This document shows, in pieces, positions 1-64,000 of a stretch of DNA of 64,000 bases. A program made the position numbers and the translations under genes. Numbering within the stretch: position 1 is the first letter of the stretch; each line of letters begins with the position of its first letter. The stretch is from Flavobacteriales bacterium (GTDB lineage Bacteria > Bacteroidota > Bacteroidia > Flavobacteriales_D > Crocinitomicaceae). The stretch is from the NCBI GenBank assembly GCA_022361195.1, contig JAKSBJ010000392.1:1-64000 (forward strand), given 5' to 3'. Below the pieces are notes generated by a model. It had not been told where the DNA came from. It saw nothing but the letters and a program-made list of their open reading frames with translations, and searched no databases.

Positions 1-1
1 C

Positions 2-595
2 TTGAAGCAGGAATTAGCTATCCCTATGGTTGGTGGCACCCTTAGCACATTATATTTTGGAAGAAAACAAGAAAAGAGATTTATTCGACTTGAATGTTTT
101 TATCAGGAAATAAAAGACGACTTTGACTCTATCCGAGAGAAGGTTTCTGAAAAACTTGAAAATATAGATCAAGATTCACTTACAGGAATTATAGAAGAGA
201 TAAATGAAAATGTCGAAAAAGATTACCTAGATTCAAAACGTACTTATTTTAAAAATTGCTTCTATAATTCGTTAATTTCTCAAGATTCAGACTCTTATGG
301 TAAAAGAAAATATTTCATTGAAACCTTGGGTAAATTAACAGATATGGATATACAAATAATTCAAAATTTGTACGGTGCTGAAAGTAATAGTGGATATACT
401 CCAGAATTAAAAAATACTCAAGAAAATAATGCTGAATTCAATGGTTCCCTTGAAAAATTAAAATCTTATGGTCTTCTTCATTCGAAACTAAACGGAACCT
501 TACACCCGAGTATTAATTGGGCAGAGATTACACTTTACATAATTTCAGATTTCGGTAGAGAGTTTGTTGAATATTGTCTCAAAGTTGACGAATAA
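2..595 (+). CDS. Hypothetical protein, probably 5'-truncated by the window edge
   Basis: The open frame enters at the window edge. The first possible start is a TTG at position 2, so the true start is probably outside the window. The visible 197 residues begin with a short hydrophobic Gly/Pro stretch (about residues 6-19), followed by charged, probably helical sequence with many Glu/Lys residues, and end in a more globular segment. The layout of a small hydrophobic patch, a basic/aromatic stretch and a helical body occurs in several unnamed bacterial families, but I do not recognise a specific one. The next gene follows after 37 bp on the same strand. No function is assigned. Confidence 0.6.
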   Translation: MKQELAIPMVGGTLSTLYFGRKQEKRFIRLECFYQEIKDDFDSIREKVSEKLENIDQDSLTGIIEEINENVEKDYLDSKRTYFKNCFYNSLISQDSDSYGKRKYFIETLGKLTDMDIQIIQNLYGAESNSGYTPELKNTQENNAEFNGSLEKLKSYGLLHSKLNGTLHPSINWAEITLYIISDFGREFVEYCLKVDE

Positions 596-632
596 AAATA
601 CTTTCGGTCTTTCAAACTAAAACTCTGGTACA

Positions 633-1190
633 ATGTGTCGCTACGGAATGTATTCTTATAAACCCCATTACGCCTGCTTCAACTGTCGAAAGACATTTAA
701 GCGGAAATTGTTGGTGGATGTAGATCGAGACGCAGCCTACAATAAAGAGAAGAAAAGTGCTACCTGTCCTGAATGTGGTTCATTAACTATGGATATGGGA
801 TTGGATTTTGAATCGCCTAAAAAGACAGATTTAAAAGCCTGGAAACACATCGAAAATTTGTATCAAGCCGGAATCACTTTTCATTCTTGCGGTTGTACAG
901 GACCGGGTTATATCCCTAAAGACAAAAAACAATTAATGAATCTTTTGCTCAAAAGAAAAGAGCAGTACATTGATCATTTACGTTTTTGGAAGAATCGAAT
1001 TGAGCCTCAAACTCAAAGTGAAAAACAAACCGATTGGAAACAACACCAGGATTACCTTTTCACTTTACCTGAAGATGTAAAAAGCGGACCTCAAAAAAAC
1101 AGAAAAATTGAAACTGATAAAGCTGTTATCTATTGGACCGAAAAAGTAAGTGATATTGAATCGAAAATTGAGGAACTTGGAATTTCTTAG
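633..1190 (+). CDS. Conserved hypothetical protein with a zinc ribbon
   Basis: The 185-residue protein starts with ATG. Two CxxC pairs at C15/C18 and C45/C48 form a plausible four-cysteine zinc ribbon, with the second pair in the typical CPEC context. A further Cys-Gly-Cys motif lies in the middle (residues about 85-90, context HSCGCTG). The C-terminal half is basic and helix-rich with few hydrophobic segments, so the protein is probably cytosolic. A near-match to the Bacteroidota -7 promoter (TACTTTCG) lies just upstream at about 600. Zinc binding is inferred from the cysteines; no enzyme motif is visible and the function is unknown. Confidence 0.65.
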   Translation: MCRYGMYSYKPHYACFNCRKTFKRKLLVDVDRDAAYNKEKKSATCPECGSLTMDMGLDFESPKKTDLKAWKHIENLYQAGITFHSCGCTGPGYIPKDKKQLMNLLLKRKEQYIDHLRFWKNRIEPQTQSEKQTDWKQHQDYLFTLPEDVKSGPQKNRKIETDKAVIYWTEKVSDIESKIEELGIS

Positions 1191-1289
1191 TTAATCGATG
1201 AATCTCACCCTAAGCGTTCGTTCTTACTAAAAAGAGTCTTTATACCATCCTCCTTAATTTCCTACCTTAGTCATAACTTAGGAACACTT

Positions 1290-1985
1290 ATGGTTACGAA
1301 ATCAAATTTTGAAACAAACGGTTTTGCGGTTATTCCAGACATTTACACTTCTGTTGAAGTAGACCAATTAAGACACCTCCTGGATAATTATTGTACCAAA
1401 TTGGACCATACCAAAGCTGTTCATGCCATTAGACAAACCCTAGAAGAAATTCCAGAATTGTCACCCTTACTTTGGACCAAAAAAATGAAAACCTTAATTG
1501 CTGACTTTGCTGGAGCCGATTACTTTTTAACTAAAGCCATTTATTTTGACAAGCCCGAAGAATCCAATTGGTTTGTGGCTTATCATCAAGATTTGAGCAT
1601 TAATATATCTGAACGATTTGAAATAGAGGGTTATAAAAACTGGACCAAAAAGAAAGGGCAATTCGGTGTGGAACCTCCACTCAAAATTCTTGATAATATT
1701 GTCACCATACGTGTTCATTTAGATGATACCGACGAAACAAACGGAGCATTGAGAGTTGTTCCCAAATCACACAAATGGGGTGTGAAACGAATTCAGGATA
1801 TTTCAACAGAAGAGGAAGAAATGTGCATAGTTCCCAAAGGAGGAATCATGCTCATGAAACCACTCACTTTTCACGCCTCGAGTCGGTCAACTGCTCAAAA
1901 AAGAAGAAGGGTTTTACATCTCGAATTCAGTAATATGGATTTAGCTTCTCCATTGCAGTGGAGAGAAAAACAGACGATTCAATAG
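1290..1985 (+). CDS. Phytanoyl-CoA dioxygenase (PhyH) family protein
   Basis: This 231-residue protein has the layout of Fe(II)/2-oxoglutarate oxygenases of the PhyH family. The metal-binding HxD appears as HQD in the context AYHQDLS (about residue 98). The distal histidine and the 2-oxoglutarate-binding arginine fit the HASSRS segment about 100 residues later. The segment between them (GALRVVPKSHKWG) is characteristic of the family's double-stranded beta-helix. Length is normal. The substrate cannot be read from sequence; family members hydroxylate lipids, amino acids or small metabolites. The gene stands alone, with 99 bp upstream and 95 bp downstream. Confidence 0.82.
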   Translation: MVTKSNFETNGFAVIPDIYTSVEVDQLRHLLDNYCTKLDHTKAVHAIRQTLEEIPELSPLLWTKKMKTLIADFAGADYFLTKAIYFDKPEESNWFVAYHQDLSINISERFEIEGYKNWTKKKGQFGVEPPLKILDNIVTIRVHLDDTDETNGALRVVPKSHKWGVKRIQDISTEEEEMCIVPKGGIMLMKPLTFHASSRSTAQKRRRVLHLEFSNMDLASPLQWREKQTIQ

Positions 1986-2080
1986 ACGAATTTCCGAAAT
2001 GTGTGCTTTAAGACCAAAATCTTACTATAAAATCATGATAAGATGATTTATACTTATTTTGCTCCTACAGAATACTCAAA

Positions 2081-2932
2081 ATGATCCGAACAGCCATTTT
2101 CTCAGACATACACGGAAAACTTCTCCTACCGTTCAAACTAGTTCATCAATTCCAAATTGATTTCGGTAAAAAGATAGATTTCATTCTCCAATGTGGAGAC
2201 CTTGGTGCCTATCCTAACTTAGACAATCTGGACAAAGCCACAATTCGTCATGCTAAATACGACCGAGATGAACTGGGATTCCACGATGACTTTATTCAGC
2301 CAAATGCTGAAATTCAAGTTTTTTTGGATGAGCTCAACATTGACATGATTTGTGTAAGAGGAAACCACGAAGACCATGACTATTTGGATGAATTAGAGAA
2401 TCAATATTCAACCGAAACACGTTTCCCCATTGACGCCTATAAGCGCGTTTGGCTATGTAAATCAGGCGAATTTCAAAATTTTGAAAAAGAAAAAGAACAA
2501 ATATCCTTTGTGGGATTAGGCAGAATTGGTGACCGAAAAGGCCGAACTGAACCGAGATTTATTCAAGCTTACGAATTCGCGAAAATCAAGAAGCTCTTCA
2601 AGTCTAAACAAATTCCTGAACTGTTTATCACCCACGATTCGGATAATTCAGGAGATCCTGGCTATGGATCCAAAGAAATTAGAGAAGTTTTAGATCATAT
2701 CCCTTTTCAATACCACTTTTTTGGACATACCGGAAAACCTTTTAGCCAGGAGACTGATTTAAATGAAATCACTCAATCCATCAAAGTCAAAGAACTGGAA
2801 TTTACAGAATCTGGGGCTTTGCCAGAAAACTGTATGTTGATTTTAGAGAAAGATCAGGATGAATTTCATTTGGAATGTGTTCCACTGTACTTCACCAATC
2901 AGTTTACCAAACATGATTGGAAGTGGAAGTGA
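2081..2932 (+). CDS. Calcineurin-like metallophosphoesterase
   Basis: The 283-residue protein carries the ordered metallophosphoesterase motifs: SDIHG near residue 8, CGDLG near residue 38, GNHED near residue 101, a THD motif near residue 186 and GHTG near residue 217. These supply the Asp, His and Asn ligands of a two-metal centre. There is no signal peptide, so it should be cytosolic. The family hydrolyses phosphomono- or diesters, and the substrate is not evident. Its stop lies 25 bp from the end of the convergent rnz gene and it does not appear to share an operon with its neighbours. Confidence 0.85.
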   Translation: MIRTAIFSDIHGKLLLPFKLVHQFQIDFGKKIDFILQCGDLGAYPNLDNLDKATIRHAKYDRDELGFHDDFIQPNAEIQVFLDELNIDMICVRGNHEDHDYLDELENQYSTETRFPIDAYKRVWLCKSGEFQNFEKEKEQISFVGLGRIGDRKGRTEPRFIQAYEFAKIKKLFKSKQIPELFITHDSDNSGDPGYGSKEIREVLDHIPFQYHFFGHTGKPFSQETDLNEITQSIKVKELEFTESGALPENCMLILEKDQDEFHLECVPLYFTNQFTKHDWKWK

Positions 2933-2957
2933 TTTTGTTTGAGTCGAAACTAAATAT

Positions 2958-3866
2958 CTAGATCAAATACTCATCTCCATCCTCCACACAAACAACATTG
3001 GGAAAGATTTCCTGAGCTTCTTCCAACAGCTTATCCGTATTTTTATACCGGGCGGAAAAATGACCAATGAGTAGTTTTTTAGCCTTCGATTTTTGGGCAA
3101 TTTTAGCTGCATCAGCTGCGGTTGAATGCATGGTGGCCTTGGCTCTGTCCTTTTCCTTTTCTAAGAAAGTCGCCTCGTGGTACAACAAGTCTGCATCCGA
3201 AATCCACTCTACCAAAGCCTCTTTATACAAACTATCACTACAATGCACAAACTTGAGTGGCTTGGCTGGTGGTAAAAGCACCTGATTTGGAGAAATGATC
3301 TCGCCATCCTTTTCAATATTCTCTCCTCTGAGGGCTTGTTGAATTTCAAGAGTCGTCAAAGCATATTCTTTGATCATTTCCTTATCCACATTAGGACGTT
3401 TTGACTGCTCTTCAAATGAATAACCATAGGTCGGAACTCTATGCTTCATTGGAAAAGCAAAGATTTTAAGCACCTTATCCTCAAATACCAACTCTTTGGT
3501 TTTAGATTCAATGGTTATAAACTCAATTTCGTAGGCTAAATAAACCTTGGAGGTCTTGAATTGCAGTTCCACCAATTCCTTTAAACCGGGCGGGGAAACA
3601 ATTGTTAGCTTACTGGTTCGGCCCGTGAGGTTCATTGAAGCCAAAAGACCAAAAATCCCCAAATAGTGATCGCCATGCAAATGGCTAATCAACAAAAACT
3701 GTAAGCGTTGAAACTTTACTCTGAACTTACGGAGTTGCATTTGCGTTCCTTCTCCGCAATCAATTAAAATACGTCGTTCGTTAAAGTTGAGGTACTGAGA
3801 AGTAACTGAGCGATTCAGTGTTGGAACTGCCGCTCCAGATCCCAGTATGGTCAATTTAAAAGACAA
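2958..3866 (-). CDS. rnz: Ribonuclease Z (tRNA 3' endonuclease)
   Basis: The 302-residue protein fits the short bacterial form of RNase Z, a metallo-beta-lactamase-fold enzyme that removes 3' trailers from tRNA precursors. The zinc motif HLHGDHYLG is present near residue 62, and the family N-terminus (ILGSGAAVP) and the later HST and GHFSARY histidine motifs are visible. The start is TTG at 3864-3866; no ATG gives the conserved N-terminus. It begins 9 bp after ffh on the same strand, so the two are probably cotranscribed. Assignment is firm; the weak TTG start may keep expression low (inference). Confidence 0.93.
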   Translation of the reverse strand: MSFKLTILGSGAAVPTLNRSVTSQYLNFNERRILIDCGEGTQMQLRKFRVKFQRLQFLLISHLHGDHYLGIFGLLASMNLTGRTSKLTIVSPPGLKELVELQFKTSKVYLAYEIEFITIESKTKELVFEDKVLKIFAFPMKHRVPTYGYSFEEQSKRPNVDKEMIKEYALTTLEIQQALRGENIEKDGEIISPNQVLLPPAKPLKFVHCSDSLYKEALVEWISDADLLYHEATFLEKEKDRAKATMHSTAADAAKIAQKSKAKKLLIGHFSARYKNTDKLLEEAQEIFPNVVCVEDGDEYLI

Positions 3867-3875
3867 AAGTTGAAA

Positions 3876-5222
3876 TTACATTCCTGGCATTCCTTTCATG
3901 CCCTTCATTTGACGCATCATGTTGGCCATGTTTTTCTTGTTGCTCATCAAATGCATCACCTTTTTGGTTTCATTGAACTGCTTCAACAACTTATTCACTT
4001 CCTGAACACTGTTTCCGCTACCAGCAGCAATACGCTTTTTACGTGATCCATCAATCACCTCCGGATGTGCTCTTTCTTTTGGTGTCATGGATTGAATGAT
4101 CGCCTCAATTCCTTTAAATGCGTCATCGTCAATATCCACATTTTTCATGGCTTTACCCATTCCCGGAATCATTCCCATCAAATCTTTGACGTTACCCATC
4201 TTTTTGATTTGCTGCAATTGAGCATAGAAATCGTCAAAGTCAAATTTATTTTGAGCAATCTTCTTTTGAAGTCGCTTAGCTTCTTTTTCGTCGTATTGTT
4301 CCTGGGCTTTTTCAACGAGGGATACAACATCTCCCATTCCCAAAATACGATCGGCCATACGATTCGGGTAAAAGACATCTAAAGCGTCCATTTTTTCACC
4401 CGTACCTACGAATTTGATTGGCTTCTCAACCACCGCTTTAATCGATAGAGCAGCACCACCTCGTGTATCACCATCTAACTTGGTTAGGATTACACCATCA
4501 AAATCAATTCTGTCGTTAAAGGTCTTAGCCGTATTCACCGCATCCTGCCCCGTCATGGAATCAACCACAAACAAAGTCTCAGTTGGCCTAATGGCATTTT
4601 TCACGTTTTCAATCTCCTGCATCATCTGCTCATCTACAGCCAAACGACCAGCGGTATCGACAATAACTACATTGAATCCGTTACTCTTTGCATGCGCAAT
4701 AGCAGCCTCGGCAATTTTAACCGGATTTTTTTCTTCTCTGTTTGAATAAACCTCAACGTCTAGTTGTTCCCCTAAAACGTGAATTTGATCAATCGCCGCA
4801 GGTCGGTAAACATCACAAGCTACCAACAATGGCTTTTTCCCTTTTTTGTTCTTTAACCAATTGGCTAATTTCCCTGAGAAGGTTGTTTTACCCGAACCTT
4901 GTAATCCGGACATTAAGATAACTCCCGGATTTCCCTGGAAGTTGATGTCTTCTTGCTCACCTCCCATTAATTCTACCAACTCTTCGTGGCAAATCTTGGT
5001 TAGGAGCTGACCTGGAGAAATTGTGGTGAGTACGTCACGTCCAATGGCTTTTTCTTTTACCGTAGCGGTAAACTCTTTGGCCGTTTTATAACTAACGTCC
5101 GCATCCAATAAGGCTCTTCTTACTTCTTTTAGCGTTTCAGCAACGTTAATTTCTGTAATTTGCCCGTGTCCTTTTAATACTTTAAAGGCTCTTTCAAATT
5201 TCTCCGTTAAATTTTCAAACAT
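3876..5222 (-). CDS. ffh: Signal recognition particle protein Ffh
   Basis: This is the SRP54-type GTPase that binds signal sequences with 4.5S RNA and delivers ribosomes to FtsY at the membrane. The 448-residue product has the N domain, the G domain (P-loop GLQGSGKTT at about 106-114, DTAGRL, TKLDGD) and a Met-rich M domain whose last 30 residues hold many methionines. An upstream ATG at 5247-5249 would add nine residues, but the family N-terminus MFENLTEKF supports the start at 5222. It lies upstream of rnz on the same strand. The 4.5S RNA gene is not in the window. Confidence 0.96.
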   Translation of the reverse strand: MFENLTEKFERAFKVLKGHGQITEINVAETLKEVRRALLDADVSYKTAKEFTATVKEKAIGRDVLTTISPGQLLTKICHEELVELMGGEQEDINFQGNPGVILMSGLQGSGKTTFSGKLANWLKNKKGKKPLLVACDVYRPAAIDQIHVLGEQLDVEVYSNREEKNPVKIAEAAIAHAKSNGFNVVIVDTAGRLAVDEQMMQEIENVKNAIRPTETLFVVDSMTGQDAVNTAKTFNDRIDFDGVILTKLDGDTRGGAALSIKAVVEKPIKFVGTGEKMDALDVFYPNRMADRILGMGDVVSLVEKAQEQYDEKEAKRLQKKIAQNKFDFDDFYAQLQQIKKMGNVKDLMGMIPGMGKAMKNVDIDDDAFKGIEAIIQSMTPKERAHPEVIDGSRKKRIAAGSGNSVQEVNKLLKQFNETKKVMHLMSNKKNMANMMRQMKGMKGMPGM

Positions 5223-5359
5223 CTTCCTTAATCTTTTTGGAACCCACAAAGATAAAAGATTGAGTTGATGAAGCCACTATCAAAGCCTACAATCCTTCAT
5301 TTTGTTTTATCTTTTGTGGCAAATTGAAATGAAAACCGTTTAAAAACAGCCTTTTTAAA

Positions 5360-5893
5360 GTGGACATCAAAGCAAAACTTACCGAAGAAAACTCTAAAGA
5401 AACCTGGCAAACTATTGCAGATTATGTGGGAGATAATGAAGAACGATTGGCAGAGGTGATGGAACTTTATTTTGGTGATGATATTCGGCTGGTTCAACGT
5501 TCAAGTCAGGTGGTAAGCAAAATTTGCAACCGAAAAGTAGCCATGGTTCGACCCTATTTAATTGAGATGGTAAACGGACTTTCTACAAATCCGGTAGATG
5601 CTTTTAAACGAAATACCCTCCGCACTTTTCAAACTTCGGAGATTCCGGAAGAGGTAGAGGGAGAATTGTTTGACCATTGTATTGAGTACCTGAAATCAAT
5701 GGATGAAGCCATTGCCATAAAGGCTTTTGGAATGACAGTAGCTCGTCGTATTTGTGAACGGTATCCAGAATTGGCGGACGAAGTTATTTTACCCGTTGAA
5801 ATACTCATCAGCGAAAACTATTCGGCTGGTGTGGTAAATCGAGGAAAAAAAGAGTTGAAGAAACTTTTGAAGTTGAGAGAATCCATTTCTTAA
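5360..5893 (+). CDS. HEAT-repeat-like conserved hypothetical protein
   Basis: The 177-residue protein starts with GTG at 5360. It is almost entirely alpha-helical, with repeated helix pairs containing conserved patterns such as VVSKICN, FDHCIEYL and AFGMTVARRICERYPEL, which resembles HEAT-like repeats of adenylosuccinate-lyase-neighbour or DNA-alkylation-repair-type scaffolds. No catalytic motif, signal peptide or membrane segment is seen. It is divergent from ffh, with 137 bp between them, and convergent with lysA. It is probably a cytosolic protein-protein interaction scaffold (inference); no partner is suggested by context. Confidence 0.65.
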   Translation: MDIKAKLTEENSKETWQTIADYVGDNEERLAEVMELYFGDDIRLVQRSSQVVSKICNRKVAMVRPYLIEMVNGLSTNPVDAFKRNTLRTFQTSEIPEEVEGELFDHCIEYLKSMDEAIAIKAFGMTVARRICERYPELADEVILPVEILISENYSAGVVNRGKKELKKLLKLRESIS

Positions 5894-5952
5894 AACAAAA
5901 AAGGGGACATCCTAAGACATCCCTCCTCATTTACTATATTGGTATGAAACAA

Positions 5953-7110
5953 TTATGCGCTTTTAACAATTCGCAAACTAGTCGCCACCTGGTTAGATGG
6001 TACGCTTCCTATTCTTCCTCGTCCATTATAATTTAAAGACATGGATTCGGCATAAGCTCCGCAACTTTTAATCTCAACGACATCTCCTCTCTTTAATTCG
6101 GGTAGGATAACATCCTGAGCAAAACAGTCACTCGACTCACAAATTGGTCCTACGATATCGTAGACATTCTTTTCTTCCTCAATGCCATAGTTCATTTTTG
6201 CAATTTGATGCGCTGCACCATACATAGCAGGACGCAACAATTCTGTCATTCCGGCATCCATAACCGCAAAGTTTTTCATGGCTCCTCTTTTTATATAGAG
6301 CACTCTGGTTCTTAAACGTCCACATTGTCCAACGATAGAACGTCCTAGTTCAAAATGCACTGGAAAGTCGGCTGGAATGTCAAGGTTGTTTTTAAATACG
6401 TTGAAGTAAGATTCAAAATCCGGAATTGGATTTTCGTCTGGATTTTCGTAATCAATCCCCAATCCACCTCCAACATTGAGGTAAGTTAATTCTCCGAAAT
6501 GCGCTTCGAAACGAGGAATGATCTTGTTGATTTTATGACAAAGATCCTCATAGGCTGACATATTCAACACCTGAGAGCCAATATGAAAGTGAAGTCCTGT
6601 AATCTCCACATTTCTCAGTTGCGAATAAACCTCAATGAGTTCCTCAAATTCCAAAGTCGTTAAACCAAACTTATTTTCAGCTAAGCCCGTCGAGATTTTT
6701 TCATGGGTTAGTGCATTGACATTTGGATTTAATCGAAGCGCTATTCGGACATTCTTGTTTAGTTGCTCGGCGATTTCGTTTACAACGATAATTTCCTCAA
6801 GACTCTCACAATTTAACATGCCTATTTCTCTTCGTACGGCAAATTCAATTTCAGCGTCTGTTTTGCCAACTCCTGCAAAAACAATATCCTCTGCTTTAAA
6901 ACCTGCATCCAACGCCCACATAATTTCCTGGCTGCTCACACAGTCTGCACCAAATCCTCTTGAAGCGATTAAAGAAAGCACCTTCTTATTGTTATTCGCC
7001 TTTATTGCATAATGAACCTTATATGGTACAGAAACTGTATTCATTTCCACTGCCATAAGTGTTCTCTCTAACAAGTCGAGGTCATAAAAATAATAGGGTG
7101 TGCTTTCCAT
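5953..7110 (-). CDS. lysA: Diaminopimelate decarboxylase
   Basis: LysA catalyses the last step of lysine synthesis, decarboxylating meso-diaminopimelate with pyridoxal phosphate. The 385-residue product has the PLP lysine in the HYAIKANN motif (K37), the glycine-rich phosphate-binding segment LNVGGGLGIDYE, HFHIGSQ, the ELGRSIVG segment and the C-terminal CESSDCFAQD region that carries the active-site cysteine. ATG start at 7108-7110. A perfect -7 promoter element lies 20 bp upstream. It is transcribed divergently from a gene with putative ACT domains, a natural place for an amino-acid-responsive regulator. Confidence 0.95.
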   Translation of the reverse strand: MESTPYYFYDLDLLERTLMAVEMNTVSVPYKVHYAIKANNNKKVLSLIASRGFGADCVSSQEIMWALDAGFKAEDIVFAGVGKTDAEIEFAVRREIGMLNCESLEEIIVVNEIAEQLNKNVRIALRLNPNVNALTHEKISTGLAENKFGLTTLEFEELIEVYSQLRNVEITGLHFHIGSQVLNMSAYEDLCHKINKIIPRFEAHFGELTYLNVGGGLGIDYENPDENPIPDFESYFNVFKNNLDIPADFPVHFELGRSIVGQCGRLRTRVLYIKRGAMKNFAVMDAGMTELLRPAMYGAAHQIAKMNYGIEEEKNVYDIVGPICESSDCFAQDVILPELKRGDVVEIKSCGAYAESMSLNYNGRGRIGSVPSNQVATSLRIVKSA

Positions 7111-7129
7111 TTTGTTTAATTTTTTTTTA

Positions 7130-7137
7130 CAAATTTA
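7130..7137 (-). promoter_or_regulatory. Putative -7 promoter element of lysA
   Basis: On the minus strand the bases read TAAATTTG, a perfect match to the Bacteroidota -7 consensus TAnnTTTG, 20 bp upstream of the lysA ATG. I could not find a clean TTG -33 element at the expected spacing. It lies 31 bp from the oppositely oriented element of the neighbouring gene. Confidence 0.5.
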
Positions 7138-7168
7138 TAGCATAATGACCCTCTTTTGTTAATTTGAT

Positions 7169-7176
7169 TATATTTG
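7169..7176 (+). promoter_or_regulatory. Putative -7 promoter element of the ACT-domain gene
   Basis: TATATTTG matches the Bacteroidota -7 consensus TAnnTTTG and lies 34 bp upstream of the ATG at 7211. A TTTG at 7155-7158 is too close to serve as a standard -33 element. Together with the lysA element it defines a compact divergent promoter region of about 100 bp. Confidence 0.5.
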
Positions 7177-7210
7177 TAATGCAATTTTAACACAGAGTTA
7201 AATTATTAAC

Positions 7211-7885
7211 ATGGATAGACTAAGCAAAGTAATTGAGCGACTTATACACAAGTCCCCCTTTATTCAGGAAGCCATTTCAGAAGGCTTAATTAACATTAGT
7301 TCACTTGCCCGAAAGTTAAATCCGGAGATTAGAAAAATCACTGGAAAAGACATTTCTGACTCGGCAATTATCATGGCCATTAAACGAATGCCTCCCGGAC
7401 CGAATCAAAAAATTGAAATGAAGATTAGAAACTTCATGAGTGAGCTGGGTGATTTAATTGTACGAAGCAACCTATCCAAGTTTACCTTTAAAAACTATGT
7501 TGGGATATCACAAGATCAAGCTAAGTTCTTGTCACAAATCAAAGATATCTCCGACAACTTTTATACAGTATCACGAGGTGTATCTGAAACCACCATCATT
7601 ACCAATGCACAATTTGCAGACAAAATGGTAAAGATGTTTAAAGAGGACAGCTTAATCTCAAGTGAAACCAATCTTTCATCCATTACCATGAAATTACCTG
7701 AGGTGAATACCGAAATTTCGGGAGTTTATTACTACCTCTTGAAAAAAATCGCCTGGGAAGGAATTAACTTATCAGAGGTTATTTCTACCACCAATGAGTT
7801 TACCATTGTTGTGGATACAACTATCGTAAGTCATGCCTTTAGTGTACTGATGGAGTTGAAGAGTGAGACGATTAGTGCTTCGTAA
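7211..7885 (+). CDS. Putative HTH plus tandem ACT-domain regulator next to lysA
   Basis: The 224-residue protein has no signal peptide. Residues 1-62 are helical with a pattern (SSLARKLNPEI ... SDSAIIMAIKRM) that could form a helix-turn-helix or winged helix. Residues about 90-145 and 155-220 each show beta-alpha-beta patterns like ACT domains; the second, with GVYYYLLKKIAWEGINL and TIVVDTTIV, is the clearer. ACT domains bind amino acids and are found in aspartokinase and in regulators. No kinase catalytic domain is present. The position divergent from lysA suggests lysine-responsive control (inference). An alternative is a metabolic subunit without DNA binding. Confidence 0.6.
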   Translation: MDRLSKVIERLIHKSPFIQEAISEGLINISSLARKLNPEIRKITGKDISDSAIIMAIKRMPPGPNQKIEMKIRNFMSELGDLIVRSNLSKFTFKNYVGISQDQAKFLSQIKDISDNFYTVSRGVSETTIITNAQFADKMVKMFKEDSLISSETNLSSITMKLPEVNTEISGVYYYLLKKIAWEGINLSEVISTTNEFTIVVDTTIVSHAFSVLMELKSETISAS

Positions 7886-7986
7886 AAAAGCAATCCTCAT
7901 CTATCTTATTAAAAAACCTTAAATCCGGCAACCTTATTTATACCAAATGGGTATAAGAGGAGAGTGATAATGTGTATATTTAGCCC

Positions 7987-8937
7987 GTGGAAAATAATCC
8001 TCAAATAAGTGTAGTCGTTCCTTTGCTGGACGAAGCTGAATCCTTACCGGAATTACATGCTTGGATTAAGCGGGTAATGAATGAAAATAATTTCAGTTAC
8101 GAAGTTGTTTTTATTGATGACGGAAGTAAAGATGACTCTTGGAAAATTATTGAATCTTTTCAGCAAAACGATCCTCACATAAGAGGAATTAAGTTTCAAC
8201 GAAATTATGGTAAATCTGCCGCCTTACACGTTGGTTTTGCTGCCACCAAAGGTCAGGTTGTTATCACAATGGATGCCGATTTGCAGGATAGTCCGGATGA
8301 AATTCCGGAACTCTATCGTATGATCATGGAAGATCAATTTGATTTAGTCTCAGGATGGAAGAAAAAGCGTTATGATCCACTTAGTAAAACCATTCCCACC
8401 AAATTATATAACGGTGTTAACCGAATGATGAGTGGAATTAAGCTACATGATATGAATTGTGGTTTAAAAGCTTATCGATCGGATGTTGTAAAGTCCATTG
8501 AAATTTTTGGTGAAATGCATCGCTATATTCCAGTTATTGCGAAAGCCTCTGGTTTTGGTAAAATTGGTGAAAAAGTTGTTCAGCATCAAGAACGTAAATA
8601 CGGTAAAACCAAGTTTGGATTAGATCGTTTTGTCAATGGTTTTTTGGATCTGTTCACCATCACTTTCATCACTCGATTTGGGAAAAAACCCATGCACTTT
8701 TTTGGTTTGTTTGGTTCCCTCTTCTTTTTTATTGGATTTTGTTTTGCACTTTGGTTAGGAATTGACAAACTGTTTATAGATACTAGTGGAAGACTCATTG
8801 CCGATCGGCCAGAGTTCTTTTTATCCTTAGTGGCAATGATTATTGGAGTTCAGCTTTTCTTAGCCGGATTCATTGGTGAGTTGATTAGTAGAAACTCATC
8901 CATCCGAAATAATTACCTCATAGAAAAAGAGATTTAA
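7987..8937 (+). CDS. Family 2 glycosyltransferase, DPM1/GtrB-like, with two C-terminal membrane helices
   Basis: The 316-residue protein starts with GTG at 7987. Residues 1-220 form a GT-A fold with the nucleotide-sugar motifs DDGSKDDSW near residue 46 and DADLQDSPDE near residue 98, as in polyprenyl-phosphate sugar transferases. Two hydrophobic helices follow (about 238-260 and 277-300), which place it in the inner membrane with the catalytic domain in the cytosol. It probably transfers a sugar to a lipid carrier such as undecaprenyl phosphate (family knowledge). A GT4 enzyme starts 6 bp downstream, so the two likely act in one glycan pathway. Confidence 0.85.
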   Translation: MENNPQISVVVPLLDEAESLPELHAWIKRVMNENNFSYEVVFIDDGSKDDSWKIIESFQQNDPHIRGIKFQRNYGKSAALHVGFAATKGQVVITMDADLQDSPDEIPELYRMIMEDQFDLVSGWKKKRYDPLSKTIPTKLYNGVNRMMSGIKLHDMNCGLKAYRSDVVKSIEIFGEMHRYIPVIAKASGFGKIGEKVVQHQERKYGKTKFGLDRFVNGFLDLFTITFITRFGKKPMHFFGLFGSLFFFIGFCFALWLGIDKLFIDTSGRLIADRPEFFLSLVAMIIGVQLFLAGFIGELISRNSSIRNNYLIEKEI

Positions 8938-8943
8938 GCTTAA

Positions 8944-10086
8944 GTGAAAGCAAGCCAAAAAATCATCATCCTCGGTACTGCTCACCCATTCAGAGGAGGA
9001 CTAGCCTCTTATAATGAACGTCTGGCATTGCAGTTTCAAAAAGAAGGACATGATGTAAAGATTTACACCTTTACAACGCAATATCCCAATTTTTTATTTC
9101 CAGGGAAAACACAATACAGTGATGAACCTACTCCAAAGGAATTGAAGATAGAACGTTTAGTGAGTTCAGTCAATCCCTTTAACTGGCTAAAAATTGGAAA
9201 TCGTATCAAGAAAGAAAAACCTGACTTGCTGATTTTCAAATTCTGGCTTCCATTTATGGGACCGTGTTTTGGAACCATTGCGCGAAAGGTTCGCAAAAAC
9301 AAGCATACAAAAATCATTACCATTCTTGATAATGTCATTCCACATGAAGGACGGGCAGGAGATAAAAGCTTTACCCGCTACTTTCTAAAACCCATTCAAG
9401 GATTTATTTCCATGTCTAAAAGTGTAGAAAATGATTTAGGCTTGTTTGACAAAACGAAACCCAGAGACTTTAATCCTCATCCGCTTTTTGACAATTTCGG
9501 AGACTTAATTCCCAAAGAAGAAGCTAAAAAACTGCTGAAATTAGATTCAGATTTTAGCTACATTCTATTTTTCGGGATCATTAGAGATTATAAAGGATTA
9601 GACCTTTTGTTAGAGGCCTTTTCTCAAATGAACTATAAAGAGCAAAAGCTCAAATTACTCATTGCCGGAGAGTATTATTCTAATGAAGAAAAGTACACTC
9701 AAATGATTAGCGATTTAAAACTTCAGGAGGATGTTATTGTCGTAAACCAATTCATTACCGACTCTGAAGTTGGACGCTACTTTTGTGCCGCAGACATCAT
9801 TGCTCAGCCTTATAAAAATGCTACCCAAAGCGGGGTAACACAAATTGCTTATCATTTTGAAAAGCCTCTTTTAGTTACCAATGTTGGTGGATTACCAGAG
9901 ATGGTTCCTCATGGTAAAGTAGGTTATGTAGTTGAGAAGGATCCTTCGAAAATTGCCTCTTCCCTCTCCGATTTTTACACGGCCAAAAAAGAAAACGACT
10001 TTGTCAAAAATGTTCGGGAAGAAAAGAAAAAATACAGTTGGGATTTACTCACCAAAAAGATCCTTGCTTTAGCTGAAAAAGTTTAG
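8944..10086 (+). CDS. Family 4 (group 1) glycosyltransferase
   Basis: The 380-residue GT-B protein starts with GTG at 8944, six bases after the preceding gene. The N-terminal donor/acceptor loop HPFRGGLASYNERLA is typical of GT4. The C-terminal Rossmann half contains LFFGIIRDYKGLDLL, LLIAGEYY, and the nucleotide-sugar segment PYKNATQSGVTQIAYHFEKPLLVTNVGGLPEMV with the final Glu of the EX7E-like motif. It is cytosolic and probably membrane associated. With the upstream GT2 and downstream heptose genes it likely builds a surface glycan or lipooligosaccharide; the sugar and acceptor are unknown. Confidence 0.87.
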   Translation: MKASQKIIILGTAHPFRGGLASYNERLALQFQKEGHDVKIYTFTTQYPNFLFPGKTQYSDEPTPKELKIERLVSSVNPFNWLKIGNRIKKEKPDLLIFKFWLPFMGPCFGTIARKVRKNKHTKIITILDNVIPHEGRAGDKSFTRYFLKPIQGFISMSKSVENDLGLFDKTKPRDFNPHPLFDNFGDLIPKEEAKKLLKLDSDFSYILFFGIIRDYKGLDLLLEAFSQMNYKEQKLKLLIAGEYYSNEEKYTQMISDLKLQEDVIVVNQFITDSEVGRYFCAADIIAQPYKNATQSGVTQIAYHFEKPLLVTNVGGLPEMVPHGKVGYVVEKDPSKIASSLSDFYTAKKENDFVKNVREEKKKYSWDLLTKKILALAEKV

Positions 10087-10124
10087 CACAACATTTTATA
10101 CCTTTAACCTCATAGTACGTAAAA

Positions 10125-11147
10125 ATGATCATTCGAAGTAAAGCACCTTTTAGATTGGGCTTAGCCGGAGGAGGAACAGACGTTAGTCCTTATTCAGACC
10201 TTTATGGTGGAGCAATCCTCAATGTCACGGTAAGTTTATATGCCTGGTCTACTATTATTCCAAGAACTGATAATAAAGTTATATTCCATTCTATTGATCA
10301 GCAGAAGAGTTTTGAGTTTGAAGGAGGAAAAGAATTAGAACGAAATGGAATTGTAGACCTTCAAATTGGAGTGTACAATCGAATGCTCAAGGAATATGGT
10401 ATTCCGTCGGGATTTGAATTGACAACCTCTATGGACGTTCCAACAGGAAGTGGATTAGGAACCTCCTCTACTCTTGTCGTTTCCATTTTGGGAGCTTTTG
10501 TAGAATGGCTTCAACTTCCTATGGGAGAATATGACATCGCTCATTTGGCTTTTGATATTGAGCGAATTGATTTGGGCATGTCTGGAGGAAAACAAGATCA
10601 GTATGCGGCTACCTTTGGAGGCGTTAATTTCATGGAGTTCTTAAAAGACGATAAAGTCATTGTCAATCCACTCCGAACCAAAAAGAGCTTCTTAAACGAA
10701 CTTAATTTTGACTTGATTCTGTATTATACCAAAACCTCCAGAGAATCGGCCAAAATCATCGAAAAGCAAATTAGCAACGTCCAAAAGTCCGATGAAAAGC
10801 CTATCCAGGCCATGCATAAACTCAAGGAACAAGCTTTTGATATGAAGCGAGCCTTTTTACAAAGTGACGTTAGAGCTATTGGGGAAATTTTACATGAAAG
10901 TTGGCTCAATAAAAAACAAATGGCCAACGGAATTTCAAATGAACTCATTGACAATATCTACGAACAAGCCATTTCAGCCGGAGCCATTGGAGGTAAAATT
11001 TCGGGAGCAGGTGGTGGCGGATTTATGATGTTTTTTGCCGAAAGTGTCAACCGCTACAAAGTCATTGAAACTCTCAATAAAATTGGTGGAAATGTTGTCC
11101 ACTATCAATTTACTTCAAAAGGATTGGACACATGGACCATCAAATAA
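10125..11147 (+). CDS. hddA: D-glycero-D-manno-heptose-7-phosphate kinase-type GHMP kinase
   Basis: The 340-residue protein is a GHMP-family kinase: the N-terminus APFRLGLAGGGTDV and the ATP loop PTGSGLGTSS (about residues 105-114) are diagnostic, and the late GGKISGAGGGGF motif closes the fold. Sequences of this type phosphorylate heptose 7-phosphate at C1 in the GDP-heptose pathway. The assignment to HddA rather than a fucokinase-like or galactokinase enzyme rests on the next two genes, hddC-like and gmhB-like, which overlap in order. Its last 16 bases overlap the following gene. Confidence 0.82.
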   Translation: MIIRSKAPFRLGLAGGGTDVSPYSDLYGGAILNVTVSLYAWSTIIPRTDNKVIFHSIDQQKSFEFEGGKELERNGIVDLQIGVYNRMLKEYGIPSGFELTTSMDVPTGSGLGTSSTLVVSILGAFVEWLQLPMGEYDIAHLAFDIERIDLGMSGGKQDQYAATFGGVNFMEFLKDDKVIVNPLRTKKSFLNELNFDLILYYTKTSRESAKIIEKQISNVQKSDEKPIQAMHKLKEQAFDMKRAFLQSDVRAIGEILHESWLNKKQMANGISNELIDNIYEQAISAGAIGGKISGAGGGGFMMFFAESVNRYKVIETLNKIGGNVVHYQFTSKGLDTWTIK

Positions 11148-11833
11148 CAGAAGCGGTTGTATTGGCTGGTGGATTAGGAACTCGTCTTCGATCTGAAATT
11201 GGAGAATATCCTAAACCTTTAGCCCCCATTAATAATACACCTTTTCTAACTTACTTGTTTGAATATTTAATTGAACAAAACATCCAAACCGTTTACCTCT
11301 CAGTAGGATTTAAATGGGAAATGATTCAGGAAGAATACGGATCGACCTATAAGAATTTAAAGTTGGTTTATGTGGTAGAAAAAGAGCCGTTGGGAACCGG
11401 AGGAGGAATTCGACTTGCTTTAGAACAATGCCAAAATTCGTCCGTTTTTATTATTAACGGTGACACCTATTTTAAGGTTAACCTTCAAAAACTAAGTGAT
11501 TTCTATTTTCAACAGAATGCCAAATGTGCCCTTGCGCTTAAAAAATTGCAAAAGGTAGATCGATATGGAAATGTTGAACTGGAAAATGAAAAAATAGTCG
11601 CCTTTAAGGAAAAAGAATTCCGAGAGGAGACCATCATTAATGGAGGTATTTATTGCTTGAATAAATCAGCACTGGATGATTTTGAAGCTGGATCGAAATT
11701 CTCGTTTGAAAAAGACTTTTTGGAGATTGACACAGCCAAACAAGCTTTTTTTGGACTGTGCTTTGATGACTATTTTATGGACATTGGCATTCCTACCGAT
11801 TATCACCAATTTTCAAAAGACGTTTTATCATGA
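11132..11833 (+). CDS. hddC: Heptose-1-phosphate guanylyltransferase-type nucleotidyltransferase
   Basis: The 233-residue protein is a sugar-phosphate nucleotidyltransferase. The signature VLAGGLGTRLR near residue 10, YPKPLAPI, and the metal-binding INGDTYF segment near residue 110 are visible. Its length fits HddC-like enzymes that make GDP-D-glycero-D-manno-heptose. It starts inside the 3' end of the kinase gene (16 bp overlap) and its stop overlaps the phosphatase start by 4 bp (ATGA), so the three genes are translationally coupled. Nucleotide preference (GTP) is inferred from context, not seen. Confidence 0.82.
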   Translation: MDHQITEAVVLAGGLGTRLRSEIGEYPKPLAPINNTPFLTYLFEYLIEQNIQTVYLSVGFKWEMIQEEYGSTYKNLKLVYVVEKEPLGTGGGIRLALEQCQNSSVFIINGDTYFKVNLQKLSDFYFQQNAKCALALKKLQKVDRYGNVELENEKIVAFKEKEFREETIINGGIYCLNKSALDDFEAGSKFSFEKDFLEIDTAKQAFFGLCFDDYFMDIGIPTDYHQFSKDVLS

Positions 11834-12378
11834 GTTTGACAGATTTAAATATTGACAGTAGTTGGACCCTATTTTTAGATCGTGATGGGGTGATTAATGA
11901 TCGACTAATTGATGATTATGTCAAACAACTCAACGAGCTAAGAATCATTGATGGCGTTCCTCAAGCCATAGCTACTTTTAACCAGTTGTTTGGGAGAACT
12001 GTTGTAGTTACCAATCAGCAAGGAATCGGGAAAGGACTAATGACGGCTGATGACTTAGACCTTATTCATGGTTATATGTCTGAGGTTTTTAAGCAGCACG
12101 GAGGACAAATAGATCGTTACTATTTTGCTCCTGAACTCAAGGAAGAAAACAGTCCTAATCGTAAACCCGGAACCGGAATGGGTTTACAAGCTCAAGGTGA
12201 TTTCCCCGAAATTGACTTTGAAAAGTCAGTAATGATAGGTGATTCGGAGAGCGATATTGAGTTTGGTATGAATTTGGGAATGAAAACTATTATGTTGAAA
12301 AATGATCGTAACATTTCCACAAAAGCGGATTATATTTTCCAAAATTTGTACGAGGTATCCCTGCAGTTGAAAAAATGA
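11830..12378 (+). CDS. gmhB: Heptose-1,7-bisphosphate 7-phosphatase-type HAD-III phosphatase, lacking the zinc cysteines
   Basis: The 182-residue HAD protein has the nucleophile motif FLDRDGVIND near residue 16, VVTNQQGIGKG near residue 60, RKPGTGMG near residue 115 and MIGDSESDIEFG near residue 137. These match GmhB, which removes the C7 phosphate of heptose bisphosphate. Well-studied GmhB proteins hold a zinc through Cys/His residues before RKP; here that loop (about residues 98-114) has no cysteine. The overlap with hddC supports the role. The isomerase gmhA is not in the window and must be elsewhere if the pathway is complete. Confidence 0.8.
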   Translation: MSLTDLNIDSSWTLFLDRDGVINDRLIDDYVKQLNELRIIDGVPQAIATFNQLFGRTVVVTNQQGIGKGLMTADDLDLIHGYMSEVFKQHGGQIDRYYFAPELKEENSPNRKPGTGMGLQAQGDFPEIDFEKSVMIGDSESDIEFGMNLGMKTIMLKNDRNISTKADYIFQNLYEVSLQLKK

Positions 12379-12382
12379 CCCC

Positions 12383-13120
12383 ATGAAATATCTATCTCTC
12401 ATATTGCTTTTCACTTGCTTCACTGTAAGCAGTTTTGCTCAAGTCAATCAAAAAGATTCACAAGGGCGAAAACAAGGTGTATGGAAAAAACCATATCCAC
12501 AAAATGCTGTTTTCCGCTATGTTGGGCAATTTAAGGATGACAAACCTTATGGTAAATTTGTTTACTACTATGAAACAGGAGAGGTAGAGGCTGTTATTCA
12601 ATTTAAGTCAAACGGGGTTTCCTACAGTAAAATGTATCACCGTTCGGGTTATATGATGGCACGGGGTAAATACATCGATCAAAAAAAGGATAGCACCTGG
12701 GTTTATTATGATGACAGAGGTGTTGTAAGTTATCAGGAAGATTATTTGAAAGGTGATTTACACGGACAGAAAGTGGTGTACTATGAGCCGGTAAATGGGG
12801 AATATCGTATCATGGAATACTCCTATTGGAAGAATGGTCTTCAGCATGGAGAATACAAAAAATATCATCCTAGTAAAAAATTGGCGGAGGAAGGAAACTT
12901 CGTTGATGGTAACAAAGAAGGAATCATAAAACACTACTACCCTAGCGGAAAATTAGCGCGTCTTGAGAGGTATAAATATGGGGTTAAACATGGCTACTGG
13001 ATTTTCTATGATAAAGATGGGAAGCAGGAAGGTTACCACCTTTATTGGGAAGGTGTTCGATTAAAAGGCGAAGCTTTAAAGAAAAAGGAAGCCGAACTCA
13101 AAGCTGAGAAAAACAAATAG
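12383..13120 (+). CDS. Exported MORN-repeat (YwqK-type) protein
   Basis: The 245-residue protein has a signal peptide (residues about 1-20, ending SSFAQ) and a series of MORN_2-like repeats of about 22 residues with recurring G-x-x-x-Y/F-Y-x-x-G/S-x-x-x patterns (for example KFVYYYETGEVE, IIKHYYPSGKLA). The C-terminus is a charged Lys/Glu helix. Such proteins are often annotated as YwqK-type antitoxins, but in Bacteroidota they are commonly periplasmic or surface proteins without a toxin partner, and none is seen here. It starts 4 bp after gmhB, so readthrough is likely. Function unknown. Confidence 0.72.
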   Translation: MKYLSLILLFTCFTVSSFAQVNQKDSQGRKQGVWKKPYPQNAVFRYVGQFKDDKPYGKFVYYYETGEVEAVIQFKSNGVSYSKMYHRSGYMMARGKYIDQKKDSTWVYYDDRGVVSYQEDYLKGDLHGQKVVYYEPVNGEYRIMEYSYWKNGLQHGEYKKYHPSKKLAEEGNFVDGNKEGIIKHYYPSGKLARLERYKYGVKHGYWIFYDKDGKQEGYHLYWEGVRLKGEALKKKEAELKAEKNK

Positions 13121-13121
13121 T

Positions 13122-13144
13122 TAGCCCTTAGAAAGGGCTATTTT
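13122..13144 (+). terminator. Possible weak intrinsic terminator after the heptose/MORN operon
   Basis: TAGCCCTT at 13122-13129 and AAGGGCTA at 13133-13140 form a perfect 8-bp stem with a three-base loop, followed by TTTT. It starts 2 bp after the stop codon. The T-run is short, so termination may be partial. Confidence 0.55.
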
Positions 13145-13167
13145 GCAAGGAAATTGCAAATTCTTTG

Positions 13168-13198
13168 TTTGTTCTTGATTTTTAAAATGCTATATTTG
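13168..13198 (+). promoter_or_regulatory. Bacteroidota-type promoter upstream of the SiaC-like gene
   Basis: TTTG at 13168-13171, a 19-bp spacer and TATATTTG at 13191-13198 match both elements of the Bacteroidota housekeeping promoter (TTTG, 19 bp, TAnnTTTG). The ATG lies 17 bp downstream. This is the best complete promoter I can see in the window. Confidence 0.7.
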
Positions 13199-13214
13199 GA
13201 GAAAGGGTATTTTG

Positions 13215-13607
13215 ATGTCTTTGATAATTGAAGGTTCTAAAAGAACACCATATATTAACGCAGATTTGAATCAGGGATTAATTGCAATCTCTGGTATTTC
13301 TTTGCCCGAAAATCCCTTTGAATATTACCGACCATTAAACGAAGCTCTGGATTCTTATTTGGTCAATCCTAAAAAACAAACACAGCTCGAATTCCGAATT
13401 GAATACTTCAACACAGGTTCAGCTGTCGTACTCCGAAACCTTATTCAGCGCTTGTTTGACTTTTTGGGAACCGATTTCATGAAACTAAAATGGTATTATG
13501 AAATGGATGATCTTGACATTAAAGAAACTGCAGATGAGTTCAAAGCTATTTTTCCTGATTTAGATTTTGAATTAATTGAGGTTGAGGAATTTGAACCTAA
13601 CCCTTAA
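13215..13607 (+). CDS. SiaC-like (DUF1987) regulatory phosphoprotein
   Basis: The 130-residue cytosolic protein matches the DUF1987/SiaC family: N-terminal EGSKRTPYINAD, the GISLPENP segment, and YFNTGSAVVLRNLI. In Pseudomonas SiaC a threonine at this last place is phosphorylated by the kinase SiaB and reset by the PP2C phosphatase SiaA; here it would be T67. I chose the ATG at 13215 over a TTG one codon upstream. It has its own strong promoter and no SiaB-like kinase beside it. A SpoIIE-type phosphatase is 11 kb away in this window, but a link is only a guess. Confidence 0.8.
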   Translation: MSLIIEGSKRTPYINADLNQGLIAISGISLPENPFEYYRPLNEALDSYLVNPKKQTQLEFRIEYFNTGSAVVLRNLIQRLFDFLGTDFMKLKWYYEMDDLDIKETADEFKAIFPDLDFELIEVEEFEPNP

Positions 13608-13612
13608 GCTTT

Positions 13613-14251
13613 TTATTGCCCCGTCATATTGACGTACACCACTTTTTTTGTTTCAAAGAATTCACCCTCAAAATAGTCCGAAAGGTCGTTTACCTCTTTG
13701 TATTGTTGGACTGTTTTAAGTTCTTCTCTTAAGTCACCTCCCTTTAAATAAAACAGCCCATTGGGATATCCATTTTGCTGCTCTTTCTTGAACTTATTTC
13801 TAATCCAAGGTAAAAACTTTGGCATTTGTGTCACGGCTCTACTTACCACAAAATCATAACGCTCCTTCAGTTCCTCTGCTCGTTTGTGATAAGCTTTTAC
13901 ATTCTCCAGTCCTAATTCCTCAGCAACGGCATTTACAACCTTTATTTTCTTCCCTATCGAATCTACTAGTGTAAATTGACAGTCTGGAAACAAAATAGCC
14001 AGTGGAATTCCAGGAAAACCACCTCCGGTCCCCACATCCAAAATCGATGTGCCAGCTGAAAAATTAATGTACTTTGCTATTCCTAAAGAATGCAAAACGT
14101 GGCGCTCATAAAAAGTGTCGAAATCCTTACGACTAATGACATTTATTTGCTGATTCCAGTGCTCATAAACAGCATACAGAGCTTCAAATTGTTGATGCTG
14201 TTGTTCACTTAAATCCGGGAAATACTGAAAAATTAAATCAGCCTTTATCAT
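13613..14251 (-). CDS. rsmG: 16S rRNA (guanine-527-N7) methyltransferase
   Basis: RsmG methylates G527 in the 530 loop of 16S rRNA using S-adenosylmethionine. The 212-residue protein has the family N-terminus with NVISRKD near residue 38, the SAM-binding DVGTGGGFPGIPLA near residue 72, LVDSIGKK and the VVSRAV motif near residue 135. Length is normal. It lies 2 bp downstream of an ECF sigma gene and appears to be the last gene of a three-gene minus-strand operon. It is convergent with the SiaC-like gene. Confidence 0.94.
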   Translation of the reverse strand: MIKADLIFQYFPDLSEQQHQQFEALYAVYEHWNQQINVISRKDFDTFYERHVLHSLGIAKYINFSAGTSILDVGTGGGFPGIPLAILFPDCQFTLVDSIGKKIKVVNAVAEELGLENVKAYHKRAEELKERYDFVVSRAVTQMPKFLPWIRNKFKKEQQNGYPNGLFYLKGGDLREELKTVQQYKEVNDLSDYFEGEFFETKKVVYVNMTGQ

Positions 14252-14253
14252 GC

Positions 14254-14859
14254 TTAAATGGTATCCTTGGTGTTTTCCATCATGTCAGCCAAGAAAGCTC
14301 TTGCTCTAAACAACTGTGCTTTTACAGTTCCAAGTGGTAAGCCCATATCTTCGGCAATTTCATCATACGATAATTCCTGGAAGTATCGTTTTTCGATAAG
14401 ATCTCGGTAACGTGGCTTTAGTTTTTTCACGATCTCCCGCATGTGCTTCACCTTTTCGGAGTGAATAGTTACTTCTTCGGGGTCACGTTCAGAACTTTCA
14501 ACATCAATGGTTATTTGTTCACCATCTGAATTGGTGAAAGCCGAATCCATTGAAGTGACCTTAATTCGCTTTTTACGAATAAAATCGATGGCATTGTTAG
14601 ACGCAATCTTAAATAGCCATGTACTAAATGCAAAGCTCGGTGAATATTGTCCCAATCTGTTAAAGGCCTTTCCAAACGCCTCAATGGTTAAATCTTCGGC
14701 ATCATCCTCCGATTTCACCATTTTCATCATCATAAAATAAATAGACTCACGGTACATTTCCATTAACTGTCCATAAGCCATTTGATTTCCTTCTAGGGCT
14801 TGTTCAACAAGGGCCAAATCTCGTTTTCCTTTGTCTGATAAGTTTTTTCCTTTCACCAT
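14254..14859 (-). CDS. ECF-type RNA polymerase sigma factor
   Basis: The 201-residue protein has sigma region 2 (about 25-100, with EDLTIEAFGKAF and FSTWLFKIASNNAIDFIRKK) and region 4 (about 140-195, with LSYDEIAEDMGLPLGTVKAQLFRARAFL as the DNA-binding HTH). Between them lies a longer, acidic linker than usual. No anti-sigma factor gene is adjacent, unlike many ECF loci. Its start overlaps the end of the upstream glycosyltransferase gene by 7 bp and rsmG follows 2 bp later, so it sits inside an operon. Its target promoters cannot be predicted. Confidence 0.9.
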   Translation of the reverse strand: MVKGKNLSDKGKRDLALVEQALEGNQMAYGQLMEMYRESIYFMMMKMVKSEDDAEDLTIEAFGKAFNRLGQYSPSFAFSTWLFKIASNNAIDFIRKKRIKVTSMDSAFTNSDGEQITIDVESSERDPEEVTIHSEKVKHMREIVKKLKPRYRDLIEKRYFQELSYDEIAEDMGLPLGTVKAQLFRARAFLADMMENTKDTI

Positions 14860-15983
14860 TTAGACGATTGTCCACCTTTGGTGGAATAAAATATAAAGGG
14901 CATCACGCAAAAGTGCATTAGCTCATAAAAAGGGTATAAAGCGACAAGGTCGCCCATCTCCAACTTCCTGAACAGCAAACCATTGATTAACCAATACAAT
15001 AAAATCCGCAATCCAAATACAGCCAGCACAAATGCCCACCATTGGTAATTAAAGAGTAAAATAACTAAAGAAACAAGCATCAAAAGCATGCTTGCCGGGA
15101 ATATTCCTAAAAAGAGTTTGTTGATAAGTCGGTATTCTCCTGCAGTTGTATAGTGCCTTTGTTTTTGCCTAATCCAATCTCCCCAACTTGTTTTTGGAGT
15201 AGAATAGACAAAACTTTCAGGATGTAGTTCGATGGCCACATTTCTACGTTCGGCCGTATCCTGCATAAATAAATCATCATCTCCCGACTGAATGTGATAA
15301 TGCTTACGAAACCCATCCACCTTAAAGAAGGTCTCCTTTAAATAGCTCATATTTCGTCCAACAGCCATATATGGACGGCCCAACTTGGCTGCTCCCAAAT
15401 AATTGGCAGCGATACTCGTAGTATCAAACCGAATAAACTTATTTAAAAAGCCTTTTTGTTTCTCATAAGCGCCATATCCAATCACAATTTCTTTCCCCTC
15501 CGTATAATTCGCTACCAAGTGCTTTAACCATTGTTTTGATCTGGGCTGACAATCGGCATCCGTAAAGGCTAACTTATCATATTTTGCTCCTTTAATACCA
15601 ACCGTTAAAGGCACCTTTTTCCCAAAACGACGATGCTTATTCTTCTCCATCTCAATCAACCTCAAATTGGTATACTTCTTTTGAAAGGCTTGAATAATGT
15701 GGCGAGAATCGTCCACGCTTTGATCATTAACAACGATTACCTCAAAATCGGGATAATCCTGACCTAAGATGAGCGGAAGGTTTTTAAATAAATTATCTTC
15801 CTCATTCCGGGCACAAATAATCACCGTAACTGGAGGTAACTTTTGCAGCTTTTCTTTGGGCTTATGTTTTAGTAAACGAAAGTTTACCAGAAACAGAAAA
15901 AGTAGCTGTACCAGTACAACAAAGCAAAAAACAAGGAAAACAATTCCTGGGAAATCAAATGCTATTTTTGGAATAAAGTCCAT
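14853..15983 (-). CDS. Membrane-bound family 2 glycosyltransferase
   Basis: The 376-residue protein has an N-terminal membrane helix (about 8-33), a GT-A domain with CARNEEDNLFKNLPL, VNDQSVDDS near residue 95, the TDADCQP motif near residue 155, QSGDDDLF and the QKQRHY motif (QxxRW-like) near residue 270, then two or three more helices. This resembles processive or lipid-glycosylating GT2 enzymes. The start at 15983 gives the helix directly; an in-frame ATG at 16046 would add 21 residues. It heads the operon with the sigma factor and rsmG and is divergent from tgt. The product is unknown. Confidence 0.85.
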   Translation of the reverse strand: MDFIPKIAFDFPGIVFLVFCFVVLVQLLFLFLVNFRLLKHKPKEKLQKLPPVTVIICARNEEDNLFKNLPLILGQDYPDFEVIVVNDQSVDDSRHIIQAFQKKYTNLRLIEMEKNKHRRFGKKVPLTVGIKGAKYDKLAFTDADCQPRSKQWLKHLVANYTEGKEIVIGYGAYEKQKGFLNKFIRFDTTSIAANYLGAAKLGRPYMAVGRNMSYLKETFFKVDGFRKHYHIQSGDDDLFMQDTAERRNVAIELHPESFVYSTPKTSWGDWIRQKQRHYTTAGEYRLINKLFLGIFPASMLLMLVSLVILLFNYQWWAFVLAVFGLRILLYWLINGLLFRKLEMGDLVALYPFYELMHFCVMPFIFYSTKGGQSSKW

Positions 15984-16069
15984 GAATGTAGATTGCAAAA
16001 GAAGATCGTTTGCCTTGACTTCCTCACTATAAATCTGATAAAACAAAGGTTCACATATTTAATATACCG

Positions 16070-16077
16070 TATATTTG
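16070..16077 (+). promoter_or_regulatory. Putative -7 promoter element of tgt
   Basis: TATATTTG matches the Bacteroidota -7 consensus and lies 23 bp upstream of the tgt ATG at 16101. It supports that start over an in-frame upstream one at 15993, which would place the promoter inside the coding region. No clean -33 TTG is seen. Confidence 0.5.
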
Positions 16078-16100
16078 TCTGTCTGATTTTTATCAACAAA

Positions 16101-17231
16101 ATGGATTTTATATTAGCGTCTGAAGATTCACATTCCAAAGCCCGAACCGGAACAATAAAAACGGATCACGGGGAAATTAAAACCCCAATTTTTATGCCCG
16201 TTGGAACGGCTGGTACAGTGAAAGCAGTTCATCAAAGAGAACTTAAGGAGGATATTAAAGCCCAAATTATTTTGGGCAACACCTATCATTTATACCTGCG
16301 TCCAGGTTTGGATATTATTGAACAAGCAGGTGGATTACATAAATTTAACGGATGGGATGGCCCTATTTTGACCGACAGTGGCGGATACCAGGTTTATTCC
16401 CTCTCCGGAAACCGAAAAATTGAAGAAGAAGGCGTTAATTTCCGCTCGCACATCGATGGAAGTTCACATTTTTTCACGCCAGAATACGCCATAGACATTC
16501 AACGCACCATTGGAGCAGACATTATCATGGCTTTTGACGAATGCACTCCTTATCCTTGCGAATACAACTATGCAAAAGCCTCCATGGAAATGACACACCG
16601 TTGGCTTAAACGCTGCGTGGATCAAATGGAAAAAACGGACAATAAGTATGGGTACAATCAAACCTTATTTCCTATTGTTCAAGGATCTGTTTACAAGGAC
16701 TTGAGGATTAAAAGTGCTGAAACCATTGCCAGTTTTGATTTGGATGGGAATGCTATTGGAGGTCTCTCAGTAGGAGAACCGGATGAAGATTTGTATTCTA
16801 TGACCAAATTAGTTTGTGACATCCTTCCTAAAAACAAACCTCGCTATTTAATGGGAGTTGGAACACCGGCCAATTTATTGGAGTGTATTGCTTTGGGAAT
16901 TGACATGTTTGACTGTGTAATGCCTACCCGAAATGCACGGCACGGTATGCTATTTACCCGTAATGGTATTTTGAACATGAAAAATGCCAAATGGAAAAAT
17001 GATTTAGGACCATTGGATCCGGATGGAACATCTTTTGTTGATCAGTTTTACTCAAAAGCCTATGTTCGTCATTTATTTCATTCCAAAGAAACATTGGCCA
17101 TGCAAATTGGGAGTATTCATAACCTGGCTTTTTACCTTTGGTTAATGGAAGAGGCACGCAATCAAATAGAAAATGGTTCGTTTAAGAGCTGGAAGGATGA
17201 AATGGTTCCTAAACTTAGTCGGAAACTATAA
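16101..17231 (+). CDS. tgt: tRNA-guanine transglycosylase, without the usual zinc cysteines
   Basis: Tgt exchanges guanine-34 of tRNAs for Asn, Asp, His and Tyr for the queuine precursor preQ1. The 376-residue protein has the TIM-barrel motifs TDSGGYQVYSL near residue 95, MAFDECTPYP near residue 140, GGLSVGEP near residue 218 and MPTRNARHG near residue 275 with the catalytic aspartates. The zinc site of characterised bacterial Tgt (CxCxxC plus His) is not visible: the corresponding segment reads LDPDGTSFVDQFYSKAY. I recall the same cysteine-free form in other Bacteroidota, so this is probably lineage-typical. The next gene starts 5 bp downstream. Confidence 0.92.
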   Translation: MDFILASEDSHSKARTGTIKTDHGEIKTPIFMPVGTAGTVKAVHQRELKEDIKAQIILGNTYHLYLRPGLDIIEQAGGLHKFNGWDGPILTDSGGYQVYSLSGNRKIEEEGVNFRSHIDGSSHFFTPEYAIDIQRTIGADIIMAFDECTPYPCEYNYAKASMEMTHRWLKRCVDQMEKTDNKYGYNQTLFPIVQGSVYKDLRIKSAETIASFDLDGNAIGGLSVGEPDEDLYSMTKLVCDILPKNKPRYLMGVGTPANLLECIALGIDMFDCVMPTRNARHGMLFTRNGILNMKNAKWKNDLGPLDPDGTSFVDQFYSKAYVRHLFHSKETLAMQIGSIHNLAFYLWLMEEARNQIENGSFKSWKDEMVPKLSRKL

Positions 17232-17236
17232 GTAGT

Positions 17237-18310
17237 ATGTTAACCAGATTGGATCGATTTATTATTAAGAAGTTCTTGGGAACATTTGTTTTCATGCTCA
17301 TCTTGTTGATGTCGATCTCCATCGTTTTTGACCTTTCAGAAAAACTCAATGAGCTTATTGCAAATGGTGCTCCCTGGGATGAAATTATCTTCGTTTACTA
17401 CGGAAACTTCTTCTTGTATTATGGAGTTCAATTTAGCTACCTTCTTAATTTTATATCAGTAATTTGGTTCACTTCTAAAATGGCTAACAACACTGAAATT
17501 GTTCCCATTTTAAGTGCCGGTGTAAGCTTTAACCGTTTTCTTCGCCCCTACTTCATTTCATCTGGAATATTAGTGGTTGTGACCATTCTCATGTACAATT
17601 TCGTTTTACCAGCATCTAATAAAGCTCGAATCGAATTTGAGGAAATGTACTATCGGATTAAAATTCACAAAAGCAATGTAAAAGCACAAATCTCTGAAAA
17701 CGAAATTTTACTCTTCAACAACTATAATGCGAACACTCAAATTATTCGAAAATTCAAAATTCAAAAATGGGAAGATGGTCGATTAGTCTCTACCCTAAAA
17801 GCAGAAAAAGCTACTGGAGATAGTTTAACCAACAACTGGCATTTGGATTTTTATGAAATAAGAAATTTTGGCGAATTTCATGATGACCTTTACTTTGGCG
17901 CCTCAGTTGACACCACCTTGAGTTTTGGTTTGTCCGACATTGTTTTCCGTCCTAATGTTATTGAGGCGATGAACAATTCTGAACTGGATCAATTCATTGA
18001 AGAACAAAAAAGGAAAGGATCGGATAAGGTTCCACAATATCTCATCGCTAAACACAAACGCTGGGCCTCGCCTTTTGCAATTTTTATATTGACACTAATA
18101 GGTGTTTCTGTCTCCAGTAAAAAAGCTCGGGGAGGATTGGGAATTAATATCGCCATTGGACTGATCATTTGTGTTTTGTACATTTTTGCCATGCAGATGA
18201 CTACCGTGGCCGCATTAAATGTTGGATTTACTCCAGCTTTGGCTGTATGGCTACCAAACATAGTTTTTAGCTTTATCGCCTATTTTCTTTATCGAATCGC
18301 ACCAAAATAA
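17237..18310 (+). CDS. LptF/LptG family permease
   Basis: The 357-residue inner-membrane protein has three N-terminal helices (about 12-32, 52-75, 100-122), a large periplasmic beta-rich domain (about 123-270) and three C-terminal helices (about 275-355). This is the YjgP/YjgQ layout of LptF and LptG, the transmembrane subunits that with LptB extract lipopolysaccharide from the inner membrane. Sequence alone does not tell LptF from LptG. It starts 5 bp after tgt, a pairing common in Bacteroidota, and is followed 5 bp later by the thioesterase. Confidence 0.88.
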   Translation: MLTRLDRFIIKKFLGTFVFMLILLMSISIVFDLSEKLNELIANGAPWDEIIFVYYGNFFLYYGVQFSYLLNFISVIWFTSKMANNTEIVPILSAGVSFNRFLRPYFISSGILVVVTILMYNFVLPASNKARIEFEEMYYRIKIHKSNVKAQISENEILLFNNYNANTQIIRKFKIQKWEDGRLVSTLKAEKATGDSLTNNWHLDFYEIRNFGEFHDDLYFGASVDTTLSFGLSDIVFRPNVIEAMNNSELDQFIEEQKRKGSDKVPQYLIAKHKRWASPFAIFILTLIGVSVSSKKARGGLGINIAIGLIICVLYIFAMQMTTVAALNVGFTPALAVWLPNIVFSFIAYFLYRIAPK

Positions 18311-18315
18311 GACCT

Positions 18316-18738
18316 ATGATAAAAACGGATACTTCTTTGGAAGGCCTTGAAAAATTTAGTGCCAATACCATGCCTCAGCACATTGGAATTAAAGTTACCA
18401 AACTAGAGAGTAACAAAGTACATGGAACTATGCCTGTTGATTCTCGCACACACCAACCAATGGGAATTTTACATGGAGGAGCAAGTGCCGCTTTTATTGA
18501 AACCTTAGGTTCGGTTGGTTCTGCTTTGATTGTAGACACCAAAGAATATGCTCCAGTAGGATTAGAAGTAAATGCCAATCACGTGAGAGGCGTTAAATCG
18601 GGATTGGTGTATGGAACAGCTGAAATTGTACACTGCGGTAAAAAGACACATGTTTGGAAAGTGGATGTGACTAACGAAGCGGGGAAATTAGTCTGTACGG
18701 GACGATTGACCGTGATGATTGTTCCGATTGAAAAATAG
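18316..18738 (+). CDS. menI: PaaI-type hotdog thioesterase, probable DHNA-CoA thioesterase
   Basis: The 140-residue protein has the hotdog signature HQPMGILHGGASAAFIETLGS (positions about 48-68), where the glycine pair and glutamate form the active site of PaaI/MenI-type acyl-CoA thioesterases. The next gene, overlapping by one base (TAGTG), is an isochorismate synthase, the entry enzyme of menaquinone synthesis. I therefore infer that it releases 1,4-dihydroxy-2-naphthoate from its CoA ester. The gene symbol is an inference from context; a general thioesterase remains possible. Confidence 0.72.
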   Translation: MIKTDTSLEGLEKFSANTMPQHIGIKVTKLESNKVHGTMPVDSRTHQPMGILHGGASAAFIETLGSVGSALIVDTKEYAPVGLEVNANHVRGVKSGLVYGTAEIVHCGKKTHVWKVDVTNEAGKLVCTGRLTVMIVPIEK

Positions 18739-19718
18739 TGACAAAAGTCTATTTAGCATATCGCCTTCCAAATACTGAGCGCGCTCAGTATTTGATTGGA
18801 TTTGCACAACAAATCCAATCCCTTTCAGCCATGAAAGATGAAGGCGTCATTATTCATTCTTTTGACGGTCAACAAAAACTCTTTGTTCAAGATCTCCAAA
18901 ATTGTTCTCCTTCTGATTTTGACTTTAAGTTAAAAGAGAAGCAATGGTCATCAACAGCAAAGACCGACTATTTACACGCTTTTAGTCAAATACAAGCTGC
19001 TTTTGAAGCTCAAAAGTGTGATAAAGTTATTTTGTCTCGCCTGTCAGTTGTACCCACTCAAGAATCACCTATTCAGTTATTTGAAAGGCTAAATCAAAAA
19101 TATTCCAACACCTTTAATTACCTCCTTTTTTCAGAAGAAATGGGTTGTTGGATGGGAGCAACTCCTGAAATTTTGGTCAGTCGAAAAATGGAACAACTCC
19201 AAATTATGTCTTTGGCTGGGACCAAAGCTGTTGACGCTGGAATTGAATGGACAGCCAAAGAAAAAGAAGAACAGCAATATGTTACGGATTATGTCCTTCA
19301 ACTTTTAAAAAATCATCAATGTGAAAACATTGAGGCAAATGGTCCAAAAACCATTCAAGCAGGCTATGTAGAACATCTACAAACTATTTTAAAAGCTCAA
19401 TTGGGAACTAAAACCAACTTTTCTCAATTGCTCGAAGGACTCCACCCTACTCCAGCTGTTTGTGGTATTCCAACTCCTTATGCCAAAGAACTAATTGCAG
19501 AGGTTGAACAACATGCCCGACAACTATACACAGGATTTATTGGAATTTTGGGACGGGACGAGCAAACCTTTTTTGTGAACCTTCGCTGCATGGAATTATC
19601 AGTAGGAAAGGCACGTTTATACCTTGGTGGAGGAATCACAGCAGCTTCAGAAGCTGAGGCTGAGTGGCAAGAAACAGAATTCAAGGCCCAAACCCTAAAG
19701 GCTATTCTGGAAAACTAA
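18738..19718 (+). CDS. menF: Isochorismate synthase-type chorismate-binding enzyme
   Basis: The 326-residue protein starts with GTG, its first base being the last base of the upstream stop. The chorismate-binding fold is seen from KVILSRLSV through MGATPEILV near residue 143, SLAGTK near residue 158, HPTPAVCGIP near residue 242, YTGFIGI near residue 267 and the C-terminal YLGGGITAASEAEAEWQETEFK. Isochorismate synthases of the MenF/EntC/DhbC group share these motifs. The thioesterase neighbour favours a role in menaquinone rather than siderophore synthesis. menD and later men genes are not in the window. Confidence 0.85.
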   Translation: MTKVYLAYRLPNTERAQYLIGFAQQIQSLSAMKDEGVIIHSFDGQQKLFVQDLQNCSPSDFDFKLKEKQWSSTAKTDYLHAFSQIQAAFEAQKCDKVILSRLSVVPTQESPIQLFERLNQKYSNTFNYLLFSEEMGCWMGATPEILVSRKMEQLQIMSLAGTKAVDAGIEWTAKEKEEQQYVTDYVLQLLKNHQCENIEANGPKTIQAGYVEHLQTILKAQLGTKTNFSQLLEGLHPTPAVCGIPTPYAKELIAEVEQHARQLYTGFIGILGRDEQTFFVNLRCMELSVGKARLYLGGGITAASEAEAEWQETEFKAQTLKAILEN

Positions 19719-19738
19719 TTCCTTTTATTTTAGCAAGA

Positions 19739-20560
19739 ATGTATCATCAGCGAGATCCAAAATCAGCCGAGCTCAAAAAGCACATTCGCAATTTCGATAT
19801 CATAAAACAATCTAATGAAATTGAAAAAGGTGTTTCTTACTATGCCTTCCCACAAAGGGGGGTTACAATCTCTTTTCTGAACAAAGCAAAAGTACAATAC
19901 AAACAAAACGAAATGGTTATAAGCCCTGATGATACAGCTGAGCCAATTATTTTGTTTTTGGGGAAATACCTTCAACCACTAAAACTTAGCTATACAGCTT
20001 ATGTTCAAGAGATATCCCTCAACTTCTCTGAAAGTGGAATTAGTTATTTCTTTGATGATTACTTTAATACTTTGGGCAAAGAGGATATTCAACTGATAAC
20101 CCCAAAGGACATTGGAATAACCGTTGAAGAACTCAATTGGAAGGATGATTTTGAGGTGGGAATCGACTTTATCGAACAATATTTCCTTTGCCATTTAAAG
20201 GTTTTGAATATTACAGGTATTGAGAAAGCGATTGAATTAATCAATGAAAATCCATCCATCCAAACCCGCGATTTAGCTCAAGCCGTTTTCATGACTGAAA
20301 AAACCATGAACCGACAATTTAAACGTTATGTTGGATGCTCTAACTCTCAATTTAAAAAGATCATCAAATTCCGAAAAACCATCAATGATCACTTTCAAAA
20401 TCACAGCAAAAGTCTAACGGATCTATGCTTTGACAATAACTATTTCGACTCTCCTCATTTTTACAAACAAATTAGCGGAATAACACAATTTAAACCCCGT
20501 GATTTTTTTAAAAATGTAAGTAAGGTAGGACTTAAAGATTATCCCTACATCCATTTTTAA
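19739..20560 (+). CDS. AraC-family transcriptional regulator
   Basis: The 273-residue protein has an N-terminal beta-rich sensor part (about 1-150) and a C-terminal AraC DNA-binding domain (about 165-260) with two HTHs: IQTRDLAQAVFMTEKTMNRQFKRYVG and the second ending FDSPHFYKQISGITQFKPRDF. The ATG at 19739 is chosen over an upstream start at 19664 that would lie inside the menF gene. It begins 20 bp after menF. The N-terminal part does not show a cupin arginine pattern I can name, and its ligand and target genes are unknown. Confidence 0.82.
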   Translation: MYHQRDPKSAELKKHIRNFDIIKQSNEIEKGVSYYAFPQRGVTISFLNKAKVQYKQNEMVISPDDTAEPIILFLGKYLQPLKLSYTAYVQEISLNFSESGISYFFDDYFNTLGKEDIQLITPKDIGITVEELNWKDDFEVGIDFIEQYFLCHLKVLNITGIEKAIELINENPSIQTRDLAQAVFMTEKTMNRQFKRYVGCSNSQFKKIIKFRKTINDHFQNHSKSLTDLCFDNNYFDSPHFYKQISGITQFKPRDFFKNVSKVGLKDYPYIHF

Positions 20561-20624
20561 TTGTCCGTTTTGTACAAGTTTTTCATTGACTTTAATCTGA
20601 ACTTTATCAAAAAAAGATTAAAGC

Positions 20625-20807
20625 ATGAAAAACACAAAAAACCTTTCGGTTACCTTATTAATTATTGGTGTATTAGGAACTTTTGCGGCGATTTGGGGCA
20701 TGTTTAAAGGAGAAGAGATGGCCAATCAAATTCCTTTTATCGTTTGTAGTTTATCCCTTATACTTTCTGCATTTATTGAGCGAGATAAAAAAACATCGGA
20801 CGAATGA
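20625..20807 (+). CDS. Small two-helix membrane protein
   Basis: The 60-residue product starts with ATG at 20625 and has two hydrophobic stretches (about residues 8-25 and 35-50) separated by a short charged loop, ending in a basic/acidic tail. It lies between the two AraC regulators on the same strand, 64 bp and 51 bp from them. No family is recognised. It could be a membrane accessory to one of the regulators or an unrelated small protein; coding is supported by its consistent hydrophobic pattern and clean start. Confidence 0.5.
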   Translation: MKNTKNLSVTLLIIGVLGTFAAIWGMFKGEEMANQIPFIVCSLSLILSAFIERDKKTSDE

Positions 20808-20858
20808 AAGCATTAATTTCTGGTAAAGTCAGCAAAATGATCTTATTTTTCGGTCACA

Positions 20859-21758
20859 ATGTCTTTACCACAACATATTCGTCATCATGAATCCAGCCGT
20901 TGGGAATTGGATACCCTGATCATGAATCACAATGTCATTGATTACAATTCCTGTGAAAGTGCCAGCACCAAAAGTGATGATGAATATGTACGGATGCATT
21001 TTGGTTTATTGGGTCATTATGAGTTTGACTTTCATAATTTAAACAAGACTTACAATTTATCAGGACATCACAATAACATTCTCTACTCACAAGGATTAGA
21101 AATGACCGTTCGTAATAAGAGTGAGCGAATTGAAACCTTTGGAGTCAATTTTAAACCTATAGCCTTTTTAAGTATTGCTCAAAATGGAAACGATCCGTTA
21201 AAACAACTGGCTGAGAAAGTACTCAACAAAACAAATACAATCCTTTCTCCCAACTGGAAAAGCAACAGCATTCAAATTCAGCAAATCATTCAAGACATTC
21301 TCCATTGTCCTTATACCAATGGATTAAAAAACCTCTTTCTCTTTTCAAAGAGTCTTGAGCTATTGGTTTTACAAGCTGAACTTTATGGAGAAGGAAAAGA
21401 ACTTCCTTTCATCAAAACCGAAAACGACCGTAAAAAACTAGTTGAAGCACGTGATTATTTAAGCCTCCATCTGGAAAATCCACCATCACTCAACGAACTC
21501 TCTAAACTGGTTGGATTGAATGAATACAAACTCAAGAGAGGATTCAAAGAGCTCTTCCAAACCACTGTTTTTGGTTTCATTCATCATGAGCGTATGCAAC
21601 AAGCTAAACGTCTATTGCTCGATACGGACAAATCGGCCAAAGAAATTGCTTACGCAACAGGTTATAGTTCGCCTCAACATTTTTCAGCAGCCTTTAAAAG
21701 GGAATTTGGCGTTTCTCCCAAATCTGTAAGAAATAATCCCGGTTCTATAAGTCGATAA
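20859..21758 (+). CDS. AraC-family transcriptional regulator
   Basis: The 299-residue protein ends in a standard AraC domain (about 195-295): NPPSLNELSKLVGLNEYKLKRGFKELF forms the first HTH and SAKEIAYATGYSSPQHFSAAFKREFGVSPKSVR the second. This match is closer to the family consensus than in the neighbouring regulator. The N-terminal part resembles sensor regions of Bacteroidota AraC proteins that control siderophore or surface genes, but no ligand motif is recognised. It is followed 32 bp later by an SRPBCC protein, which it may control (inference). Confidence 0.88.
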   Translation: MSLPQHIRHHESSRWELDTLIMNHNVIDYNSCESASTKSDDEYVRMHFGLLGHYEFDFHNLNKTYNLSGHHNNILYSQGLEMTVRNKSERIETFGVNFKPIAFLSIAQNGNDPLKQLAEKVLNKTNTILSPNWKSNSIQIQQIIQDILHCPYTNGLKNLFLFSKSLELLVLQAELYGEGKELPFIKTENDRKKLVEARDYLSLHLENPPSLNELSKLVGLNEYKLKRGFKELFQTTVFGFIHHERMQQAKRLLLDTDKSAKEIAYATGYSSPQHFSAAFKREFGVSPKSVRNNPGSISR

Positions 21759-21790
21759 ACTTTTGTCTAAGCAATTTTGCTTCAAAAAAG

Positions 21791-22237
21791 ATGAACGACA
21801 AAATGCTGATCAAAGAAAAAATAGAATTCAAGGCCAAGTTGGAACAAGTTTGGGACCTATTAACTAATCCCGAATTAACTCGACAGTACATGTTTGGTTC
21901 AGAAGTGATTTCAAATTGGAAGGTTGGAGATGATATTATTTGGAAGGGAAAAACGGAAGAAGGGAAAGACATTATTTACGTTAAAGGAAAAATTGCAGAA
22001 ATTATACCACAACAAAAACTGAGCTTTAGTATGTTTGACCCCAACTCAGGATTAGCGGATAAAGCCACCAATTATGTTTTGCTGACTTATTCTCTTCATA
22101 CTCACCAGAACATAACACTTTTTGAGTTGGAACAAGGTGATTTTGCCACTGTTGAAAATGGGAAATCCCGTTTTGAAGAAGCTCAACAAGGCTGGAAAAT
22201 GGTGTTACCTCTTATGAAAAAAGTTTTGGGAGAATAG
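21791..22237 (+). CDS. SRPBCC (AHSA1-type) domain protein
   Basis: The 148-residue cytosolic protein fits the START-like fold of the AHSA1/SRPBCC superfamily. Visible signs are the N-terminal KVWDLLTNPE-like segment (EQVWDLLTNPELTRQYM), the beta-strand pattern around GDDIIWKG, and the C-terminal helix EAQQGWKMVLPLMKKVLGE. These domains bind hydrophobic ligands. It follows an AraC regulator closely, a combination often seen in small-molecule response loci. Ligand and role are unknown. Confidence 0.78.
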   Translation: MNDKMLIKEKIEFKAKLEQVWDLLTNPELTRQYMFGSEVISNWKVGDDIIWKGKTEEGKDIIYVKGKIAEIIPQQKLSFSMFDPNSGLADKATNYVLLTYSLHTHQNITLFELEQGDFATVENGKSRFEEAQQGWKMVLPLMKKVLGE

Positions 22238-22345
22238 TCATTTCACCTTCAACAAAAAGGATGGTTTGTTATCTTCGCCACGAACAAAAAAATTTTTGTT
22301 ACCAATTCTGGCCGACTTGTTATACCACACAAACAAATTATCCAA

Positions 22346-24157
22346 ATGACCAAAATCCACTCCCTGCTAATTCTGGCATTTTTCGCACTCAATGCTTATT
22401 CTCAAACCAATCAAGTCACTATTCAACTTCCCACTAATCAAAGAGGAATTGTACATGTAAAATACCATTTGGGAGCCAAAAGTGAAAGAGACGAACTTTT
22501 TGTTTTTCCGAAAGTAGTTCCGGGAATGTATGAACAGGATGATTTTGGACAACTGGTAATAAATATGGTTGTTCATTATAAAGATGGAACGGTCAAAAAA
22601 ATTGAACGAAAAGATAAAAACGCTTTTGAGATTCCATCTCATGAAAAGGTACGTTACCTGACTTATGATGTAAGGCATACATTGATTGAAGGGAAGCAAA
22701 AGGGAATGAAATATATTTTTGACCCAGGAGGAACCTTCTTTGATCCTGAAGCTTATTTTTTATTGAATTTTCATGCCATTGTTGGCCATTTTCAATCGGG
22801 CAAGGATGAAGGTTTTTCGGTTATGATTGAAAAACCCGAAAAAATGGACGGGATGGGTTCACTTGAAAAACATTCTTTGACATCTAAAGTAGATTCAGTT
22901 TTTGCCAAATCATATTATCAATTAGCTGATTGTCCTATGCTTTATGCCGACTACGGCGAACAGGATACTTTATCTTTTCAGTTGGATAATATGAAAATTG
23001 ACATTGCAGTTTACAGTGAGACAGAATTACTCAATGCGCACTCTACCGAAGAGGTGATTAAAAAATCAGTTCTAAATGCTGCTCAAACTCCACTCTTAAA
23101 GAACCATTTACCTAATCATTACAGTTTCTTGTTTTGTTTTACCAAACGAAATGCCTTTATGCAAGGAGCATTGGAACACAACACCTCCTCTGTTTACTCC
23201 ATGGGGATTGACACCAGTTTTTTTGAAGAAAACTTAAAGGATTTTATCTCACATGAATTCTTACACATCTTAACACCATTGAACCTACATAGTGAATTGA
23301 TTGACAATTTTGAATTCTATAATCCAGAAGAATTCTCCAAGCACTTATGGCTCTATGAAGGAATTACGGAATATTTGGCAGTAAAAAACAACCTCAATGC
23401 TGGACTTATTGATACACTTGGATTCTTCAATCAGCTTAATTGGAAAAAAAGAGCTGCTACCAAATATTACAAAAAGCTATCCATGACTGATGTTAGTAGT
23501 AATATTCTGAGTCGAAAATCACAGAAATACTATAGCAACTTTTATGATAAAGGAGCCCTTACAGCCTTCCAACTAGACTATCTTATTTCAAGAGAATCTC
23601 AGGGGAAAAAAGGGTTGAACGATCTACTGGCTGATTTAATTGAAAAGTATGGTCAGGAACGTCCTTTTGAAGATGAGTCCATCATAGAAGAAATCACAGG
23701 ACTTTATCCTGAGACAGAATCTTGCTTCCAAAATCAGATTAATGGTAAAGAGGAAGTTCCATTAGATACCATTCTCAATGACCTTGGAGTGGAATTCACC
23801 AAGTCAAAAGACAGTTTGTTTTATGAAAGATGGAACTACGGATTCCGCAAGGTACGCTATTACACCAAAGAGAAAGTTTTTGAAGTTGAAAATAGTATTG
23901 CAAAGGAAAAGTACGGATATAAAAAGCTTAAAATTCTAAGCGTTGATGGTAAAAAGAGTGAAGACCTTTCGGTTATGGTATTCTTTTCTGAAAGAGATGG
24001 TGAAGCGATGCTCGTTGAAATTCAGGATGGAAATGACACTAAAGAAATCACCATTATCCCAGAAAAACGAAGTGGTTACTACCATCCTCGAATGCTAAAA
24101 ACACCACAAAATGACACCACCAAAACCAAGATTCTAAACAAGGTTTTGGAGTTTTAG
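22346..24157 (+). CDS. M61-type metallopeptidase, exported
   Basis: The 603-residue protein has a signal peptide (about 1-19). The zinc motif HEFLH at 303-307 and the third ligand E338 in WLYEGITEY are those of M61 glycyl aminopeptidases, with an N-terminal beta domain before them. The C-terminal part (about 470-600) could be a degenerate PDZ domain, usual in M61 proteins. It probably acts in the periplasm or at the surface; there is no T9SS sorting domain. The gene stands alone with 108 bp upstream. Peptide specificity is unknown. Confidence 0.82.
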   Translation: MTKIHSLLILAFFALNAYSQTNQVTIQLPTNQRGIVHVKYHLGAKSERDELFVFPKVVPGMYEQDDFGQLVINMVVHYKDGTVKKIERKDKNAFEIPSHEKVRYLTYDVRHTLIEGKQKGMKYIFDPGGTFFDPEAYFLLNFHAIVGHFQSGKDEGFSVMIEKPEKMDGMGSLEKHSLTSKVDSVFAKSYYQLADCPMLYADYGEQDTLSFQLDNMKIDIAVYSETELLNAHSTEEVIKKSVLNAAQTPLLKNHLPNHYSFLFCFTKRNAFMQGALEHNTSSVYSMGIDTSFFEENLKDFISHEFLHILTPLNLHSELIDNFEFYNPEEFSKHLWLYEGITEYLAVKNNLNAGLIDTLGFFNQLNWKKRAATKYYKKLSMTDVSSNILSRKSQKYYSNFYDKGALTAFQLDYLISRESQGKKGLNDLLADLIEKYGQERPFEDESIIEEITGLYPETESCFQNQINGKEEVPLDTILNDLGVEFTKSKDSLFYERWNYGFRKVRYYTKEKVFEVENSIAKEKYGYKKLKILSVDGKKSEDLSVMVFFSERDGEAMLVEIQDGNDTKEITIIPEKRSGYYHPRMLKTPQNDTTKTKILNKVLEF

Positions 24158-24213
24158 TTTAATCCTTGATTCCTCTTCTCCATTTTGGCACATAATCTGC
24201 TATTGGAAAGGAG

Positions 24214-24864
24214 ATGAACCAAAAAACCATTCTGTCCTTTTGCGCACTTGTGCTTTTGTCCTTCAACCTTTGGGGACAAAGAAATGAATTGCTCCAATTT
24301 GGAGGGGAATATTTCAATTCAGATACTCTGCCTTTTGATTTCTCATTTAGTGATTCGGATAAAGTTTACATTGAGAACCATTATTTTGAAGAGGAGAATA
24401 AAGAAGTTCAGTTAGACACCAACAAACGTTTCATTCCCTTTGAACTGGCACAGGAACATCTTTTTCAAAATTCCGATTCTGTGGCCATTCAAAACTTATG
24501 GAATCGAGACACATTATGGTACGACTCCATTGAAAAGCACTTTGAAAACTATACTTATTACACGGAGACGTTTATCCCCCTGACCACCCAACTGTATGGA
24601 CTCATTTATCATCGAATGGATGGGGAAGGAATGGAGACCTATATCTGCACTTACAATTCTCAAGGAGAATTCATTGACAGGGCTTTAATTGGTTTTTATA
24701 CTCATTCGGGAAGCTTTTCAACAGCTAATGGAGGTCGTGAACCATGGTTTGTGTTGAGAGAATTCCATATTGATTCCAATCTCATCATTGAAACCTTTGA
24801 TTACGGTAATTCAGAACAAAAGATTAAAATTGGTGAAAATGGGCATTTTCAACTTCTCGACTAA
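24214..24864 (+). CDS. Exported hypothetical protein
   Basis: The 216-residue product starts with ATG at 24214 and has a clear signal peptide (about 1-21, hydrophobic core FCALVLLSFNLWG). The mature part is rich in aromatic and acidic residues and mainly beta, with no cysteine pair, catalytic motif or sorting domain that I recognise. It ends 1 bp before the end of the convergent SpoIIE-type gene. It is probably periplasmic or surface-anchored by another protein; no function is proposed. Confidence 0.6.
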   Translation: MNQKTILSFCALVLLSFNLWGQRNELLQFGGEYFNSDTLPFDFSFSDSDKVYIENHYFEEENKEVQLDTNKRFIPFELAQEHLFQNSDSVAIQNLWNRDTLWYDSIEKHFENYTYYTETFIPLTTQLYGLIYHRMDGEGMETYICTYNSQGEFIDRALIGFYTHSGSFSTANGGREPWFVLREFHIDSNLIIETFDYGNSEQKIKIGENGHFQLLD

Positions 24865-24865
24865 T

Positions 24866-26875
24866 TCAAAACTGAAAGCCTAGTACACAAACATCATCAA
24901 TCTGTTCAATATCTCCTCGCCATCTATCTAATTCTTTAGCCAAGAGTTTTTCTTGTTGATTAATTGATTCTGTTGATATTTTTAGCAAGTACTTTTGAAA
25001 ATTGGCGTAATAGTATTTTTTACCTCGATCGCCTCCAAATTGGTCAGCAAAACCATCCGAAAAAATATAAAGGCTGTCACCCTTATTCAACTTTAAAGCA
25101 TGAGCAGTAAACGTTCGAGGTCTTTCATATTTGCCCACGGGTTGTTTATCTCCTTTTGTCACCTCAACTTCATTGGTGTCTTTACGAATAATCCAAAGCG
25201 GATTATTGGCTCCCGCCCATCTCAACTCTCCACTTTCTGGATTTAAAGCACAAAATGAGATATCCATTCCATCATATACTTTTCCGCCTTCAGTATCCTC
25301 AAATTCAGCTACAACCAATTCTCTCGCCTTGTCCAAAATCGCCGCCGGATCACGCAATTCAAATTCTAGCACCGATCGATTCAAAGCATTATTGCATACA
25401 ATAGAAACCATTGCTCCTGGAACACCATGTCCAGTACAATCAGCTACAGCAAATAGGATAATATTCTCAAACTTTTTCATCCAATAAAAATCCCCAGCAA
25501 CAATATCTTTGGGTTTATAAAAAACAAAGGAGTTGGGCAATATCTTTTTTCTACTTTGATCAGATGGTATAATGGCATTTTGAATTCGCTGGGCATAATT
25601 AATCGAATCCGTAATTTCCTTATTCTTCTCTTCCACCATCTTCTTTTGAGACTCAATAATTTTATTTTGAAGTCTACTATGCTTTAAGCGATTAAAAATG
25701 AAAAAGGAAATTGCTGCCAGCAACAATAAAATAATACCAATGGCTATCAAAAATAATGTTTGACGCTTTTCCCGCTCAGCGGCCAGATCTAACTCTCTGC
25801 GATATTCAGCATCTTGTAAAACTCTCTCCTTTTCAAAATTGAATTTTAACTCTCGTTCAATGGAATGTTTTTCGGCCTCTTCACTTCCTAAACTGTCTTT
25901 CATAGTGGTGTAAAGCCGATCCATCTCCCAACCTTTCTCAAACTTTTCCTGTTCAAAATAAATCTCAGATAATAGTTTTGATGCGCGTTGAATGTGAAGT
26001 GGAAGTCTCATTCTTTTCCCTTCTTCAAGCGCTTTTAGCCCATACTCTTCAGCTGTTTTTAATTCACCCAGACGATAAAAAATTCGTCCTAAACTCCTCA
26101 AATTACTGGAGATCCCTCTACCATTCTGAATTTCTTCATTGATTTTAAGTGCCTGTTGAAATTTAATAAGCGCTTCAAATTCCTTTCCCTGATCCATTTG
26201 AAGGTGACCGATATTTCCCAAAGCCAAAGCCATTCCATGCTTATCATCCCTATTCACACTATTCTCATAGCTTTGCTCATAATAGTTCATGGAGAGTAAT
26301 GTATCACCATGTCGTTTATAGGCCAGTCCCAGATTATTTAATAACCGAGCAATCCCATTTTTATCATCAACCTCCGTAAAAAGGTCAAGTGACTTATTGT
26401 AGTTTTCAAAACAAGGATCCCATTTTTGCTGCATGAAAAAGATGTAGCCAATGTTATTGTACGACCAGGCCTGTCCTGTTTTATCCCCTGTACGTTCTTG
26501 CAAATAAAGTGCATCATAATAATTCTTCATGGCCCCTCTAAAATTTCCATACTCAGAGAGTACAAAGCCTTTATTATTTATTCCAAGTGCGATCGATTTC
26601 CAATAAGCCTGACGCTCATTCTCCGTTAAAATTTCTGCTTTTAAATTTTCTGTAGCAACTTCAATAGCCTTATTACTCAGATAAGTTACCGTATCTAAAT
26701 TCGAAACATAAAGAATCTCACACAAGTCAATATAACTCTGCGCTACTAACGTATCATGCTTTGCTAATTGGATGTTATTGTTAAGGGAATCTACTTTCTC
26801 TTTATCCCGAATGGATAATTGAGCCTGACCACAAAATGCTGTGATCATAAAAAATATGAGTAGCAAATGTTTCAC
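24866..26875 (-). CDS. TPR sensor with SpoIIE-type PP2C phosphatase domain
   Basis: The 669-residue protein starts with GTG; residues 1-18 form a signal peptide. Six or more tetratricopeptide repeats fill about 70-330, then comes a coiled-coil, a membrane helix (about 373-396), a second coiled-coil with NAIIPS near residue 435, and a SpoIIE/PP2C phosphatase domain (about 450-669) with AGDFYW, VADCTGHGVPGAMVS and FSDGFADQFGG metal motifs. The layout places the TPRs in the periplasm and the phosphatase in the cytosol. Such proteins reset phosphorylated anti-anti-sigma or SiaC-like partners; its partner is not adjacent. Confidence 0.9.
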   Translation of the reverse strand: MKHLLLIFFMITAFCGQAQLSIRDKEKVDSLNNNIQLAKHDTLVAQSYIDLCEILYVSNLDTVTYLSNKAIEVATENLKAEILTENERQAYWKSIALGINNKGFVLSEYGNFRGAMKNYYDALYLQERTGDKTGQAWSYNNIGYIFFMQQKWDPCFENYNKSLDLFTEVDDKNGIARLLNNLGLAYKRHGDTLLSMNYYEQSYENSVNRDDKHGMALALGNIGHLQMDQGKEFEALIKFQQALKINEEIQNGRGISSNLRSLGRIFYRLGELKTAEEYGLKALEEGKRMRLPLHIQRASKLLSEIYFEQEKFEKGWEMDRLYTTMKDSLGSEEAEKHSIERELKFNFEKERVLQDAEYRRELDLAAEREKRQTLFLIAIGIILLLLAAISFFIFNRLKHSRLQNKIIESQKKMVEEKNKEITDSINYAQRIQNAIIPSDQSRKKILPNSFVFYKPKDIVAGDFYWMKKFENIILFAVADCTGHGVPGAMVSIVCNNALNRSVLEFELRDPAAILDKARELVVAEFEDTEGGKVYDGMDISFCALNPESGELRWAGANNPLWIIRKDTNEVEVTKGDKQPVGKYERPRTFTAHALKLNKGDSLYIFSDGFADQFGGDRGKKYYYANFQKYLLKISTESINQQEKLLAKELDRWRGDIEQIDDVCVLGFQF

Positions 26876-26887
26876 CTTAAAAGGGTG

Positions 26888-27766
26888 CTAAAAAACAAAC
26901 TCAAAGTCTACCCGACGATTCAATTGTTTTCCAATGGAGTTTGAGTTGGACATGGCAGGATCAGTCTCTCCTCTGTATTCAATTTCAATCCTATCCTCCT
27001 TTAATCCATGATCCATCAAAAATTGTTTAATTCGCTGAGCACGTCGTTCTGAAAGCCCTACATTATAGAGATCCGTTCCATTAGAGTCAGTATGTCCTAT
27101 GATTTTAATTCTTAAATCGGAATGGGATTCAACTACTCTCACCATGTCCTCCAGGTAAGATTCAAACTCCGCTTTTAATTCATCTTTATCGTGATCGAAA
27201 TAGACCGGTTGAAATTCAAAATTCCGCATTTCAGCATCTCTTACATAATAAGCTTTCCAGCCCTTATTTAGCTCAAAAGCCATATTGTTAAACCAGGAAT
27301 GATAAAGCGTAACTGTATCTGATTTAGACATTTTGTGTTTGGATCGGAATAAGACAATTTTACCCGTCAGTCGCTTACAATCAGACGATGACCAATCTCC
27401 TGTCAAATAACCTGTTTCGGGGTCATATGTCAATTTTCCCTTTTGATGACACCATACTCTGCCACCTTGATTCTCTTGCAAACCTATAATGACATCTTCA
27501 TAACTTATGGTAAAAGCCTCTTCGGCTGTTCCTTTGATATTTTTGTAGGCAAAATAGTTAGTGAAAGGAGTCTCACAGCGGGAATCCCCAGTCATAGCTC
27601 CTGTTTCCTCATTAATGTTAAAGTCAAACCAAATGGCTGTTCCTTTTTCATAAGGTTCGTTGTAGGTGGTCATAATTCCCTGCCAACTTCCCTTTAAAAA
27701 GTGTAATTGCCCATACGACTGAAAGGCAACTAAGCACAAGCATATAAATCCTAAGTACTTTCTCAT
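26888..27766 (-). CDS. OmpA-family protein with N-terminal lipocalin-like domain
   Basis: The 292-residue protein has a signal peptide (about 1-20) and ends with an OmpA peptidoglycan-binding domain (about 185-292): FDHDKDEL, IIGHTDSNGTDLYNVGLSERRAQ and RRVDFEF. The N-terminal part (about 22-150) is a beta-rich domain with conserved W/G residues and GDW motifs that recalls lipocalin-like exported domains, but I cannot name it. The ATG at 27766 is preferred over a GTG one codon earlier. It lies 12 bp upstream of the TPR-SpoIIE gene, so the two may form an operon linking envelope state to signalling (inference). Confidence 0.82.
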   Translation of the reverse strand: MRKYLGFICLCLVAFQSYGQLHFLKGSWQGIMTTYNEPYEKGTAIWFDFNINEETGAMTGDSRCETPFTNYFAYKNIKGTAEEAFTISYEDVIIGLQENQGGRVWCHQKGKLTYDPETGYLTGDWSSSDCKRLTGKIVLFRSKHKMSKSDTVTLYHSWFNNMAFELNKGWKAYYVRDAEMRNFEFQPVYFDHDKDELKAEFESYLEDMVRVVESHSDLRIKIIGHTDSNGTDLYNVGLSERRAQRIKQFLMDHGLKEDRIEIEYRGETDPAMSNSNSIGKQLNRRVDFEFVF

Positions 27767-27866
27767 CACGAAAAAAGAAGAATCAAAGTTTATACCTTTT
27801 TATACGGAAGATACAACAAACGTTACGTTTGAGCACATTTAAGCAAAAAAATATGTGGACTTTAGG

Positions 27867-28910
27867 CTATTCCCGCCTCTTCCATTCTGCAAAGTTGGTG
27901 GTAATTCCAAACACATTGGAAACTCCAGCAGCAGAGTAGATCGAAATTCCATAATCAAATGAGAACTTCTTGATTTTTAATCCTAAACCAAAAGAGAATC
28001 CTCCAGCACCCATTCTATCCACAATTCCCAATGAATTTCTTCTTTGGAAGTTGAAGCCCATACGGATAAAGAAATTGTCCGTTGGTAAAATCTCTACTGC
28101 GAAGTTGGTATGATAGGCTAATTTTTGCGCAAAGCTGGCTTTAGGAACCGGAATGGTATCTTGTGTTAATTGGTCAATGGTTGGAACCAAGGTAGGATCA
28201 TTATAAGTCAAATCCCAGGTCGTTAAGTCTTTAGCTGTAATGCTCAATCGAAAAGGCGCATGGTGAAATTTGTAAGAGATTCCTGCCAATACTTCCAGTG
28301 GTAAAGGTTCATGATTTTTCTCTGTAAATCCTTTGAATTGATATCCGATATTCCGAGCCAATAAAGTGGCAGAGATGTTAGATCTATCATCGTGAAACAT
28401 AACAGCCGCATCTACTCCCATTCCAAATGAATTGTATGATTCATAATGAGAAAAAACAGCATTTAAATTTCCACCTATCGAAAAGTACTTATTGAGTTCG
28501 TAACCATATCCAACACCCAAAGCATAATCTCCTGCGGTAAAGGTTCCCAATTCCTGCCCGGTAGCATCCGTTCGGGTAAAACGTCCATAAGACACATAGC
28601 GCAAGTGAGAAGTAAAGGTTCCTATATCCTCAAAATTACGGGCAAAAGCTAATTGTCCATAATTGATTCCCGCTGGATAAATAAAATGATTCAGGGATAA
28701 ATTCTGATCCATTTTTTCATTGATAGAGGCAGGATTAGCAACCGCCAAATCAAGATCTCCATCCTTTAGGGCAATATAGTCACCACCAAGAGCCGTTCCA
28801 CGGGCATTGAAATCGAGATCCAAAAAAGACCAGGTTGTTTGTCCTCCGGTTTGGGCCGTAGCACCTAATGAACTGATGAGGACGATAATGCAAAGAGATA
28901 GGTATTTCAT
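27867..28910 (-). CDS. porQ: Type IX secretion system protein PorQ
   Basis: PorQ is an outer-membrane beta-barrel of the type IX secretion attachment complex, which with PorU, PorV and PorZ links cargo to the surface. The 347-residue protein has a signal peptide (about 1-20) followed by the family N-terminus TTWSFLDLDFNARGTALGGD, then a barrel of alternating strands ending with an aromatic pattern close to the C-terminus. The ATG at 28910 is used rather than a GTG before it. It is monocistronic. Its presence supports active T9SS, matching the cargo proteins in this window. Confidence 0.9.
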   Translation of the reverse strand: MKYLSLCIIVLISSLGATAQTGGQTTWSFLDLDFNARGTALGGDYIALKDGDLDLAVANPASINEKMDQNLSLNHFIYPAGINYGQLAFARNFEDIGTFTSHLRYVSYGRFTRTDATGQELGTFTAGDYALGVGYGYELNKYFSIGGNLNAVFSHYESYNSFGMGVDAAVMFHDDRSNISATLLARNIGYQFKGFTEKNHEPLPLEVLAGISYKFHHAPFRLSITAKDLTTWDLTYNDPTLVPTIDQLTQDTIPVPKASFAQKLAYHTNFAVEILPTDNFFIRMGFNFQRRNSLGIVDRMGAGGFSFGLGLKIKKFSFDYGISIYSAAGVSNVFGITTNFAEWKRRE

Positions 28911-28959
28911 CACAATTATGCTAAACGCAAATAAAGATAGTTTATTTTATAATCTTGCC

Positions 28960-29478
28960 TCAAACCAAATAATTCATTTCACTAATTCTGGGTCCCAATT
29001 CAATCACTTCCATATTTTTTAATTCTTTTCCATGAATTTCAAAACGAAGTAGCGTCTTCACTTTATGAAAACCTTTATAGCCACAAGCACCTGGATTGAG
29101 CCATAAACTATTGATGTTTTTATCGTATTGTACCAACAAAATATGCGAATGTCCGCAAATAAAAACATCTGGTGACTCTTTTTCAATCAACTCATGAGCC
29201 TCCTTGTTATAACGATAGGGTTTACCGCCAATATGCGTCATTAAAATTCGAGCTTCTTCCAACTGAAAAGATTGCACTTTAGGCCAGGCCGCCCGTACCA
29301 CATGATCATCAATATTTCCATAAACACCTCTAATGGGTTTAAACTTTTCCAAATCCTCAATTACTTTTAAATCCCCCACATCACCTGCGTGCCAAATTTC
29401 ATCTACGTCTTTGAAATAATCATAAATTTTAGGGTCTACATAACCATGCGTATCGGACATCAAGCCTATTTTCTTCAT
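28960..29478 (-). CDS. YfcE/MJ0936-type metallophosphoesterase
   Basis: The 172-residue cytosolic protein has the compact phosphodiesterase motifs SDTHGY near residue 8, HAGDVGD near residue 31, GNIDDH near residue 55, THIGG near residue 83 and CGHSH near residue 107. The family includes small manganese-dependent phosphodiesterases such as YfcE. The ATG at 29478 starts at the conserved KKIGLMSDTHG; an upstream in-frame ATG at 29607 would overlap truA and is rejected. It is divergent from truA with 39 bp between. Confidence 0.87.
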   Translation of the reverse strand: MKKIGLMSDTHGYVDPKIYDYFKDVDEIWHAGDVGDLKVIEDLEKFKPIRGVYGNIDDHVVRAAWPKVQSFQLEEARILMTHIGGKPYRYNKEAHELIEKESPDVFICGHSHILLVQYDKNINSLWLNPGACGYKGFHKVKTLLRFEIHGKELKNMEVIELGPRISEMNYLV

Positions 29479-29517
29479 CAGCGAATTGGAACGATTGATT
29501 TGTTTTAAGTTTGTAAC

Positions 29518-30279
29518 ATGAATAAAAAGCGGTACTTTCTTCAGCTTTCCTACAAAGGAACAAATTTTTTCGGTTGGCAAATTCAACCCGATCACCCCAC
29601 CATTCAAAGTGAGCTGGAACGAGTATTAACTGCTTTGCACAAAAATGAAAAAACGGAAATTGTTGGCTGTGGAAGAACGGATACGGGAGTGCACGCGAGT
29701 AAGTATTATGCTCATTTTGATTCTCATTTAGTTGAAGATATAGAACATTGGCGATATAAAATGAATACCATGCTCCCACAGGATATTAGTATTCATGAAA
29801 TTATTCCTGTTTCGTCAGAGGCTCATGCACGTTTTGATGCTGATGCAAGAACCTATCATTACTTCATTCATACCGAGAAAGATTCATTTATCCACGATAT
29901 ATCCTGGTATTATAAGCCGGATCTGGACATTGAAAAGATGAATAACGCTTGCCTCTTGCTTTTAGATCATGAAGATTTTGAGTGTTTTTCTAAAGTTAAA
30001 ACCGAAGTCAATCATTTTCGTTGCGATATAAAACAAGCCTTATGGGTACGATCAGATAAAGGATTAATCTTTTCTATTACAGCTAATCGTTTTTTGCGTA
30101 ACATGGTTAGAGCCATTGTTGGAACCATGCTGGAAATTGGCTTAAATAAGATGAATGAAGACGAATTCAAAAAGGTTTTAATGTCGGGGGATCGATCACA
30201 AGCTGGACAGTCTGTTCCGGCCCGTGGACTTTTTTTAGCTGACATTGCTTACCCTTATATTTCCAAGACTCAAGGGTAG
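29518..30279 (+). CDS. truA: tRNA pseudouridine synthase A
   Basis: TruA makes pseudouridine at positions 38-40 of the tRNA anticodon stem. The 253-residue protein contains the catalytic aspartate in CGRTDTGVHA (D55) and the TruA segments RTYHYFIH, FLRNMVRAIVGTMLEIG and the C-terminal RGLFLADI. Length is normal for the family. It is separated by only 39 bp from the divergent phosphoesterase start. The assignment is firm. Confidence 0.95.
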   Translation: MNKKRYFLQLSYKGTNFFGWQIQPDHPTIQSELERVLTALHKNEKTEIVGCGRTDTGVHASKYYAHFDSHLVEDIEHWRYKMNTMLPQDISIHEIIPVSSEAHARFDADARTYHYFIHTEKDSFIHDISWYYKPDLDIEKMNNACLLLLDHEDFECFSKVKTEVNHFRCDIKQALWVRSDKGLIFSITANRFLRNMVRAIVGTMLEIGLNKMNEDEFKKVLMSGDRSQAGQSVPARGLFLADIAYPYISKTQG

Positions 30280-30339
30280 ATTGATCTAAAATTCATTAAA
30301 CTAAGCTTTGCTGGTGGTTCATTTATCTGATAAATCAGC

Positions 30340-30347
30340 TATTTTTG
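30340..30347 (+). promoter_or_regulatory. Putative -7 promoter element of def
   Basis: TATTTTTG matches the Bacteroidota -7 consensus TAnnTTTG and lies 21 bp upstream of the ATG at 30369. It supports that start rather than the in-frame upstream start at 30345, which would sit almost on the element. No clean -33 TTG is seen at standard spacing. Confidence 0.45.
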
Positions 30348-30368
30348 TCATTACACAAAGAACGAAAA

Positions 30369-30965
30369 ATGATATTTCCAATTGTTGCCTACGGATCACC
30401 AGTCCTAAAAAAAGAAGCAGAAGAAATTGATGAGGATTACGAAAACCTGGATGAACTCATTGCTTCCATGTTTGATACTATGTACGAAGCTAACGGAGTT
30501 GGATTAGCCGCTCCACAAATTGACAAGTCCATTCGTTTATTCATTGTAGATGCTTCTCCATTTGCTGAGGAAGAAGAAGGTGAAGAGCCCGATCCTAAAG
30601 CAGCTGGTTTGGAGAATTTCAAAAAGGTATTCATCAACCCAATCATTGAGGAAGAAGAAGGTGAGGAATGGGCTTTTGCTGAAGGGTGTTTGAGTATTCC
30701 ATCTATTCGGGAAGATGTGATGAGAAAATCAAAAATCCGTATTTCATATTACGATGAAAATTGGGAATTCCATGACGAAGAATATGATGGTTATGCTGCT
30801 CGTATCATTCAACATGAATATGACCATATTGATGGAATTTTGTTCACAGATCATTTAAGTCCTTTGAGAAGAAGAATTTTGAAAAAGAAATTAGTCAACA
30901 TATCAAAAGGAGATGTGGAAGTTGCCTATCGTATGAAGTTTCCACAAGCCAAAAAAAGACGATAA
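30369..30965 (+). CDS. def: Peptide deformylase
   Basis: Def removes the formyl group from the N-terminus of new proteins using a metal ion. The 198-residue product has all three family motifs: GVGLAAPQ (43-50), EGCLSIP with metal ligand C107, and QHEYDHIDG with H149, E150 and H153. A short acidic insertion rich in Glu (about residues 66-78) lies between the first two motifs and is common in Bacteroidota. A TPR lipoprotein follows after 1 bp, so the two are probably cotranscribed. Confidence 0.95.
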   Translation: MIFPIVAYGSPVLKKEAEEIDEDYENLDELIASMFDTMYEANGVGLAAPQIDKSIRLFIVDASPFAEEEEGEEPDPKAAGLENFKKVFINPIIEEEEGEEWAFAEGCLSIPSIREDVMRKSKIRISYYDENWEFHDEEYDGYAARIIQHEYDHIDGILFTDHLSPLRRRILKKKLVNISKGDVEVAYRMKFPQAKKRR

Positions 30966-30966
30966 C

Positions 30967-31551
30967 ATGATGAAACTTAAATTTATTTTACCCGCATTGG
31001 GATTAGGATTATTGTTGGTTTCCTGCGGAGGAGCAGAAGAAGAAACTGAAAATCAGGAATCAGATGTAGAAACGGTTGATCCAGCTCAATTCCGTAAGGA
31101 TTTGGTTGAATTGGAACAGAAATTAGAGTCAAACCTTGAATCACCAAAGGAGGAGGATGTAAAAAAGGCCATTACCATGTTTCAGGACTTTGCTGGTATT
31201 TTCCCAGATGATCCCGAAGCTCCAGATTATTTGTTAAAAGCATCTGATATGGCTTTGTCTGTTGGACAAGTTGAAAAAAGTGTCAAAATTCTGAATAGAA
31301 TTGTAGAAGAATATCCGGATTACAGCCGAATGGAAGATGTGATGTTCAACAAAGCCAGTCATTTAGATTTTGAGTTGAGAGACACTACACAAGCTAAAGT
31401 AGCTTATCAGGAATTTATTGATCGTTATCCGGATTCGGAACTGAGAGATGATGCCGAAAGCAGAATCGAAAACATCCAATACTCACTTGAAGAACTAGCT
31501 GAAAAGTTCATTCTGGAGATGGAAGCTGGTGAAAATCAGGATTTGCCTTAA
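30967..31551 (+). CDS. TPR-type lipoprotein
   Basis: The 194-residue protein has a lipoprotein signal with lipobox LLVSC near residue 20, followed by an acidic linker and helical repeats (about 65-185) typical of tetratricopeptide proteins, with paired elements such as APDYLLKASDMALSVGQVEK and VMFNKASHLDFELRD. It should be anchored to the inner face of the outer membrane or the inner membrane facing the periplasm. It starts 1 bp after def. Such proteins often work as protein-interaction modules; its partner is unknown. Confidence 0.75.
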   Translation: MMKLKFILPALGLGLLLVSCGGAEEETENQESDVETVDPAQFRKDLVELEQKLESNLESPKEEDVKKAITMFQDFAGIFPDDPEAPDYLLKASDMALSVGQVEKSVKILNRIVEEYPDYSRMEDVMFNKASHLDFELRDTTQAKVAYQEFIDRYPDSELRDDAESRIENIQYSLEELAEKFILEMEAGENQDLP

Positions 31552-31613
31552 GCATTATAACAAAGCTTACTTAAATTCGTTAGTTCAGTTGTCCAATAGG
31601 ACAAGGTAACCCT

Positions 31614-32603
31614 GTGCAACTATTTCTTACATACGACTACGAACTCTTTTTTGGTGAACCTACCGGAACAGTAGAAAAGTGCATTATTGAGCCAACTAAC
31701 CTTCTGAGAGAAATTTCAAAAAAACATCAGGTTTTTTACACCTTTTTTGTGGACGTTGGTTATTTAAAACAACTTCAGTTATTAAAGGACCAATACCCTA
31801 AAGTGGCGGAAGAATATCAACTGGTAAAAACTCAAATTGACCAATTGGTTGCGGAGGGGCACGACTGCCAACTGCATATTCATCCACATTGGGAAGATTG
31901 TTCGCACGATGGTGAAAAATGGAACATGATCACCGATCGTTATAAACTCGATGATTTTTCAGATGAGGATATTGAACGAATTGTGTTGGAATATGCTCAA
32001 ATCTTGACCCAGTGGACAGGAAAAGCAGTACACACGTACCGTGCAGGCGGATGGTGCCTGCAGCCTTTTGAACGGGTTCAAAAAGCCTTTTCCAAAATTG
32101 GAATTAAGTACGATACTACCGTATTTCCAGGTGGTAAATTCACCGCAGGTAATTATTATTACGACTTTACTAATTGTCCCAATAAATCGAAATGGCAATT
32201 TAATTCGGACTTGTGTAAAGCAGAAGAAAATGGAGAGTTTTGGGAATACCCTATTTCCAATTATAACTACTCTCCCCTCTTTTTCTGGCGACTGTTTATT
32301 TTGGGACGTTTAAAACCAAAACAACATAAACCTATTGGGGATGGTTACCCTATGGCTTCTCCAGGCCTTAGAAAGAAGATGTTGACAAAAGGCATGAACT
32401 TATCGGCCGCTGTTGATGGCTATTTTGTGACCAAATTGGGAGCTGTAGTTCGTAAAAATCAGCGCAAGGGATTTGAAGAAACAGTCATTTTAGGTCATCC
32501 TAAAGCCTGTACTCATTTCGCCCTTCGTAAATTAGACCAATTCATTGCTAAACATAAAAACAACCATCAGTTTTTAACGTTTTCAGATTTAGTTAAAGAG
32601 TGA
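31614..32603 (+). CDS. WalW-type polysaccharide deacetylase-like protein
   Basis: The 329-residue protein starts with GTG at 31614. The N-terminal FLTYDYELFFGE and the histidine cluster HIHPHWED near residue 87 with a later YRAGGW segment near residue 142 resemble the CE4 polysaccharide-deacetylase fold of the LPS-biosynthesis WalW type, in which Asp and His bind a metal. The standard NodB motif is only partly conserved. There is no signal peptide. Its stop overlaps the start of the next gene by 4 bp, and a FemAB-like transferase and an SDR follow, so it probably works on a cell-envelope or surface glycan (inference). Confidence 0.65.
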   Translation: MQLFLTYDYELFFGEPTGTVEKCIIEPTNLLREISKKHQVFYTFFVDVGYLKQLQLLKDQYPKVAEEYQLVKTQIDQLVAEGHDCQLHIHPHWEDCSHDGEKWNMITDRYKLDDFSDEDIERIVLEYAQILTQWTGKAVHTYRAGGWCLQPFERVQKAFSKIGIKYDTTVFPGGKFTAGNYYYDFTNCPNKSKWQFNSDLCKAEENGEFWEYPISNYNYSPLFFWRLFILGRLKPKQHKPIGDGYPMASPGLRKKMLTKGMNLSAAVDGYFVTKLGAVVRKNQRKGFEETVILGHPKACTHFALRKLDQFIAKHKNNHQFLTFSDLVKE

Positions 32604-33484
32604 AACTAATAACTAGAGAACATATTGATGTTGAGCGATGGAATCAAACCATTGAAGCTTCCGGCAAGGAAAACATCTTTTGCTATAGTTGGTATTTGGA
32701 TGCTGTTGCAGAAAATTGGAACGCTATTGTTTCAGATGATTATTCTAGTTTGATTCCGGTACCGTTTACCTCTAAATTAGGAGTTAAACAAATGTATCAA
32801 GCTCCTTTTACCCGAGAGTATGATCTTTTTGGTGAAACGTTCGACTGGCAAGAGGTTCTTTCATTATTGCAAAAAGACTTTAAAGCTATTGAATTCAGAA
32901 ATGGAGGTGATAACTTTCCTGAGAAAGGGACAGAACGCATTCATCAGTGGCTTGAATTGAAGGATGATTTTCAAAGTGGATATCGTTCTAACGCCCGCAG
33001 AATTCTAAAAAAGGCCAAGGCCCTATTTTCTGTTGAGACAGGTTCGGATGTTTCATTATTGATTGATCTTTTTAAGCGAACAACAGCACATAAAATTGAT
33101 TCGATCAAAGAAGCAGATTTGATAAAATTGACTCATTTAATGAAAACGGCTATTGAATTGGGCAAAGGAGAAATGTGGATCGTTAAAGAAGAAAATCAAT
33201 TAGTAGCTGCAGGCTTCTTTCTCAAGGATAAAAAGCGTATTACCTATCTCAAAGGAGCTTCAGAAGAAGAAGCTAAACGGAGTGGTAGTATGTACGTTTT
33301 GATGGATTTTGCGTTTAATCACTATTGTCAAAACCATAGCACCTTTGATTTCGGTGGTTCGGATGTAGAAAATGTAGCAAACTTTTACAAAAAGTTTGGT
33401 GCTGTTGACAGAACATACTATAATTACCGAATTGATAATTTACCCTTTTGGTTCAAAACCATTAAAAAAATAAAACGATCATGA
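32600..33484 (+). CDS. FemAB/GNAT-like acyltransferase
   Basis: The 294-residue protein starts with GTG inside the upstream stop (GTGA, 4-bp overlap). It resembles FemAB-like or Acetyltransf_6 proteins: an N-terminal domain ending with GYRSNARRILKKA, typical of a nucleotide-sugar or tRNA-binding acyltransferase, and a C-terminal GNAT-like domain with VAAGFFLKDKKRITYLKGASEEE and the FDFGGSDVENVANFYKKFGA segment. Such enzymes add amino acids or acyl groups to cell-wall or glycan precursors. The overlap with the deacetylase-like gene suggests that one deacetylates and the other acylates the same molecule (inference). Confidence 0.68.
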   Translation: MKLITREHIDVERWNQTIEASGKENIFCYSWYLDAVAENWNAIVSDDYSSLIPVPFTSKLGVKQMYQAPFTREYDLFGETFDWQEVLSLLQKDFKAIEFRNGGDNFPEKGTERIHQWLELKDDFQSGYRSNARRILKKAKALFSVETGSDVSLLIDLFKRTTAHKIDSIKEADLIKLTHLMKTAIELGKGEMWIVKEENQLVAAGFFLKDKKRITYLKGASEEEAKRSGSMYVLMDFAFNHYCQNHSTFDFGGSDVENVANFYKKFGAVDRTYYNYRIDNLPFWFKTIKKIKRS

Positions 33485-34182
33485 AAAAAACCATCCTTTT
33501 AATCGGCAGTTCGGGTGGATTGGGAAAAGAACTTACCAAACATTTGGGTGATAAGGGGTATGATTTGGCCCTTCATTACCACAATAACGAACCAAAAGAT
33601 GCAGGATATAAAACCTATCAGGCTGATATTTGCAATGAAGCTGAGGTAAAAGACATGATCGATGCTGTCATGAGAGACTTTGGTCGTATTGACATTGTGA
33701 TAAACAATGCCGGAATTTCTAAATCAGAAATTTCATGGAAAGCGAATATTGAGAACTGGAATCAAACCATGGGAGTAAACCTCACCGGACCATTTTTGAT
33801 TTCAAAACATGTCATTCCACACATGCGCAACCAAAACTTTGGACGTATCATTTTCATGTCGTCGGTAGTTGCCGAAACTGGGATGATTGGTACAGCTGCT
33901 TATGCTGCCTCAAAAGCAGGATTATTTGGTTTGTCCCGAACTTTGGCCAAAGAAGTTGCCAACAAAGGAATTACAGTCAATGCCATTGCATTGGGGTATT
34001 TTAATGCCGGAATGATTGACGATGTTTCGGAAGAACTTCAGGAAGTTCTCAAACAACAAATTCCAAAAGGGAAACTGGGTGAACCGATTGAATTAGCAGA
34101 GTTGATTAACTATCTTATTTCAGAAAATGCGGCCTATTTAACAGGACAAACCTTAAATTTGAATGGAGGTTTATACAGTTAA
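33481..34182 (+). CDS. Short-chain dehydrogenase/reductase, FabG-like
   Basis: The 233-residue protein has the classical SDR features: the cofactor loop GSSGGLGKEL near residue 8, NNAGIS near residue 78, the catalytic serine in MSSVVAE near residue 126, YAASKAG near residue 140 with Tyr and Lys, and the C-terminal LTGQTLNLNGG. It resembles 3-oxoacyl-ACP reductases. It overlaps the FemAB-like gene by 4 bp (ATGA). Whether it serves fatty-acid synthesis or makes a precursor for the envelope modification suggested by its partners is unknown. Confidence 0.8.
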   Translation: MKKTILLIGSSGGLGKELTKHLGDKGYDLALHYHNNEPKDAGYKTYQADICNEAEVKDMIDAVMRDFGRIDIVINNAGISKSEISWKANIENWNQTMGVNLTGPFLISKHVIPHMRNQNFGRIIFMSSVVAETGMIGTAAYAASKAGLFGLSRTLAKEVANKGITVNAIALGYFNAGMIDDVSEELQEVLKQQIPKGKLGEPIELAELINYLISENAAYLTGQTLNLNGGLYS

Positions 34183-34184
34183 TT

Positions 34185-34841
34185 ATGGCTATCACAACGC
34201 ATATTCTCGATCAGCATAATTCCATTCTTAATCAATACATCGCTGAAATTAGAGACGAAAAAATTCAGGGTGACCCCTTACGATTTCGACAAAACATGGA
34301 ACGTATTGGCGGAATTATGGCTTATGAAATCAGCAAAACATTAGAATATACGAATGAGGAAGTTGTTACCCCTTTGGGAAAAAAAACAACATCTTTACTT
34401 TACCAACAGCCCGTGATAGCCTCCATCTTGCGTGCAGGACTTACTATGCACAATGGATTTCTCCAGACTTTTGACCGGGCCGAAAACGCTTTTATATCTG
34501 CCTACCGAAATCCTCTTTCAGAGAACGACTTTGAAATTAAAGTAGAATATTTGGCTGCACCCGATCTCAATAATAAAACACTCATTATTGCTGATCCTAT
34601 GCTAGCCACTGGCAGATCCATGCAAATGGTTTTTGAAGCCATTCAACAAAACGGAACTCCTTCCAAAATTCACATAGCATGTGCTATTGCGAGCCCCGAA
34701 GGATTGATGTTTTTACAAAATAATTTGAACAGTTCATGCGAAATATGGATTGGTTCTTTAGATGATGAATTGAATACAAAATCTTATATCATTCCGGGAT
34801 TAGGAGATGCGGGAGATTTAGCTTTTGGACTAAAGTTGTAG
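34185..34841 (+). CDS. upp: Uracil phosphoribosyltransferase
   Basis: The 218-residue protein matches UPRTase: the PRPP-binding segment TLIIADPMLATGRSMQ near residue 130, SILRAGLTMHNG near residue 82, and the C-terminal PGLGDAGDLAFG segment that holds the uracil-binding loop. The enzyme converts uracil and PRPP to UMP in pyrimidine salvage. It starts 2 bp after the SDR gene and is followed 1 bp later by a membrane protein, so it is part of the same transcript. A nucleotidase lies further on, consistent with pyrimidine metabolism. Confidence 0.93.
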   Translation: MAITTHILDQHNSILNQYIAEIRDEKIQGDPLRFRQNMERIGGIMAYEISKTLEYTNEEVVTPLGKKTTSLLYQQPVIASILRAGLTMHNGFLQTFDRAENAFISAYRNPLSENDFEIKVEYLAAPDLNNKTLIIADPMLATGRSMQMVFEAIQQNGTPSKIHIACAIASPEGLMFLQNNLNSSCEIWIGSLDDELNTKSYIIPGLGDAGDLAFGLKL

Positions 34842-34842
34842 A

Positions 34843-35316
34843 ATGCACACAGGACTTTTTATTACAGGATTTTGGTTGGGTACCTTTAAATTTATGTTTG
34901 CGCATTGGCTAACCTTTGCTGCTGCAAACGGAATGGGTTATGAACCCCACTTTTATGAAATTTTTATTGCCGTTGAAACAGGATGCTTAACCAGTATGTC
35001 CATTTTTTACTGGTCTAGTGGAATGGTTATGCGAATGGCGGCTAAAAGAAGAGAGAAAAAGAAAGCAGAAGCCATTAAAAATGGGAAAGAATATAAAAAG
35101 AAGATCTTCACCCGTACCAATAAAGGAATTGTTTGGATTAAACAAAAAATTGGAATTTACGGGGTGACCTTTATTGCTCCTCTGGTCATGTCCATTCCTA
35201 TTGGGTCGGTAGTTTGTGCTAAATTTTATGGTGAGAAAAAAATAACTTACCCACTCATGATTATTTTTTCTCTTGTATATAGTTTTTTAATGTGCCTTTG
35301 GATTGAATTAGGATGA
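34843..35316 (+). CDS. Hypothetical membrane protein
   Basis: The 157-residue protein has three or four hydrophobic segments (about 1-22, 38-58, 105-127, 133-155) split by a strongly basic cytosolic loop around residues 65-95 (KRREKKKAEAIKNGKEYKKK). I do not recognise the family. Its start is 1 bp after upp and its last four bases overlap the nucleotidase start (ATGA), so expression is coupled to both. The basic loop suggests nucleic-acid or phospholipid contact, which is inference only. Confidence 0.62.
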   Translation: MHTGLFITGFWLGTFKFMFAHWLTFAAANGMGYEPHFYEIFIAVETGCLTSMSIFYWSSGMVMRMAAKRREKKKAEAIKNGKEYKKKIFTRTNKGIVWIKQKIGIYGVTFIAPLVMSIPIGSVVCAKFYGEKKITYPLMIIFSLVYSFLMCLWIELG

Positions 35317-36008
35317 AAGATGTAGAACACATATTTTTTGATCTCGACCATACACTTTGGGATTTTGATCGTAATTCCTCCGAAACGTTGGCTGAATTGT
35401 TTGAATCGTACAAGCTCGGTGATGAAATTGAAAGTTCTGAAACATTTATTGCCAAATATCAAGAAATCAACAACCAATTTTGGAAGTTGTACCGAGAGGG
35501 AAAAATTGAAAAAGCCAAGTTACGCTACATCCGTTTCATGCAAACTTTTGAAATTTTTGGTTTAAAGAAAGATCAAAAATTTGCTGAACAGTTTGCCGCT
35601 GATTACCTCGAGGTCTGCCCACATAAAACCAATGTGTTCCCTGGAACATTTGAAACCTTAGAGCATTTGGCAGGAAAATACCCTTTGCACATTATTACCA
35701 ACGGATTTAAGGAGGTGCAAGGAATTAAGATGGAAAAATCCGGTTTGGGAAAATACTTTGATCTTATTCTTTCTTCAGAAGATGTAGGAGTGAATAAACC
35801 CGATCCAAGGGTCTTTAATCGTGCTTTGGAATTGACCAATGCCAGCCATAATAATTCAGTTATGATTGGAGATACTTATGAAGCCGATATTGTTGGTGCC
35901 GAAAATGTCGGAATGAAGGCTATTCTGTTCAATCCTTCAAAAGCAAATATCGAAGCAAAAACCAATCAAATCTATCACTTAACTGAATTGATCGACATAT
36001 TCGCTTAA
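35313..36008 (+). CDS. yjjG: YjjG-type noncanonical pyrimidine nucleotidase (HAD)
   Basis: The 231-residue HAD hydrolase has the motifs FFDLDHTLWDF near residue 8, ITNGFKEVQGIK near residue 127, NKPDPRVF near residue 158 and MIGDTYEADIVGAENVGM near residue 184. The domain order and the HTLWDF cap signature match the YjjG/YfnB group, which dephosphorylates noncanonical pyrimidine monophosphates. It overlaps the membrane-protein gene by 4 bp and ends the pyrimidine-associated transcript that begins with upp. Confidence 0.86.
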   Translation: MKDVEHIFFDLDHTLWDFDRNSSETLAELFESYKLGDEIESSETFIAKYQEINNQFWKLYREGKIEKAKLRYIRFMQTFEIFGLKKDQKFAEQFAADYLEVCPHKTNVFPGTFETLEHLAGKYPLHIITNGFKEVQGIKMEKSGLGKYFDLILSSEDVGVNKPDPRVFNRALELTNASHNNSVMIGDTYEADIVGAENVGMKAILFNPSKANIEAKTNQIYHLTELIDIFA

Positions 36009-36092
36009 TTCTTCTAAAGAACCAGCTTATTTAGAATCGTTCTAAACTAAGATTTTCGATTTTAACATCGTCCCGTTTTAGTATCAGATTTA

Positions 36093-36100
36093 TAAATTTG
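36093..36100 (+). promoter_or_regulatory. Putative -7 promoter element of the nqr operon
   Basis: TAAATTTG matches the Bacteroidota -7 consensus and lies 28 bp upstream of the nqrA ATG. The 120-bp gap before nqrA and the terminator after nqrF make the six genes a self-contained transcription unit. No clear -33 TTG is visible. Confidence 0.5.
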
Positions 36101-36128
36101 CCTATTCATCAAAAATTCCATAATCGAT

Positions 36129-37490
36129 ATGTCGAAGACTATCAAGCTTAGGAAAGGTTTAGATATTGCATTAAAAGGTGAAGCAGACAAAGTAAAGTCA
36201 AATGTAGACGCTCCTGCATCATTTGCAATCAAACCACCAGACTTTCACGGACTTACTCCAAAAATGGTAGTAAAAGTCGGAGATAAAGTAAAAGCTGGAT
36301 CCGTAATATTCTACAACAAGTACAAAGAAGAAATTCAATTCCGCTCACCGGTTTCAGGTGAGGTTTCGGAAATTGTTCGAGGAGCAAAACGTCGAATTCT
36401 GGAAGTTCGCATTACTCCTGACAGTGAAAACCAATTTGAAGACCTTGGTGCAGTGAAAGCTGACTCCATGAGTTCAGATGAGGTTAAGGCTTACTTATTG
36501 AAAAACGGATTGTGGCCTTTTCTTAAAATGCGTCCAATTGACGTTATTGCTAATCCAGAGGACAAGCCAAAGGCAATCTTTATTTCAGCTTTTGATACCG
36601 CTCCATTAGCTCCTGATTACGATTTCGTATTACACGGAGAAAATGAAGCTTTTCAAGCGGGTATTGATGCTTTAACCAAGTTAACAGAAGGAAAAGTTCA
36701 CCTTACAACAAGAGGTGGAGTTTCTGCTGATTCTTGCTTCACAGGAGCAAAGGGAGTTCAGCAAAACACTGTATTTGGTAAGCACCCTGCTGGAAATGTT
36801 GGAACGCAAATTCACCACATTGATCCAATCAACAAAGGTGAAATTGTTTGGACAATCAATGCTCAGGATGTTGCTATCATTGGTCGAGTTATGACTTCTG
36901 GTCAATTTGACTTGAGTAAAGTGGTCGCAGTAACAGGTTCTGAGGTTAAAAACCCGAAATACGTAAAAACAATTGTTGGTTCTTCGATTTCCAATATCAT
37001 GGAAAACAATGTAGAAGGTGACAATGTAAGATACATCTCTGGTAATGTATTAACCGGAGACAAAATTCCTGCAGACGGTTATTTAGGATATTATTCATCT
37101 CAAATAACTGTTATTCCTGAAGGTAACGAACCTAAGTTCATGGTTACTAAAGGATGGATGGGACCTGGAGCAGGAAAATTCTCAATTAACAGATCCTATT
37201 TTTCATGGTTAGCGCCGAATAAAAAACGTTCTTTAGATACCAACCTTAATGGTGAGGTAAGAGCCTTTGTGGTAACCGGAGAAATGGAAAAAGTATTTCC
37301 TTTTGACATCCTCCCAATGCAATTAGTCAAATCGGTTATGTACAATGACCTTGATTTGATGGAGAATTTGGGAATTTATGAAGTGGCTCCAGAAGATTTT
37401 GCCCTTTGTGAATTTGTCTGTACTTCAAAAATTGAAATTCAGGATATCATTCGAAATGGACTGGACGAAGTTCATAGAGAGTGCATGTAA
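36129..37490 (+). CDS. nqrA: Na+-translocating NADH:quinone reductase subunit A
   Basis: NqrA is the peripheral, cytosolic subunit at the quinone site of the sodium-pumping respiratory complex Na+-NQR. The 453-residue protein has the family N-terminus IKLRKGLDIALKGEA and the ubiquinone/biotin-like segment with VSGEVSEIVRGAKR near residue 78, then GGVSADSCF and the HHIDPINKGEIVWTIN region. Length is close to the usual 447. It leads the operon nqrABCDEF, in standard order. A sodium-driven complex fits a marine habitat (inference). Confidence 0.96.
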   Translation: MSKTIKLRKGLDIALKGEADKVKSNVDAPASFAIKPPDFHGLTPKMVVKVGDKVKAGSVIFYNKYKEEIQFRSPVSGEVSEIVRGAKRRILEVRITPDSENQFEDLGAVKADSMSSDEVKAYLLKNGLWPFLKMRPIDVIANPEDKPKAIFISAFDTAPLAPDYDFVLHGENEAFQAGIDALTKLTEGKVHLTTRGGVSADSCFTGAKGVQQNTVFGKHPAGNVGTQIHHIDPINKGEIVWTINAQDVAIIGRVMTSGQFDLSKVVAVTGSEVKNPKYVKTIVGSSISNIMENNVEGDNVRYISGNVLTGDKIPADGYLGYYSSQITVIPEGNEPKFMVTKGWMGPGAGKFSINRSYFSWLAPNKKRSLDTNLNGEVRAFVVTGEMEKVFPFDILPMQLVKSVMYNDLDLMENLGIYEVAPEDFALCEFVCTSKIEIQDIIRNGLDEVHRECM

Positions 37491-37519
37491 TCAATTGTCT
37501 AATCTAAACTGATATAAAG

Positions 37520-38728
37520 TTGAAATCGATAGAAAATTTAATGCGCAAATTTGAGCCGGAGCACGACGGCAAATGGGCGAAGCTTCATCCGGTATGGGAT
37601 GGATTCTACACCTTTTTGTTCACTCCAGGAGAAACGACTCAAAAAGGAGCGCACATTCGTGATGGTATTGATTTGAAGCGTACCATGTTTATGGTGGTTC
37701 TTGCTTTAGTACCTTGCTTACTTTTCGGAATTTATAATACTGGTCATTGGCATTATGTTGCTGAAACTGGTAATTATAACCTTCCTTTCATGGACATGTT
37801 CGGTGATAAGCTGATCTATGGTCTTTGGCAAGTTATTCCAATTGTTATTGTATCCTACCTAGTAGGTTTGGGAGTTGAGTTTGCATTCTGTATTAAAAAC
37901 GGACACGCAATTCAAGAAGGGTTCTTAGTATCCGGAATGTTAATTCCATTAATCGTTCCTGCTGATGTTCCACTTTGGATGGTGGCTGTTGCAACTGTGT
38001 TTGCTGTAGTTATCGGAAAAGAGGTTTTTGGTGGAACGGGAATGAACATTGTAAACGTTGCCTTAACTGCCAGAGCATTCCTTTTCTTTGGTTATCCGAC
38101 AATGATGTCTGGTGACAAAGTTTGGATGTCAGGATCTGGAGACATGACTTTAGCTGACGGATTCTCTGGAGCAACTCCACTTGGTGAGTTGGCCAGTTTT
38201 ACAGGGCCAAAGGCAGACTGGGCCATTCAAGGTGGACTGGAAGCCTTCTCGGCTAAATGGTCATTGATGGATTCATTCTACGGATTGGTTCCTGGATCAA
38301 TCGGAGAAACTTCGGTTATTGCCATTTTATTAGGAGCTGCATTGTTGCTTTACACTGGAATTGCTAGTTGGAAAATCATGGTCTCTTTCATCTTGGGTGG
38401 ATTAGGAATGGCATTCTTATTCAATGCTTTCCCAGCAAACCTTTACATGGAGTTAGATGCTTTCCATCAAATTTTCTTAGGTGGATTTATGTTTGGTGCT
38501 GTGTTCATGGCTACAGACCCTGTTACCGCTGCGCAAACATCTACCGGAAAATACATTTATGGATTGTTAGGTGGTGCATTTGCCATTTTGGTACGTGTTG
38601 TCAACCCTGCTTATCCAGAAGGGGTAATGATGGCCATTTTATTCATGAACGTAATGGCTCCTATGATTGACCACTATGTGATTCAATCAAACATTAAACG
38701 AAGATTAAAACGACTTAAAACGGCATAA
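37520..38728 (+). CDS. nqrB: Na+-translocating NADH:quinone reductase subunit B
   Basis: NqrB is a multi-helix membrane subunit that carries a covalent FMN and riboflavin and forms part of the sodium channel. The 402-residue protein starts with TTG at 37520, which gives the conserved N-terminus before the first helices; an ATG seven codons later is possible. The FMN-bound threonine is in DGFSGATPLG (T219). Ten hydrophobic segments are visible. It is followed 2 bp later by nqrC. Confidence 0.96.
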   Translation: MKSIENLMRKFEPEHDGKWAKLHPVWDGFYTFLFTPGETTQKGAHIRDGIDLKRTMFMVVLALVPCLLFGIYNTGHWHYVAETGNYNLPFMDMFGDKLIYGLWQVIPIVIVSYLVGLGVEFAFCIKNGHAIQEGFLVSGMLIPLIVPADVPLWMVAVATVFAVVIGKEVFGGTGMNIVNVALTARAFLFFGYPTMMSGDKVWMSGSGDMTLADGFSGATPLGELASFTGPKADWAIQGGLEAFSAKWSLMDSFYGLVPGSIGETSVIAILLGAALLLYTGIASWKIMVSFILGGLGMAFLFNAFPANLYMELDAFHQIFLGGFMFGAVFMATDPVTAAQTSTGKYIYGLLGGAFAILVRVVNPAYPEGVMMAILFMNVMAPMIDHYVIQSNIKRRLKRLKTA

Positions 38729-38730
38729 TC

Positions 38731-39441
38731 ATGGCAGTAAATAAAGATAGTAACATCTATACCTTTGTCTTCGCAATCGCCTTGGTAGTGGTTGTAGGAG
38801 CTGGTCTTGCGGCTGTATCTGTTGGTTTAAAACCAATGCAAGATGCCAACGTTAAGATCAAAAAGAAAATGGATATTCTTGGTGCATTGAACATCGAGTC
38901 TGATCGTAAAAATGCAGAAGCTAAATATGAAGAGTTCATTCTTGCCGATCAATGTATCGTACTTGATTCGGAAGGAAATGAAACAGAAGGTGTAGCTTTT
39001 GACATTGATATCAAAAAAGAATATAAAGACAAAACTTTAGCTGAAAACGACAGAAAGTACCCACTTTACGTTGCTTCAGTTGAAGGAGACACCAAATACG
39101 TTATTCCGGTTGTTGGATCGGGACTTTGGGGACCAATTTGGGGATATATCGCTGTTAACGGTGATAAAAACACCATCTACGGAGCCAAGTTCGACCACAA
39201 AGGGGAAACTCCTGGTTTGGGTGCCGAAATTAAGCAAGAATTCTTCTACAGTCAATACATTGGAGAAACCTTAGCTAATAACGGTGTTTACAAAAAAATC
39301 AAGGTGGTAAAAGACGGAACTGGTGCTGAGCCTAACAACGCTAAAGTTGATGGTATCACCGGGGGAACGATTACCTCTAAGGGAGTTGAAGAAATGGTAG
39401 ACCGTACCCTACAGGTCTATGTAAAATATTTTAATAAGTAA
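38731..39441 (+). CDS. nqrC: Na+-translocating NADH:quinone reductase subunit C
   Basis: NqrC has one N-terminal membrane helix (about 8-32) and a periplasmic domain with covalently bound FMN. The 236-residue protein carries the flavinylation motif as DGITGGTITS with T213 as the predicted FMN threonine; the more common SGAT is here TGGT, with Gly in the Ala position. The attachment needs the flavin transferase ApbE, which is not in this window. It sits between nqrB and nqrD with 2 and 11 bp spacing. Confidence 0.95.
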   Translation: MAVNKDSNIYTFVFAIALVVVVGAGLAAVSVGLKPMQDANVKIKKKMDILGALNIESDRKNAEAKYEEFILADQCIVLDSEGNETEGVAFDIDIKKEYKDKTLAENDRKYPLYVASVEGDTKYVIPVVGSGLWGPIWGYIAVNGDKNTIYGAKFDHKGETPGLGAEIKQEFFYSQYIGETLANNGVYKKIKVVKDGTGAEPNNAKVDGITGGTITSKGVEEMVDRTLQVYVKYFNK

Positions 39442-39452
39442 TTGATTAGAAC

Positions 39453-40130
39453 ATGAGTGAAAATCAAGAAAAAGCGCCAAGAGAGCCACTATTCTCAAAG
39501 AAGAATAAGCGTCTCATGACGGACCCGATTGACAATGACAATCCGGTTACGCTTCAGGTATTAGGAATTTGTTCGGCTTTGGCCATTACGGTTTCTATTG
39601 AGCAAGCCTTGGTAATGACAGGTTCCGTATTCTTTGTATTAGGAATGGGTAACATCATTATTTCAATGCTTCGTAACTTAATTCCTTCTCGAATCCGTAT
39701 CATCGTTCAGTTGGTGGTAGTCGCAGCTTTGGTAATTATCGTAAATGAGGTACTAAAAGCCTACATGCCGGATATTGCTGAGAAACTATCAGTATTCGTA
39801 GGGCTAATCATTACAAACTGTATTATCATGGGTCGTTTTGAGGCATTTGCAATGGGTAACAAACCTTGGCCTTCATTCCTGGATGCTGTAGGTAATACCT
39901 TAGGATATGGTATCGTTCTCGTTTTGGTTTCTTTAATGAGAGAGGTTTTCGGAGCTGGTAAATTATTTGGCTTCGAACTTTTCGGAGATCGTATTGCGAA
40001 AACAGGATTGTATAAATACGGTTATATGGATAATAACCTGATTATCCTGGCTCCATTTGCACTCTTTGCAGTGGCCTTGATCATCTGGGCACAGAGAGCC
40101 AGAAATAAAGCATTAATTGAAGACGAATAA
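39453..40130 (+). CDS. nqrD: Na+-translocating NADH:quinone reductase subunit D
   Basis: NqrD is a six-helix inner-membrane subunit that with NqrE holds a membrane-embedded 2Fe-2S centre. The 225-residue protein has a charged N-terminus, then helices including VTLQVLGICSALAI with its conserved cysteine and FVGLIITNCIIMGRFEAFAM with the second cysteine, both expected cluster ligands. Length is slightly above the usual 210 because of the charged N-terminal tail of about 25 residues. Order and spacing within the operon are standard. Confidence 0.96.
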   Translation: MSENQEKAPREPLFSKKNKRLMTDPIDNDNPVTLQVLGICSALAITVSIEQALVMTGSVFFVLGMGNIIISMLRNLIPSRIRIIVQLVVVAALVIIVNEVLKAYMPDIAEKLSVFVGLIITNCIIMGRFEAFAMGNKPWPSFLDAVGNTLGYGIVLVLVSLMREVFGAGKLFGFELFGDRIAKTGLYKYGYMDNNLIILAPFALFAVALIIWAQRARNKALIEDE

Positions 40131-40140
40131 TTAGAAAGAC

Positions 40141-40899
40141 ATGCAAGATTATATAAATATAGCCTTAAAAGGGATCTTCATTGAGAACATGATCTTCGCC
40201 TATTTCTTAGGTATGTGTTCTTACTTGGCGGTTTCTAAAACAGTAAAAACAGCCGTTGGTTTAGGTGCTGCAGTGATCTTCGTATTAGGAGTAACTGTAC
40301 CAGTAAACTGGTTGTTAGAAAACTACATTTTGAAAGCAGGAGCACTTTCATGGATCGGACCTGAATATGCCGATATGGATTTAAGCTTCCTTTCATTCAT
40401 CATGTTTATTGCCGTTATCGCATCAATGGTACAGTTGGTAGAGATGTTGGTAGAAAAATTCGCTCCTGCACTTTATGGTGCATTGGGAATCTTCCTTCCA
40501 CTTATCGCTGTAAACTGTTCAATTTTGGGTGGTGCTCTCTTCATGCAAGAAAGACAATACTCAACAATTGGTGAAGCAACTACTTTCGGAATTGGTTCTG
40601 GAATTGGATGGTTCTTAGCAATTGTAGCTATCGCAGCAATTCGTGAAAAAATCAAGTACTCTAACGTTCCTGCTCCAATGAGAGGATTAGGAATTACTTT
40701 CGTCATTACTGGTTTAATGGGAATTGCTTTCATGAGCTTTAGTGGAATCAACTTAGGTTCTGGAGATGATAGCGATCCTGCTGATACAAATCAAGTAGAT
40801 GATTCAGGAGACGATACTGGAAGTCTTTTGGATAAAGAAGAGAACTTAGATCAAACCACCAAGGTGTTTGAAGTTGAATCTAACGATAACGAAATTTAA
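40141..40899 (+). CDS. nqrE: Na+-translocating NADH:quinone reductase subunit E, with acidic C-terminal tail
   Basis: NqrE is the partner of NqrD; the two form an inverted pair of six-helix proteins around a 2Fe-2S cluster. The conserved [14 protein letters not shown] near residue 25 and [15 protein letters not shown] near residue 125 supply the cysteine ligands. The usual length is about 200 residues, while this protein has 252: residues about 207-252 form an extra Asp/Glu-rich tail with no hydrophobic segment. It is a real extension of the frame and not a frameshift, since nqrF follows 8 bp after the stop. Confidence 0.95.
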
Positions 40900-40907
40900 T
40901 CATAGAA

Positions 40908-42203
40908 ATGGGACAAGTTGTATTAATTACAGTCATTGTATTTACCATAGTAATTCTACTATTGGTTAGTTTGCTATTGTTTGTCAAAGCAAAACTTTCT
41001 CCTTCCGGAAAAATTAAAATTACCATTAACGAAGAGCACGTTCTTGAAGTAGATGGTGGTGGAACCTTACTTTCAACTTTAGGAAGTAACGGAATTTTCT
41101 TACCATCAGCTTGTGGTGGTGGTGGAACATGTGTACAATGTGTTTGCCAGGTTCACAGTGGTGGAGGATCTATCCTTCCTACTGAGGTACCACACTTCTC
41201 ACGTAAAGAGATTGCTGATAACTTCCGTTTAGGTTGCCAGGTTAAAGTAAAAGAAGACATGGCTATTGAGGTGGAAGAAGAAGTAATGGGTATTAAGGAA
41301 TGGGAAGCTAAAGTTGTTTCTAACTACAATGTAGCAACATTCATTAAAGAATTTATTGTAGAGATTCCAGAAGACATGGACTACAAAGCAGGTGGTTATA
41401 TCCAAATTAAGATTCCACCATGCGAAGTAAAATATGCTGATATGGATATTTCTGCTCACCCACAAGATCATCCAGGTGAACCAGATAAGTTTAAAGCGGA
41501 TTGGGATAAATTTGGATTGTGGCCGTTGGTGATGAAGAACGACGAAGAAGTTGTTCGTGCATACTCCATGGCTTCTTACCCTGCTGAAGGGCGAAAGGTT
41601 ATGTTGAATGTCCGTGTAGCTACTCCACCATGGGATCGTAAAAAGAATGCATGGATGAATGTAAATCCAGGTATTGCCTCTTCTTACATCTTCAACTTGA
41701 AAGTAGGAGATCCAGCGATTATCTCAGGACCTTACGGAGAGTTCTTTATTAACGAGTCTGACGCAGAAATGCTTTATATTGGTGGTGGTGCCGGAATGGC
41801 TCCAATGCGTTCGCACTTGTACGAATTATTCCACACTATGAAGACAGGTCGTAAAGTAACATACTTCTACGGTGGTCGTTCTAAGGCGGAATTGTTCTAC
41901 ATCCACTACTTTAGAGCATTGGAAAAAGACTTCCCTAACTTTAAATTCTACATGGTACTGTCTGAACCACTTCCAGAAGACAACTGGGTTCCTAAAAAGG
42001 ACTTGGACGATACAGAAGGAGACGGATTCTTAGGTTTCGTGCACCAGGCAGTTATTGATCAATACCTAGCGAAGCATGAAGCTCCAGAAGATGTTGAGCT
42101 TTATTTCTGTGGACCTCCACTCATGAACAAAGCCGTTGAAAAAATGGCGGACGATTGGGGAATCCCAGAAGAGAATGTACGATTTGACGACTTCGGAGAA
42201 TAA
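40908..42203 (+). CDS. nqrF: Na+-translocating NADH:quinone reductase subunit F
   Basis: NqrF is the NADH-oxidising entry subunit. The 431-residue protein has one N-terminal membrane helix (about 4-27), a plant-type ferredoxin domain with C69, C75, C78 and C110 as 2Fe-2S ligands, an FAD domain with RAYSMASYP near residue 220, and an NADH domain with YIGGGAGMAP near residue 290 and FCGPP near residue 402. Length is slightly above the usual 408. It ends the operon and is followed by an intrinsic terminator. Confidence 0.97.
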   Translation: MGQVVLITVIVFTIVILLLVSLLLFVKAKLSPSGKIKITINEEHVLEVDGGGTLLSTLGSNGIFLPSACGGGGTCVQCVCQVHSGGGSILPTEVPHFSRKEIADNFRLGCQVKVKEDMAIEVEEEVMGIKEWEAKVVSNYNVATFIKEFIVEIPEDMDYKAGGYIQIKIPPCEVKYADMDISAHPQDHPGEPDKFKADWDKFGLWPLVMKNDEEVVRAYSMASYPAEGRKVMLNVRVATPPWDRKKNAWMNVNPGIASSYIFNLKVGDPAIISGPYGEFFINESDAEMLYIGGGAGMAPMRSHLYELFHTMKTGRKVTYFYGGRSKAELFYIHYFRALEKDFPNFKFYMVLSEPLPEDNWVPKKDLDDTEGDGFLGFVHQAVIDQYLAKHEAPEDVELYFCGPPLMNKAVEKMADDWGIPEENVRFDDFGE

Positions 42204-42225
42204 TCCGATCACAATAATTAAAAAA

Positions 42226-42257
42226 ATCCCGTTTCATTTTGAAGCGGGATTTTTTTT
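42226..42257 (+). terminator. Intrinsic terminator of the nqr operon
   Basis: ATCCCGTTTC at 42226-42235 and GAAGCGGGAT at 42241-42250 form a ten-base-pair stem with one G-U pair and a five-base loop, followed by seven T residues. It lies 23 bp after the nqrF stop codon. This is the strongest intrinsic terminator visible in the window. Confidence 0.9.
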
Positions 42258-42368
42258 GTTTCTATCCCATCCTCTGTGAGCTTTTTCACCACCCCATTAA
42301 AAGCTGCCCTAATTCTCAAAAAGTCCGGACATAATTTGCTGGAAATTCCTATCTTCACCTAACAGGAA

Positions 42369-44792
42369 ATGAATCTTACAAAACGGACTACAAATTTGCT
42401 ACTTATTCTGACCGTTTGGCTTTGTATGATGCCACTTGGTCATTCGTATGCACATTTCCCAAATAGCCCCACACATTACATCTTTGTTTCTGATTCAGAC
42501 GGTATTCCAGATGCCTCAGATTTAGATGATGATAACGACGGTATTCCTGATATCACAGAAGGAAGCGGTGATACCGACAATGATGGTATTTTAGATCGTC
42601 TGGATTTAGATTCGGACGGTGATGGAATCTCAGATATTATTGAAGCTGGAGGGACAGATGTTGATGGAGATGGTGAAGTAGATGGATTTGTAGATGCAAA
42701 TATGGATGGATTGCATGATCCCTTAGCTGCATCTCCCCTTCCAACTCCAGATACGGACGAAGATGGATTCAGCAACTTTCAGGATATTGATTCTGATGGA
42801 GACGGAATCATAGACAACATCGAGGGTCAGGCATCCACACTTTATATTCCACCTTTGGAATTTGATGCAGATAACGATGGTTTGGACGATGCTTATGATT
42901 CAAACAGCTCAGGAACTGCAATAATTCCAGTAGACAAAGATGAAGATGGTATTGTCGATTACCTCGATTCAAATAGCGATAATGATGCCGAAGGAGATGT
43001 AATTGAAGGTTGGGATGACAATGGAAACGGAAGTCCTGAAGTAACACCTTCTGGCTCGGACAGTGACAATGACGGTTTAGATAATGCTTTTGATGTAGAT
43101 GGACCTTCAATTGTGAATAATGGTGGCTCTACCAACTTTGGAAGTTTACCTACCGATTTTCCAGATGCCGATAATCCAGGAATTGGAGATTTAGATTGGA
43201 GAGAAAATGATACGGATGGAGATGGAGTTTCAAATTTGCAGGACTTAGATGACGACAACGATGGAATTCCGGATTATGTTGAACTCTGCGGTCCGGGAGA
43301 AACAACTTTTAGCTGTACAGCCGATCCACAATTAGACGACGATGTAGATGGTATTCCTAACTACATGGATTCTGATTTTTGTACTCTCAACGCCTGGGGA
43401 GTTTGTGAAGATTTTGATACGGACAATGATGGTATCATTGATCCTTTTGATTTGGATTCAGATAACGACGGAATCTCTGATCTTTTTGAAACCAAAGGGA
43501 AAGATGGGAACCTTGATGCTAAAGTTGATGACTTATATGCCGACGGAAGCCTGATGTACGACTCAAACAATGATGGAATTTCGGACAGTTCAATTACCAC
43601 TCACCCTGGAAATTTAGATCAATTAACCAAACCCGACTTTCAGGACTTAGATGCGGATAATGATGGCGTTTACGACATTTTGGAAAACGGAGGAATTGAC
43701 ATTAACAAAGATGGACGTGTCGACGCTGCATTGCCTGACGGAAGTTTAGTAGACGATCCGGAGGATGATGGATTGAGTAATTCAACAGCTGCCACCTTTA
43801 ACCTTGATACCGATAATGACGGAGAGTATAACTATGCCGATTTAGATTCGGACAATGATGGAATGTCTGACCTTTTTGAAAATGGTCAGGACGATGTTAA
43901 TGGCGATGGAATGTTAGATGCTCATGTGGATATTGACGAAGACGGTGCGGATGATACTCAAATGATTGACGATGCAATTGACAGTGATGAGGATGAAGTT
44001 CCCAATTACCGTGACCTGGATTCGGATAACGATCTTATTTCGGACGGTGAAGAGGCTGGAATAATTGATTTAGATGGAGACGGTTCTCTGGATAATTTTG
44101 TTGATGACAATGGGGATGGTTGGGATGACCTTAACCCTGTTTCTAACCCTTTAGATACAGATGGAGATAATATTCCTGATTATTTGGATTTAGATAGCGA
44201 CGATGATATTATTCGCGACATTGTTGAAGGAGGTAGAATTTCAAACGATTTCAATTTTGATGGATTGGTAGATGGCTTCACTGATGCTAACCTTGATGGA
44301 TGGCATGATGAAGACCATTTAAGTACCAATAACGTTCCGGATACCGACGGGGACGGAACGGCTGATTATCGCGATTTGGACAGCGACGGTGACGGGGCTT
44401 TGGACGAATTTGAATGGGACTCCAATTCGGATGGTTCAGCACCTGATGATTGTAATGACGACGGAATTTATGATTGGGTAGATCGTGAAGCCTGTGATGT
44501 AAAAGTTCCGCAAGGGTTTTCACCCGATGGAGATGGAATCAACGATACTTTTGTACTTACTGGAGCCGACTTTTATGAAGAAGGAAAACTAACTGTATTT
44601 AATCGCTGGGGAAAAAAGGTATATGAATCCATTAACTATCAAAATGATTGGGATGGAACCAACCAATTTGCCGGAGACGGAACGAAGGAACTTCCTGTAG
44701 GAACTTACTTTTACATTTTTGAACCTAACCAAACTAATGCCGACGGAGACGAAATAGAACCTACCAAAGGTTTTGTTTACATCCAACGATAA
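42369..44792 (+). CDS. Giant Asp-rich repeat protein with T9SS type B sorting domain
   Basis: The 807-residue protein has a signal peptide (about 1-27), then about 650 residues of thrombospondin type 3-like calcium-binding repeats of the DxDxDGxxD kind, for example DLDSDNDGISD, and a C-terminal type B sorting domain (about 715-807, starting VPQGFSPDGDGINDTF and ending GTYFYIF ... GFVYIQR), the gliding-motility-associated domain. It is exported by the type IX system and displayed or released at the surface; calcium should rigidify the rod. It is coupled by a one-base overlap (TAATG) to the PorP/SprF gene. Binding target unknown. Confidence 0.9.
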   Translation: MNLTKRTTNLLLILTVWLCMMPLGHSYAHFPNSPTHYIFVSDSDGIPDASDLDDDNDGIPDITEGSGDTDNDGILDRLDLDSDGDGISDIIEAGGTDVDGDGEVDGFVDANMDGLHDPLAASPLPTPDTDEDGFSNFQDIDSDGDGIIDNIEGQASTLYIPPLEFDADNDGLDDAYDSNSSGTAIIPVDKDEDGIVDYLDSNSDNDAEGDVIEGWDDNGNGSPEVTPSGSDSDNDGLDNAFDVDGPSIVNNGGSTNFGSLPTDFPDADNPGIGDLDWRENDTDGDGVSNLQDLDDDNDGIPDYVELCGPGETTFSCTADPQLDDDVDGIPNYMDSDFCTLNAWGVCEDFDTDNDGIIDPFDLDSDNDGISDLFETKGKDGNLDAKVDDLYADGSLMYDSNNDGISDSSITTHPGNLDQLTKPDFQDLDADNDGVYDILENGGIDINKDGRVDAALPDGSLVDDPEDDGLSNSTAATFNLDTDNDGEYNYADLDSDNDGMSDLFENGQDDVNGDGMLDAHVDIDEDGADDTQMIDDAIDSDEDEVPNYRDLDSDNDLISDGEEAGIIDLDGDGSLDNFVDDNGDGWDDLNPVSNPLDTDGDNIPDYLDLDSDDDIIRDIVEGGRISNDFNFDGLVDGFTDANLDGWHDEDHLSTNNVPDTDGDGTADYRDLDSDGDGALDEFEWDSNSDGSAPDDCNDDGIYDWVDREACDVKVPQGFSPDGDGINDTFVLTGADFYEEGKLTVFNRWGKKVYESINYQNDWDGTNQFAGDGTKELPVGTYFYIFEPNQTNADGDEIEPTKGFVYIQR
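42495..44480 (+). repeat. Coding repeats of the Asp-rich rod
   Basis: Many near-identical units of about 36-100 bp encode the calcium-binding motifs, with recurring words such as GATTTAGATTCGGA and GACAATGATGGAAT (for example near 42604, 43460, 43850 and 44015). Homologous recombination between units could change repeat number, so length may vary between strains. The antisense frames are long because of the biased sequence and are not genes. Confidence 0.7.
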
Positions 44793-45721
44793 TGCAAAAA
44801 TTATTAACCATAATATTCATTGTTCTGAGTTTTTCCTTAAAGGCTCAACAGGATCCTATGTTCACACATTATTCTTTTAATACATTATCGGTCAACCCTG
44901 CCTATGCAGGAAGTAGAAACATTTTATCAGCTACTGCTTTACATCGCTCGCAATGGGTGAATTTTGATGGTGCACCGCATACACAAACTATCAATTTACA
45001 CAGCCCTATTCTTCAAAACAAAGCTGGGGCCGGACTAACTTTTATGAATGATAAAATTGGGCCAACTAATACCTCTTCTGTTTTTGGAGACTTTGCAGTT
45101 AAAATAAAAGTGAGTAAAAAAGGGAAATTAGCACTTGGACTAAAAGCGGGACTTAAATTCCGTTCCAATAAACTTACCGAATTAGAGCTGGATCAAATCA
45201 ATGATCCAAAATTTCAAACCAATGCCCAAAACCAAATATTGCCTAATCTCGGTTTTGGATTCTACTACTCCAGCCCTAAATTCTATCTCGGATTGGGGAT
45301 TCCGTATTTATTACGAAATGAGTTCTCCGCAAATGCAAATGGTTCTGATAACTTTGCTCGTGAAAGCCGTCACACCTACATTATTTCGGGAGGAGTTATT
45401 GAATTATCAAAAGACAAGAACATTCAACTACGTCCATCCACTCTTTTAAAAATTGCCGAAGGAGCTAAGCCACAATTGGACATTACAGCCCTCTTTTATT
45501 TCAATAATAAAATTTGGTTAGGACCTATGTTCCGAACCGCTGATGCAGCAGGAGTATTAGCCGGGATCAAAGTCTCAGATCAATTTTCGGTGGGATATTC
45601 CTTTGATTGGTCGTATGGAGTAAATACAGGACGTTACAATGGTGGAGGACATGAACTTATGTTGCGCTACGATTTCCGTTTTAAAAACAAAGGTAAAATT
45701 GAATCTCCGGCACCATTCTAA
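44792..45721 (+). CDS. PorP/SprF-type outer-membrane protein of type IX secretion
   Basis: The 309-residue protein has a signal peptide (about 1-19) and the family N-terminus QDPMFTHYSFNTLSVNPAYAGSR, followed by a beta-barrel with GAGLTFMNDKIGPTN and a C-terminal LMLRYDFRF strand. PorP/SprF proteins are encoded next to type B cargo and help its secretion or anchoring. Here its ATG shares one base with the cargo stop (TAATG) and its own stop shares one base with the next start, so all three are coupled. It is probably dedicated to this cargo. Confidence 0.92.
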   Translation: MQKLLTIIFIVLSFSLKAQQDPMFTHYSFNTLSVNPAYAGSRNILSATALHRSQWVNFDGAPHTQTINLHSPILQNKAGAGLTFMNDKIGPTNTSSVFGDFAVKIKVSKKGKLALGLKAGLKFRSNKLTELELDQINDPKFQTNAQNQILPNLGFGFYYSSPKFYLGLGIPYLLRNEFSANANGSDNFARESRHTYIISGGVIELSKDKNIQLRPSTLLKIAEGAKPQLDITALFYFNNKIWLGPMFRTADAAGVLAGIKVSDQFSVGYSFDWSYGVNTGRYNGGGHELMLRYDFRFKNKGKIESPAPF

Positions 45722-47241
45722 TGAAAAAACTGTTCTACATACTACTGTTTTTCTCCGCTAATGCCAATGGCCAAAAGTCGGAACTGGATGTCGCTTTAAA
45801 AGCGCAGGAGGCTTACGATAATTTCAACTATCCAAAGGTCATTGAGTTGTATGAGGATTTAGAACATGGTAATGCTAAAGCACAACGTAACCTGGCCAAT
45901 TCATATTGGAAGATTAACGATTTAGCCAATGCTCAAAGAGCCTACAGCCGTATTGTTGAAATGGAAGATCATACTCCTGAGGATTTATTGCGTTACGCCT
46001 TTTTACTCCGTGAACTTACCGAATACGAAGAGTCCATTGAATGGATGGAGAAATATGCCAAAAAGGAAAAAAACAATGCCATAGTTAACGACTACATTGC
46101 TTATCCCACAGCACATGTTCCTTTGTTAGACACGAACGATCAATTTGAGATTGTCCATTTACCGTATAATTCGGCTCATCAGGAATTTGGGGTCTTTTTT
46201 ATTGGGGACGGAGTTGTCTTTACATCAAGCCGTGAATCTTTCAAATCTATCAAACGACAATACAATGCCACTCAGTTACCATTTTTGGATTTGTATTATG
46301 CCGATTTGTATGACAGCACACTCAACTTCATTTATCCTCGTCCTTTTAATAAAGCCTTCAGAACAAAAGGTCACGACGGCCCTGCTACATTTAGTGGAGA
46401 TGGAAATTTGATCATTTTCACCGCTAACAGTTCCGAAAAAGATTCAGAAGGTTTCTATCACCTTCAATTATTCTGGTCAAAACGAAGTGGAAAAGGCTGG
46501 ACTAAACCACAAGCCTTAAACATTAATGAAAAAGGTTATTCTTTTACTCATCCTTCTTTATCAGCCGACGGAAAAACACTTTATTTTTCATCCAATAAAA
46601 CAGGGGGAAAAGGAGGTTATGACATTTACCGTTGCTCCATTTCTGGGGATATGCAATGTGGGTCAACCGAAAATTTAGGAGATCATATCAACACCTCTGG
46701 TAATGAAATATTTCCTTTCATTCATCCCAATGGCGGCATGTTCTTCTTTTCATCCGACGGAAAAATAGGATTGGGTGGTCAGGATATTTTTGCTTGTCAA
46801 CTCAATGCCGATAATACGATAGGCTCTGTGCATAACCTTGGAACTCCAATCAACAGTTCTCGAAACGATTTTTCCTTTGTATTGAGCAAGGACCTTAAGC
46901 GGGCTTACTTTGCTTCTAACCGTGAAGGAGGAAAAGGAAGTGACGATATTTATGGAGTTAATCTGAAAAACCCCATTGTTTTTCATCGTTCCCTAAAAGG
47001 TGTTATTCTGGACGAAAGTAATCGACCAGCAGGAGCGGTAAAAATTCGACTCGTCAACGCCACTGGAAAAGAAATCAGAACAACTTACACCGATGCTGAC
47101 GGACGTTTTGATTTAAAAGTAGAAAATACCGACTCTCTCAACATTTCAGTCGAAAAATCGGGCTATAAAACTATTCAACGACCAGCTTCTCTTTCAAAAG
47201 TTGAACCAGAATTGAAATTCCGTTTGAAATTAGAGAAATAG
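45721..47241 (+). CDS. TPR-PD40-carboxypeptidase-regulatory protein without OmpA domain
   Basis: The 506-residue exported protein has a signal peptide (about 1-18), TPR-like helices (about 20-125), a PD40/WD40-like beta-propeller (about 150-415, for example ADGKTLYFSSNKTGGKGGYDIYR) and a C-terminal carboxypeptidase-regulatory beta domain (about 425-506, GVILDESNRPAGAVKIRL). Relatives in T9SS loci usually continue into an OmpA peptidoglycan-binding domain; this one stops at the beta domain, with a normal stop codon and no frameshift. It is coupled by TAATG to the PorP/SprF gene. Confidence 0.88.
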   Translation: MKKLFYILLFFSANANGQKSELDVALKAQEAYDNFNYPKVIELYEDLEHGNAKAQRNLANSYWKINDLANAQRAYSRIVEMEDHTPEDLLRYAFLLRELTEYEESIEWMEKYAKKEKNNAIVNDYIAYPTAHVPLLDTNDQFEIVHLPYNSAHQEFGVFFIGDGVVFTSSRESFKSIKRQYNATQLPFLDLYYADLYDSTLNFIYPRPFNKAFRTKGHDGPATFSGDGNLIIFTANSSEKDSEGFYHLQLFWSKRSGKGWTKPQALNINEKGYSFTHPSLSADGKTLYFSSNKTGGKGGYDIYRCSISGDMQCGSTENLGDHINTSGNEIFPFIHPNGGMFFFSSDGKIGLGGQDIFACQLNADNTIGSVHNLGTPINSSRNDFSFVLSKDLKRAYFASNREGGKGSDDIYGVNLKNPIVFHRSLKGVILDESNRPAGAVKIRLVNATGKEIRTTYTDADGRFDLKVENTDSLNISVEKSGYKTIQRPASLSKVEPELKFRLKLEK

Positions 47242-47324
47242 CTTAAAAGCTGAAGCCCAAATACTTCTCCTCTTTCTCAAGCCACCCCACTACTCCAAAG
47301 AACGTCTTAAGCTAAACAGCGCTC

Positions 47325-48338
47325 ATGAGGATACTTATACTTAGTTCAATTTTATTGTCATCCCTTTCCTTCGCCCAAACCCGAACAACGGTTATGGATG
47401 GTTCATTTTTTAATCCACTTATCTGGACTCCTGTTGGTATACCAACAGATGGAGATTCACTCGTTATAGACCATGATGTCACTATGGTTGACTTTGGAAT
47501 TCCTTTTTCCAGTGGTCGAATTACCGTTAATTCCGGAGCTTCTTTATCTGACGACGGAGCAGGCCTGGACATTTACTGTAATGGAGGTTCATTGATTAAC
47601 CATGGAACTATTGATTGTAATGACATTTGGTTGGATTCAGGAGAATTGGAAAATCATGGATCTATAACTCTTGACAGTATGTGGACACAAGGAACTGTTC
47701 TCAATACGGGAGAATTAACCACTTATGACCTTTTAACCGATCAAAACGAGCAATGGACCAATGACGGAACTGTAAATGTTGAGAATAATCATAACAATCA
47801 AGGGGTATTCATCAACAACGGACAGCTTTATGTTGGAAACAATTTTGCTAACTGGAACACTCAAACTTCCGATGCTACTTTTGACTGTAATGGTTACCTC
47901 TGTGTTGAAAATGATTGGTCTAATGCCAATGCTGATGATACGGTAAGAGGTAGTGGATACATTTTTGTAGTAGGAGCTAGTTCTAACCTTGGAATTATGG
48001 AAGGTACCTTAACATTTAACACTCCAGGTGGAGCATTAGGCATAAATACCGGATCCGTTGCTCCGTCAATTACATTTGGAACTTCAGTTTGCAGTGTAGG
48101 CTTAGAAGAAAATGAATCAGTTCAATGGACCCTTTATCCGAATCCTGCAGAATCTCAAATTCAAATTAGTTTAAGCGACTTTGATTTTAAGATCATGGAC
48201 TTAAGTGGCCGAATTGTACAAGAGGCCTACAGTGAAGATGGCTTGATTAATCTAGCTGAACTGGAAAGTGGCATTTACAATTTTGTGGTACAAGATAAAA
48301 ACGGTCAAATCTCCTCCAGTCTTTTTATGAAAAATTAG
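47325..48338 (+). CDS. Secreted protein with T9SS type A sorting domain
   Basis: The 337-residue protein has a signal peptide (about 1-17) and a beta-rich repeat region (about 30-255) with short repeats of GSLINHGTIDCNDI, GELENHGSITLDS kind, suggesting a beta-helix. The last 75 residues are a type A sorting domain: LYPNPAESQIQISL, then KIMDLSGRIV and LESGIYNFVVQDKNG. It is secreted by the type IX system and attached or released at the surface. It lies 83 bp after the PD40 gene, so may be in the same transcript. Function is unknown. Confidence 0.85.
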   Translation: MRILILSSILLSSLSFAQTRTTVMDGSFFNPLIWTPVGIPTDGDSLVIDHDVTMVDFGIPFSSGRITVNSGASLSDDGAGLDIYCNGGSLINHGTIDCNDIWLDSGELENHGSITLDSMWTQGTVLNTGELTTYDLLTDQNEQWTNDGTVNVENNHNNQGVFINNGQLYVGNNFANWNTQTSDATFDCNGYLCVENDWSNANADDTVRGSGYIFVVGASSNLGIMEGTLTFNTPGGALGINTGSVAPSITFGTSVCSVGLEENESVQWTLYPNPAESQIQISLSDFDFKIMDLSGRIVQEAYSEDGLINLAELESGIYNFVVQDKNGQISSSLFMKN

Positions 48339-48459
48339 GTTAATAAAGCCTAAACAAATCAGCTTTTAACAACTGTTAATAAACCTTTTAGGTCTCATTT
48401 CATACTTTGGTGTTGCTAACCGAAAGTAACTCCCTCTAGCTTTCTCAAACCCTAAATGA

Positions 48460-49167
48460 ATGAAACCATATTATTTGCTGGGACTTGTTCTTCTGGTATT
48501 TTCGTGCAAAAAATTAAGCGAAGAACAAAAGTTTGACAAAGCCAATCCCCAGCCCGATGTGCTGAACCGTGCAGGTATTGACAGTGTTTTAAACTCCTTT
48601 GAAGAAATTCCCTATGCTCAATTAACCGAGGAGTATAAGGACAGTACAGATCCTGAACGGAAATTTGAAAAGGAATTGAGCAGTCGTTCGTACTATGCCA
48701 TTAGCGGAGATGAGATTTATACCAAAGTAATTGGTCATTATCGTGTAAGGGATTTCCTGGCCAAGGATTATTTCTATAAACAAAATCTAAAAAACCTTGG
48801 AGCCAAACGTATGCAGTTTTGGTTAATCGACAAAGAAGTTTTGTATATGATGCTTGAACTCATTCATCGCTTGGATGAACAAGGTTATAATCCCTACGGT
48901 TTCCACATTCGTAACAGCCATCGTCATCCCAATAAAAACAAATCTGTAAACGGTGCTAAATACAGTCAGCACATGTTTGGTCGTGCCATTGATATTGGTG
49001 TAGATGATGTTAACAAAGATGGAAAGTCCAATTTAGATGATAAAGCCATTTTGTATGACTTACTGCAAGATATTGTTGGGAATAAAGGAGGTTTGGGGCT
49101 ATACCCAGGCCAAATGAGTTTGCATTTTGATTGTCGTGGACACAGAGCAAGATGGGATTGGCCTTAA
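48460..49167 (+). CDS. M15-type peptidoglycan peptidase, lipoprotein, with an EF-hand-like loop
   Basis: The 235-residue protein has a lipoprotein signal (lipobox VFSC, C16). The C-terminal domain carries the M15/YcbK zinc motif SQHMFGRAIDI (H171, D178) and the late LHFDCRG motif with the third ligand histidine, as in D-Ala-D-Ala-type carboxypeptidases. Between them D183, N185, D187 and G188 form a DxNxDG calcium-type loop resembling EF-hand or dockerin loops. The protein should face the periplasm and cut or bind stem peptides. It is monocistronic, with 121 bp upstream. Confidence 0.8.
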   Translation: MKPYYLLGLVLLVFSCKKLSEEQKFDKANPQPDVLNRAGIDSVLNSFEEIPYAQLTEEYKDSTDPERKFEKELSSRSYYAISGDEIYTKVIGHYRVRDFLAKDYFYKQNLKNLGAKRMQFWLIDKEVLYMMLELIHRLDEQGYNPYGFHIRNSHRHPNKNKSVNGAKYSQHMFGRAIDIGVDDVNKDGKSNLDDKAILYDLLQDIVGNKGGLGLYPGQMSLHFDCRGHRARWDWP

Positions 49168-49172
49168 ATTTA

Positions 49173-49204
49173 TTGGATTGAATTGTACCTTATCTGTATA
49201 TTTC
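49173..49204 (+). promoter_or_regulatory. Candidate promoter of the PAP2 gene
   Basis: TTG at 49173-49175, a 21-bp spacer and TATATTTC at 49197-49204 (seven of eight bases of TAnnTTTG) give a near-complete Bacteroidota promoter. The ATG at 49228 is 24 bp downstream. Confidence 0.4.
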
Positions 49205-49227
49205 ACGTATGGATGTAGCAGGTATTA

Positions 49228-49818
49228 ATGATAGAATCAATCGAACATATTGATCGGGATTTATTCCTCTATTTTAACGGAATTCACAGTCCAACAATGG
49301 ATACCGTGATGTGGTACATTAGCTCCACCATTTTATGGATTCCACTTTTCATGTTCTTTCTATACTATACCTATAAAAAATATTCATGGAAAGGAGTTTT
49401 GGTATTAGTACTGGGAGCAGCACTCTGTATTCTATTTGCTGATCAAATCTCGGTTCGTTTATTTAAGAATGTTTTTCAACGTTTTCGGCCTACTCATAAT
49501 ACCGAAATAGGTGATTTGGTACATACCGTCTTTAAACCAAATGGCGAAGAGTATCGCGGAGGAAGATATGGTTTTGTTTCTTCCCATGCTGCTAATTTTG
49601 GAGCCTTGGCTACTTATTTTTTCTTCCTGTTTCGCTCCTACTCCAAATGGTGGATTCTTTTGTTTGTATGGGCCGCATTAATCGGCTACAGTCGTATTTA
49701 TTTGGGTGTTCATTATCCGGCAGATGTGGTTTGCGGAGGAATACTTGGGTTTGCTATTGGTTTTGGAATTCATCATTTGAGAAAAAGGTTTGTCCCCCTA
49801 AAGCCATTATCTTCGTAA
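49228..49818 (+). CDS. PAP2-family membrane phosphatase
   Basis: The 196-residue protein has five or six hydrophobic segments and the three PAP2 motifs: KNVFQRFRPTH near residue 82 (KxxxxxxRP), SSHAAN near residue 114 (SGH-like with Ser-His), and SRIYLGVHYPADVV near residue 158 (SRxxxxxHxxxD). Such enzymes remove phosphate from lipid phosphates, including undecaprenyl pyrophosphate recycled during cell-wall synthesis. It lies 3 bp upstream of crcB on the same strand. A role in undecaprenyl recycling is plausible given glmM and the M15 gene nearby. Confidence 0.9.
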   Translation: MIESIEHIDRDLFLYFNGIHSPTMDTVMWYISSTILWIPLFMFFLYYTYKKYSWKGVLVLVLGAALCILFADQISVRLFKNVFQRFRPTHNTEIGDLVHTVFKPNGEEYRGGRYGFVSSHAANFGALATYFFFLFRSYSKWWILLFVWAALIGYSRIYLGVHYPADVVCGGILGFAIGFGIHHLRKRFVPLKPLSS

Positions 49819-49821
49819 ACA

Positions 49822-50190
49822 ATGTCAACTTTAAGCACCATAGGACTTATTTTTCTGGGAGGCGGATTGGGAAGCCTTAGCCGTTATGGTGTGGGTCGAC
49901 TTTCATTGCAGTTTTATCAAGGAAAGTTCCCCGTTTGGACCATAGCAGCCAACTTTTTAGCTTGTTTAGTTTTGGGTATCACTCTCTTTTTACTAAAAGA
50001 AAAAATGGCCTCTCATGAATGGGTAAAGTACCTTGTTATTATTGGTTTTTGTGGAGGTTTTTCAACCTTCTCAACCTTCAGTTTAGAAACCGTTCGTCTT
50101 GTTCAGGACGGATTACTGACCATGGCCATCCTCAACATCCTTATCAGCCTAGCACTAGGTGTAGGTATTCTTTGGGTGTTAGTTCGCTAG
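49822..50190 (+). CDS. crcB: Fluoride ion channel CrcB/Fluc
   Basis: The 122-residue protein is a four-helix fluoride exporter of the Fluc family. The signature GFCGGFSTFSTFSLE (about residues 74-88) with its phenylalanine and serine/threonine ion path, GGGLGSLSRYGVGR at the N-terminus and the AANFLACLVLG segment near residue 45 are all present. Fluc works as an antiparallel homodimer and protects cells from fluoride. It starts 3 bp after the PAP2 gene, leaving no room for a fluoride riboswitch of its own. Confidence 0.93.
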   Translation: MSTLSTIGLIFLGGGLGSLSRYGVGRLSLQFYQGKFPVWTIAANFLACLVLGITLFLLKEKMASHEWVKYLVIIGFCGGFSTFSTFSLETVRLVQDGLLTMAILNILISLALGVGILWVLVR

Positions 50191-50206
50191 AAAGATTTAC
50201 AGAAGC

Positions 50207-50590
50207 CTATTTAACAGGTTCAGAGGTCCATGAAATAGGATTGTTGTAGTGTTTGAGATGCGTTAAACTATCATCATCAAGATATTCAACCGTCAATAAC
50301 TTTGAGTAAAAAAAGAACTTCGCGTCAAAATTAGACCCTACAAACTTTTCTTCTTTTCCATCTGATCGAACAACACTGAATACTTCTTTATCCGGAACGG
50401 TATAGGTCCATTTATAGTCCATATCAATGGTGTTGAGAGAACCTTTTAACTCTATTTCAGAATCAGCTCTTAAACTAAGTGGAATTTTCTCCTCATCAAA
50501 AGTAATTTTCATCTCTCCCGAGCCAGAAGGCGCAGGTGGTGCACAAGAAAAGGCAATTCCCAATAGGAATAAAACACTTGGTTTTTTCAT
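50207..50590 (-). CDS. Small lipoprotein, hypothetical
   Basis: The 127-residue protein has a lipoprotein signal with lipobox IAFSC near residue 16, followed by a Pro/Ser-rich linker and a short beta-rich domain with DYKWTYTVPDKEVF. No known domain is recognised. It follows the rho gene on the minus strand after 20 bp, so it may share its transcript, and is convergent with crcB. It should be anchored at a membrane facing the periplasm. Confidence 0.62.
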   Translation of the reverse strand: MKKPSVLFLLGIAFSCAPPAPSGSGEMKITFDEEKIPLSLRADSEIELKGSLNTIDMDYKWTYTVPDKEVFSVVRSDGKEEKFVGSNFDAKFFFYSKLLTVEYLDDDSLTHLKHYNNPISWTSEPVK

Positions 50591-50610
50591 GAAATGATCT
50601 TATCTAGGAA

Positions 50611-52275
50611 TTAACCGTTCATTGAAATTAGGAACTCCTCATTAGACAGGGTTCCTTCCATACGCTCTTTGATGAACTCCATAGCCTCCACTGGATTCAT
50701 ATCAGCCAGGTATTTTCTCAAAATCCAGATTCGTTGTAAAGCATCTTTGCTCATCAACAAGTCCTCACGACGTGTTCCTGAACTTAAAATATCAATCGCT
50801 GGATAAATACGACGGTTAGAGATTTTACGATCGAGCTGTAACTCCATGTTACCTGTTCCTTTAAACTCCTCAAAGATCACCTCATCCATCTTAGATCCTG
50901 TCTCGGTTAATGCCGTTGCCAAAATGGTTAACGATCCACCATTTTCAATTTTACGGGCAGCACCAAAGAAACGCTTTGGTTTATGTAATGCGTTTGCATC
51001 AACCCCACCTGATAATACTTTACCAGAAGCTGGTTGAACAGTATTGTATGCTCTTGCCAAACGAGTGATAGAATCTAATAGAATAACCACATCATGTCCG
51101 CACTCTACCATTCTTTTGGCTTTTTCCAAAACAATGTTAGCCAGTTTTACATGCTTTTCAGCTGGTTCATCAAAAGTTGATGCCACCACCTCAGCATTTA
51201 CTGATCGGGCCATGTCAGTTACCTCTTCCGGTCTTTCATCAATTAGCAAAACAATCAAATATACCTCAGGGTGATTGGCTGCAATAGCGTTAGCAACATC
51301 CTTTAATAAAACCGTTTTACCCGTTTTTGGCTGTGCTACAATCATTCCCCTTTGTCCTTTACCAATTGGTGCAAACAAATCCATTACTCGAGTTGACATG
51401 GACTCATTTTTATGACCTGTTACTTTAAATTTTTCATTTGGGAAAAGAGGTGTCAAATATTCAAACGGAACACGGTCTCTTACAAAACTTGGTTCACGAC
51501 CGTTTACACTCTCAACCGTAATTAAAGGGAAGTATTTTTCTCCCTCTTTTGGAGGACGAATAGCACCTCTAACGGTATCTCCTTTCTTTAATCCAAATCG
51601 CTTGATTTGTGATTGAGAAACGTATACATCATCTGGAGATGGTAAATAATTATAATCAGATGATCGCAAGAATCCATATCCATCCTGCATCATATCCAAC
51701 ACACCTTCACTAATAACTAAACCATCAAAGTTGTACCCATAAAAATCTTCTTGCGAACGCTTGTTATGCTGTCCATTGTTCTTTTTATGGTTGTTGTTAT
51801 TGTGGTGATTATTGTTGTTATTCTGATTTTTATGCTTTGGTCGATCGTCGCCTCCCTTATTATTATCTCTATTGTCTCTGTTGTTAGTTCTATTATCCGT
51901 CTTTTTCTCTGATTGCTTTTCAGCAGGGGCCTTATCTTCTCTCTTTACTTCTTCAACAGCTTTTTCAGCTTTTGCTTCTTTCGGTCCTTCCTTTTTCTGA
52001 TCCTGATCTGAAAACAAATCAGCTCCTTTCTCCCCTTTTGGCTCAGCTTTTATTCGCTTTCTGCGCTTTCTTGGCTCCTTTCCTTCTTCCTTAGACTCTT
52101 CTTTCTTTTCCTCCGGTTTTTCCACCTTAGTTTCTGACTGGCCAGATGCTCCACTGTTACTGATCAAATCAATCAAATCCTTCTTCCTTAAGCCTTTTGT
52201 AACTTTTAACCCTAGCTGCTTGGCAATAGCAACCAATTCATCTACCTTCTTAGAGCTTAACTCCGTACTTGTCAT
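50611..52275 (-). CDS. rho: Transcription termination factor Rho, with a long low-complexity insertion
   Basis: Rho is the hexameric RNA helicase that ends transcription at unstructured RNA. The 554-residue protein has the Rho N-terminal helical domain (about 1-40), a disordered region (about 42-175), the RNA-binding cold-shock domain (about 178-258) and the ATPase core with the P-loop [11 protein letters not shown] (314-324), [11 protein letters not shown] and the later [12 protein letters not shown] and GALTE-like ATALTETGS segments. The insertion is first Glu/Lys-rich and then Asn/His/Arg-rich. Escherichia coli Rho has 419 residues and no such insertion; Bacteroides Rho has one that drives condensates. 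Confidence 0.96.
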
Positions 52276-52503
52276 ACAATAATATTAGTGTGAAAAATAT
52301 TCTGTGAAATAAAAAAAGAAAAACGTGAGAACCTGAATGGTTCCCTAGAACTTCTCTGCAATAATACAAATTAAATTGAAACTACAAATTTGACTTAGGT
52401 TTTTTTATCGAAAAAACTATCAGAACTTTTATGTTCAAAACCCTTAAAGGTTTCACTACATAACGCACCTATTTCAATTATATTTGCTATAAAACGAAAA
52501 ACT
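52276..52503. other. Non-coding region between rho and glmM
   Basis: The 228-bp AT-rich gap between the divergent rho and glmM starts holds the glmM -7 element near its right end. The part next to rho reads as an untranslated leader of about 100-200 bases. I see no convincing hairpin, tRNA or other RNA gene in it. Rho in some bacteria attenuates its own leader; that possibility cannot be judged here. Confidence 0.4.
52479..52486 (+). promoter_or_regulatory. Putative -7 promoter element of glmM
   Basis: TATATTTG matches the Bacteroidota -7 consensus and lies 17 bp upstream of the GTG start at 52504. The best -33-like bases, TTTC at 52451, are 24 bp away, slightly longer than usual. Confidence 0.45.
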
Positions 52504-53898
52504 GTGACATTAATAAAATCAATTTCCGGAATTAGAGGTACCATTGGAGGAAAATCTGGTGAAGCATTAACCCCTATTGATGCAGTAAAATTCGCATCTG
52601 CCTACGCAGCCTGGATTAAAAATCGTAATCAGGGACAACAAACAAAAATTGTAATTGGACGTGATGCCCGTATCTCGGGAAAAATGATTTTGGATCTTGT
52701 GGTTTCTACACTGCAAGCCATGGGAATTGATGTCATTGATTTGGACCTTTCAACTACCCCAACAGTTGAAGTAGCAGTTCCGATGGAAAATGCACAAGGT
52801 GGAATTATTATTACCGCCAGCCATAACCCCAAACAATGGAACGCATTAAAACTTCTAAATGAAAAAGGAGAGTTCATTTCAGATGCCGATGGAAAAGAGG
52901 TTTTGGCTCTAGCTGAGGCGCAGGATTTTGATTTTGCAGAAGTAGATAATTTAGGATCCTATAAAAAACATGAGGTTTACCTTGAAAAGCACGTAGAAGC
53001 TATTCGTAATTTGGATTTGGTTGACATTGAACTCATCCGAAAATCCAATTTTAAAATCGTCGTAGACGGTGTCAATTCAACTGGAGGAATCTTTGTTCCG
53101 GCTTTGCTTCATGCTCTTGGGGTTAAAGAAGTGATTGAATTGTATTGTGATCCTACAGGTGAATTCCCTCATAATCCTGAACCATTACCAGAAAATTTAA
53201 CGGCCATTTCGGCTAAAATAAAAGAAACTGGAGCTCATTTGGGAATTGTGGTTGATCCGGATGTAGATCGATTAGCATTTGTGTGTGAAGATGGTTCTAT
53301 GTTTGGGGAAGAATACACTTTGGTTGCTATTTCAGATTATGTTTTACAAAATACCCCAGGTAATACGGTTTCTAATCTATCCTCTACTATTTCGTTAAGA
53401 GAAGTGACTGAGAAATATGATTGTTGCAATTACTCGGCTGCAGCAGTTGGAGAAGTAAATGTGGTCACAAAAATGAAGGAGACCAATGCTGTAATTGGTG
53501 GTGAAGGAAATGGAGGGGTAATTTATCCAGCCTTGCATTACGGACGTGATGCTTTGGTAGGAACAGCTTTATTCCTTACCTATTTAGCTCAACGCCAAAT
53601 TTCTGTCTCAGAACTAAGAGCTCAATATCCAAACTACACCATTTCTAAAAACAAAATTCAATTGGAAGAAGGAATGGACGTGGATGGAATTTTAAAGTCG
53701 ATTGCCGAAGAATATAGTGCAATGGGGAATGAAGTCGACACAATTGATGGAACAAAGATTTACTTTGGTAGCGAATGGGTTCATTTGAGAAAGAGTAATA
53801 CTGAACCAATTATCCGAATTTATTCGGAAAGTGCATCTGAAGAAAAAGCCAATGAATTGGCAAATACCATCATGGACAAAATTAGAGCTTTGGCCTGA
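52504..53898 (+). CDS. glmM: Phosphoglucosamine mutase
   Basis: GlmM converts glucosamine-6-phosphate to glucosamine-1-phosphate for UDP-GlcNAc, peptidoglycan and lipid A synthesis. The 464-residue protein has the N-terminal SGIRGTIG, the phosphoserine loop TASHNPKQWN near residue 100, the metal loop DPDVDRLAF near residue 255 and the sugar loop GGEGNGGVIY near residue 333. The start is GTG at 52504. Length is normal. A phosphomannomutase function cannot be fully excluded by eye, but the short form and motifs favour GlmM. Confidence 0.88.
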   Translation: MTLIKSISGIRGTIGGKSGEALTPIDAVKFASAYAAWIKNRNQGQQTKIVIGRDARISGKMILDLVVSTLQAMGIDVIDLDLSTTPTVEVAVPMENAQGGIIITASHNPKQWNALKLLNEKGEFISDADGKEVLALAEAQDFDFAEVDNLGSYKKHEVYLEKHVEAIRNLDLVDIELIRKSNFKIVVDGVNSTGGIFVPALLHALGVKEVIELYCDPTGEFPHNPEPLPENLTAISAKIKETGAHLGIVVDPDVDRLAFVCEDGSMFGEEYTLVAISDYVLQNTPGNTVSNLSSTISLREVTEKYDCCNYSAAAVGEVNVVTKMKETNAVIGGEGNGGVIYPALHYGRDALVGTALFLTYLAQRQISVSELRAQYPNYTISKNKIQLEEGMDVDGILKSIAEEYSAMGNEVDTIDGTKIYFGSEWVHLRKSNTEPIIRIYSESASEEKANELANTIMDKIRALA

Positions 53899-53930
53899 TT
53901 ACATTGAACTAAATTGAAACTGAGAACCCA

Positions 53931-54797
53931 ATGAAGTTTCCTTTTTTATTTCTCTTTTATTTGATACTTGCTGGAGGGACTTCCCTGGCAGCCGAGGCTT
54001 ATCCTAAAACCATTTTACCGGAAGACACTACCCAATTGTGGTTATCAGAAGGAATGGAGAATAGTGACACGGTGCTTATTTTGTGTCAGGGAGGGCCAAA
54101 AGACCATTTGAGTTTTGAGAAAAAAGGAAAAGTGATTTGGCGTTATCTTCCCAATTATGAGCGCAAAAACATTGTTCATCTTCATCAAGCCCAAACACTA
54201 AACTCTGCTTTATTTGATTTTGAGGGGGATTTCACCAAAAAGATCGCCAATCAGGAAATTAAGACAACCTCTGAGATCCTTTTTCGAGCTGTTCAATATT
54301 TTAAAAACCGAAACAAAACGGTAATTGTCATTGGTCATTCGTACGGTGCATTTTGTGTAATCCATTGTTTGGCGCATCATATTCCATCCGCTGATTCTTA
54401 TGTTATTTCGGCAGGCAGAATTATTGATAACCCATTGGCCATTCAAACTTTTTTAGCTGGACGAAATGGAAGCTATAAAAAAGCTGGAAAAAAATTCGTT
54501 GCTGATAAGGATGATGACGATGAATATAGCACCGAAGAAGTAAGACACTATAAAGTTCGGCAAATTCTAAAAGGAACTATTGGCAGTTTTAATTACCCCC
54601 AATTATTGGCTGGTAAAGACCTTTCTAATGTCCTTTTCTTTTACTCGGAGAAAGATGAACGAGTGGGACGATTAACGGCTGAAGAATTAGCTTTCTTAAA
54701 AAGCAAAAAAGTTCAAATCTTCACAAGCAAGGTATCGCACAGCGATGTAATGAAAGAAGTGATAGACGCAGTCCTTGAAGGAGCAATTAGTCTTTGA
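53931..54797 (+). CDS. Exported alpha/beta-hydrolase-like protein
   Basis: The 288-residue protein has a signal peptide (about 1-20). The nucleophile elbow GHSYG (S137) lies in VIVIGHSYGAF, the acid could be the Asp in YSEKDERVG near residue 243 and the histidine the one in VSHSDV near residue 269, so a Ser-Asp-His triad is plausible. An acidic/Lys-rich loop of about 15 residues precedes the last part. It is probably a periplasmic esterase or lipase-like enzyme. It lies 32 bp after glmM on the same strand. Substrate unknown. Confidence 0.65.
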   Translation: MKFPFLFLFYLILAGGTSLAAEAYPKTILPEDTTQLWLSEGMENSDTVLILCQGGPKDHLSFEKKGKVIWRYLPNYERKNIVHLHQAQTLNSALFDFEGDFTKKIANQEIKTTSEILFRAVQYFKNRNKTVIVIGHSYGAFCVIHCLAHHIPSADSYVISAGRIIDNPLAIQTFLAGRNGSYKKAGKKFVADKDDDDEYSTEEVRHYKVRQILKGTIGSFNYPQLLAGKDLSNVLFFYSEKDERVGRLTAEELAFLKSKKVQIFTSKVSHSDVMKEVIDAVLEGAISL

Positions 54798-54847
54798 GTT
54801 ACATTTTCGCAGAAAAAGACATACTATTAAAAACAGATTTTAACTAA

Positions 54848-55579
54848 ATGAAAAATTTCATCTTCATCCTACTCGGTTTCTTATCCTTTACTACTCATGC
54901 ACAAGTGGATATCAAATTACAATATGGTCCATCAGCTTCCTTAGACTGGTCGTATCGTTCACTAAAGATTGCCAATGGGTATGATGGTATTTATGAAAGT
55001 ATCATTTTTGATCGTGATCAAAAAGAAAAGTTTGCTCCAAGAGCCACTGTAGGGTTTGATTTCGGGCTTCTTTTTGGAGATCATTTCTCAATGGGAACAG
55101 CTGTCCATTATTCCAATAAAGGATACCAACACAAAAACATTTATACAACTTTTTTCCAATATGTTGTAGATGGTGTAACCTATGTGGAGGAAATTTCTTC
55201 GGTAGATGTAAATGCATGGATCAATTATCACTACATCGACATTCCCATAACCATTGGATACCAATTTAATTTAGGTGAACGAAATGGTTTAAAATTTCAA
55301 TTGGGCTACATTAATAATCTTTACCTCACTTCTTCGTATCGCGCCTGGTTTAACTATGAAAATGGAACAAAAGAAAAAAACTACGATTCTAATCGTGAAC
55401 TGAGTAACTACTCAGCTCAAGGGATGGGAGGAATTTATTTTCAGTGGAAACCAGGTCAAATGGAAACACCCATCGAAATCGGTCCTCAATTTAAATTCAG
55501 CATTCTTTCCATTGTCGATTCTCCTATCCATGAACGCCTCTACTCTGTGGGACTTAGAGCTGCATGGTATTTAAGATAA
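54848..55579 (+). CDS. Outer-membrane beta-barrel protein (copy 1 of tandem pair)
   Basis: The 243-residue protein has a signal peptide (about 1-19, ending THAQ) and a small porin-like barrel with alternating aromatic strands, ending in the aromatic C-terminal strand SVGLRAAWYLR. It resembles PorT/OmpW-like 'outer membrane beta-barrel' proteins common in Bacteroidota. The next gene is a close paralogue: both share KLQYGPSAS, DWSYR, INYHYIDIPIT, SNYSAQGM and IHERLYS segments in the same order. It lies 50 bp after the hydrolase. Transported substrate, if any, is unknown. Confidence 0.75.
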   Translation: MKNFIFILLGFLSFTTHAQVDIKLQYGPSASLDWSYRSLKIANGYDGIYESIIFDRDQKEKFAPRATVGFDFGLLFGDHFSMGTAVHYSNKGYQHKNIYTTFFQYVVDGVTYVEEISSVDVNAWINYHYIDIPITIGYQFNLGERNGLKFQLGYINNLYLTSSYRAWFNYENGTKEKNYDSNRELSNYSAQGMGGIYFQWKPGQMETPIEIGPQFKFSILSIVDSPIHERLYSVGLRAAWYLR

Positions 55580-55709
55580 CCCTCTTATTTTCAAAATTCA
55601 AAACGACATCTACTATCCATTGCCAAATTTTGAAAAGAAAGCAAGGATATAATAATTGAAATAGATTTTAGTTTACGATAGGGAACTCAAAACTACATTC
55701 ATCTCTATC

Positions 55710-56435
55710 ATGAAGAATCTTATTCTTGTACTGCTTTGCTCAATTCCATTCATTAGCAGCACGCAAATTGACGTCAAATTACAATACGGCCCATCAGCTT
55801 CTTTTGATTGGTCATATCGTACATTAACACTCGACAGTGATGAATTTGGGATTGGAGAAAGTATCATTGATTTTCGTAATGAAATTGAAAAATCTGCTCC
55901 ACGAGCCACTGCCGGTATTGATTTTGGACTTCTCCTTGGAGATCATTTCACGGTTGAAACGGGAATGCAATATTCAAATAAAGGTTACAGATCTCAAAAT
56001 AACTTCACCCTTGTAACTCATGAAAATGACAACGGTACAATCGTGACTAATGTCGTATCAGCAGAGGTGAAATCGTGGATTAATTATCATTACATTGATA
56101 TTCCTATCACTGTTGGTTACCAATTGAAACTCGGAAAACAGAATGGTTTGAAAATGCAGTTGGGTTATATCAACAACTTTTACATCACCTCTTCATTTCG
56201 AACGATATGGGACTGGGGACATACAAAACAAATAGACTATGATACTGCCCGTCAATTAAGTAATTATTCAGGCCAAGGGATGGCCGGAGTCTATTTTCAA
56301 TGGAGGCCCGGACAAATGAAAACGGCAATAGAATTTGGGCCACAATTCAAATTCAGTACTCTACCGATCATTGAGGCTCCAATTCATGAACGTTTGTATT
56401 CTGCCGGAATTAGAGCCGCATGGTATTTAAGATAA
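55710..56435 (+). CDS. Outer-membrane beta-barrel protein (copy 2 of tandem pair)
   Basis: The 241-residue protein is the tandem paralogue of the preceding gene, with the same signal-peptide layout, nearly the same length and conserved blocks along its whole length, including the last strand SAGIRAAWYLR. The differences cluster in the loops, as expected for surface-exposed segments (inference). A 130-bp gap separates the copies. The pair arose by duplication and has diverged. No sorting domain or known ligand motif is present. Confidence 0.75.
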   Translation: MKNLILVLLCSIPFISSTQIDVKLQYGPSASFDWSYRTLTLDSDEFGIGESIIDFRNEIEKSAPRATAGIDFGLLLGDHFTVETGMQYSNKGYRSQNNFTLVTHENDNGTIVTNVVSAEVKSWINYHYIDIPITVGYQLKLGKQNGLKMQLGYINNFYITSSFRTIWDWGHTKQIDYDTARQLSNYSGQGMAGVYFQWRPGQMKTAIEFGPQFKFSTLPIIEAPIHERLYSAGIRAAWYLR

Positions 56436-56466
56436 TATCCAAGGAGCATCACCCCATTTATGTAGT

Positions 56467-56474
56467 TATATTTG
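56467..56474 (+). promoter_or_regulatory. Putative -7 promoter element, close to a start codon
   Basis: TATATTTG matches the Bacteroidota -7 consensus and ends only 7 bp before the ATG at 56482, which would give a nearly leaderless transcript if used. No -33 TTG is seen at standard spacing. Confidence 0.4.
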
Positions 56475-56481
56475 AAAGAAG

Positions 56482-56880
56482 ATGTACTTGAATAGATTTA
56501 CCATATCCGCTTCACCAGATAATTCTTTACCCTTAGAAAAACTGAAACCATTCAATTCGATTTACTCCAAAATTGAAGACCGACTATTTAAAATGATCCC
56601 TAAAAAGGTCAATGTGGGTGGATACGGTTATGTTTCTATAAAGCTTCATCCCCATGAAAATAGGGAGGATTGGATTAAAGAATATGGTCAATGCGTAGAT
56701 TGTAATCTTTATAACTATCCGTTTAAGTTAGAGGACTTTTTGAGCAAGGGAACTAGTGAACAATGGAATGAAGTCCTTCTTATTTATAAAAAAGGATTAA
56801 GTGTCTTAGCAGCTAATCTAGATGTTGATGAAGCACCAATCCGTGAAGCCCTGGACCAGATAAGTAAGGAAAACATCTAG
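56482..56880 (+). CDS. Hypothetical protein
   Basis: The 132-residue protein has no signal peptide or membrane segment. It is rich in Lys, Asp and aromatic residues, with a C-terminal helix (about 105-130). The region with IEDRLFKMIPKKVNVGGYGYVSIKLHP gives a mixed alpha/beta appearance, but I recognise no family. It is preceded at close range by a perfect -7 element. It is the first of a run of small unknown genes. Confidence 0.55.
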   Translation: MYLNRFTISASPDNSLPLEKLKPFNSIYSKIEDRLFKMIPKKVNVGGYGYVSIKLHPHENREDWIKEYGQCVDCNLYNYPFKLEDFLSKGTSEQWNEVLLIYKKGLSVLAANLDVDEAPIREALDQISKENI

Positions 56881-56926
56881 TAATAACACACAACATTTCC
56901 TTTTAAAATGCGTGTTTAATTGCGAA

Positions 56927-57292
56927 ATGAATTACAAAACCCATATCATCAGTCCGGTTCTAAAAATTCTTATTTCGCTCTCTACTTTATTACTATTAGC
57001 CAGCGGAATTATTTGGATTTACTTTATCGTCATGGGCTGGATTCAAATTGGTCATTTTCCTCATTATGGCGATTCTGAAATAATTTCTATCAATGGCCCG
57101 GACAGAAAGTTAATTCTCTTCACCACCATAACACTATTTTACTCAATCTGTGTTTGGCCCATAGCTGTTTTATTCAACAAAATCTTCCAACTACAATCTA
57201 TTAATAGAGGGGTAGTCATTTTTGGTCTATTCATATTCTTCATTGACATTTTACTCATCATGAGTCCAGCTTTTGACTGGATATTGGATTAA
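56927..57292 (+). CDS. Hypothetical three-helix membrane protein
   Basis: The 121-residue product starts with ATG at 56927; an upstream GTG at 56912 would add five residues. Three hydrophobic segments (about 8-32, 56-76, 88-118) are visible with short loops and few charges, so it should sit in the inner membrane. I recognise no family. It lies 46 bp after the preceding gene on the same strand, and 110 bp before a GNAT gene. Confidence 0.5.
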   Translation: MNYKTHIISPVLKILISLSTLLLLASGIIWIYFIVMGWIQIGHFPHYGDSEIISINGPDRKLILFTTITLFYSICVWPIAVLFNKIFQLQSINRGVVIFGLFIFFIDILLIMSPAFDWILD

Positions 57293-57402
57293 GCTAATGC
57301 GATACTTCTTAAAAGGTGATTAGAGTCATGATTTGACCTGTCATTTTTATGCTCAAAGCTCCTATCTTTATAAGTATGATGATCTTTAAATAAATACATC
57401 CA

Positions 57403-58176
57403 ATGAAACCATTTATTGACCTGGACCCACACAACATTTCCAACGAGCATATTTGCTGTGCCATATCCGACAAAAAATGTGCTGATAGTTATCAAGCTAA
57501 AAAAGATTGGCTGGCAAAAGAGTTTAATAATGGTTATGTCTTCAAACGAATTGATGAAAGAGCAAAGGTATTTATAGAATATGGGCCAGCAGAAAAAGCA
57601 TGGGTTCCGATTTCTGCCCCTAACTATTTAAACATTAATTGCTTTTGGGTGTCAGGTAAATACAAGAAAAATGGATATGGAAAAGAGCTTTTAAAAACCG
57701 CTATTGAAAATGCAAAAGGACAGGGAAAAGATGGTTTGGTAACCATTGTTGGCACCAAAAAGTTTCATTTTATGAGTGATACTAAATGGTTTTTAAAACA
57801 AGGATTTGAAGAGGTTGAAAGAATCTCCAGTGGATTTAGCTTATTGGCGATGAAATTCAACGACACAGCTCAAAACCCACAATTCAACAACACTGTTATA
57901 AGTGGAGAATGTCCTGATAAAAACGGAATTGTTGTTTACTATTCCAATCGATGTCCCTTTGCGGAATTTCATGCGAAAGAGTCATTAGTAGAAACCGCTA
58001 AAAAACGAAAGCTTCCACTAAAAGTAATTAAACTAAAAACCATGGAAGAAGCCCAAAACTGTCCAAGTCCGGCTACCATTTTTAGCTTATTTCTCAATGG
58101 CCGTTTCATGACAACAGATATTAGCGCGTGTATGGACAGCAGATACGACAAAGTGATGGCTAAATTGATCAAATAG
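57403..58176 (+). CDS. GNAT acetyltransferase with YoaP-type C-terminal domain
   Basis: The 257-residue protein has an N-terminal GNAT fold (about 1-150) with the acetyl-CoA segment GYGKELLKTAIENAKGQGKDG near residue 90 and then a C-terminal thioredoxin-like YoaP domain (about 170-257) beginning GIVVYYSNRCPFAEFHAKE with a single CPF-type cysteine. Bacillus YoaP has the same two-part plan. The protein is cytosolic. Its substrate is unknown. A near-match to a -7 element lies at about 57370 (TATCTTTA). Confidence 0.82.
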   Translation: MKPFIDLDPHNISNEHICCAISDKKCADSYQAKKDWLAKEFNNGYVFKRIDERAKVFIEYGPAEKAWVPISAPNYLNINCFWVSGKYKKNGYGKELLKTAIENAKGQGKDGLVTIVGTKKFHFMSDTKWFLKQGFEEVERISSGFSLLAMKFNDTAQNPQFNNTVISGECPDKNGIVVYYSNRCPFAEFHAKESLVETAKKRKLPLKVIKLKTMEEAQNCPSPATIFSLFLNGRFMTTDISACMDSRYDKVMAKLIK

Positions 58177-58243
58177 TTTTCGACTTAAAGTGTTACATTC
58201 CATGCACAAAATCGTTATGATTCATCCATGAACCCCACTTATC

Positions 58244-58747
58244 ATGAAATTTTTTCTTCCATTTTTTCTACTACTCATACCCCATCAATCAGAGGCTCAA
58301 CATTACTTAAACGACAGCACCTTTTTTGAAGTGGACGGCTATTTTGATACCATTTATAAATTTGGTAGTGATCGTGCCTTTTTAGACTCCGAATGGAAAC
58401 AATCATTCAATAAGCTTTCTCGTAAAAAACTCAAAAGAAATTCTGTTCAACAAAAATTTGAAACATCATTCAATAAACTCATCCAGAAAAATAGTGAGCA
58501 ATCAAATAACAGGCTTTCTATAAATGGAAATAAGACAGACTCTTCTTTCACCATTTTATGGGTTGCAAGGATAAAGGACATTAGCCTTCGTACCCCTCAA
58601 TACAGTGAGCCTATTTGGTTCAGAGAAGGAACTTTAATTCGGTATACTCAAAATGAAGCTACCCATCTAACCTACATCATTAAAAAAGAAAATAGAATAA
58701 AAAAAATGGTGCTTTATTATCATTGGTTAGTTAAATTGTACCCTTGA
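58244..58747 (+). CDS. Exported hypothetical protein
   Basis: The 167-residue protein has a signal peptide (about 1-18, FFLPFFLLLIPHQSEA) and a mature part rich in Lys, Ser and Phe with an internal helical region (residues about 50-100, with two FNKL segments). No domain is recognised. It is probably periplasmic or outer-membrane associated. It lies 21 bp before the DUF2867 gene on the same strand, which suggests a short operon 58244-60504. Confidence 0.55.
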   Translation: MKFFLPFFLLLIPHQSEAQHYLNDSTFFEVDGYFDTIYKFGSDRAFLDSEWKQSFNKLSRKKLKRNSVQQKFETSFNKLIQKNSEQSNNRLSINGNKTDSSFTILWVARIKDISLRTPQYSEPIWFREGTLIRYTQNEATHLTYIIKKENRIKKMVLYYHWLVKLYP

Positions 58748-58768
58748 TAATTTCTATATGTAACCAAA

Positions 58769-59311
58769 ATGAAAGTAATCGAAGTTACACTAGACGACAA
58801 TTACCTCATTGCAAAGCGCAGCAAGGATATTGACTATCTGGATGTCTTTCAAATGGAGACGACTTCTTTTGATAAACCTATTGCTCCAAAAGATTGCATG
58901 ATTGCTTTTTTTAAGTCTTTTCCATCCTTCTTTACCAAAATGCTCCTTTTTAGAGAGTCTGTTGCCAGATTTATAGGACTAAAAACGGCACCAAAAACGA
59001 GTGAAGAAGAACGAGAAAAAAAGATAAACGAGTTCCAAGGGGATGTAGGTGATAGCATTGCCATCTTTGAAGTTCTCGACAGAAATGAAACGGAGTTATT
59101 AACGGGTCAAAAAGACAAGCATTTGGACTTTTTATTCTCCTTTATCAGTTACCAAAAAGAGAATAATCACATTATTGAATTGGCCACAACGGTGGTCATT
59201 CATAACTTTTTAGGAAGGGTTTATTTCTTCTTTGTTCGGCCAGTACATCGAATTTATATGAAGCGAATCATGAAAAGAATGGTGAAAGAATTATTAAAGA
59301 CTAAAGCATGA
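58769..59311 (+). CDS. DUF2867-family protein
   Basis: The 180-residue protein fits the DUF2867 family: the MIAFFKSFPSFFTKMLLFRESVA segment near residue 46, GLKTAP, the FEVLDRNETELLTGQKDKHLDFLFSF block near residue 95, and the C-terminal TVVIHNFLGRVYFFFVRPVHRIYMKRIM. The middle fits a beta-barrel-like fold. The function of this family is not known to me. Its stop overlaps the next start by 4 bp (ATGA). Confidence 0.7.
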   Translation: MKVIEVTLDDNYLIAKRSKDIDYLDVFQMETTSFDKPIAPKDCMIAFFKSFPSFFTKMLLFRESVARFIGLKTAPKTSEEEREKKINEFQGDVGDSIAIFEVLDRNETELLTGQKDKHLDFLFSFISYQKENNHIIELATTVVIHNFLGRVYFFFVRPVHRIYMKRIMKRMVKELLKTKA

Positions 59312-59991
59312 ACTTAACGCTTAAAATTTCATTCCTAACTATTATCATTACGGCTCTTGGATCATGTCAAACGAAAAACGAACCAACATCTGAGCCTGTT
59401 AAAGTAAAGAATGATTCAACAGTTGAAATTTCGACAAACATAAAGATCGAGGTAGATTACCCTACGAAAGACACCATCATTTACCCTGGATCTAATGGTG
59501 AATGTGAGGGTACTTTTTTCATTGATTTTCATTCTACCAACCCATCAAATTCAATTTATAACGATTTTGACTTTTCCATCTTAAGTTCTTCCATTGCTCA
59601 TTTATATAACAATGGAACCTTTCTTTCAATATACTTTATTAGTGAGAGTAAAAAAGATGAATTTCTGTCTTCCGATTTGGAGGATCCAATAATGCATGGA
59701 GATGAAATAGCAGTCAAACTCAACCTAATGAATACTGATAGCCTTTTTCTCGGATCGTACAATTCAGATAATAAATTGTATGCTTCAGCAGCTAAATTCT
59801 GGATTCTTTCCAATAAAGAAGGGAGACAAGTTTCGTCCTCAATGATTGTAACAGACGCATCCGTTAACTTACATGCTTTAACCGAACAAGAAGCCTGCGG
59901 TACTTTTTCATGTACTACCGGAGCAACAACATTCTCTGGTTCTTTTAGTGCCCCACTTGTGTATGTTGAACCTCTTGAATCAACTCAATAA
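59308..59991 (+). CDS. Hypothetical lipoprotein
   Basis: The 227-residue protein begins with a lipoprotein signal whose lipobox is ALGSC (about residues 16-20). The mature part is rich in Ser, Thr and Asp and beta-strand sequence, with a paired cysteine region near the end (EACGTFSCTTG). No known domain is seen. It starts within the last bases of the DUF2867 gene (ATGA overlap), so the two are translationally coupled and may act on the same side of the envelope only if the DUF2867 protein is exported, which it is not by sequence. Confidence 0.58.
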   Translation: MNLTLKISFLTIIITALGSCQTKNEPTSEPVKVKNDSTVEISTNIKIEVDYPTKDTIIYPGSNGECEGTFFIDFHSTNPSNSIYNDFDFSILSSSIAHLYNNGTFLSIYFISESKKDEFLSSDLEDPIMHGDEIAVKLNLMNTDSLFLGSYNSDNKLYASAAKFWILSNKEGRQVSSSMIVTDASVNLHALTEQEACGTFSCTTGATTFSGSFSAPLVYVEPLESTQ

Positions 59992-59997
59992 AACCGA

Positions 59998-60504
59998 ATG
60001 TCCAAAACTATCATCAACCTACGAGATATTTTTACCAAAAGTATGTTTGGTGAAATTAGGCTTGGACAAACTATTGATGAAGTAATCGCATTTTTAGGAA
60101 AACCTGTTGGGGAATATGATAGTGATAATCCTAATGACGATTACAATGTCCACTTCCTCACTTATGACAGCTATGAGTTTTGGTTCATTAACTATTTTGA
60201 TTCCAGTAAAGTCTACAAACTATCCGCTTTTCAAAATGACTCCTACAATTACAAAAACACCTTTGAAGGGGCTTTTAAAGTAGATATAAGTATTGATTTT
60301 TGGCTGTTCAGATATGGAATAACACTCAAGGAAGCAGAGGTGATTTTAAAATCAGAACAACTCCAATACACCAAGTATAAAAAAGTGGAAACAACCTTTT
60401 TGGAATTTGAAAACAAATCAAAGATCCTATTTGAAGATGATAAAAACTCAAACTCCTTGATTTGTGTTGGTTGGATGTTTCATCCTGAAGTGCATTTTGA
60501 ATGA
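59998..60504 (+). CDS. Hypothetical cytosolic protein
   Basis: The 168-residue protein has no signal peptide, membrane helix or catalytic motif. An aromatic, acidic, mainly beta sequence resembles immunity-type or SMI1/KNR4-like small proteins in overall character, with FGEIRLGQTIDEVIAFLGKP near residue 17 as the most distinctive segment. It lies 6 bp after the lipoprotein gene. The suggestion of an immunity protein is weak, because no toxin gene is adjacent. Confidence 0.52.
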   Translation: MSKTIINLRDIFTKSMFGEIRLGQTIDEVIAFLGKPVGEYDSDNPNDDYNVHFLTYDSYEFWFINYFDSSKVYKLSAFQNDSYNYKNTFEGAFKVDISIDFWLFRYGITLKEAEVILKSEQLQYTKYKKVETTFLEFENKSKILFEDDKNSNSLICVGWMFHPEVHFE

Positions 60505-60570
60505 AACGATGGACATTCTAACTATGTAAATGAAACGAAATAAACCCTAGTTTTAGCGAAACAATTTTTG

Positions 60571-61308
60571 ATGAAGTATTTATTTGCTCTTTTATTTACA
60601 ACACAGTGTATAGCATCTATTGGACAAGTTGTTCTTAGTGAAATGCAATCTTCCAATAGTTTTACCATAGCTGATAATATGGGGGAATTTGATGATTGGA
60701 TTGAGATTCATAACCCAACAGCAGACAGCTTGGAAATTGGTGGTTTGATTTTAAAAGATCAACTTGACACATGGTCCATTCCAACTGGAGATCCATCAAC
60801 TTTTATTCCTCCCAATGGCTACTTTCTATTATGGGCTGATGATCAAGAAGATCAAGGTATTTTTCATACTAATTTCAAACTAGCTTCGGGAGGAGAATTT
60901 TTAGGCCTTTATGAAAGTGATGGCATAACGGTAATAGACTCGATTACATTACCTGCCTTGTCTCCGGATAATAGTTATGTCAGATGCAATACCGGATGGT
61001 TACAGACTAGTGATCCAACTCCTTTAGCTGAAAATAATTGTACCGCAAATTTGACCGAAAACAAAAGTTTTGAAGATTTATTCTCAATCAAAACAATAAA
61101 TGATAAACAACTGGAAATAAATGTGGTCAATCATATTGAAGAACAACGAACTCTTAGCATTTACTCAATTGATGGAAAAGAGGTCATCCAAAAACCATTA
61201 AATGGTAAAAAGACTACCTTGGATCTTACCCACCTGGACAGCAAAGTTTATATCCTTTCGATCTCTACTTCAATCTCCACCTATTCAAAAAAAATCGTTC
61301 TTCCATAA
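60571..61308 (+). CDS. Lamin-tail-domain protein with T9SS type A sorting signal
   Basis: The 245-residue protein has a signal peptide (about 1-18) and a lamin-tail-like beta domain (about 20-155): VVLSEMQSSNSFTIADNMGEFDDWIEIHNPTADSLEIGG is the typical start of such domains. The last 70 residues form a type A sorting domain (LEINVVNHIEEQRTLSIYSIDGKEVIQKPL, then KVYILSISTSISTYSKKIVLP). It is exported by the type IX system. The ATG at 60571 is used over a TTG one codon earlier. Such proteins are usually adhesins or parts of surface coats. Confidence 0.82.
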   Translation: MKYLFALLFTTQCIASIGQVVLSEMQSSNSFTIADNMGEFDDWIEIHNPTADSLEIGGLILKDQLDTWSIPTGDPSTFIPPNGYFLLWADDQEDQGIFHTNFKLASGGEFLGLYESDGITVIDSITLPALSPDNSYVRCNTGWLQTSDPTPLAENNCTANLTENKSFEDLFSIKTINDKQLEINVVNHIEEQRTLSIYSIDGKEVIQKPLNGKKTTLDLTHLDSKVYILSISTSISTYSKKIVLP

Positions 61309-61323
61309 GTTGACACGAATCTC

Positions 61324-62454
61324 CTATTCTGCTTCCTCCATCTTATTCATTCGTCCCATAAACAAAATATTATTGGTCAAATTATCCTTAATGAAGTAAA
61401 AAAATGGTTTATCAACTCTCACCTCAAGAGGTTCTGGTGGAGTTATTGAAATCGCTGAGGTAGTCTTTATTCCGATGACGGTTGCAGCAGCAGCCTCGGT
61501 TCCTTCCTCATTCACAATAATTTTAGCTTTGTGCAGAGCGGTTCCAATTTTTAAATCTCTTTCTTCCCGCATTCCTGAGAAATCAGCTCCGTTGGAAAAT
61601 GCCAAATTCAATCCCATTTTTTCCAGATCAGGCTTTAATTCAAAAGTTGGAGTTTCAAAAGTAAATTTCGGTAAATGAAGTATCACTTCTCTTCGATACA
61701 TGCTTCTCAAAAAACTCATATATCCTTCTTCTTTTAGCTTATAAGAACTCATCTTATTAGGAAGAATTATTAATAAAGAGGTTCTGTCATCCTTATATGG
61801 GATCTCAACCACCTTTTCTGCATTTCCTTCATATGCTCTGTAATGCTCTCTCGCGTACATCATATCCACCTTAACGGTACTCTTATCTGCATTGTAAAAC
61901 TTCTCTTTTTTAGTCAGCTCTTTATCAAACTTCTTGCTCCAATCTTGCTTAAAATAAACCGCATTGATTAAGGCCAATTTAAAATCTGTCACCTGAGATG
62001 CAGAAACCATCTTCTGAATCATTTTATTGGTTTTATCAGCGATCCAATCATTCATTTTTTTAGCACTCTCCTCAGAATCACCTGCAAAGTCTGTTGTATA
62101 AGCATCCGTTTTAAAGTGCTTCTTCAACTTGTCCTTATAACTTTCTAACACCTTAAAACCTTTCTGAATCCAAACTGAATTACTGATTAACATCAAATCC
62201 TTTAACTGCTCCAATTCATTAAAATAATGTTCATTGTTTTCCTTAAAGTCAAAGACCGTTTCAAACTCTTTCTGCGTTTCAGAATTTGCACCTTCATAAG
62301 CCATGGCAAAAGCTGCTTTTATACTAACTGGTGAAAACAAAATGTTATCTCCATCTTTAATTTGGTTGTAAAAATCAAAGGCAAATTTGTTGTTCTGTGA
62401 AAAGGCCCCAAAACTTACGATAAAGGCTATGATTGTAATGATTGTCTTATTCAT
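61324..62454 (-). CDS. Exported serpin
   Basis: The 376-residue protein has a signal peptide (about 1-19) followed by a full serpin fold. Typical segments are ILFSPVSIKAAFAMAYEGA near residue 38, LMLISNSVWIQKGFKV near residue 87, INAVYFKQDWSKKF near residue 163, and the C-terminal VDKPFFYFIKDNLTNNILFMGRM. The reactive-loop hinge EEGTEAAAAT (316-325) fits the consensus of inhibitory serpins, which places the scissile site near residues 330-333, with Lys-Thr-Thr-Ser. It should inhibit a serine or cysteine protease outside the cytosol. Target unknown. Confidence 0.9.
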   Translation of the reverse strand: MNKTIITIIAFIVSFGAFSQNNKFAFDFYNQIKDGDNILFSPVSIKAAFAMAYEGANSETQKEFETVFDFKENNEHYFNELEQLKDLMLISNSVWIQKGFKVLESYKDKLKKHFKTDAYTTDFAGDSEESAKKMNDWIADKTNKMIQKMVSASQVTDFKLALINAVYFKQDWSKKFDKELTKKEKFYNADKSTVKVDMMYAREHYRAYEGNAEKVVEIPYKDDRTSLLIILPNKMSSYKLKEEGYMSFLRSMYRREVILHLPKFTFETPTFELKPDLEKMGLNLAFSNGADFSGMREERDLKIGTALHKAKIIVNEEGTEAAAATVIGIKTTSAISITPPEPLEVRVDKPFFYFIKDNLTNNILFMGRMNKMEEAE

Positions 62455-62742
62455 TTTATTTCGTTTTTAATCTAATACATGATGATAGCAGATTGGTTCA
62501 GTTCAATTCTTGATATTGAGTTGATTTAACAAATCTTTAACTAGTATTGAGATGTCAACAAAATCACTTTTCCATAATTTCTAAAGAGAAAATAAGTGGA
62601 TTAATCGAATTCCTTAAAGACACTTTTTTTGGCTTGAATAGCTATAAGTTTTCAACAGCTGTTAATAAGTATAGTCCTTATCAATATGAGGTTCTTAGGC
62701 AATAATCTTATTTTCATGCTCCATAACTAAAAACACATACCT
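62455..62742. other. Longest non-coding gap, between serpin and TPR gene
   Basis: This 288-bp AT-rich region separates the divergent serpin and TPR starts. It includes the palindromic stretch around CAACAGCTGTTAATAA at 62653-62668, whose right half resembles a DnaA box with one mismatch. I see no tRNA or other RNA fold, terminator or perfect promoter in it. It probably holds the promoters of both genes. Confidence 0.4.
62649..62668 (+). repeat. Palindromic motif, DnaA-box-like right half
   Basis: TTTTCAACAGCTGTTAATAA contains the perfect palindrome AACAGCTGTT. A related motif, TTTTAACAACTGTTAATAA, lies in the intergenic region before the M15 gene at 48364-48382. The right half, reverse complement TTATTAACA, differs from the DnaA box by one base. 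Two copies are too few to name it; a regulatory palindrome is possible. Confidence 0.3.
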
Positions 62743-63837
62743 GTGAAGAAACTTTTGATAACCCTGGTCTTTACCGTTGCCGGATTAGCGTCTTTTGCGC
62801 AGCCGGATGACCTGACCCCGGAGGAGAAGGCCTATCAGGATTCCATTGCGAACCTGAATGAAACCAATGCAGCCATTGAAAAATCGCAAAAAGCCTACAA
62901 TGAAGGTGTAGCCTTGTTTAAGCAAGAAAAATACACTGGAGCAATTAATAAATTCTCTGAGTCCATTACGGCAGATCCGAATTTTACTCCGGCCATTTAT
63001 AATAAAGCCATCGCAGAGAATATGGCAGAGCGTTATAAGGACGCCATTAAAACGCTAAACGAATTGCTAAAGAAAAAGCCAGGTTATTCTAAGGCTTATT
63101 TCCAAAGAGGTCGTTCATACCAAGGTTTAAATGAGTACCTGAAAGCAGAACAGGACTATCAAAAAGCGATTGAACTGGATCCTAAAAATCCTAAAGCTTA
63201 TTACAATTTTGGAACTTTAAAATTCATTCAAAAGGATTATGAAGCTGCTATTGCTCAATTCACTAAAGTGCTTGAACTAGCTCCTGAAGATGCGTATGCC
63301 CTAAATGATAGAGGATCGTGTTACCGAATGTTAGAGAAGTATCCACAAGCAGTTAAAGATTATGAGGAAGCAGCAAGACGTAATCCCAATTTGGCTTTTG
63401 TATTGAACAATATCGGATCTACTAAAACACGAATGAAAAATTACGATGAGGCTTTAAAGGCATTTAACAAAGCTTTGGCCATTGATCCTGATTTCTATTT
63501 AGCTTACAACAATCGTGGAGTTACACATATGCAAATGGGACGTTTGGATGATGCCATGAATGACTTTACAAAGTGTATTGAAAAGAATTCTTCCTATGCT
63601 CCGGCATATGCTAATCGCTCTGGAATTTATTTCAAGCAAGGAAAGTTTAAAGAAGCTAAAAAAGATGCAGACAAATGCATTCAACTCGATCCAAAAAATG
63701 CTGATGGCTATGTGAATAGAGGAATGGCTCGTGAAATGTTGAGAGACATGAATGGAGCTTGTGAGGATTGGAGTAAAGCAAGAGAATTAGGTTCAGAAAA
63801 AGGAAAGGTTTACCAATCAGGTAACTGTTCAAATTAA
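62743..63837 (+). CDS. Exported TPR-repeat protein
   Basis: The 364-residue protein starts with GTG at 62743 and has a signal peptide (about 1-19, ending ASFAQ). The rest is made of about nine tetratricopeptide repeats, each of 34 residues, with the consensus pattern A..F.K...LDP....AY.N.G, from residue 48 to 355. It should be a periplasmic scaffold for protein complexes. It is followed 18 bp later by another exported gene, so they may be cotranscribed. Confidence 0.85.
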   Translation: MKKLLITLVFTVAGLASFAQPDDLTPEEKAYQDSIANLNETNAAIEKSQKAYNEGVALFKQEKYTGAINKFSESITADPNFTPAIYNKAIAENMAERYKDAIKTLNELLKKKPGYSKAYFQRGRSYQGLNEYLKAEQDYQKAIELDPKNPKAYYNFGTLKFIQKDYEAAIAQFTKVLELAPEDAYALNDRGSCYRMLEKYPQAVKDYEEAARRNPNLAFVLNNIGSTKTRMKNYDEALKAFNKALAIDPDFYLAYNNRGVTHMQMGRLDDAMNDFTKCIEKNSSYAPAYANRSGIYFKQGKFKEAKKDADKCIQLDPKNADGYVNRGMAREMLRDMNGACEDWSKARELGSEKGKVYQSGNCSN

Positions 63838-63855
63838 TCAGCAAAAAACATTAAA

Positions 63856-64000
63856 ATGAAAAAGTATATTTCACTGATTGTCCTGGCCTTAGGATTAAAT
63901 GCATTTGGACAGGATATCGAATTCAAAGCCGCAAACTTTAAAGATGATAAAGAGGGCTTTAAAAAGGCAAAAGAGCAGCTCGACCTGGGAACAGAGCAGT
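63856..64000 (+). CDS. Exported protein, 3'-truncated by the window end
   Basis: The frame begins with ATG at 63856 and runs to the window end, giving 48 residues. Residues about 1-19 form a signal peptide ending with FGQ, followed by a charged segment that begins KAANFKDDKEGFKKAKEQL, which could be the start of a helical repeat protein like its neighbour. It lies 18 bp after the TPR gene. The product cannot be classified from this fragment. Confidence 0.55.
   Translation, partial: MKKYISLIVLALGLNAFGQDIEFKAANFKDDKEGFKKAKEQLDLGTEQ

Follow-up and report, generated by a model that had tools for sequence, protein, structure and literature searches.

A type B cargo operon with a PorE-like subunit lacking the OmpA module and a PorP carrier with a changed C-terminal tail

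In a 64,000-nucleotide stretch of a Crocinitomicaceae genome (the window), we identified a three-gene operon of the PorE–PorP–type B cargo kind in which the PorE-like subunit is without its peptidoglycan-binding OmpA module. The loss of this wall anchor coincides with the loss of the C-terminal tail signal of the PorP carrier. The tail finding is a correlation, with one natural case in which both features have gone, and this counts as a single event. The operon bears on the question of how type B cargo is held, and of how static display is chosen over movement along a track. Papers from 2022 and 2025 propose that a PorE neighbour signifies a wall-anchored complex, and in this operon exactly the wall-binding part has been removed. 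The comparison that the operon prompted revealed that PorPs with PorE neighbours tend to share a tail of five residues, and the OmpA loss and the changed tail together hint at how surface rods are fixed or set free. We give roughly even weight to the full explanation, i.e. that a PorE-type operon lost its OmpA module, that the complex came off the wall and that the tail decayed as it was no longer needed.

Layout and products of the operon

The three genes lie on the plus strand and are joined by two TAATG overlaps (44790–44794 between cargo and PorP, 45719–45723 between PorP and the PorE-like gene), in each of which the stop and start codons have one base in common. This set had been described in a first-pass annotation of the window; its coordinates proved exact and its domains were confirmed by profile searches. 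The first gene (42369–44792, +) encodes an 807-aa type B cargo consisting of a signal peptide, an Asp-rich calcium-type rod and a C-terminal sorting domain (residues 712–805; 44502–44783, +). The sorting domain matches CHU_C (PF13585; 87.3 bits, cut-off 27) and also the T9SS type B family TIGR04131 (43.7 bits, cut-off 35). The cargo is 23% Asp in its rod, with 24 DxDxDG motifs and a Pfam match to thrombospondin type 3 repeats (19.2) that falls below the cut-off of 25, and this rod part is akin to the cargo in sister operons (e.g. L107 and L195).

The second gene (44792–45721, +) encodes the predicted cognate carrier, a 309-aa PorP/SprF-family barrel identified by profiles and AF2 modelling. 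It matches PorP_SprF (PF11751) with 253.6 bits (cut-off 22.3) and TIGR03519 with 258.4 bits (cut-off 90.55), and a PDB sequence search with this protein found no PorP relative. The AF2 model has 14 strands followed by a disordered tail; from the even number of strands, the tail is predicted to lie on the same side as the N-terminus, in the periplasm. None of the 309 residues is a cysteine, and the protein is thus without the Cys-X-Cys of SprF-type carriers.

The third gene (45721–47241, +) encodes a 506-aa PorE-like protein, hereafter the partner, in which profile searches detected PD40 (84.3 bits) and CarboxypepD_reg (38.7 bits) and no OmpA match. It has the TPR, beta-propeller and CRD core of PorE (NF052230) and CHU_0125 (NF053607), and the C-terminal OmpA peptidoglycan-binding domain of these families is absent. 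Its best NCBIfam match was CHU_0125_OmpA (267.2 bits, under the cut-off of 620), with 247.3 bits to PorE (under the cut-off of 600), and the match to PorE/CHU_0125 stops before the OmpA part. The N-terminus (MKKLFYILLFFSANANGQKS) was judged by eye to be a signal peptide without a lipobox cysteine. In the AF2 model (mean pLDDT 75.9, from 11 sequences), TPR helices extend to residue ∼127, the propeller starts at ∼142 and the last strand spans 497–503 of 506. The stop codon sits at the edge of the third domain, the carboxypeptidase-regulatory-like beta domain (residues 424–503; 46990–47229, +; PF13620 at 424–490 and AF2), in agreement with the earlier proposal that the protein stops after its regulatory beta domain. 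A six-frame OmpA profile search of 46900–48500 at maximum sensitivity found no OmpA remnant 3′ of the partner, and the 83-bp gap up to the next gene (47242–47324) contains none. Together with a tblastn search using the tail of the partner from genome G025, in which a match with an E value of 0.003 was the window's own CRD, this rules out a frameshifted or remnant OmpA domain downstream.

Proposed release of the cargo complex from the wall

Each PorP-like carrier is reported to pick up its own type B cargo from the translocon and to keep it at the cell surface through the sorting domain, and PorE to bind PorP from the periplasm and to be able to bind peptidoglycan via its OmpA domain (PMC9143113, PMC12618676, PMC7192894). 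There is a crystal structure of the PorE OmpA-like domain together with a fragment of peptidoglycan (PMC7192894). Gorasia and colleagues, who showed the PorE–PorP–PG1035 complex, proposed that a PorP-like protein by itself holds mobile type B cargo, with PorE as a second holder where the cargo does not move (PMC9143113). A 2025 study described Fjoh_3952 as static, with a PorE homologue in its operon, and mobile cargo as encoded without one (PMC12618676).

The window operon resembles the PorE–PorP–PG1035 system of Porphyromonas gingivalis, as described, in its type B cargo, PorP barrel and TPR–propeller–CRD periplasmic partner (PMC9143113, PMC7192894). However, P. gingivalis PorE is a lipoprotein that terminates in an OmpA domain, and the window protein is neither OmpA-bearing nor a predicted lipoprotein. 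The PorE homologues of Flavobacterium johnsoniae are likewise reported as not predicted to be lipoproteins (PMC7192894). In the Fjoh_3952-3951-3950 operon type of this species, cargo, carrier and PorE-like gene are also encoded together, and the product is proposed to be a static, wall-anchored complex (PMC12618676). In contrast, the window partner has no OmpA with which to bind the wall, and the tail of the window carrier is changed.

We propose that PorP exports the rod and holds it on the cell surface, and that the PorE-like core (TPR, propeller and CRD) would still cap or stabilise PorP; its position in the operon is the basis for proposing that it binds. This cap would no longer be tied to the wall, so that the rod, still displayed on the surface, would have no static anchor and could diffuse. 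The suggestion in the first-pass annotation that the complex may lack a wall anchor was a fair one, as peptidoglycan binding by PorE is a property of its OmpA domain (PMC7192894). We infer that the rod complex is unanchored, and either diffuses or is anchored in trans.

In the latter case, the OmpA-less core would recruit a separate OmpA/Pal-like protein and the complex would still be wall-bound. There is a model for this in the Tol-Pal system, where the TolB propeller binds Pal, an OmpA-like lipoprotein that is a protein of its own. The solved structures closest to the AF2 model of the partner are TolB chains, several of them complexed with Pal. However, the TM-scores are low (∼0.3) and concern the propeller only; the likeness is one of fold, as the window partner has no TolB family match above the cut-off and its N-terminal domain differs. 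Candidates for such an anchor do exist, since the genome contains 30 OmpA-domain matches, including a stand-alone OmpA protein in the window (26888–27769, −; PF00691, 72.5 bits) and a complete PorE/CHU_0125-like protein at 64051–65925 of the contig, just beyond the window. The former had been proposed as a substitute anchor, with coordinates 26888–27766; the gene is real, and its end is at 27769 on the minus strand. As a substitute it fared poorly, because it lies on the other strand from the operon and homologues occur in 35/36 same-family genomes searched (and in 0/23 of other families), as a single copy and also where the partners have an OmpA domain of their own. Therefore, with this family-wide distribution and no linkage to the operon, we rejected it as a dedicated operon partner, and it is a weak candidate for a trans anchor. 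The homologue is beside PorQ in 3/19 loci, and also in genome G080, where a full cargo–PorP–PorE operon adjoins this OmpA–PorQ block, but that operon has its own OmpA and hence gives no argument for sharing. More generally, no OmpA protein showed gene linkage or coupling to the window operon, and the presence of OmpA within the partners of relatives does not suggest a spare site for binding in trans. Anchoring in trans thus seems improbable to us, albeit with some weight.

The OmpA-less partner among its relatives

To place the partner, it was searched in relatives (149 genomes), the family (240 genomes) and the class (395 genomes). We fetched 100 of the listed loci with their neighbourhoods, comprising top-ranking rows and deliberately chosen short reading frames: 80 from the relatives search (top-ranking plus two short frames) and 20 from the family and class searches (top-ranking plus the short frames). 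OmpA, PorP and CHU_C were detected with profiles that were seeded on the window's own genome and then refined by iteration over these loci. Among the 95 partners directly downstream of PorP in these loci, 86 have OmpA, seven run off their contig and two (L180 and L181) are broken frames; none of those that are complete and unbroken is without OmpA. The partner likewise includes OmpA at ten further loci (10/10), from MAGs named as Saprospiraceae, Aureispira or Bacteroidetes. This rejects the idea that the window architecture is the ordinary one. It had been claimed that related PD40 proteins often end in OmpA, and the comparison of domain architecture across relatives bore this out, most orthologues having the domain.

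Several other proteins without OmpA were inspected. L180 and L181 were rejected as further OmpA-less cases, since each is a chain of same-strand frames with an OmpA frame downstream, likely due to frameshifts; the L179 partner is also a broken frame. At L248 the neighbour of PorP is a TPR-only protein, and the 616-aa copy at L176, which is not adjacent to a PorP, has two CRD-type domains and lacks OmpA. PorE-like proteins that lack OmpA and end in DUF1573 are found beside PorP on contig C253 of the window's genome and at L229 (genome G004). These share the PorE-like core with the window protein, but they end in the Ig-like DUF1573 and their PorPs end in CPDYL, whereas the window protein ends after the CRD. 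In the partner tree, the window protein falls in a 56-row set (support 97) in which 49 rows have OmpA, and the window's genome itself contains a full-length sister operon with OmpA on contig C89. The window protein is a case separate from the other OmpA-less relatives and lies inside an OmpA-bearing clade. Its normally conserved core and its nesting among OmpA-bearing proteins argue that this is a derived, clean loss of the domain.

The same data bear on a rival reading, in which the gene is beginning to decay as a pseudogene or reflects an assembly error, with OmpA lost by chance or misassembly and no functional consequence. The end branch of the partner is long (1.1 compared with a median of 0.45), its identity to sisters is lower (0.37–0.44, compared with 0.39–0.56 among sisters) and the source is one genome, a MAG-like assembly of 404 contigs; no other genome from this genus turned up. 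However, the 506-codon frame is intact and ends at a domain edge, and the TAATG coupling is retained. The partner also keeps conserved columns at a normal rate (63 of the 72 columns that at least 85% of the other proteins share, the 16th lowest value of 88) and therefore looks constrained, not decayed. In addition, the PorP tail change 1.5 kb upstream is independent and would not arise from the same misassembly. We consider decay or artefact unlikely, and favour a derived domain loss.

The PorP tail and PorE-like neighbours

Where the partner has OmpA, the PorP encoded before it has a PR[YFHN]-type C-terminus, in most cases SPRYF; in an alignment of PorPs the window protein has SPAPF in this place (45704–45718, +). 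The tail Arg is found in 95/95 other aligned PorPs, where the window has Ala (307), followed by Pro (308) where most relatives have Tyr. Overall, the window PorP matches 52/57 conserved columns of this alignment (24th lowest of 96), and its five departures include the tail Arg and the adjoining Tyr. In the PorP tree it falls within a 15-row set (support 100/96), the other 14 of which all have both the tail motif and a PorE neighbour.

The tail was next counted in 189 distinct PorPs with a relaxed motif, PR followed by one of Y, F, H or N, located in the final eight residues. This sample is weighted toward the window's kin; it counts each sequence once and comprises frames of up to 400 aa that are closed at the 3′ end, with PorPs that have no PorE hit included where at least 1500 bases follow. 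The motif was present in 110/115 PorPs with an OmpA-bearing partner, compared with 4/59 with no PorE-like neighbour; it was also present in 7/8 whose partner is cut by the contig end and in 4/7 whose partner was labelled as lacking OmpA. Within this last group, the motif is missing from the window PorP and from both DUF1573 cases, and is kept by four, namely L248 and the broken frames L179–L181, which may be sequencing errors. The counter-examples are thus five PorPs with an OmpA partner and no motif, and four with the motif and no PorE-like neighbour, plus L248. In three complete genomes (67 PorPs), the motif was found in 14/20 with a PorE-like neighbour and 4/47 without (Fisher P = 7.7e-7, ignoring kinship and counting L248 among the 20). 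When the tree is inferred with the tails removed, the labels prove strongly clade-bound, with 12 changes compared with a shuffled mean of 37.9, and the association of tail with PorE is mostly clade structure. The larger motif-bearing set includes PorPs with neither motif nor PorE neighbour (L222, L218 and the pair L226/L227), one with the motif alone (L216) and one with the neighbour alone (L245).

We suggest that the PR[YF][FL] tail is part of the PorP–PorE (or PorE–OmpA) connection and that it may have decayed in the window PorP because this connection was no longer needed. A literature search turned up no paper in which SPRYF and 'type IX secretion' both occur. There is a precedent for a carrier tail as a connector in the SprB–SprF gliding adhesin, also a type B cargo on a PorP-like carrier, where the periplasmic C-tail is reported to decide attachment: SprF joins the gliding track via a Cys-X-Cys in this tail that is bonded to GldK (PMC12635249). 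In contrast, the cysteine-free window PorP has no such bond available, although GldJ and GldK are encoded in the genome, and free diffusion or anchoring in trans are left. Thus, it is very doubtful that the rod rides the gliding track like SprB–SprF: GldJ and GldK are present and mobile type B cargo is reported as encoded without PorE (PMC12618676), but coupling of SprF to GldK needs the Cys-X-Cys tail (PMC12635249) and the window operon retains a PorE-like core.

More speculatively, the C-tail of PorP/SprF proteins could be an address code, in which PR[YF][FL] docks the PorE–OmpA anchor, Cys tails dock the gliding track, and cargo whose carrier has neither is free; the window would then be a double loss and represent a third, untethered class of rod. 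We hold this only as a tentative idea. The operon and the tail make the question of how cargo is held testable by small edits. A salt bridge between the tail Arg and propeller residue Asp382, which is Asn in the window, was also considered; it is not claimed here, as the partner at L125 also has Asn and its PorP ends in SPRYF.

DUF1573-ending PorE-like proteins

A second OmpA-less class is conserved: at two loci, a PorP-adjacent PorE-like protein carries a C-terminal DUF1573 in place of OmpA (L093:5133-7547 and L229:3226-5493, both minus strand). The neighbouring PorP has the tail CPDYL in each case.

PorPs with a tail cysteine

The tail CPQL, CPKL or CPRL, with its cysteine, was found in four PorPs (L219:4838-5833, L219:16146-17132, L259:5019-6011 and L086:9718-10710). 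Each adjoins a PorE-like protein, which bears OmpA in three of the four cases and is interrupted by a contig end in the remaining one. Mixed attachment of these PorPs, by wall and disulfide, is possible.

OmpA proteins and other genes in and beside the window

The stand-alone OmpA protein neighbours PorQ (26888-28913, minus strand; PorQ, NF033711, 353.5 bits) in a block that also contains truA and a gene for a YfcE-type phosphodiesterase. This block is kept in genome G080 (L172), where a complete cargo-PorP-PorE operon adjoins it. Directly beyond the window end lies a complete, 692-aa PorE/CHU_0125-like OmpA protein (contig C401, 64051-65925), preceded by a TPR gene; no PorP neighbour was found within its locus (L098).

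A type A sorting-domain gene (47325-48338, plus strand; TIGR04183, 31.2 bits) begins 83 bp 3′ of the operon. Tandem genes at 54848-56435 (plus strand) encode two outer-membrane barrel proteins that resemble each other; they are 243 and 241 aa long and match NF049866 weakly.
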